Below, piece after piece: positions 1-21,831 of a DNA stretch of 21,831 nucleotides (position 1 is its first letter; each line of letters begins with the position of its first letter). A program made the translations under genes and the position numbers. The notes below the pieces were generated by a model. That model saw only the letters and a program-made list of their open reading frames with translations, made no database searches and was not told the DNA's origin. This DNA is from a virus: positions 1 to 21,831 of IMG/VR virus record IMGVR_UViG_3300030451_005435, one strand, 5' to 3'.

Positions 1-180
1 TACGATGTTGTTCGCAGCAGTGTCAGATGATTTTGCATCTGTGGTTTGCTCTCCGAGCAGGTTTTCAGTCATGCTCCTTGTACCCTGTCGAAACCATTGC
101 ACCCCCTAGCTTATGGAGGTGAGGGGAGTCGAACCCCTGTCCAAAATATAGGTTGCACCACCTACATGTCTTTTTGAGTC
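1..180 (-). ncRNA. ssrA: Permuted (two-piece) cyanobacterial-type tmRNA, 3' part beyond window
   Basis: Transfer-messenger RNA that rescues stalled ribosomes and adds a degradation tag. On the minus strand the acceptor piece comes first: a T arm at about 145-121 (AGGGG, TTCGACT, CCCCT) followed by CACCTCC and a discriminator A at 114. Seven bases later (113-107, TAAGCTA) the coding piece starts at 106 with GGGGGTG, then GGTTTCGACAGGG, the tmRNA 5' hallmark. GGGGGTG and CACCTCC form a 7-bp acceptor stem with one G-U pair. That order, 3' piece before 5' piece, is the circularly permuted arrangement known from alphaproteobacteria and from the Prochlorococcus/Synechococcus group. GCATG in the coding piece can pair with CATGT in the acceptor piece, as expected for helix P2. 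The tag frame at 15-1 reads GCG AAC AAC ATC GTA (ANNIV), as in marine cyanobacterial tags; the rest lies outside the window. CCA is not encoded. The 5' limit of the acceptor piece (about 160-190) is uncertain. Confidence 0.9.
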
Positions 181-191
181 GTACATCAGGA

Positions 192-779
192 CTATACAAT
201 CCATTGTATCCAAGAATATCTGACCCCTTTCGTAACTGGAGTTACTTCATGTGGAAACAAATACAGTGCTGGAAATACTAATACACTTCCCTTCTTTATA
301 TTGACAGTGTGTTCTTCCCAAAATATAAAATCACCACCTTCAAAGTCATCATTCAATACACCTACTACACTTGTGACAGGTATTCCTCTAAATTGTCCTT
401 GAAAAAGAGAATGAATGTGATCGTAGTGAGGACTAAGATAATCGCCAACAGCATACTTATTGTATTTTATACCTGAGCTAGCTTCCCAGAATGAACCACT
501 ACCACCAGGCCCAACATTATAATAATTATATTTTTCATGAAAGGCACGATGCAATTCATCATTTATATGTGGTTGTATTATGGCTGTTGACTCTGGGGAA
601 TCTACTGTTGACTTCATCTTTGAATCTTTATCAATGTCAACATGTTTCTGATCCTGATACCACATGAAGTCATCCCATTCACGAGAATCTAAAATAGAAA
701 CTATCTCATCACATTCCTGATGAGATAGCAAATCATACTCAAATATATGATCTTTAAGATTCGGGTATCTTAGGGGCAT
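192..779 (-). CDS. 2OG-Fe(II) oxygenase, prolyl-4-hydroxylase type
   Basis: A 195-residue protein with the double-stranded beta-helix core of 2-oxoglutarate and Fe(II)-dependent dioxygenases. The visible ligands are H118-x-D120 (SPHYDH), a distal H177 (LFPHEVTP) and R187 (GVRYSW), which would bind the 2OG carboxylate. The strand between them contains the usual FEGGDFIF segment, with the acidic/GG turn typical of prolyl 4-hydroxylase-like members. The set of catalytic residues is complete, so an active enzyme is likely; the substrate cannot be read from the sequence. It is the last gene before the tmRNA, and its stop codon lies next to the likely tmRNA 5' end. Its start overlaps the end of the upstream 49-residue ORF by 26 bases, which suggests coupled translation. 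It is one of four related oxygenase-like genes in the window. Confidence 0.85.
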   Translation of the reverse strand: MPLRYPNLKDHIFEYDLLSHQECDEIVSILDSREWDDFMWYQDQKHVDIDKDSKMKSTVDSPESTAIIQPHINDELHRAFHEKYNYYNVGPGGSGSFWEASSGIKYNKYAVGDYLSPHYDHIHSLFQGQFRGIPVTSVVGVLNDDFEGGDFIFWEEHTVNIKKGSVLVFPALYLFPHEVTPVTKGVRYSWIQWIV

Positions 780-903
780 CCTTTAGTACCTGTTTGCCAG
801 TTTGTTTGGCAATATATGCCGTTAGTTCTGGAGTCTCTTCCCATTCCCATATCTGATTATGTTGTGGGTTCTTCTTTGTTATCGTGTGTGTGCGTTTTAC
901 CAT
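754..903 (-). CDS. Small hypothetical protein (49 aa)
   Basis: I do not recognise this small protein. The start was placed at 903 and not at the longer in-frame ATG (948), because a full Shine-Dalgarno AGGAGGT lies at 915-909, five bases before ATG 903, while the longer version would start deep inside the upstream gene. The product begins MVKRTHTITKK, is basic at its N-terminus and has an IWEWEETPEL segment in the middle. No signal peptide or membrane segment is visible. It overlaps the upstream coiled-coil gene by 47 bases in another frame, and its own end overlaps the downstream oxygenase start. Its place in a chain of overlapping genes and its strong ribosome-binding site support a real gene. 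Confidence 0.6.
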   Translation of the reverse strand: MVKRTHTITKKNPQHNQIWEWEETPELTAYIAKQTGKQVLKDAPKIPES

Positions 904-1159
904 TTTCAACCTCCTGTGATAATAGTTCAATTTCATGTTCGAGTCCAATGATTCTTAGTTCTGCGTCATTGGCAGATCTTTCAAGGGCTCTCACTTTAGT
1001 ACTCAAGTTTGCAATTTCTACTCCAAAGGCATTTATGTTTTGAAGTAGTAACTCATTACCATAAGCTTGAGGATTTCCCTGTTCCGCATAGGCAGTATCC
1101 TCTACCTTTTCACATTCGGCGAGATACTCCTCTTTAGTCATTCTGTTTTCTTTTGCCAT
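857..1159 (-). CDS. Hypothetical coiled-coil protein (100 aa)
   Basis: A 100-residue acidic protein of unknown function. Residues from about 38 to 86 are strongly helical, with regular hydrophobic spacing (INAFGVEIANLSTKV and on through IIGLEHEIELLSQEV), which predicts a coiled coil and probably a dimer or higher oligomer. The C-terminal 14 residues are polar and rich in H, T, E and K. The ATG overlaps the stop of the upstream oxygenase-like gene as TAATG, so translation is probably coupled. It sits between oxygenase-like genes and may be a partner of one of them, but that is only positional inference. Confidence 0.65.
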   Translation of the reverse strand: MAKENRMTKEEYLAECEKVEDTAYAEQGNPQAYGNELLLQNINAFGVEIANLSTKVRALERSANDAELRIIGLEHEIELLSQEVENGKTHTHDNKEEPTT

Positions 1160-1683
1160 TACTGATAATCCATGTAAACGTTGCCTGATATAGTGGTTCC
1201 CTCTACTCCACTATTTACCATGTGAAAGAGAAAGGATGGGAATATAATTATACTCCCTGGCCCTAGATTAGGTTTATAATCTAGTGGGAATTGTAAAACA
1301 CCCTGCCCTATTTGATTTTGAATATCCTTTATAGAGGGATTCAAAAATGAAGTCTTTGAAACTCTATCAACATAGATCACAAAACTCCACTGACAGTTAG
1401 GATGTATATGAACATCTTGATAATGATGTTTATCATAGACATTCTTCCATATGTGGCCAAATCTAGGGTTTGCACCCATACATTCGCCAGGATATAAATT
1501 CCTATCTATTACTTTAGATAAGTATTCCCACGTTTCTCTGGGAACATCCTTTGGATCTTGTTTACCAAATGTGGTAGGTATATTGGCATCCCATGTTCCT
1601 TCTAATTCTACATCAGGAAGTATTATCTTGTCAAGATCAACTTCATCTTCAAAAATAGGTATGCCAAAAATTAGTTTTTTCAT
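1159..1683 (-). CDS. 2OG-Fe(II) oxygenase-like protein with HxH in place of HxD
   Basis: A 174-residue protein that looks like the small phage 2OG-FeII_Oxy_5 type of jelly-roll oxygenase. The metal site is visible as H92-x-H94 (DVHIHPN), followed by the strand WSFVIYV, and the distal histidine is H154 in FPSFLFHMVNSG. The motif GPGSIIIFPS before it is typical of the strand leading to the last ligand. The expected HxD/E acid is replaced by histidine, and the arginine normally found about ten residues after the distal histidine is absent (EGTTISGNVYMDY). It may therefore use a different cosubstrate geometry or be a non-catalytic relative. The start overlaps the stop of the upstream oxygenase as ATGA. 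Family membership is fairly likely; activity is uncertain. Confidence 0.7.
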   Translation of the reverse strand: MKKLIFGIPIFEDEVDLDKIILPDVELEGTWDANIPTTFGKQDPKDVPRETWEYLSKVIDRNLYPGECMGANPRFGHIWKNVYDKHHYQDVHIHPNCQWSFVIYVDRVSKTSFLNPSIKDIQNQIGQGVLQFPLDYKPNLGPGSIIIFPSFLFHMVNSGVEGTTISGNVYMDYQ

Positions 1684-2309
1684 CTTGGAGGTAACGGTGT
1701 TTCTCTCATAGTCTTATAAACAAGACTAGATCTGAGTCCTTTATATAATTTATTCGGGGGATTACCATGATGTTCTATGTTTCCCTTGAATAATATTACT
1801 CTGCCTGGAGCAGGGTCTATTCCTGACCATTCATCATCTAATTTATACATCAACTGACCTCCCCACTCTGGATACCACTCTTTGTTCACATAATAACAAA
1901 AACTTATACCATTGTCACATTCACAATCTCTATGTGGAGTTGTGTTATGAATCCATTGTTGCCCATTTATTAATATTTCACCTAGTTCTACTTGAAAAGG
2001 TAGAGTGCTCATAACGGCACTGTAAATCATCTTAAAACAGGAATCATTGGCGTGAGGAGATTTTGGTGGAAATATTGATTGTTTCAAAGCTCCTACTTCT
2101 GGCCAATCTGGATCTGCACCAATATCACGGCCATCTTCTGGATATCCACTGGTATGTCCATAGAACCATCCATAACTGTTCATAATTGTTTCGTGAACAT
2201 AATGTATGAACCAGCCAGGAAATAAATTATCTACAACATAAATTTCATCCTTACTCAAATCATACTGTGACCAATCTAGTCTCTCTGTCCAGCAATCAAT
2301 GTATATCAT
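1680..2309 (-). CDS. 2OG-Fe(II) oxygenase
   Basis: A 209-residue dioxygenase-family protein with a complete set of ligands: H126-x-D128 (TTPHRDCE), distal H180 in GNIEHHGNPP, and R193 (KGLRSSLVY) in the position that binds 2-oxoglutarate. Between them are WGGQLMY and the PAPGRVILF strand, both typical of the family. The N-terminal 110 residues are helical and aromatic-rich and may form the substrate-specific lid. Proteins of this sort are common in cyanomyovirus genomes, but their substrates are mostly unknown. The gene starts two bases after the stop of the upstream 107-residue ORF and its end overlaps the next oxygenase-like gene as ATGA, so the set reads as one operon. Confidence 0.85.
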   Translation of the reverse strand: MIYIDCWTERLDWSQYDLSKDEIYVVDNLFPGWFIHYVHETIMNSYGWFYGHTSGYPEDGRDIGADPDWPEVGALKQSIFPPKSPHANDSCFKMIYSAVMSTLPFQVELGEILINGQQWIHNTTPHRDCECDNGISFCYYVNKEWYPEWGGQLMYKLDDEWSGIDPAPGRVILFKGNIEHHGNPPNKLYKGLRSSLVYKTMRETPLPPR

Positions 2310-2311
2310 AA

Positions 2312-2635
2312 TTAATAGAGCCAGTCTTGATACTCACCGTCTATATCTAATTCAGCAAGTTTACTCTCTTCTAATTGTTGTCTTTGTTGTCTGATATCCT
2401 CATGTAATCTTTCTACAGCTGAAGGTAATCCTTGTTGGCCAGGCAACTCACCCTCTCCTTGTGCATCGACATCAACAATCTCAGGTGGCAATGGTTTAGG
2501 AGCATCTATACGTCTGTAAGTGAATCCTTCACCCTCATGTAATTCTAGAGTTCTAATTGCATATTTCTCATGGCTGCAATCACAATATTTCTGGCCTAGT
2601 CCATCATAACAAGACCAATATGGATAGTGTATCAT
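2312..2635 (-). CDS. Hypothetical protein (107 aa), first gene of accessory operon
   Basis: I do not recognise this protein. The N-terminal 25 residues are rich in Tyr, Cys and Trp (HYPYWSCYDGLGQKYCDCSH) and include three cysteines that could hold a metal or a disulfide. A proline-rich acidic stretch follows (PKPLPPEIVDVD), and residues from about 70 to 97 form a charged helix (ERLHEDIRQQRQQLEE). There is no signal peptide. It is the first gene after the promoter-like element at 2642-2670, and the downstream oxygenase starts two bases after its stop. Only a very short leader, or none, would precede its ATG if that promoter is used. Confidence 0.65.
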   Translation of the reverse strand: MIHYPYWSCYDGLGQKYCDCSHEKYAIRTLELHEGEGFTYRRIDAPKPLPPEIVDVDAQGEGELPGQQGLPSAVERLHEDIRQQRQQLEESKLAELDIDGEYQDWLY

Positions 2636-2641
2636 AATTAT

Positions 2642-2670
2642 ATTTTAGTATAGTATTGAATAAGTGTCAA
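2642..2670 (-). promoter_or_regulatory. Sigma70-like promoter for the oxygenase/tmRNA block
   Basis: On the minus strand TTGACA (2670-2665) is followed by a 17-base spacer and TAAAAT (2647-2642), five of six matches to the -10 consensus with ideal spacing. The predicted start of transcription is near 2635, the first base of the next gene, so the transcript would be almost leaderless. The -35 overlaps the stop codon of the 551-residue structural gene. This would let the host RNA polymerase read the accessory genes apart from the late structural operon. Confidence 0.5.
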
Positions 2671-4322
2671 CCAAGTATATCTTTCCAATCAAAATCTTCA
2701 ATGAGTTCTGCCTGTCCTAATTGTCTTGCAGCTTTATTACTGTTAAATCCTAATCCTTGCATAAGTCCCCATGCAGTAGTTTCATCTTCATCTCTTACCT
2801 GTCTCATTGAATCTGCACCAGCTATATAGTGGTTTATAATTGGTGTATTTTTTCCAATTATATTATTCATTTCATCTTCAGCAATCTGAATGGCACTATC
2901 ATAATCCCCACAATCACTTGGAATAGCTCCAGATGGAGGAGTTCCTGTGTATCCTACACCAGCACCAATAGTTGCACCCACACCCACGATAACTCTCTGT
3001 CCTAAAGTTGCGTGTGTAGTAGTTACATCCCCATCAGCATCTCTTACTGATATGGTAGGCCATGAAGTTGTTCCAATATAATATTCCACTCTACCAGCAC
3101 CTACAGCTGGTTCTGGATCATCCCTAACCTCATGCCAGTTAGCTACAATATTAGGATCTCCATTGTTAATTAATTCTAGTTTATGTCCTCTCCCTATATT
3201 AGCACCTTGAGCTATACCTATTTCAACTGGGTCTATTGGATTCTTACTGGAATCAAATACGATATCTTCGGCATTCTGTCTAATCACTATGAATGAACTA
3301 TTGATGCCTGGAGCAGCTGGTTCCGCACTCAAATTTGCAAAGTAATATGATGATACCATACCAACATAGAAAGTATGTCCAACTGTAGAACCTACACTAG
3401 AAATTACTGGATTACTTAAAGTTATAAAATCTAAAACCACATCAACACCTGTGGTGATACCAGAGTTGTTAACAAAACTAACTATACCAACAGCTGTTCC
3501 AAATCCAGTGATAGTGGTTCCAGTAGCAACTATCCCAGCACCACTCTTAGATGAATCCCCATACACCTCATCACCAATATTGAAATTAGTTATTATCCCT
3601 ATCTTTTGATCTGCATAAATTTTGTTATCAGAAGTAGTACAGAATCCACTAACAGGGTAGTTGTATGCGGCATATTGAGTTATTCCAACTCCTGTAACAG
3701 AAGTTCCAGCACCAGCCAAGAATATAGTTGGACTATCTAAATCATCTGTAATAAAATCTCCTGTCTTGATGCCAGCGTTTGCACCAGCAACAGTTACAGT
3801 TTCACCAGATGTGTTAATAAATGTTGTGAGTCCTACTAACTCTGCAGCATTTTCATCTTTAATAACTAAAGCTGTGCTACCTAAATTAGCATCAGCAGTG
3901 TTAATAATCTCTACTACATTTGATCCATAATCTCTATTTTTAGGAAACTTATAAAACTTTGCTCCATAGTATCCTAAAAATCTAAATGTACTTGGATCTT
4001 TTGTTACTTCAAATACTTTTACTTCTTGATTAGGATTATTGTAGATATTCATAGTACCAGAATCTACTTGTTGCCAGACAAGATCACTCCTACATCCATG
4101 AGATATTCTATTAAGATATGCCTGTTGTACAGCAGTAATCTTTTGATTAATAGGAGGTAACAGTGGTTGAATTTTATTATCAATTTTATTGATTACCTCA
4201 TCATATTCGTCAATGATAGCATCAATTATAGCCAACTGTTCTGTGAGAGCAGTGGACTCTTTCTTAGTAGTCTCTCTATTCTCTCTTAGTCTTTTGGCAA
4301 TGGCTTGTGGGTCTACTGTCAT
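2667..4322 (-). CDS. Virion structural protein, probable tail tip or fibre component
   Basis: A 551-residue protein I cannot name precisely. Residues from about 8 to 70 form a helical coiled-coil region; the middle, from about 110 to 470, is rich in Gly, Thr, Val, Ile and Asn with many short beta-strand segments, as in phage fibres and other extended virion proteins. A short helical tail follows, ending in EDFDWKDILG. There is no signal peptide or enzyme motif. It is the last gene of the tail-hub operon, its start overlapping the upstream structural gene as ATGA. Place, size and composition suggest a structural protein attached to the spike or baseplate. Composition is like its neighbours. 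Confidence 0.6.
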   Translation of the reverse strand: MTVDPQAIAKRLRENRETTKKESTALTEQLAIIDAIIDEYDEVINKIDNKIQPLLPPINQKITAVQQAYLNRISHGCRSDLVWQQVDSGTMNIYNNPNQEVKVFEVTKDPSTFRFLGYYGAKFYKFPKNRDYGSNVVEIINTADANLGSTALVIKDENAAELVGLTTFINTSGETVTVAGANAGIKTGDFITDDLDSPTIFLAGAGTSVTGVGITQYAAYNYPVSGFCTTSDNKIYADQKIGIITNFNIGDEVYGDSSKSGAGIVATGTTITGFGTAVGIVSFVNNSGITTGVDVVLDFITLSNPVISSVGSTVGHTFYVGMVSSYYFANLSAEPAAPGINSSFIVIRQNAEDIVFDSSKNPIDPVEIGIAQGANIGRGHKLELINNGDPNIVANWHEVRDDPEPAVGAGRVEYYIGTTSWPTISVRDADGDVTTTHATLGQRVIVGVGATIGAGVGYTGTPPSGAIPSDCGDYDSAIQIAEDEMNNIIGKNTPIINHYIAGADSMRQVRDEDETTAWGLMQGLGFNSNKAARQLGQAELIEDFDWKDILG

Positions 4323-5194
4323 TCTTTAGCTCCTTCATACTCCACTACCAGTTTCTTCACATCTTTACGTTCAGCATATACTGTGTAACTGCAACGAATC
4401 GTATGTGTATTAAAACCATGTGGGTTCACTAATATACTAATTCCATCTTTCATTTTAGCAACAGCATAACATAAACTTTGATGAGATCCAATAGGTGTTA
4501 ACTGAACTGTAATACTATCCTCATCTACAAGATCTTTCCAGTAATCAGGGAGTTTTATCTCATTAGTTCCTTTTAACTCTCCTCTTACATATACACCTAT
4601 TTCTGGGCCTTCTAAACAGGCATGAGCAAGGCGATGCGGAAATTCTTTTGATGGGTGTGGTATATCAAATTTTTTAAATGGTGCAGCGACAGTACCGAAT
4701 GCTCCATGACCAGCACTTACACTGGTAAAACTTGCTCTACTTGCCCCAATGACAGGGCCAGCACAGACAATACCAGAAGATACAACTAACTTTCCGTTGA
4801 CAGTTACAAGTCCATTGAATGTTGATGGTGCATTTCCTAAGTTTAAAGCATTCTTAGTGTTGACACCGTTAGTTATACTTGCAGAGTTTCTAATTGTAAC
4901 TCCGAACTTTGTACATAAACCTGTAAAATTACTAACTGCAATGACATTTAAGACACCAAAGTAATTCGATATACCATGAACCTGTAAAGATAATGGCGAT
5001 GGTATATTCATAGGAGGCCCTATCATCACCGCAGCGAGAGGAACGCCTGGGTTAGGAACTAATCCAAAGTAACATGGGCCATTGGCAACCAATGTGCCTG
5101 GGAACACCTTTGGTATGCCTGGAAGAAAAGATAAATCTAATGCTCCGATGACTTGTTTGTCACCGACCACTGATATTGAAGATTGTGCTGGCAT
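4319..5194 (-). CDS. Tail fibre/spike-like structural protein with LEGPE motif
   Basis: A 291-residue protein in two parts. Residues 1 to about 170 are rich in Gly, Val, Asn and Ser and beta-strand-like, with short repeats of the type GLVTVNGKLVVSSGIVCAGP, which suggests a trimeric fibre or beta-helix. From about residue 172 comes a conserved block: KKFDIPHP, then RLAHACLEGPEIGVYVRGEL and LTPIGSHQSLCYAV. That block is widespread in phage tail fibres and is often found next to S74 self-cleaving chaperone domains, but no S74 catalytic Ser/Lys dyad domain follows here. Start and end overlap neighbours (TAATG and ATGA). A role at the spike tip or in a short fibre is inferred from position after gp5 and the beta-helix protein. 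Confidence 0.65.
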   Translation of the reverse strand: MPAQSSISVVGDKQVIGALDLSFLPGIPKVFPGTLVANGPCYFGLVPNPGVPLAAVMIGPPMNIPSPLSLQVHGISNYFGVLNVIAVSNFTGLCTKFGVTIRNSASITNGVNTKNALNLGNAPSTFNGLVTVNGKLVVSSGIVCAGPVIGASRASFTSVSAGHGAFGTVAAPFKKFDIPHPSKEFPHRLAHACLEGPEIGVYVRGELKGTNEIKLPDYWKDLVDEDSITVQLTPIGSHQSLCYAVAKMKDGISILVNPHGFNTHTIRCSYTVYAERKDVKKLVVEYEGAKE

Positions 5195-5772
5195 TATAGG
5201 AAATCCTTAAATCTACCGAAGGCTGTCATTATTTTTCCCAAGAAACCACCCTTGAGTGAATCGGTTGAAGTTCCAGATTCATTTGTAGATCCACCCTCTG
5301 TTTCTACAAAATTAGCACCCATAGATAATCTTTGAGTTGCCAACAAATTACCAGTAGTTCCTTTTAAATTTAAAATGGAACAATCTAAACTGATATGTTT
5401 ATCCGAAACCATAGTTAATTCTTCATTGGCTCTAAATCTTATATTTCTACCCTTCAATACTATATCACCATCTTGAGCTTCTATAAGAATGTTACCTGTA
5501 GAGGCACAAATTATCTTTGCCCATTGATCATGTTTCTGTTCTCCACGTTTTCCAACACCAACGGTTTCATATGAACATCCATTTGTAACTAATCTATGTA
5601 ATCCATTTTTATAAAATCCTATACCTTGACCCTCATCAGTGTACATTGTATAGTCAGTCGTCTCATTCTTTAACTCACCGTCAGTTAAAGTAACTCCAGA
5701 TGTAACTCTAAATCCTTGTTTATTTGAAGTATAAAATTTTGAAGTGGGTTGTTGTAAGTTTTCGTCAGCCAT
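5194..5772 (-). CDS. Beta-helix spike-like protein, candidate detached gp5 C-terminal needle
   Basis: A 192-residue structural protein. Residues from about 85 to 155 are a run of alternating short strands with polar turns (GNILIEAQDGDIVLKGRNI, then SDKHISLDCSILNLKG), the pattern seen in the intertwined beta-helix of VgrG and the gp5 needle. The C-terminus is a Ser/Thr/Gly linker followed by an amphipathic helix (GKIMTAFGRFKDFL). In T4 the needle is the C-terminal domain of gp5 itself. Here gp5 ends in a glycine-rich linker and this gene begins at once with a TAATG overlap, so the needle may be a separate chain. That is an inference; a small baseplate protein of another kind remains possible. 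The ribosome-binding site lies within the last Gly codons of gp5. Confidence 0.6.
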   Translation of the reverse strand: MADENLQQPTSKFYTSNKQGFRVTSGVTLTDGELKNETTDYTMYTDEGQGIGFYKNGLHRLVTNGCSYETVGVGKRGEQKHDQWAKIICASTGNILIEAQDGDIVLKGRNIRFRANEELTMVSDKHISLDCSILNLKGTTGNLLATQRLSMGANFVETEGGSTNESGTSTDSLKGGFLGKIMTAFGRFKDFL

Positions 5773-8700
5773 TAGTATCCTCCTCCATAGCCACCGCCAC
5801 CGCTGGATCCTCCGCCCCCACTTGATCCAGAAGACCCAGAGCTACCAGTATTGTCAGTAGGAGGAGTAGGATTAGATTGTTGAGTTGGTTGCTGAGGTGT
5901 TTGTTGAGTTTGATCCATTGAAGGAGTATCACTTGTGTTAGTTTCACTTGTGCTAGTGGTGTCGGAAACATTTGATTCTGGTAATGTAGCTTGTTCTATA
6001 GCAGCTTGTTCTGCTGGAGTGTATGTGACAGGTGCAGATAATCCCAAACTTTCTTCTTTGGTATTATATATCGTAGCATGAGGAGTGGATACATGTACAG
6101 CTCCAACCATCTTAACACCTGTGGATGGGTGAACGTGGAAATCGCCATAATAAGGATTACCATTCACCCAACCTACTTGTTTCTTAGGTAGACTATATAC
6201 ACAATCAACCACATCTACAACAAGCATGCCAGGGCCTGGTCTTTCTCCAATATCTGCAACGTAATCAGGACTATATGATATCACAGGGATAAGTTCAGCG
6301 CCTAATCCTGTGGAAGTGTTTAATACTACCTCTGGTCTTACGGCATGTTTATCTACACACTTTATGTTTTGAACTCCAACGATTGATCCAGCAGGGGTCA
6401 ACACAAAATCAAACTTACATTGACCTACCATACCATAATCAGTGGGTTCATATCCAATGCCAGGCCTCACTGGAATCAGAGTAGTTACAATACCAACTGC
6501 CTGACTTCCTATTCCAGAAACTCCTCTAGTGGTGAAATTATATGTATCACTTCTCGCAATACCAGCAAATACGTTATTATTCGTATCTTTAAATGAACCC
6601 TCTGACATTGAAATAAAGTATTCAGTGTTAGATTTTAAATCTTTTTGAGGATCAATTTTTATAATTCTATCGGATAAGAAGGATATATTAGAACTTTTTA
6701 CATTTATCCTTTCGTGAACAACATTAGTTGTAGCTTCTGTTATAGTTACCTCTCCTTCTCCTCTTGAAATAGTTTCATTGAATGTAATTGATAGAGAAGC
6801 GGAAGTATCAACTCCAACTGCATCGTCGGCTGGAGTGGTGAAAGTAATATATGGAGGTGTCCGATCTTCATCACCTTCATAAGGTTCTAAAAAGTCAGGG
6901 CCTTCTGTCACAGGAAACTTTGGTGGCACTACGTTGGTTGATGGGCAGTAACCCCTACCAACAGAGTACATGAAGATAGATACGATAGATCCATTTCCAT
7001 CTAAAATTGCCTCTGCCCTTGCTCCTCCTCCATGTCTAGTCTTATCAATAATGGTGATCGTGGGACGTTCAGTATAACCAAATCCTCCGTCTAATATCTG
7101 CAATGTAAGGATACTTCCGTCCACAGCTGATACTATTGGGAGTAATGCTGCTGTCTTTGTTCCGTCACCAAGGACTTCTACCTTTGGTGGGATACACTCC
7201 CCCCATGTAAATCCAGGCGGAACTCCTCTACCCAAATCATCTTGAGTCTGTGGATTATTTGTTTTCTCGTTACAATCGAAAAATGCTGCAACATCGTTAC
7301 CTAATATACTCAACAAAGAGAATTTACCACCGAGGTTTGGTGGATAATCTTCATCAGCTAATTCGTTAAGTTTAACAAAAACATTATTTAATCTCCATCT
7401 TTTCTTCTTATCACCGTCTTGTTGTTTAACATAACCTGTCAGTTGTTCTTTGAGTTCTTTGGTCACTGTAACTCCACCACCAGCAGCAGATACCTCTCCT
7501 GTTTTAGTTTCTAATATACTATTGATTTGTCCATCTGAGAAAGTATCAAACACAGCTTTGTTTGATGCTGTAACCTCTATTGGTGCGTCTATCTTCTCTG
7601 TAGCGTTTAAGATATTAAGCCAACTTCTAGGAGGTTTGTTAAACCCTCCCTCTCCTTGTACCCAATCATCATATTCCTTGCACTGTAACTTATCGCACTC
7701 TAAGAATCCCAATAACATATCAACGTAACTACTTACCTTTCCTAATAAGTTACCGATACCACCTATAGCTCCTGTCAACCAATCTAATCCACCCATGATA
7801 GGTGCAAGTAAATTACTAAGACTATCATTAATCGATCCCATAATTGCACCAATAGCCTGTTCTATGGCACATACAGTTGGGTTTAGGGCTTTACCGACCA
7901 TTTCTTTGAAAAGATCTTTTATCATGCCAAAAATATCAAAACCTAACTTTTCAAACACACAGAAAATAATATCCATTATTCTCTTGAATGCTTTACCTAT
8001 GGGAGGTTGTTGTGGTTCTGGTACTAACAGTGCAATAAAGTTTTTAAATCTCTTCCCTAAGAATTTAACGACTTTATCTCTTATCATTCTAATTATAGAC
8101 TTCACCGCACCATTAACTATTCTGGATGCTTTGCCGATAAATTGTTGTATATCTACTACAGTATTACTAAAAGTATCAATATACTCTCCAGCAAATTCTG
8201 TTAGACCATTGATTGTCGTAAGGAAACTACCTATCGCATGAGTAATCTCACTAATGGCATCATTCTCACAAGCATTACCAGCTGTGTGAGGGCCTAATCC
8301 TTTAGGATCATAATTATCTGAAAGAGTACAGAACATACCGCCTTCAAACTTAGTCATGTCTGAAGAGTCCGATAGTCCTACCTTTTTACCAGCATTGTCA
8401 TTTACACCAGTAGAATCACCACCACTGGCAGGAGGATAAGTAGTTTTTCCAGTTACAGTTCTACCAGTAAAAATTGGTAACTTTGAGTCTGTATTGGTAT
8501 TATCAGGGCCTAGTGGATTAATTGTTCTAGGTAGAGCGCCAAAGATAACTGGTTGTTGTGCTTCTTCGCCATCTAGAAAGAATCCAAAAACAGTTTCTCC
8601 ACCAAGCATTTGATTACTGTCTTGCAAGGCACCTTGACCAGCACCTTTAGATGCATCCACTAGAACATGACACCAAGGCAATTGATCATCAGGTAATGTT

Positions 8701-8873
8701 TCCTCATCAAAGGTGTGATATCCTATTATTCTAGTTTTACATCTAAAAGCCCAACCCTTTTCTGGATCGGTGGATTCGTTTCGCCAAACATCTGGTTTGG
8801 CTACTCTACCAATCCACCATATGAATCCATCTCTTCCAACGAAGTTGGTCTGTAGTAGAGAACTGTCTAACAT
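5772..8873 (-). CDS. gp5: gp5-like baseplate hub/tail spike protein, no lysozyme domain seen
   Basis: A 1033-residue protein. Residues from about 10 to 118 match the N-terminal OB-fold of T4 gp5: FVGRDGFIWWIGRVAKP, then CHVLVDASKG, FGFFLDGEEAQQPVIFGALP. T4 gp5 (575 residues) then carries a lysozyme domain; here residues from about 205 to 400 are instead amphipathic and hydrophobic helices, and I see no lysozyme motif. Later come GYxxxP repeats (GGFGYTERP, GIGYEPTDYG), a bacterial Ig-like Big_5-type domain at about 670-783 (DRTPPYITFTTPADDAVGV through YNFTTRG), an HVHP...MVGAVH...PH histidine-rich segment at 913-932, and a low-complexity tail of Q, P, T, S and then Gly (about 965-1033). gp5 works as the trimeric spike under the gp27-like hub that is encoded just upstream. 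Starts in a TAATG overlap with cp12. Confidence 0.85.
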   Translation of the reverse strand: MLDSSLLQTNFVGRDGFIWWIGRVAKPDVWRNESTDPEKGWAFRCKTRIIGYHTFDEETLPDDQLPWCHVLVDASKGAGQGALQDSNQMLGGETVFGFFLDGEEAQQPVIFGALPRTINPLGPDNTNTDSKLPIFTGRTVTGKTTYPPASGGDSTGVNDNAGKKVGLSDSSDMTKFEGGMFCTLSDNYDPKGLGPHTAGNACENDAISEITHAIGSFLTTINGLTEFAGEYIDTFSNTVVDIQQFIGKASRIVNGAVKSIIRMIRDKVVKFLGKRFKNFIALLVPEPQQPPIGKAFKRIMDIIFCVFEKLGFDIFGMIKDLFKEMVGKALNPTVCAIEQAIGAIMGSINDSLSNLLAPIMGGLDWLTGAIGGIGNLLGKVSSYVDMLLGFLECDKLQCKEYDDWVQGEGGFNKPPRSWLNILNATEKIDAPIEVTASNKAVFDTFSDGQINSILETKTGEVSAAGGGVTVTKELKEQLTGYVKQQDGDKKKRWRLNNVFVKLNELADEDYPPNLGGKFSLLSILGNDVAAFFDCNEKTNNPQTQDDLGRGVPPGFTWGECIPPKVEVLGDGTKTAALLPIVSAVDGSILTLQILDGGFGYTERPTITIIDKTRHGGGARAEAILDGNGSIVSIFMYSVGRGYCPSTNVVPPKFPVTEGPDFLEPYEGDEDRTPPYITFTTPADDAVGVDTSASLSITFNETISRGEGEVTITEATTNVVHERINVKSSNISFLSDRIIKIDPQKDLKSNTEYFISMSEGSFKDTNNNVFAGIARSDTYNFTTRGVSGIGSQAVGIVTTLIPVRPGIGYEPTDYGMVGQCKFDFVLTPAGSIVGVQNIKCVDKHAVRPEVVLNTSTGLGAELIPVISYSPDYVADIGERPGPGMLVVDVVDCVYSLPKKQVGWVNGNPYYGDFHVHPSTGVKMVGAVHVSTPHATIYNTKEESLGLSAPVTYTPAEQAAIEQATLPESNVSDTTSTSETNTSDTPSMDQTQQTPQQPTQQSNPTPPTDNTGSSGSSGSSGGGGSSGGGGYGGGY

Positions 8874-9100
8874 TAGTCGTCATACACCAAGCACTCTGGT
8901 TCGTCTGGGTGCATATCACAGAAAAGTTCTAGTGCATTAGGGTCATGATGATCTCCCGCTGCGATCTCTTCTTTGTGATGTTCTGCATATGTTTCTAGTT
9001 CCTCTAATTCTACTTTGGCATGTCTGCGTGCTGCAGGGTTTGCTAGAGGATCTTCTGCGATCTTTCTATCTTTTTCGATGTGTTTTTCTATACTTTCCAT
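8873..9100 (-). CDS. cp12: CP12-like protein, inhibitor of the Calvin cycle
   Basis: A 75-residue protein with the features of CP12, the small redox switch that ties GAPDH and phosphoribulokinase into an inactive complex. The C-terminus ALELFCDMHPDEPECLVYDD keeps the CP12 signature: two cysteines eight residues apart, Pro between them, and a final (V/L)YDD. The middle (VELEELETYAEHH) resembles the CP12 core helix. The N-terminal cysteine pair of many plant and cyanobacterial CP12s is absent. Cyanophages are known to carry cp12 as an auxiliary gene that shifts carbon from the Calvin cycle to the pentose phosphate pathway. AGGAGA lies six bases before the ATG, and the stop overlaps gp5 as TAATG. 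Unusually, it is inside the tail-hub operon, so it would be made at the same time as late structural proteins unless it has another promoter. Confidence 0.88.
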   Translation of the reverse strand: MESIEKHIEKDRKIAEDPLANPAARRHAKVELEELETYAEHHKEEIAAGDHHDPNALELFCDMHPDEPECLVYDD

Positions 9101-9109
9101 AAGTTTCTC

Positions 9110-10507
9110 CTAGTTGAGTCCGTAAGAATCTCTGATGAGATTTAACGAAGTTACGTTTCTTCCTTCACCTAATTCAAAATGGTGTCTCACGGCACGGATT
9201 AAATAAATTCCACTGACCTCTGGGTCAACCATTTTATCAGCCATATCGGTGCTAGTCGCATCTGTAGGGCCTACATCAGGAACGTCAATGTAAATTAGAC
9301 CCCCAACTCGTAAGGTTATATTACATGGTACAGTAATATTTAGGGACTGTTGGAAGAGCAATGTATATCTAGTGAAAGCTTTTGCCATATCGGCAGGATT
9401 TCTACCAGAATCCTTTGCCGTTCCATCATCATTAGTCTCTAATTCTGGGTCTAACATACCAGTATCACTCATTCTAACTAAAAGTCTTGATGGATTGTCA
9501 CCAAAAAATTTAGATTTAGGGATGGGTACGTTTTCACCAGCAGTTGACATGCCTTTATTTTCGTTTACCTGATCTTGTAGATTATGAATAACGCCTTCTA
9601 CATTCCAGTTTAACGGATCTATCACATATGTCAAGTTACTATAAAGACCAACTCTTAAATTTTTCTGTATATTTACAGCTTTATCAATGTAAAAATCTAA
9701 TATTTTCTGTTGATTCTTAGGATCTTCAGCTCTGTCAATACTAGTAGTAAAAGTAAACTCTGGTATATTTTCATTTACCTCTTTATTTTTACTTAAATAC
9801 TTTGCTTCTGCTCCAGCTGCATCTAATAAACTATCAATTGATTTAAACTTATAACCACCATAGTCCTCATAGAAAACAAATCCAGATGTACCATCAACTT
9901 TCCCTGTCTTTACAGGTTGAGCCTTTGGTGATAACCAAGTCAAGGTATAAAATGGTTTCCTATTATTACCCATGAATGTATATGAATTAGATGTGTCATC
10001 TACTTCTATCCTTTTATCGGATATACCCAATCCATTCTCATCAGTTAATATCTCTTCAACATGAGCCTTGATCGTTGATCTGGGGAAATGTTTTACACAT
10101 CTAGCTCCCTCATTTCTCAAATTACCTACGGTGCTAAGAACTAGAGTATATGTGGCCTGACTTTCTGTTCTATTGATGTCTTCTACACCAGTTACAAATA
10201 GGTGATTACCAAATTTGTCACCAAACTCAAAAGTAAGTTGTTCGGTTATTCCTATTTCTAATTCTACTTTTTCATAACCTCTTATTGGAAGTTTGGATAA
10301 AAGGTTAGAAGTTTCTGATACTTTGACATAAACAGTTATAGCTGGAGATAAAATATCCTCAAAGTAATCAACTTTAACTACACTACCAGATTCTGCTAAA
10401 TTTAAAGCACCCTTCTTCGCAAGATCTTCTACCTCTTTATTAGATCCAGCCTCTTCTGATGGCGTAATTATGCATTTTTTTATATCTACCTTATTGAGAG
10501 ATGACAT
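9110..10507 (-). CDS. gp27-like baseplate hub protein
   Basis: A 465-residue protein placed as the gp27-type hub ring that joins the tail tube to the gp5 spike. The N-terminal half has tube-like beta segments (AITVYVKVSETSNLLSKL, then GYEKVELEIGI), and the C-terminus has a second beta-rich domain (NITLRVGGLIYIDVPDVG, then VSGIYLIRAVRHHFELGEG) that looks like the LysM-adjacent or late-control hub fold found in contractile tails. T4 gp27 has 391 residues, so this is somewhat longer. Gene order also fits: tape measure, tail enzyme, hub, spike. Its start overlaps the upstream gene as TAATG, and the nine bases after its stop lead into cp12. Direct sequence similarity to T4 gp27 cannot be shown from sight alone. 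Confidence 0.65.
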   Translation of the reverse strand: MSSLNKVDIKKCIITPSEEAGSNKEVEDLAKKGALNLAESGSVVKVDYFEDILSPAITVYVKVSETSNLLSKLPIRGYEKVELEIGITEQLTFEFGDKFGNHLFVTGVEDINRTESQATYTLVLSTVGNLRNEGARCVKHFPRSTIKAHVEEILTDENGLGISDKRIEVDDTSNSYTFMGNNRKPFYTLTWLSPKAQPVKTGKVDGTSGFVFYEDYGGYKFKSIDSLLDAAGAEAKYLSKNKEVNENIPEFTFTTSIDRAEDPKNQQKILDFYIDKAVNIQKNLRVGLYSNLTYVIDPLNWNVEGVIHNLQDQVNENKGMSTAGENVPIPKSKFFGDNPSRLLVRMSDTGMLDPELETNDDGTAKDSGRNPADMAKAFTRYTLLFQQSLNITVPCNITLRVGGLIYIDVPDVGPTDATSTDMADKMVDPEVSGIYLIRAVRHHFELGEGRNVTSLNLIRDSYGLN

Positions 10508-12153
10508 TATGAAACTCTAAGTGAATGAATCGTGTGTAGTTGTGCTACTTGCATTGGGTCGAATATGGGGATATATTCAGTTTTGCCTGGCCTTGACGCC
10601 CTGCTCATAGGAATCATACCTTGTGATCTGTTTTCGGGTGCCATATTTACAACGAGAAATGTGTCTCCTCCTCCCTCAGAAAACATTTCAGGGTTGTAAT
10701 CCTCTACGGAGGTCAACTCATCAGCTGTGTATCCAGTTTTCATTTCTAACTTACTTATCTCTTCTGGAGTGGCCTTTCCTTCTTTGATCTTATTAATCAA
10801 ACCCTCATTTTGTTTTAGTATTTTCTTTAATTTATTAGCGTAGTTAGGATCTGTTGCGAAGGTTTCTGCTTGTAACTTTTCCGCTACCTCTCCAGCGTTT
10901 TCAGAATTCGTTTCTACGCCAGTATATCCCTTATAATCTTTATACCATAATTTTACGAGATAGTCAACCGCCTCCTGAGCAGTGTCAAAGTTAATAAACT
11001 TAGCTTTCTCTTGAACTATCTTCCCATCCACCTCATATTCATCTACTACTTCCTCAGTATAGTCCATTCCCTCTACTGCCTTCAAGTTAAAGAAATTATT
11101 GTCTCCAATATTATCTTCACCAGCAGTAGTTTCCAACTGATATTGTGCGACAACTGCCTCAGGGAACTTAGCTCCTGCTTGTACAGCCATCTCATATATA
11201 ATTTTTTTCCTTTCTTCTATTGGTAGGTCTTGGTCATACTCAAGTGGTTTTTCTTTTTTAGTTCCCATCACAGTTTCTTGTGGTTGAACCTCACCATCTC
11301 CCTCTGTAATCGTTTTACTCTTCATAATAGTATTATCATGCAAGAATACTTCTTTTATGTTTGATAGATTCTGTACTTTAGAACTCATTTCAACTGCTTC
11401 AGCTGGTTGTATTCCTGTGAAAAAATTAAACACCTTACCTATTGCATCTTTACCTGTATTAAGTGCTCCCTTAACCACATCCTTAGCAAGTCCACTAAAA
11501 ACATCACCTTTTGAAATTTTAGCAAACCTGTCAACCAATTCCTTGAATCGTTGTTCATTAGTTTTTTCTACCTTCTGTTTGTCTTTTTCCTCTTTTTCTT
11601 CCTCATTCGCCTGTTCCTCACCTTTCTGTTGAATAGGTTCTTGATCCTTTTGAGGATCAGGTTGTGCTGGATCTTCTTGATCTTTTTCTGGTTCTTTTAT
11701 TTTATCAACATCACTCTTCTTTTCTAAAGCCACCTTTTCATCTTTCTTGACAGCACTTTTAACATTCTCCAATCCTTCCTTTCTCTGATCATCCTCTTTC
11801 TGCAACTGTTCTTTCATCAGTTGATCATCCCCACCAAATCTTTCCTTTAATTCTGTCTCAGGATCTACCTCATTTGTTTTAGATCCTCTAGCTAGAAGAA
11901 AAGGTAACATAAAAACACTACCAGATAACAACATATCAGTTATCATAGTGTTAGCTACATCTTTATTGCCTTTAGTTCTATCTTTTACGAATTTTTCTGC
12001 CTTATCAACTGTAGCCTTATCTGGAGGATCATTCTTCAACATCATCTCATTCAAGAGACTAGTAGTTCTCTTGATTCTCGTGCCAGCCTGATCTACAGAC
12101 TTTTGAGCCTTATCTTGAACCTTTAGAGATGATATTGATAGATTTCTAGCCAT
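10507..12153 (-). CDS. Tail protein with hydrophobic segment and glucosaminidase-like domain
   Basis: A 548-residue protein in several parts. The N-terminus is helical; residues 74-89 (MLLSGSVFMLPFLLAR) are hydrophobic enough to enter a membrane. A very charged E/K/Q/D-rich coiled region runs from about 95 to 205. Residues 311-455 look like a GH73-type glucosaminidase or related peptidoglycan hydrolase: FPEAVVAQYQLETTAGED with candidate catalytic E341, NNFFNLKA at 352-359, and FATDPNYANKLKKIL at 432-446. The C-terminus from about 490 is Gly/Pro-rich and polar. This is probably the enzyme that opens the cell wall at infection, replacing the lysozyme missing from gp5, and may also be a second tape-measure or hub component. 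It is between the tape-measure candidate and the hub, TAATG on both sides. Confidence 0.7.
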   Translation of the reverse strand: MARNLSISSLKVQDKAQKSVDQAGTRIKRTTSLLNEMMLKNDPPDKATVDKAEKFVKDRTKGNKDVANTMITDMLLSGSVFMLPFLLARGSKTNEVDPETELKERFGGDDQLMKEQLQKEDDQRKEGLENVKSAVKKDEKVALEKKSDVDKIKEPEKDQEDPAQPDPQKDQEPIQQKGEEQANEEEKEEKDKQKVEKTNEQRFKELVDRFAKISKGDVFSGLAKDVVKGALNTGKDAIGKVFNFFTGIQPAEAVEMSSKVQNLSNIKEVFLHDNTIMKSKTITEGDGEVQPQETVMGTKKEKPLEYDQDLPIEERKKIIYEMAVQAGAKFPEAVVAQYQLETTAGEDNIGDNNFFNLKAVEGMDYTEEVVDEYEVDGKIVQEKAKFINFDTAQEAVDYLVKLWYKDYKGYTGVETNSENAGEVAEKLQAETFATDPNYANKLKKILKQNEGLINKIKEGKATPEEISKLEMKTGYTADELTSVEDYNPEMFSEGGGDTFLVVNMAPENRSQGMIPMSRASRPGKTEYIPIFDPMQVAQLHTIHSLRVS

Positions 12154-13862
12154 TAGTTTCCGTTATGAGCATCTACTATGTTTAACATACTCATAGTGCT
12201 TGGGAGGTGTATGTTCCTTGAATCAACTGATGAGAGTATTGGTATATTATTACCAGCCTGAGTCATTTCTTTTATAGTTTGCTTTTGTGTTGGAGTTTGA
12301 GCCTGAGTCGTACCTCCATCGCCACTCATTTGCAATGGTACGATCTGTGGTTCTCCAGGCTTTGTTGCAGTTTGAGAAACATCATCAGCAACCAACTGTC
12401 TCTGATTTAATGATTCAAGATTAGATTCTACCTTAGAAGTTGTCACCTCTTCTGGTATATTTAATTGTTCTACTTGTAAATCATCTGGAGTCTGTATTTC
12501 CTCAGCCTTTACTGGGCCACCTAATATGACACTACTTGCACTATTAAGTAATCCTTTAGTGAAATCACTAAAATCACTACCAAAAACGAACTGACTTGCT
12601 TGATCAGCAATACCACTCACTCTAGATAATATATCTTTTCCTGTCAAACCTCTGTCACCAGTGGCACCTGTTTGGCCTTTTTCTCCATCTCTACCTGTCA
12701 ATCCCTTCTTAACAAGACCAAAAACATTCTGTATTACATTCTGTACAGGACTCCTTCCTTTCTCGTCAAAGTCAGTTTTACCGAGAGTCATATTGTCTAC
12801 AAAACCCTGGCCAAGATCTTGTAATTTGGTGTCACCTCTCTTATCAAAGTCAAATATACCTCCTGTGAAGTGATCTGCAATACCAGTAACAGCTCTCATT
12901 AATCCTTTTGGTTTGTTCTCTTCTACTTCCTCTTCCTCTTCTACTGTGGTTGGAGTTCTAGTGACTACAAATTTACCATCATCAGTTATTTCAATCGTAG
13001 CATTCTCTTTTCCAACACCCATAGGTGTTTCTTTTGGTTTAACACTGGTTTCTTTTTTCCCTTCACCGTCAGGAGGTTGCACCTCTTCTTTAGGCTCTCC
13101 TCTCTTTTCAAGGAAAGTCATTATACCTTCAAGTTTATCAAGAGATTTAGCAAAAAACTTAGATGCCTTAGTCTTTACTTTGTCTTTGACTTCTTTACCT
13201 TTTCTCTTAAAGAATTTGCCAACTGACTTGACACCATCTATTATCTTACTACCAACAAATTTTGCACCAGCAACTATACCAGCCGCAGCTAGACCTGTCA
13301 AAACAAATGGTGCAGCAATGGCAGCGACACCAGCCGCAGCAATAACTTTTATTATATTACCTACAGTTCTTAAGAATCCACCGCCACCTTTACCACTGGC
13401 AAGTTTACTTACAAAGTCTACTGCTAATTTATTTGCTCTTTCTAAGAAGGGTAACTGTTCCCTCTGCATTTTGGATAGAGCAGCTCCAAATCCATCAAGT
13501 TCACCAAGACCTCCATCAAATATTTTACCAAGTAACTTATTAGGATCAAAACTATCAATCCTCCCCTCTACCTTCTTTTCGAGACTTGGAACTATATTGT
13601 TTGTTATATTTTTTACTATCTTACTGATCTTCGATTTTGGGCTTATCTTCGTATCCTTTGTTAATGGTTTTACCTTTTCATCTACACCACCTAATATCTT
13701 CTTACCTCTTATCTGAGATAAACCTTTTTGTGCCTTGAGCTTTACAGTCCCACGTTTCCCAAAATTTCTTTTGAGTAACGTATTACCTTTCTTGACAATA
13801 CTCCTACCTGTTTTAAGAGTCTTTTTGCCAAGATTTGTTAGTCCTGATAACTTTTTAGCCAT
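12153..13862 (-). CDS. Candidate tape-measure/tail-length protein (gp29-like)
   Basis: A 569-residue protein that I assign as the tape measure by position and build. It has a highly basic N-terminus (about 1-85, many K and G), a long hydrophobic region at 168-201 (GNIIKVIAAAGVAAIAAPFVLTG and on), then a basic helix, and a polar C-terminal half. Hydrophobic segments of this type are usual in tape measures. The length is close to T4 gp29 (590 residues), and the gene follows the gp26/small-ORF pair with the frameshift signal, the usual position for a tape measure. Residues 390-410 hold seven Gly-X-Y triplets, a collagen-like insert. The start overlaps the upstream small ORF by eight bases (ATGGCTAA). 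Direct homology to gp29 is not proven. Confidence 0.6.
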   Translation of the reverse strand: MAKKLSGLTNLGKKTLKTGRSIVKKGNTLLKRNFGKRGTVKLKAQKGLSQIRGKKILGGVDEKVKPLTKDTKISPKSKISKIVKNITNNIVPSLEKKVEGRIDSFDPNKLLGKIFDGGLGELDGFGAALSKMQREQLPFLERANKLAVDFVSKLASGKGGGGFLRTVGNIIKVIAAAGVAAIAAPFVLTGLAAAGIVAGAKFVGSKIIDGVKSVGKFFKRKGKEVKDKVKTKASKFFAKSLDKLEGIMTFLEKRGEPKEEVQPPDGEGKKETSVKPKETPMGVGKENATIEITDDGKFVVTRTPTTVEEEEEVEENKPKGLMRAVTGIADHFTGGIFDFDKRGDTKLQDLGQGFVDNMTLGKTDFDEKGRSPVQNVIQNVFGLVKKGLTGRDGEKGQTGATGDRGLTGKDILSRVSGIADQASQFVFGSDFSDFTKGLLNSASSVILGGPVKAEEIQTPDDLQVEQLNIPEEVTTSKVESNLESLNQRQLVADDVSQTATKPGEPQIVPLQMSGDGGTTQAQTPTQKQTIKEMTQAGNNIPILSSVDSRNIHLPSTMSMLNIVDAHNGN

Positions 13863-14046
13863 TGTTTGCTTGCGCTTCCCGAGCTCTTTGTTTTAGTTGT
13901 TCTTCTTCAATATGTAATTTAAGTAAACCAACATACACATCTCTCTCCCAAGGTGGCATATTCTCAATTTCTGTCAGAGAATATTTATGATACTGCATCA
14001 GAGCAAAGTTGATTCGGAAGTATGTCTCAAGATCTATATGAGACAT
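13855..14046 (-). CDS. Small ORF likely made as -1 frameshift extension of gp26 (second tail chaperone)
   Basis: The 63-residue ORF contains a helical motif (INFALMQYHKYSLTEIENMPPWERDVYVGL) that resembles the second, frameshifted half of tail-assembly chaperones such as lambda GT: a short helix, a Thr/Ser-x-x-E-I, then a Met-Pro and a helix ending in Glu-rich residues. Its ATG (14046) lies within the 5' arm of a perfect hairpin and has no Shine-Dalgarno sequence, so independent initiation looks poor. The frame stays open upstream through AGT, CTA and CGC to the T TTT TTC heptamer at the end of gp26, so a -1 slip gives a gp26 fusion of about 304 residues (R-L-S joins the two). In T4, gene 51 follows gene 26; whether this small ORF is its equivalent is not shown. 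The end overlaps the tape-measure candidate by eight bases. Confidence 0.75.
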   Translation of the reverse strand: MSHIDLETYFRINFALMQYHKYSLTEIENMPPWERDVYVGLLKLHIEEEQLKQRAREAQANNG

Positions 14047-14076
14047 ACTTAGGCGAAAAAATCCGATAGCCCCTCT
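14018..14076 (-). promoter_or_regulatory. Programmed -1 ribosomal frameshift signal
   Basis: In the gp26 frame the end reads GAT TTT TTC GCC TAA. This places the canonical heptamer T TTT TTC at 14061-14055 in the X XXY YYZ register. After four bases (14054-14051) comes a perfect 12-bp hairpin: AAGTATGTCTCA at 14050-14039, a 9-base loop (TATAGATCT), and TGAGACATACTT at 14029-14018. A Shine-Dalgarno-like AGAGGGG at 14076-14070 lies eight bases before the heptamer, as in the dnaX stimulator. The -1 frame runs without stop into the small downstream ORF. The stem covers part of the gp26 stop and the small ORF's ATG. Confidence 0.85.
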
Positions 14077-14768
14077 AATTCTATAGTATTTTCTTTTTTG
14101 GTTTTAGGATTTATAACCTTAAGAGTGTGTTTTAATTTAGGCATAGTTTCAAAAAATTTCTCAATCTTTTGAAAATGTTCAGATGTCAGAGATTCGACCC
14201 ATTCTTTTAATTCTTTTTTAGTACATTCAGATGCTGCAAACATCTCTTCATCATTATATACCATGTCGATAGAAGATGCTACAATCTCAAATGATTTTTC
14301 AACGGCATCATCATCTTTCTGATTAAAGTTTGTTTCAATGAATTGATTCAATGAAGGATACTTCATTTTAACAGTGTATCCATCTGCCAATTCAACATCT
14401 TGAGAATGATCATCAGACTTCACTACTTTTATATCATCAATAGCAACAGTTACAGGCACTTCTGTAACACCATCATCACCGCATGTAACAACAAGATCAA
14501 TCGTTTCACCAACAGATTTGGCACGAATATTTAAAAATAGATATTCTATATCAAAACTCGGTAAAGTATCAATCTTGATACCTCTTGTCTTAACACATTC
14601 TTTTAGAACCTGTTTAACAGCATTGGTAATTTGTTTTTGATCTTCTGATTCAAGCGAAAGTATAAGTACTTTTTCTTCTCTAACTAGAAAAGGTCTGTAC
14701 TTTACAGTTTTTCCAGTAGAAGGCAATGTCAATTCATACTCAGCCGTAGTAATTTTTGGTAAAGGCAT
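14049..14768 (-). CDS. gp26: gp26, baseplate hub subunit / first tail chaperone candidate
   Basis: A 239-residue protein of the T4 gp26 type (gp26 has 208 residues). It starts MPLPKITTAEYELTLPSTGKTVKYRPFLVREEKVLILSLE, the typical beginning of this family, followed by VKQVLKEC and FDIEYLFLNIRAKSVGE, then a polar linker and a helical domain (SSIDMVYNDEEMF and CTKKELKEWVESL). In T4 it is counted as a hub subunit. The new context, a small -1 frame ORF directly after it and a tape-measure candidate next, suggests that it acts as a tail-assembly chaperone, with the frameshifted product as the longer form. No good Shine-Dalgarno precedes the ATG; a late promoter motif does. Role as chaperone is inference. 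Confidence 0.85.
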   Translation of the reverse strand: MPLPKITTAEYELTLPSTGKTVKYRPFLVREEKVLILSLESEDQKQITNAVKQVLKECVKTRGIKIDTLPSFDIEYLFLNIRAKSVGETIDLVVTCGDDGVTEVPVTVAIDDIKVVKSDDHSQDVELADGYTVKMKYPSLNQFIETNFNQKDDDAVEKSFEIVASSIDMVYNDEEMFAASECTKKELKEWVESLTSEHFQKIEKFFETMPKLKHTLKVINPKTKKENTIELEGLSDFFA

Positions 14769-14788
14769 AATAAGTAATTATTCGTTAT

Positions 14789-14795
14789 TATTTAG
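14789..14795 (-). promoter_or_regulatory. T4-like late promoter motif before gp26
   Basis: On the minus strand CTAAATA (14795-14789) lies 20 bases before the ATG of gp26, in the intergenic gap after the gp54-like gene. CTAAATA/ATAAATA is the late-promoter motif reported for cyanomyoviruses and resembles T4 TATAAATA. The gap is only 36 bases, so the position is well suited to a promoter. Confidence 0.55.
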
Positions 14796-14804
14796 AGGGG
14801 TTTT

Positions 14805-15830
14805 TTAAGGGTAATTCTCACCCCTACTTAGGACTTGAGGAGTTATTCCCAATGGTACATATTGTTCAAATTCAGTTGGAGTTTTATAAGATTTTCCTCC
14901 ATCACCTTTTACTATGAAATATCTGTCATAAGAGAAATCAACACTAACCTTTAGGACTTGTGCAGCACCAAAACTTAATTGTATATCCTGTATTGCCACT
15001 GGAAATGCATTTACAAAATTATAACTCAATACAGATGGTAGGTAACTAGAGTCATAAATTGGTTTTCCCTCCTCCTCTACATCCATATCAGTAGTCCACT
15101 CTTTTAATCCACTATCAACCCTACCTGTAAAACCTTTGTTAACATCCCTTTCAAATTTTGTTATTTGAATATCCCTTTTATAAGAATGAGGATATCTAAA
15201 TCTATGAAATGCATTTTTATCAGTTGCATTTGGATATCCCGCCCTTTGTGCATTTGGGAAGGTCTGTCCTAGTTGTCCGATATAAAGTGGATTCATAAAA
15301 TTTATCCACTCTTGAAAGAATCTAAGACTTGTATAATCATGTGTTACATAAAATGAAACAGAAATATCTGTATACTGTCTTTGTGAAGCAAATCTTTCTC
15401 TTATACCCTGTCTACTACCAACCTCTTGTACTACTTGCATGTTAGTTCCTGGCAAGTTTGCCTCACTTGCTAGTAGTTCCATCCTTCTTCCTTTATAACA
15501 ATTATCGAAACATCCAGATTCTGTCAACCATTGTTCTAAATTTTTACACTCTTTTAAGTTATCATCTGAAGTCCTTTCCCTAAATGCGTCTAGGTTAACA
15601 TTAGCGTTCCCTTCTGCTTCGTCAGGAAATTGTCTTATGGTCTCTGCATTTTGTGGAGAAATTTCCATAGAGAACTTAAAATAGTTCGATAAGGAAGGTG
15701 CTCCTAAAGCCTTTTCAAAATTGAAAAGTTGTTCGGGATCATTTACATTGACAGTTTGATAATCAGTAGCAGCAGTTAATGGCCCTACCTTCTGAAAATA
15801 ACTCTTTAATTTATTGATACTAACAGCCAT
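14805..15830 (-). CDS. gp54: gp54-like baseplate tail-tube initiator
   Basis: A 341-residue protein (T4 gp54 has 320). The middle contains the tube-protein type pattern seen in gp19 and gp54: RRMELLASEANLPGTNMQ, then ISVSFYVTHDYTSLRFFQEWI. Near the C-terminus are FRYPHSYKRDIQITKFERD and NAFPVAIQDIQLSFGAAQVLKVSVDFSYDRYF, the strands that stack on the next tube ring. The N-terminal stretch is polar and contains three Cys (about 95-116). It is thought to sit between the baseplate and the first tube ring, together with gp48 encoded on the opposite strand at 16811-18586. First gene of the long leftward operon; its ATG is next to the rightward late promoter. It could be mistaken for gp48, but the larger plus-strand protein fits gp48 better. 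Confidence 0.7.
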   Translation of the reverse strand: MAVSINKLKSYFQKVGPLTAATDYQTVNVNDPEQLFNFEKALGAPSLSNYFKFSMEISPQNAETIRQFPDEAEGNANVNLDAFRERTSDDNLKECKNLEQWLTESGCFDNCYKGRRMELLASEANLPGTNMQVVQEVGSRQGIRERFASQRQYTDISVSFYVTHDYTSLRFFQEWINFMNPLYIGQLGQTFPNAQRAGYPNATDKNAFHRFRYPHSYKRDIQITKFERDVNKGFTGRVDSGLKEWTTDMDVEEEGKPIYDSSYLPSVLSYNFVNAFPVAIQDIQLSFGAAQVLKVSVDFSYDRYFIVKGDGGKSYKTPTEFEQYVPLGITPQVLSRGENYP

Positions 15831-15837
15831 CTAAATA
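15831..15837 (+). promoter_or_regulatory. Late promoter motif for the gp4-gp53 operon
   Basis: CTAAATA on the plus strand lies 36 bases before the gp4 ATG in the 43-base divergent gap between gp54 and gp4. The motif and spacing fit a T4-like late promoter of cyanomyoviruses. A match for the leftward gp54 gene is not clear in the same gap. Confidence 0.55.
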
Positions 15838-15873
15838 AACATATGACTTACCATACTATGTATACGAGTTTTT

Positions 15874-16332
15874 ATGGCTTATAAGGGCAAATTCAAACCA
15901 AAACATATAAAAAAGTATAAAGGTGATCCCACTCAGATCATTTATCGTTCTCTTTGGGAGAGAAAGTTCATGGAATATTGTGATCTGACAGAGAATATAA
16001 GTCAATGGCAATCAGAGGAGTTTTGGATACCATATAAAAATCCTTTAGATAAAAAGATACACAGATACTTTCCAGACTTCTTCATTAAGTATCAAGATTC
16101 AAATGGAAAGAAAAGATCTGTTGTGATAGAAGTGAAACCCAAGAAACAATGCAAGGCTCCTCCAAAGAATCCAAAGAGAAGAACTAAGGCATGGGCACAT
16201 GCTGTTCAAACATGGGTTATAAATGAAGCAAAGTGGAAAGCAGCAGAACAATACTGTGCTGACAGAAAATATGAATTTAAGATCATGACCGAAGACGATT
16301 TAGGTATTTCACATGATCGCAGAAGATATTAG
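15874..16332 (+). CDS. gp4: gp4 (gp50/65), head completion nuclease
   Basis: A 152-residue protein, nearly the same length as T4 gp4 (150). It belongs to the TnsA-like head-completion family: SLWERKFMEYCD with E29, RYFPDFFI with D68, and the EVK core E86-V-K88 (VVIEVKPKKQ) form the endonuclease residues. gp4 is required to finish the filled head so that tails can join. The N-terminus is very basic (GKFKPKHIKKYKG). No strong Shine-Dalgarno lies before the ATG. The end overlaps the start of the next gene by 20 bases in another frame. Opposite to the tail operon and preceded by a late-type promoter. Confidence 0.9.
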   Translation: MAYKGKFKPKHIKKYKGDPTQIIYRSLWERKFMEYCDLTENISQWQSEEFWIPYKNPLDKKIHRYFPDFFIKYQDSNGKKRSVVIEVKPKKQCKAPPKNPKRRTKAWAHAVQTWVINEAKWKAAEQYCADRKYEFKIMTEDDLGISHDRRRY

Positions 16333-16807
16333 AGAACAGGCTGGCACTGGTAGAAGAACTAGTGCATGGTATGCCAATGCATTGATAAATGCTCTTTCTG
16401 AAGTGCAAGATATGGATGCGGATACAATAGACACTGGTGGTATTACTCTGGGATCTCTATTCTTCTTTGATTATAAAGTAAAACATCCAGAAAAATATCC
16501 ATTCTGGGATATCCAACCATTAGTAGTGGCATTAAGATTTGATGGTGATGGATTCTTAGGATGTAATTTACACTACATTAATCCAGATTATCGTGATGCA
16601 GTTGCAGAAAGCTTACTAAATAGCGGTGGCGGGTCTGTAGTACCCAAGAATAGCATACACAAATACCTGTTTTCTGGAATAGGTAGCCTATATAAAGTTC
16701 CTGATGATGAAGATTGGGGCAGTATTGCTTTACTCCCTACAGAAAGATTTATTAGCCAATCAGGTAGATCATACCCTAAGAACAGAGCATTTAACTGGAG
16801 AAAATAA
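16313..16807 (+). CDS. Conserved T4-type protein of unknown function (164 aa)
   Basis: I do not know the function. The protein has a recognisable pattern seen in T4-like phage proteins: a helical N-terminus, then LGSLFFFDYKVKHPEKYPFWDIQPLVVALRFDGDGFLGCNLHYINPDYRDAV, in which the aromatic-rich FFFDYK, the PxxD, and the GFLGxNLHYxxPxxR segments stand out. The remaining part is a mixed region ending in FNWRK. There is no membrane segment or signal peptide. It sits between gp4 and gp48, a position that suggests a neck, head-completion or baseplate role. Start at 16313 lies inside the gp4 gene and has a weak AGG at a usual distance. Its end is followed after three bases by gp48. Confidence 0.6.
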   Translation: MIAEDIREQAGTGRRTSAWYANALINALSEVQDMDADTIDTGGITLGSLFFFDYKVKHPEKYPFWDIQPLVVALRFDGDGFLGCNLHYINPDYRDAVAESLLNSGGGSVVPKNSIHKYLFSGIGSLYKVPDDEDWGSIALLPTERFISQSGRSYPKNRAFNWRK

Positions 16808-16810
16808 AAA

Positions 16811-18586
16811 ATGAGTTTCTATCCTGGCGGTTCAGTACTGTTTCCATCTCAAATACCAAATGAGTATAGAAACGATATAAAAACTGGAATTACTGCCACA
16901 CCTATTACAGGTAGTGGAGTTGGCGATGAGATAAATCCGATTGAGTATGAACAAATACAGAGAATAGATAAGAATTTAGATATACAAAATTACCGTTTGT
17001 TTTATGATGCAGAGAATGGTTCAGCACAAGTTCTACCTGTAGATAGAAACGGCCAACTCATTCCAGAGGGAAAACCAATATATGCTAATGGTGTTTGGGA
17101 TATAAATGAAATGAAATCTTTGGAAGGTCAGGGTCAGGTTGAACCCTTTCTAAATGCAGAAGAAAGAGCAAGGATTGACGCTAGTATTAAAGAGGGTATA
17201 AGAAAAAATATTAAAGCTACGAATAATAAAGATAATCCAACTCCAGAATGGTTGAAGAAAAACTCTTTAGATTTTGAGATAACTGAGGGTTATGTTGATA
17301 ATGCAATAAGTTTTGAAGAGGCTTCATTCTATGGTAATGGTGAGAGTTATTCACATGCAAAGAGTAAGAATGGGATATTCAATATAGATAATGCTAGAAA
17401 AAATGTATTATCATCTTATAATCCAGCTAGATTTGCTGAGAACAAAGATTTAGCAAGAGACTTTGGTATCTTTAATAGATTCTTTAATCCTGATTTTGGA
17501 ACATATCATAATATAAGTGATTACGATGATGATAATGATGTAATGTTTAGAAGGATTGTAAAGTATCCTATGGACATGGCGAGCAATATGGATCATATGT
17601 TTATCCAATGTTACGGATACAATCCACCATATGCAGATGCTTTACACCATGAGAATAGAAGAAATACTCAAGGAAAAGATGCAAAGAATAATATTGGATT
17701 TGGATTACAAAGATCATCACCATTTAGAAAGAAACTAGGTGCTGGTATAAAACTACCTATGCCTAACAATATGATGGATCCTAACCCAAGAATGTGGGAT
17801 GATGGAACTATGAACAACGCTTCAGCTACAGCACTTCAACAAACGTCTACAAACCCATTGAGAGCATTTTTTACTTTAGATGGTTTAGGTCTTGGACAGT
17901 TCAGAAGGAGATCAGGACAAGCAATAGAGAAGATGCAGAGAGAAACAGGTAGACTGGATATAATGGCAAATATGGTTAGTCAGTTATCTCAAAACATGGG
18001 ATATGATATTTCTCCAGAAACAGTTTTTTCTAGAACTGTGGGTGTTGTTGCAAATGCAAACACAGAACTATTGTTTACTGGCGTTGGTTTAAGATCATTT
18101 GAATTTCAATGGACAATGAGCCCTAGAGATGAATTAGAAGCTGCGAATGTTAGAATGATCATTCGAGCTTTTAAACAATGGTCTGCCCCCAGAAAACTCA
18201 AAAAAATGGAAAGTGGATCAGAAGATAATGGTCTTGCTGGAGGCCCTTCATATTTCTTAGGCACACCTAATATTTTCCGACTTAGATATGTGACTAGAGA
18301 TAAAAAAGACATCATGGGAGTGAATAAATTCAAACCTTGTGCTCTGACAGATATAAGTGTCAACTATACTCCAGAGGGTCAATGGATGGCGTATGATAAT
18401 GGTATGCCAATTTCATTGACTATGACACTTAGATTTAATGAACTTGAACCTATATACAACACAGACTATTCAGATAAGGTAGCTCAGGGTAGACGATATG
18501 ATGGAACTGAGGGAGGTTTAGGAGATCTCTTCCCAATCAGTATTATTAAAGAAAACAACCCATACAATTCGGAGATAGGATACTAA
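16811..18586 (+). CDS. gp48: gp48 baseplate tail-tube cap
   Basis: A 591-residue protein whose C-terminal 200 residues show gp48 features: NANTELLFTGVGLRSFEFQWTMSPRDELEA, then IIRAFKQWSAP, FLGTPNIFRLRY and the closing FKPCALTDISVNYTPEGQWMAY. T4 gp48 has 364 residues, so this version has an N-terminal extension of about 220 residues, which is polar and helix-rich. The cap sits on the baseplate and with gp54 starts tube assembly. GGAG lies 11 bases before the ATG. The stop overlaps the gp53 start as TAATG. Assignment is by the C-terminal half; the N-terminal half is not recognised. Confidence 0.85.
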   Translation: MSFYPGGSVLFPSQIPNEYRNDIKTGITATPITGSGVGDEINPIEYEQIQRIDKNLDIQNYRLFYDAENGSAQVLPVDRNGQLIPEGKPIYANGVWDINEMKSLEGQGQVEPFLNAEERARIDASIKEGIRKNIKATNNKDNPTPEWLKKNSLDFEITEGYVDNAISFEEASFYGNGESYSHAKSKNGIFNIDNARKNVLSSYNPARFAENKDLARDFGIFNRFFNPDFGTYHNISDYDDDNDVMFRRIVKYPMDMASNMDHMFIQCYGYNPPYADALHHENRRNTQGKDAKNNIGFGLQRSSPFRKKLGAGIKLPMPNNMMDPNPRMWDDGTMNNASATALQQTSTNPLRAFFTLDGLGLGQFRRRSGQAIEKMQRETGRLDIMANMVSQLSQNMGYDISPETVFSRTVGVVANANTELLFTGVGLRSFEFQWTMSPRDELEAANVRMIIRAFKQWSAPRKLKKMESGSEDNGLAGGPSYFLGTPNIFRLRYVTRDKKDIMGVNKFKPCALTDISVNYTPEGQWMAYDNGMPISLTMTLRFNELEPIYNTDYSDKVAQGRRYDGTEGGLGDLFPISIIKENNPYNSEIGY

Positions 18587-19332
18587 TGGCTTCATATTTT
18601 TCTTATTTTCCAGAAATGGAATATGTTTCTAGAACTACAGATAGAAGTTCTAGTACTGAGACAATTAACGTAAAGAATATATTTAAAAGGCCCAAACTTC
18701 GTAATGATTTTGCGAATGTTGCTACTGCATTTAGTGACTACATGATTGTCGGAGATGAAAGACCAGATCAAACAGCAGAAGCAGTATATGGAGATCCTCG
18801 TTATGACTGGGTTATTTTAACAACAAACAATATTACTAATTATCATAATCAATGGCCATTAAACTCTGTTGATTTTCAAAAATATATCTTAGAAAAATAT
18901 GGTAGTGAAGAAGCTCTGGAAGAAATTCATCATTACAATACTGAATTATTCATGGATCAGAACGGAAGATTAATAGTTCCCGAAGGACTTAGAGTGGACT
19001 CTAATTTTGATTCTAGATATTTGGATGAAGTTCTCCAAACTGAGATTACAATGGCTGGAGAGACTCTCAACCCAATAACATCAGTAGATAATGTAGGGGT
19101 AGCTAGAGATGCCAATGGAGATCAAGTATTGAGTAACAACGTATTTCCAGTAACCAACTATCAATATGAAGTTAATGAAAATGATGCAAAAAGAAGAATA
19201 AGAGTGTTAAAAAGTGACTATCTAGACATATATGTAAGCGACATGAGGAGAATTATGAAGTATAAACCATCAACTGATTATCTCAACAGAAGATTGAAAA
19301 AAGTATATAATCCAAGACTTAGTGGGTCATAA
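18586..19332 (+). CDS. gp53: gp53 baseplate wedge protein
   Basis: A 248-residue protein of the gp53 wedge family (T4: 196). It starts with YFSYFPEMEYVSR, followed by TINVKNIFKRPK, then the core VGDERPDQTAEAVYGDPRYDWVILTTNNITN and QWPLNSVDFQKYILEKYGS, which is typical of gp53. The C-terminal third carries a DANGDQV region and a basic tail ending in the RRIMKYKPS and LKKVYNPRL segments. gp53 links the baseplate wedges around the hub. GGAG and AGGA precede the start, which overlaps gp48 (TAATG). Last gene of the rightward operon, followed by a terminator. Confidence 0.9.
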   Translation: MASYFSYFPEMEYVSRTTDRSSSTETINVKNIFKRPKLRNDFANVATAFSDYMIVGDERPDQTAEAVYGDPRYDWVILTTNNITNYHNQWPLNSVDFQKYILEKYGSEEALEEIHHYNTELFMDQNGRLIVPEGLRVDSNFDSRYLDEVLQTEITMAGETLNPITSVDNVGVARDANGDQVLSNNVFPVTNYQYEVNENDAKRRIRVLKSDYLDIYVSDMRRIMKYKPSTDYLNRRLKKVYNPRLSGS

Positions 19333-19362
19333 AAAAAGGGGTCGTAAGACCCCTTTCTTATT
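19331..19362. terminator. Bidirectional rho-independent terminator between gp53 and gp32
   Basis: AAAGGGGTC (19335-19343), loop GTAA, GACCCCTTT (19348-19356) form a 9-bp stem. In the leftward direction the stem is followed by a run of seven T, and in the rightward direction by TTT, C, TTATTG. The element sits between two converging genes and would stop both transcripts; the leftward one is stronger. Confidence 0.9.
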
Positions 19363-19364
19363 GT

Positions 19365-20255
19365 TTACTCTTCAGCGAGTTTTTGAAAATAACTCAGTGC
19401 GTCATCTTCTTCTTCCGTGGTTTCCTCTACAACAGCGACTGGTTCTGGTGTAGGAGTGAGACCTTCACTTAGATCTTCAAGATCCTCAGTGTCTATCTTA
19501 GGCGTAACAACTGCCTTTCTAGCTAGAACTGCGTCTAAACGTCCTTTGAGTTCTTCATAACTCTTGAACTGATCAGCAGCAGTGAACTCACTTAGATCAT
19601 AGATTTTGTCGTAGATCTTTTCTAGTTCAGCATCATCATCTAGAAGTGCTTCTGTCTTACCGAACTCTGAACTATCGTAGTTCCAGAATCCAGCAACTTG
19701 TTTGATCTTTAATTTGAAGTTAGCACCTTTCCAAAAATCAAATGGATTGATTGGTTCTTCATCTTCAAACTCAGGTTGCATTGCAGCAGTGATCTTATCA
19801 AAGATCTTCTTACCAAACTTGTATAGTTTGACTTGTCCTTCGTTCTCAGGATTTGCAGAGTCTTTTACAATGTAAACATTAGCATAGTAAGATAACTTAC
19901 GTTTCTGTTTACGAGCAATATCTTTATCAGACTCACGACCACTGTTCCAAAGAGTTCTATTAAGTTCTCCTACAGGGTCATTCTTTCCAATAGTTGTTAA
20001 ACTATTTTCAATGTACCAACCACCTGGCCCTTGAAATGCATGACTCCATACTTGAGTCCATGGCAATTCAGCATTGGCATGAGCAGGGAGGAATCGTATG
20101 ACAGCGAATCCGTTACCAGCTTTATCTACAGATGGTTTCCAAAGACGTTCATCAGTATTACTTCCACCTTTTTCGTTGAGTTTCTCAACTTTTTTCATCA
20201 ATCTCTCTGTTAGAGAGCCTGCTTTAGATTGTTTCTTTAATGCAGCAAATGACAT
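19365..20255 (-). CDS. gp32: gp32 single-stranded DNA-binding protein
   Basis: A 296-residue protein (T4 gp32 has 301). The N-terminus (SFAALKKQSKAGSLTERLMKKVEKL) is the basic self-association arm; the core contains WKPSVDKAGNGFAVIRFLP, then WYIENSLTTIGKNDPVGELN and a Lys/Arg/Tyr-rich segment (RKQKRKLSYYANVYIVKD), and the FDFWKGANFKLKIKQVAGFWNYD strands. The C-terminus is acidic (ETTEEEDDALSYFQKLAEE), as in gp32, for partner binding. The T4 zinc ligands are absent: the protein has no cysteine at all. The start has GGAG eight bases upstream and follows a strong sigma70-like promoter. It protects and organises ssDNA in replication and recombination. Confidence 0.93.
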   Translation of the reverse strand: MSFAALKKQSKAGSLTERLMKKVEKLNEKGGSNTDERLWKPSVDKAGNGFAVIRFLPAHANAELPWTQVWSHAFQGPGGWYIENSLTTIGKNDPVGELNRTLWNSGRESDKDIARKQKRKLSYYANVYIVKDSANPENEGQVKLYKFGKKIFDKITAAMQPEFEDEEPINPFDFWKGANFKLKIKQVAGFWNYDSSEFGKTEALLDDDAELEKIYDKIYDLSEFTAADQFKSYEELKGRLDAVLARKAVVTPKIDTEDLEDLSEGLTPTPEPVAVVEETTEEEDDALSYFQKLAEE

Positions 20256-20294
20256 TTAGTATTCTCCGTATTTTTGTATTGTTGGATTGTTTGT

Positions 20295-20323
20295 ATTATA
20301 ACATGTAATGATATATTAGTCAA
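20295..20323 (-). promoter_or_regulatory. Strong sigma70-like promoter of gp32
   Basis: On the minus strand TTGACT (20323-20318), a 17-base spacer and a perfect TATAAT (20300-20295) lie just before gp32. The transcript would begin near 20288, giving an A-rich leader of about 33 bases with GGAG before the ATG. The -35 overlaps the stop of the upstream gene. Host polymerase could thus read gp32 alone. Confidence 0.8.
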
Positions 20324-20661
20324 TCTGGTATGTCTTTTTCTAACTTATCCAGAGTGGTGGCAAGAGTATCAAAAAATGTATTAATATTCTGACCATCTTT
20401 TAATCCTAGAAACTTTGCAGATTCTAAGATTTGTTCTTTCATTTCAAGGGCATCAGGATCTTCCTTCTCTAATGACAACCTAAACATAAAGTTTCTTTGT
20501 TTTTCGAGAAGTTTTTTCATTTTATTAATGTACAAATATCCCTCCTCTGAGGTAGGATCTTTCATACCTCTGATAGCGATACCTGTCATTATATCTTCTT
20601 GTAACTCCTGTATCTCGGCCATTGAGGCACGGACTGCTGGAGCTTTAAAAAATTCACTCAT
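20320..20661 (-). CDS. DUF1825-like cyanobacterial/cyanophage protein
   Basis: A 113-residue all-helical protein of unknown function. It begins MSEFFKAPAVRASMAEIQELQEDI and continues with KKLLEKQRNFMFRLSLEKEDPDALEMKEQILESAK, a build that I recall from the DUF1825 family found in cyanobacteria and T4-like cyanophages. No membrane segment, no cysteine. It lies between the small membrane protein and gp32 in the order that I expect for cyanomyoviruses, but I do not know what it does. It is preceded by an ATAAATA late-type motif and its end carries the gp32 promoter. The name of the family is from memory and needs a profile search; the gene itself is not in doubt. Confidence 0.7.
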   Translation of the reverse strand: MSEFFKAPAVRASMAEIQELQEDIMTGIAIRGMKDPTSEEGYLYINKMKKLLEKQRNFMFRLSLEKEDPDALEMKEQILESAKFLGLKDGQNINTFFDTLATTLDKLEKDIPD

Positions 20662-20681
20662 TAATAGACCTAATGTTAATA

Positions 20682-20969
20682 CTATTTATCTTTTTTAGTA
20701 ACCCACATCGGTAGGTATATCAGGGTAAAAGCACTACCCCAGAAGGCAAGAAAAACGTATAAATGACTACCTCTGTGAGGTGAAAATGCAAACCCTAAGG
20801 CTACAACAATTACCCAAACGTAGTCTACTATACCATGAAAAGTCTGCCAACCATCACCGTACTTTTCTATAAGATTATCTCTTTGTTTTGCAGCCCAAGG
20901 CGAAACATGTCTCATCATCACAAATCCCTCATTGAGAAACATAATGATAAATCCTATCCAAAAGATCAT
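20682..20969 (-). CDS. Small integral membrane protein (95 aa)
   Basis: A 95-residue protein with three likely membrane spans: about 2-18 (IFWIGFIIMFLNEGFVM), 45-61 (HGIVDYVWVIVVALGFAF) and 70-87 (YVFLAFWGSAFTLIYLP). A short polar segment (VSPWAAKQRDNLIEKYGDGWQ) separates the first two; the C-terminus ends in KKDK. There is no other motif and I do not know the function. The start overlaps the stop of the upstream oxygenase as ATGA, so the two are translated together. Possible roles include a membrane partner of the oxygenase or a lysis-related factor, but nothing in the sequence decides this. Confidence 0.65.
   Translation of the reverse strand: MIFWIGFIIMFLNEGFVMMRHVSPWAAKQRDNLIEKYGDGWQTFHGIVDYVWVIVVALGFAFSPHRGSHLYVFLAFWGSAFTLIYLPMWVTKKDK
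20683..20689 (-). promoter_or_regulatory. Late-type promoter motif before DUF1825-like gene
   Basis: On the minus strand ATAAATA (20689-20683) lies 21 bases before the ATG at 20661, overlapping the stop of the membrane protein gene. Spacing is like that of the gp26 motif. In AT-rich DNA a single 7-base match is only modest evidence. Confidence 0.4.
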
Positions 20970-21562
20970 ACTTTATCTCCTAAAAAAGCCCAATGTATCC
21001 AAGATGTAGCAATGTACTTTGGATGAGAAATGGGAACATTACCTTGATGTGGGAACAAATAGTTGCATGGGAAAATAAGAACCTTTCCTTTTTCTGGTTT
21101 GCAAGCAATGCCATAATTTGGAAATTCTGTTTCTCCTCCCTCATCAACGGTATTAAGATACATTATAACAGCAAACAGCCTAGTTACGCAACCCCCAGCG
21201 TATTGATCAAAATGACATTCAAATTTTCCCTTATTCTGAGGATACACTCTGACAGAATAATCATGGAAAACTAAATCTTGAACTGGGCCAGGACAATCAT
21301 TTATGTATCTACTGTAAGTATCATGAGTTATCTCAGAAATCCACTGAAATATAGGTTCTTTAGGTGTTGGGGTAGCAGCTTTGGCTATTTTAGTTCCATA
21401 ATCTACACCTTGATCATTACCTTCTCCTACAGAACCATCTATATGTCGATCTTCAACTGCATGAAACCAAGATAACATTTGATCAACCCTTTCATCAGGT
21501 ATGATATTGTAGGTTTTTATTAAGTCGGTTGTCTTAGTTGGAAATTGACAATGAGTTATCAT
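20966..21562 (-). CDS. 2OG-Fe(II) oxygenase, prolyl-4-hydroxylase type
   Basis: A 198-residue dioxygenase. The ligands are H117-x-D119 (FECHFDQYAGG), the distal H172 (YLFPHQGNVP) and K182 in place of the more common arginine that binds 2-oxoglutarate (SHPKYIATSWIHW). The conserved strand VIMYLNTVDEGGETEFPNYG and KPEKGKVLIFP mark it as a prolyl 4-hydroxylase-like enzyme. It is much closer to the 192-779 protein in its C-terminal build (FPxxYLFPH...SWIxW) than to the other two. Start and stop overlap neighbours as ATGA. Between gp33 and a membrane protein, so part of the replication and transcription block. Substrate unknown. Confidence 0.88.
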   Translation of the reverse strand: MITHCQFPTKTTDLIKTYNIIPDERVDQMLSWFHAVEDRHIDGSVGEGNDQGVDYGTKIAKAATPTPKEPIFQWISEITHDTYSRYINDCPGPVQDLVFHDYSVRVYPQNKGKFECHFDQYAGGCVTRLFAVIMYLNTVDEGGETEFPNYGIACKPEKGKVLIFPCNYLFPHQGNVPISHPKYIATSWIHWAFLGDKV

Positions 21563-21813
21563 AGAGGCAACTTAGATCTAGAAGTTCTCTTTAAATAGTT
21601 TAGTTCCGTAGCCTCTGCTTTTAATTTATCCTTAAGAGGTTTAGATATTAGTTTGCCTACTGACTCGAACTCAATATTTTTTTCTTCACAATAACTAATT
21701 ATTGCCTCAATATAATTAAGTTCAGAGTTAAGTACAAGTTGCTCAATGTCACTTGTAAACTTATTCTGACAGAGAAATTTCTCCTTTAGCAGTTCATTAA
21801 CTTCTTTCTCCAT
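21559..21813 (-). CDS. gp33: gp33 late-transcription coactivator
   Basis: An 84-residue helical protein that aligns with T4 gp33 (112 residues): IEQLVLNSELNYIEAIISYCEEKNIEFESVGKLIS corresponds to the T4 segment with SYLEATTAFLEENSI, followed by KPLKDKLKAEATELNYL. gp33 binds the RNA polymerase flap and, with the gp55 sigma and the gp45 clamp, activates late promoters. It lacks the T4 N-terminal 25-30 residues, and its C-terminus (RTSRSKLPL) is basic where T4 ends in the acidic, hydrophobic clamp-binding tail. GGAG lies eight bases before the ATG. It leads the gp32-containing block, with its own promoter outside the window. The alignment is by eye. Confidence 0.8.
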   Translation of the reverse strand: MEKEVNELLKEKFLCQNKFTSDIEQLVLNSELNYIEAIISYCEEKNIEFESVGKLISKPLKDKLKAEATELNYLKRTSRSKLPL

Positions 21814-21831
21814 ACTCTCCGAGTTTGTGTG

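Follow-up and report, generated by a model that had tools for sequence, protein, structure and literature searches.

A predicted -1 frameshift joins gp26 to a gp51-type C-domain in a probable T4-like tail-assembly chaperone gene

Organization of the gp26 junction

The window, the whole stretch of 21,831 nucleotides of viral DNA that was analysed, carries on its minus strand a gene of the T4 gp26/gp51 family. This gp26 gene (14768-14049) encodes in the zero frame a protein of 239 aa, here taken as the short form (TAC-N), that matches PF12322 (T4_baseplate, E=1.3e-72) and phrog_150 (E=6.9e-79); its N-domain scores 244.5 bits against PF12322, for which the cut-off is 24.5. The last gp26 codons are GAT TTT TTC GCC TAA, and the minus-strand junction sequence reads ...GAATTAGAGGGGCTATCGGA TTTTTTC GCCT AAGTATGTCTCA TATAGATCT TGAGACATACTT CCG. 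Sequence and conservation mark within it a slippery heptamer, U UUU UUC (14061-14055), in the zero-frame phase GAU UUU UUC and one codon ahead of the TAA stop (14051-14049). A spacer of 4 nt leads from the heptamer to a hairpin (14018-14050) with 12 of 12 positions paired, made up of a 5' arm (14050-14039), a 9-nt loop (14038-14030) and a 3' arm (14029-14018). Upstream, with 8 nt between it and the heptamer, lies an SD-like AGAGGGG (14076-14070), a likely frameshift stimulator.

The next ORF on this strand, ORF63 (63 codons, 14046-13855), is in the -1 frame of gp26 and corresponds to the gp51 C-domain, matching phrog_634 ('baseplate hub assembly catalyst') over residues 1-60 (E=1.8e-25); a second match (E=8e-4) falls on columns 241-277, at the C-terminal end of phrog_150. 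Its ATG (14046-14044) lies 2 nt past the gp26 stop, within the 5' arm of the hairpin. The -1 extension RLS together with ORF63 (13855-14055) would constitute the C-domain of a predicted long form of 304 residues (238 + 66), and in a near-identical contig (L002) the -1 frame is open from 52 nt upstream of the gp26 stop through the ORF63 stop. A preliminary description of this DNA had placed T TTT TTC in register at the end of gp26, followed after four bases by a 12-bp stem with a 9-base loop, and was correct to the base; the AGAGGGG eight bases upstream and the open -1 frame into a 63-residue ORF, which it had also reported, are likewise present, and the ATG that it described as hidden in the stem lies in the 5' arm with no SD at normal spacing.

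Downstream, an ORF of 569 aa (13862-12153, minus strand) overlaps ORF63 by eight bases and is a candidate tape-measure gene by virtue of its position, length and hydrophobic segment; a profile search against T4 gp29 gave no match. Of 80 relatives, 66 likewise have a long ORF downstream of the C-domain. Elsewhere in the window, Pfam matches mark four genes in these 22 kb as 2OG-Fe(II) oxygenase-like (192-779, 1159-1683, 1680-2309 and 20966-21562, minus strand), and a plus-strand ORF (15874-16332) has a TnsA-like endonuclease N-terminal domain (PF08722, E=3e-24) and apparently stands at the position that the 'head completion' gp4 has in S-SSM7.

Conservation of the slippery heptamer

The bare heptamer is not rare in this AT-rich window, where TTTTTTY is found 19 times against 24 expected. 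Because the motif alone is unremarkable, conservation must decide, and by comparison of junction sequences chance is ruled out by conservation across relatives and not by the window alone. The nearest set consisted of the 80 viral contigs closest in gp26; the reading reached the gp26 stop in 78 of them, and T TTT TTC stands in register, ten bases ahead of that stop, in each of the 78. Wider scans yielded 247 junctions, dereplicated at 90% gp26 identity to 84, and T TTT TT[C/T] stands in register in 80 of these 84 relatives and, with named phages added, in 19 of 25 clusters at 45% gp26 identity, counts that are not independent trials since the relatives are related by descent. Synechococcus phage S-SSM7 and Prochlorococcus phage P-SSM2 have the same junction as the window. 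The hosts of the heptamer-bearing clusters include Synechococcus, Prochlorococcus, Vibrio (phages nt-1 and D491s), Aeromonas (AS-zj, 65.2 and phiWae14), Xanthomonas, Pseudomonas (Astolliot), Agrobacterium, Sinorhizobium and Stenotrophomonas. The conserved heptamer that the preliminary description expected from aligning gp26/next-ORF junctions is therefore found.

The codon pattern at this site is, as comparative sequence evidence goes, the most direct indication of -1 frameshifting. The residue that precedes the two phenylalanines (FF) may be S, D, N, A, H or T, and in every one of the 80 relatives T is the last base of its codon; the FF codons are TTT TTC or TTT TTT, again in all 80, and elsewhere in these genes TTC accounts for one third of Phe codons (293/885). 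This choice of codons is not demanded by protein conservation but is demanded by two tRNAs re-pairing one base back.

A second in-frame heptamer, T TTT TTA (20987-20981, minus strand), occurs 22 nt before the end of an oxygenase gene. It was rejected as a frameshift site because its -1 frame stops after two codons; an AGGAG past it resembles an SD for the ORF that comes after the oxygenase gene.

Hairpin and SD-like run

The junction RNA folds with -21.6 kcal/mol (z = -3.7), and none of 200 shuffles folds as well. Across 36 distinct sequences from the window's clade, 94.4% of the cells in the hairpin are paired, a level reached by none of 500 shuffles, with slid controls at 49% paired or less. 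The compensatory stem changes sought by the preliminary description appear in this clade as 18 double-changed cells, which sit in two pairs (columns 19-37 and 21-35). In most phages of the clade, moreover, the hairpin folds better than synonymous recodings of the same peptide. Outside the window's clade, most relatives with the same heptamer have junctions that fold no better than such recodings. A hairpin universal to the family was rejected on this mostly neutral result, which marks the hairpin as a local addition. As part of the frameshift cassette first proposed, the hairpin thus stands for the cyanophage clade, where it covaries, and falls for most of the distant relatives, where it is absent.

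Codon choice at the SD-like site is also biased: the Glu that precedes Gly is encoded by GAG in 51 of 66 rows against 467 of 1643 elsewhere in the gene (Fisher p=1e-15), and the Gly itself by GGG in 18 of 66 against 36 of 601 (p=5e-7), rows that are not phylogenetically independent. By its covariation in this clade the hairpin, and by its codon bias the SD-like run, fit the stimulatory elements of frameshift-expressed chaperones of the lambda G/GT type, and both would stimulate slippage.

T4 gp26 and gp51, and three gene layouts

The T4 proteins provide a reading of the two halves of this locus. PF12322 covers residues 1-201 of T4 gp51 (249 aa) and residues 1-206 of T4 gp26. In profile comparisons, the alignment of T4 gp51 to the frameshifted long form spans 236 columns and runs through the junction (99.4% probability), and the C-terminus of gp51 matches the C-domain profile (94.9%), identifying that domain as gp51-type; the alignment of T4 gp26 is confined to the N part and stops at FF, and T4 gp26 has EFF at the corresponding place. 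By homology, T4 gp26 is the short form and gp51 is the short form plus the C-domain. T4 gp26 (5803-6429 in T4 sequence L087) has in addition a weak match (E=9e-4) to phrog_1140, 'baseplate hub distal subunit'. The annotation of Meroveus calls gp28 a tape-measure chaperone as well, and gp28 may be a further relative.

The number of PF12322 genes varies with the layout. The four T4-type phages tested (T4, Acj133, Meroveus and KpNIH-6) have exactly two, on opposite strands, and each of sixteen other phages has one; the heptamer was not found in the T4-type phages. From these two genes and the missing heptamer, T4 appears, on sequence grounds, to carry the long form on a duplicate gene that took the place of the frameshift. 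A third layout is seen in the vibriophages D495, 207E48.1 and YC and in Pseudomonas phage Cygsa01, in which a single PF12322 gene has a stop overlapping the C-domain ATG; here the N and C parts are kept, the heptamer was not found, and a search for a hidden second PF12322 gene found none. The preliminary description had named phages that keep both ORFs without the heptamer as evidence against it; such phages do exist, all of them in distant groups of different gene layout. These heptamer-free exceptions, the T4-type phages and some vibriophages with Cygsa01, fit the logic of frameshifting.

It is possible, and suggested here tentatively, that the T4 superfamily has met a need for two forms in three ways: by frameshifting, which as the most widespread layout would be ancestral; by duplication with a full-length copy; and, in Ackermannviridae-like vibriophages and Cygsa01, by separate N and C proteins from a stop-start junction. 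Should the stop-start layout be real, tail chaperones could dispense with the covalent link between N and C parts that is considered essential to them. Under the same tentative scheme, the hairpin of the window's clade would have two roles, driving slippage and masking the ATG, the latter preventing production of a free C-domain.

A probable single gene with two products

On comparison of relatives, the evidence for -1 frameshifting at the end of gp26 is strong: an X XXY YYZ heptamer lies in register before the short-form stop, and an open -1 frame encodes a conserved C-domain, which starts in the -1 frame in 80 of 80 heptamer-bearing relatives. It is thus very probable that gp26 and ORF63 are one tail-assembly chaperone gene yielding 239- and 304-residue forms through a -1 frameshift, and the earlier proposal of a frameshift pair with a tail-chaperone role is strongly supported by these comparisons.

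In the lambda G/GT system, a short form and a -1 frameshifted long form are made by a shift near the 3' end, and the tape-measure gene follows. By the proposed mechanism, most ribosomes would terminate at TAA and release the short form, and a minority would be paused by the downstream hairpin and probably also by upstream SD-like pairing. The paused ribosomes would slip one base back on U UUU UUC, re-pair as UUU UUU and read on through Arg-Leu-Ser-Met-Ser-His..., giving the long form (TAC-NC) with the predicted junction peptide ...SDFFRLSMSHIDL... The short and long forms would have masses of about 27 and 34 kDa. By analogy with lambda, the C-domain of the long form would recruit the tape-measure protein and the N-domains would coat it during tail assembly. 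The comparisons establish the signal, its conservation, the covariation of the hairpin in this clade and the homology to T4 gp26 and gp51; slippage in the cell, its efficiency, binding to the tape measure and the identity of the tape measure are what we infer.

The position of the ORF63 ATG bears on how the C-domain is produced. Since this ATG follows the stop by 2 nt in the window's clade, reinitiation could also make some separate C-domain, so that frameshifting would give the long form and reinitiation a little free C-domain. The window's clade, nt-1, D491s and Mendera do combine a heptamer with a start codon located at the stop or just past it; the start codon is not kept family-wide, however, and a free C-domain has no known role, so operation of both routes is considered unlikely.

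A stricter alternative, that ORF63 is a separate gene expressed by termination-reinitiation at the ATG 2 nt past the gp26 stop (TAAGTATG) to give free N and C proteins, would agree with the examined cyanophage GenBank records, which give gp51 its own CDS, with the nearness of ATG and stop, and with the heptamer-free stop-start overlaps of D495, 207E48.1, YC and Cygsa01. Against it, the ATG is enclosed in the 12-bp stem, and the 23 nt between it and the end of the SD-like run exceed the spacing of a normal SD. Of 80 relatives, 36 lack any ATG, GTG or TTG within the first nine -1 codons of the C-domain, and in Aeromonas phage AS-zj a start codon first appears at codon 31, with no gene annotated there. 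Separate expression also leaves unexplained the register-locked heptamer, the fixed T of the preceding codon and the hairpin covariation, and in T4 gp51 the N and C parts are covalently joined; it is accordingly judged very improbable. Hardly credible at all is the view that FF and the hairpin owe their conservation to the protein sequence, to codon bias or to a signal for transcription, for while FF is nearly invariant as protein, T4 gp26 (EFF) included, and T-rich runs are common in the window, this does not explain the third-base T of a changing residue or a -1 frame that encodes a conserved domain right past the heptamer, and what lies past the hairpin is coding sequence and then another gene, while the hairpin itself outperforms synonymous recoding in the window's clade.

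Annotation of the locus

With gp26 and ORF63 read as one frameshifted gene, the cyanophage pair annotated as 'baseplate hub subunit' (gp26) and 'assembly catalyst' (gp51) would belong to a single chaperone gene with two products. No joined frameshift CDS is annotated at the gp26/C-domain locus in the phage records examined. Records split the chaperone gene, begin the C-domain too late or miss it: the C-domain is unannotated in Aeromonas phages AS-zj and 65.2 and Synechococcus phage DSL-LC03, and in S-RIM8, OLIVR6, phiWae14, X1 and Astolliot its annotation begins only at a late internal start codon.

IME-SM1 (KR560069), with a 280-aa 'baseplate hub subunit', was considered as a natural in-frame fusion and rejected. 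Its slippery site has five T against six in Mendera, 14 aligned records of other phages are one base longer over the slippery stretch, and the annotated tail of its protein is a wrong-frame reading; the five-T run is probably a homopolymer sequencing error.

Comparison with known systems

A conserved tail-chaperone frameshift in dsDNA phages was reportedly described by Xu, Hendrix and Duda in 2004. The window resembles lambda G/GT in pairing a short form with a long form predicted to arise by a -1 shift near the 3' end, and in the long, tape-measure-like ORF that comes next; it differs in its slippery site, U UUU UUC and not the lambda heptamer, and in its strong hairpin 4 nt downstream. A possible structural likeness is offered by the predicted gp26 model (pLDDT 86), for which Foldseek gave the HK97 tail assembly chaperone 2ob9 the highest probability (0.44) among the PDB matches listed, with 3.0 A over 62 columns and TM 0.42 on the target; at E=2.5 this is far below significance and serves as a lead only, not as proof of homology. 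No solved homologue of gp26 was significant by sequence in the PDB or among the listed fold matches.

T4 gp26 (TAC-N) and gp51 (TAC-NC) share with the window the PF12322 N-domain, the phrog_634 C-domain and the pairing of a short with a long form; in T4 these are encoded by two genes on opposite strands, whereas the window has one gene with a predicted -1 frameshift. As cited in PMC10885494 and PMC12846349, Vladimirov, Gautam and Davidson (2022, Virology 566:9-15) identified tail-assembly-chaperone genes of T4-like phages. PMC10885494 states, after that work, that some T4-like phages use separate short and long genes and not frameshifting, and PMC12846349, citing the same work, that poly-T -1 slippery sequences are known in T4-like TAC-N genes. 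By these statements the core idea of a frameshift has already been published, and the remark in the preliminary description that none was described for gene 26 of T4-like phages does not hold.

Pseudomonas phage Adele and the Vandenendeviridae, as presented in PMC12846349, likewise show a poly-T -1 slip (GTTTTT) at the end of TAC-N and a downstream frame wrongly annotated as a separate gene; they are other phage families than that of the window, likened to it by the layout of the frameshift. Beyond what these two papers report, the present analysis adds the hairpin of the window's clade, the codon evidence and the survey of three architectures, and it provides a testable recoding signal with a covarying hairpin.
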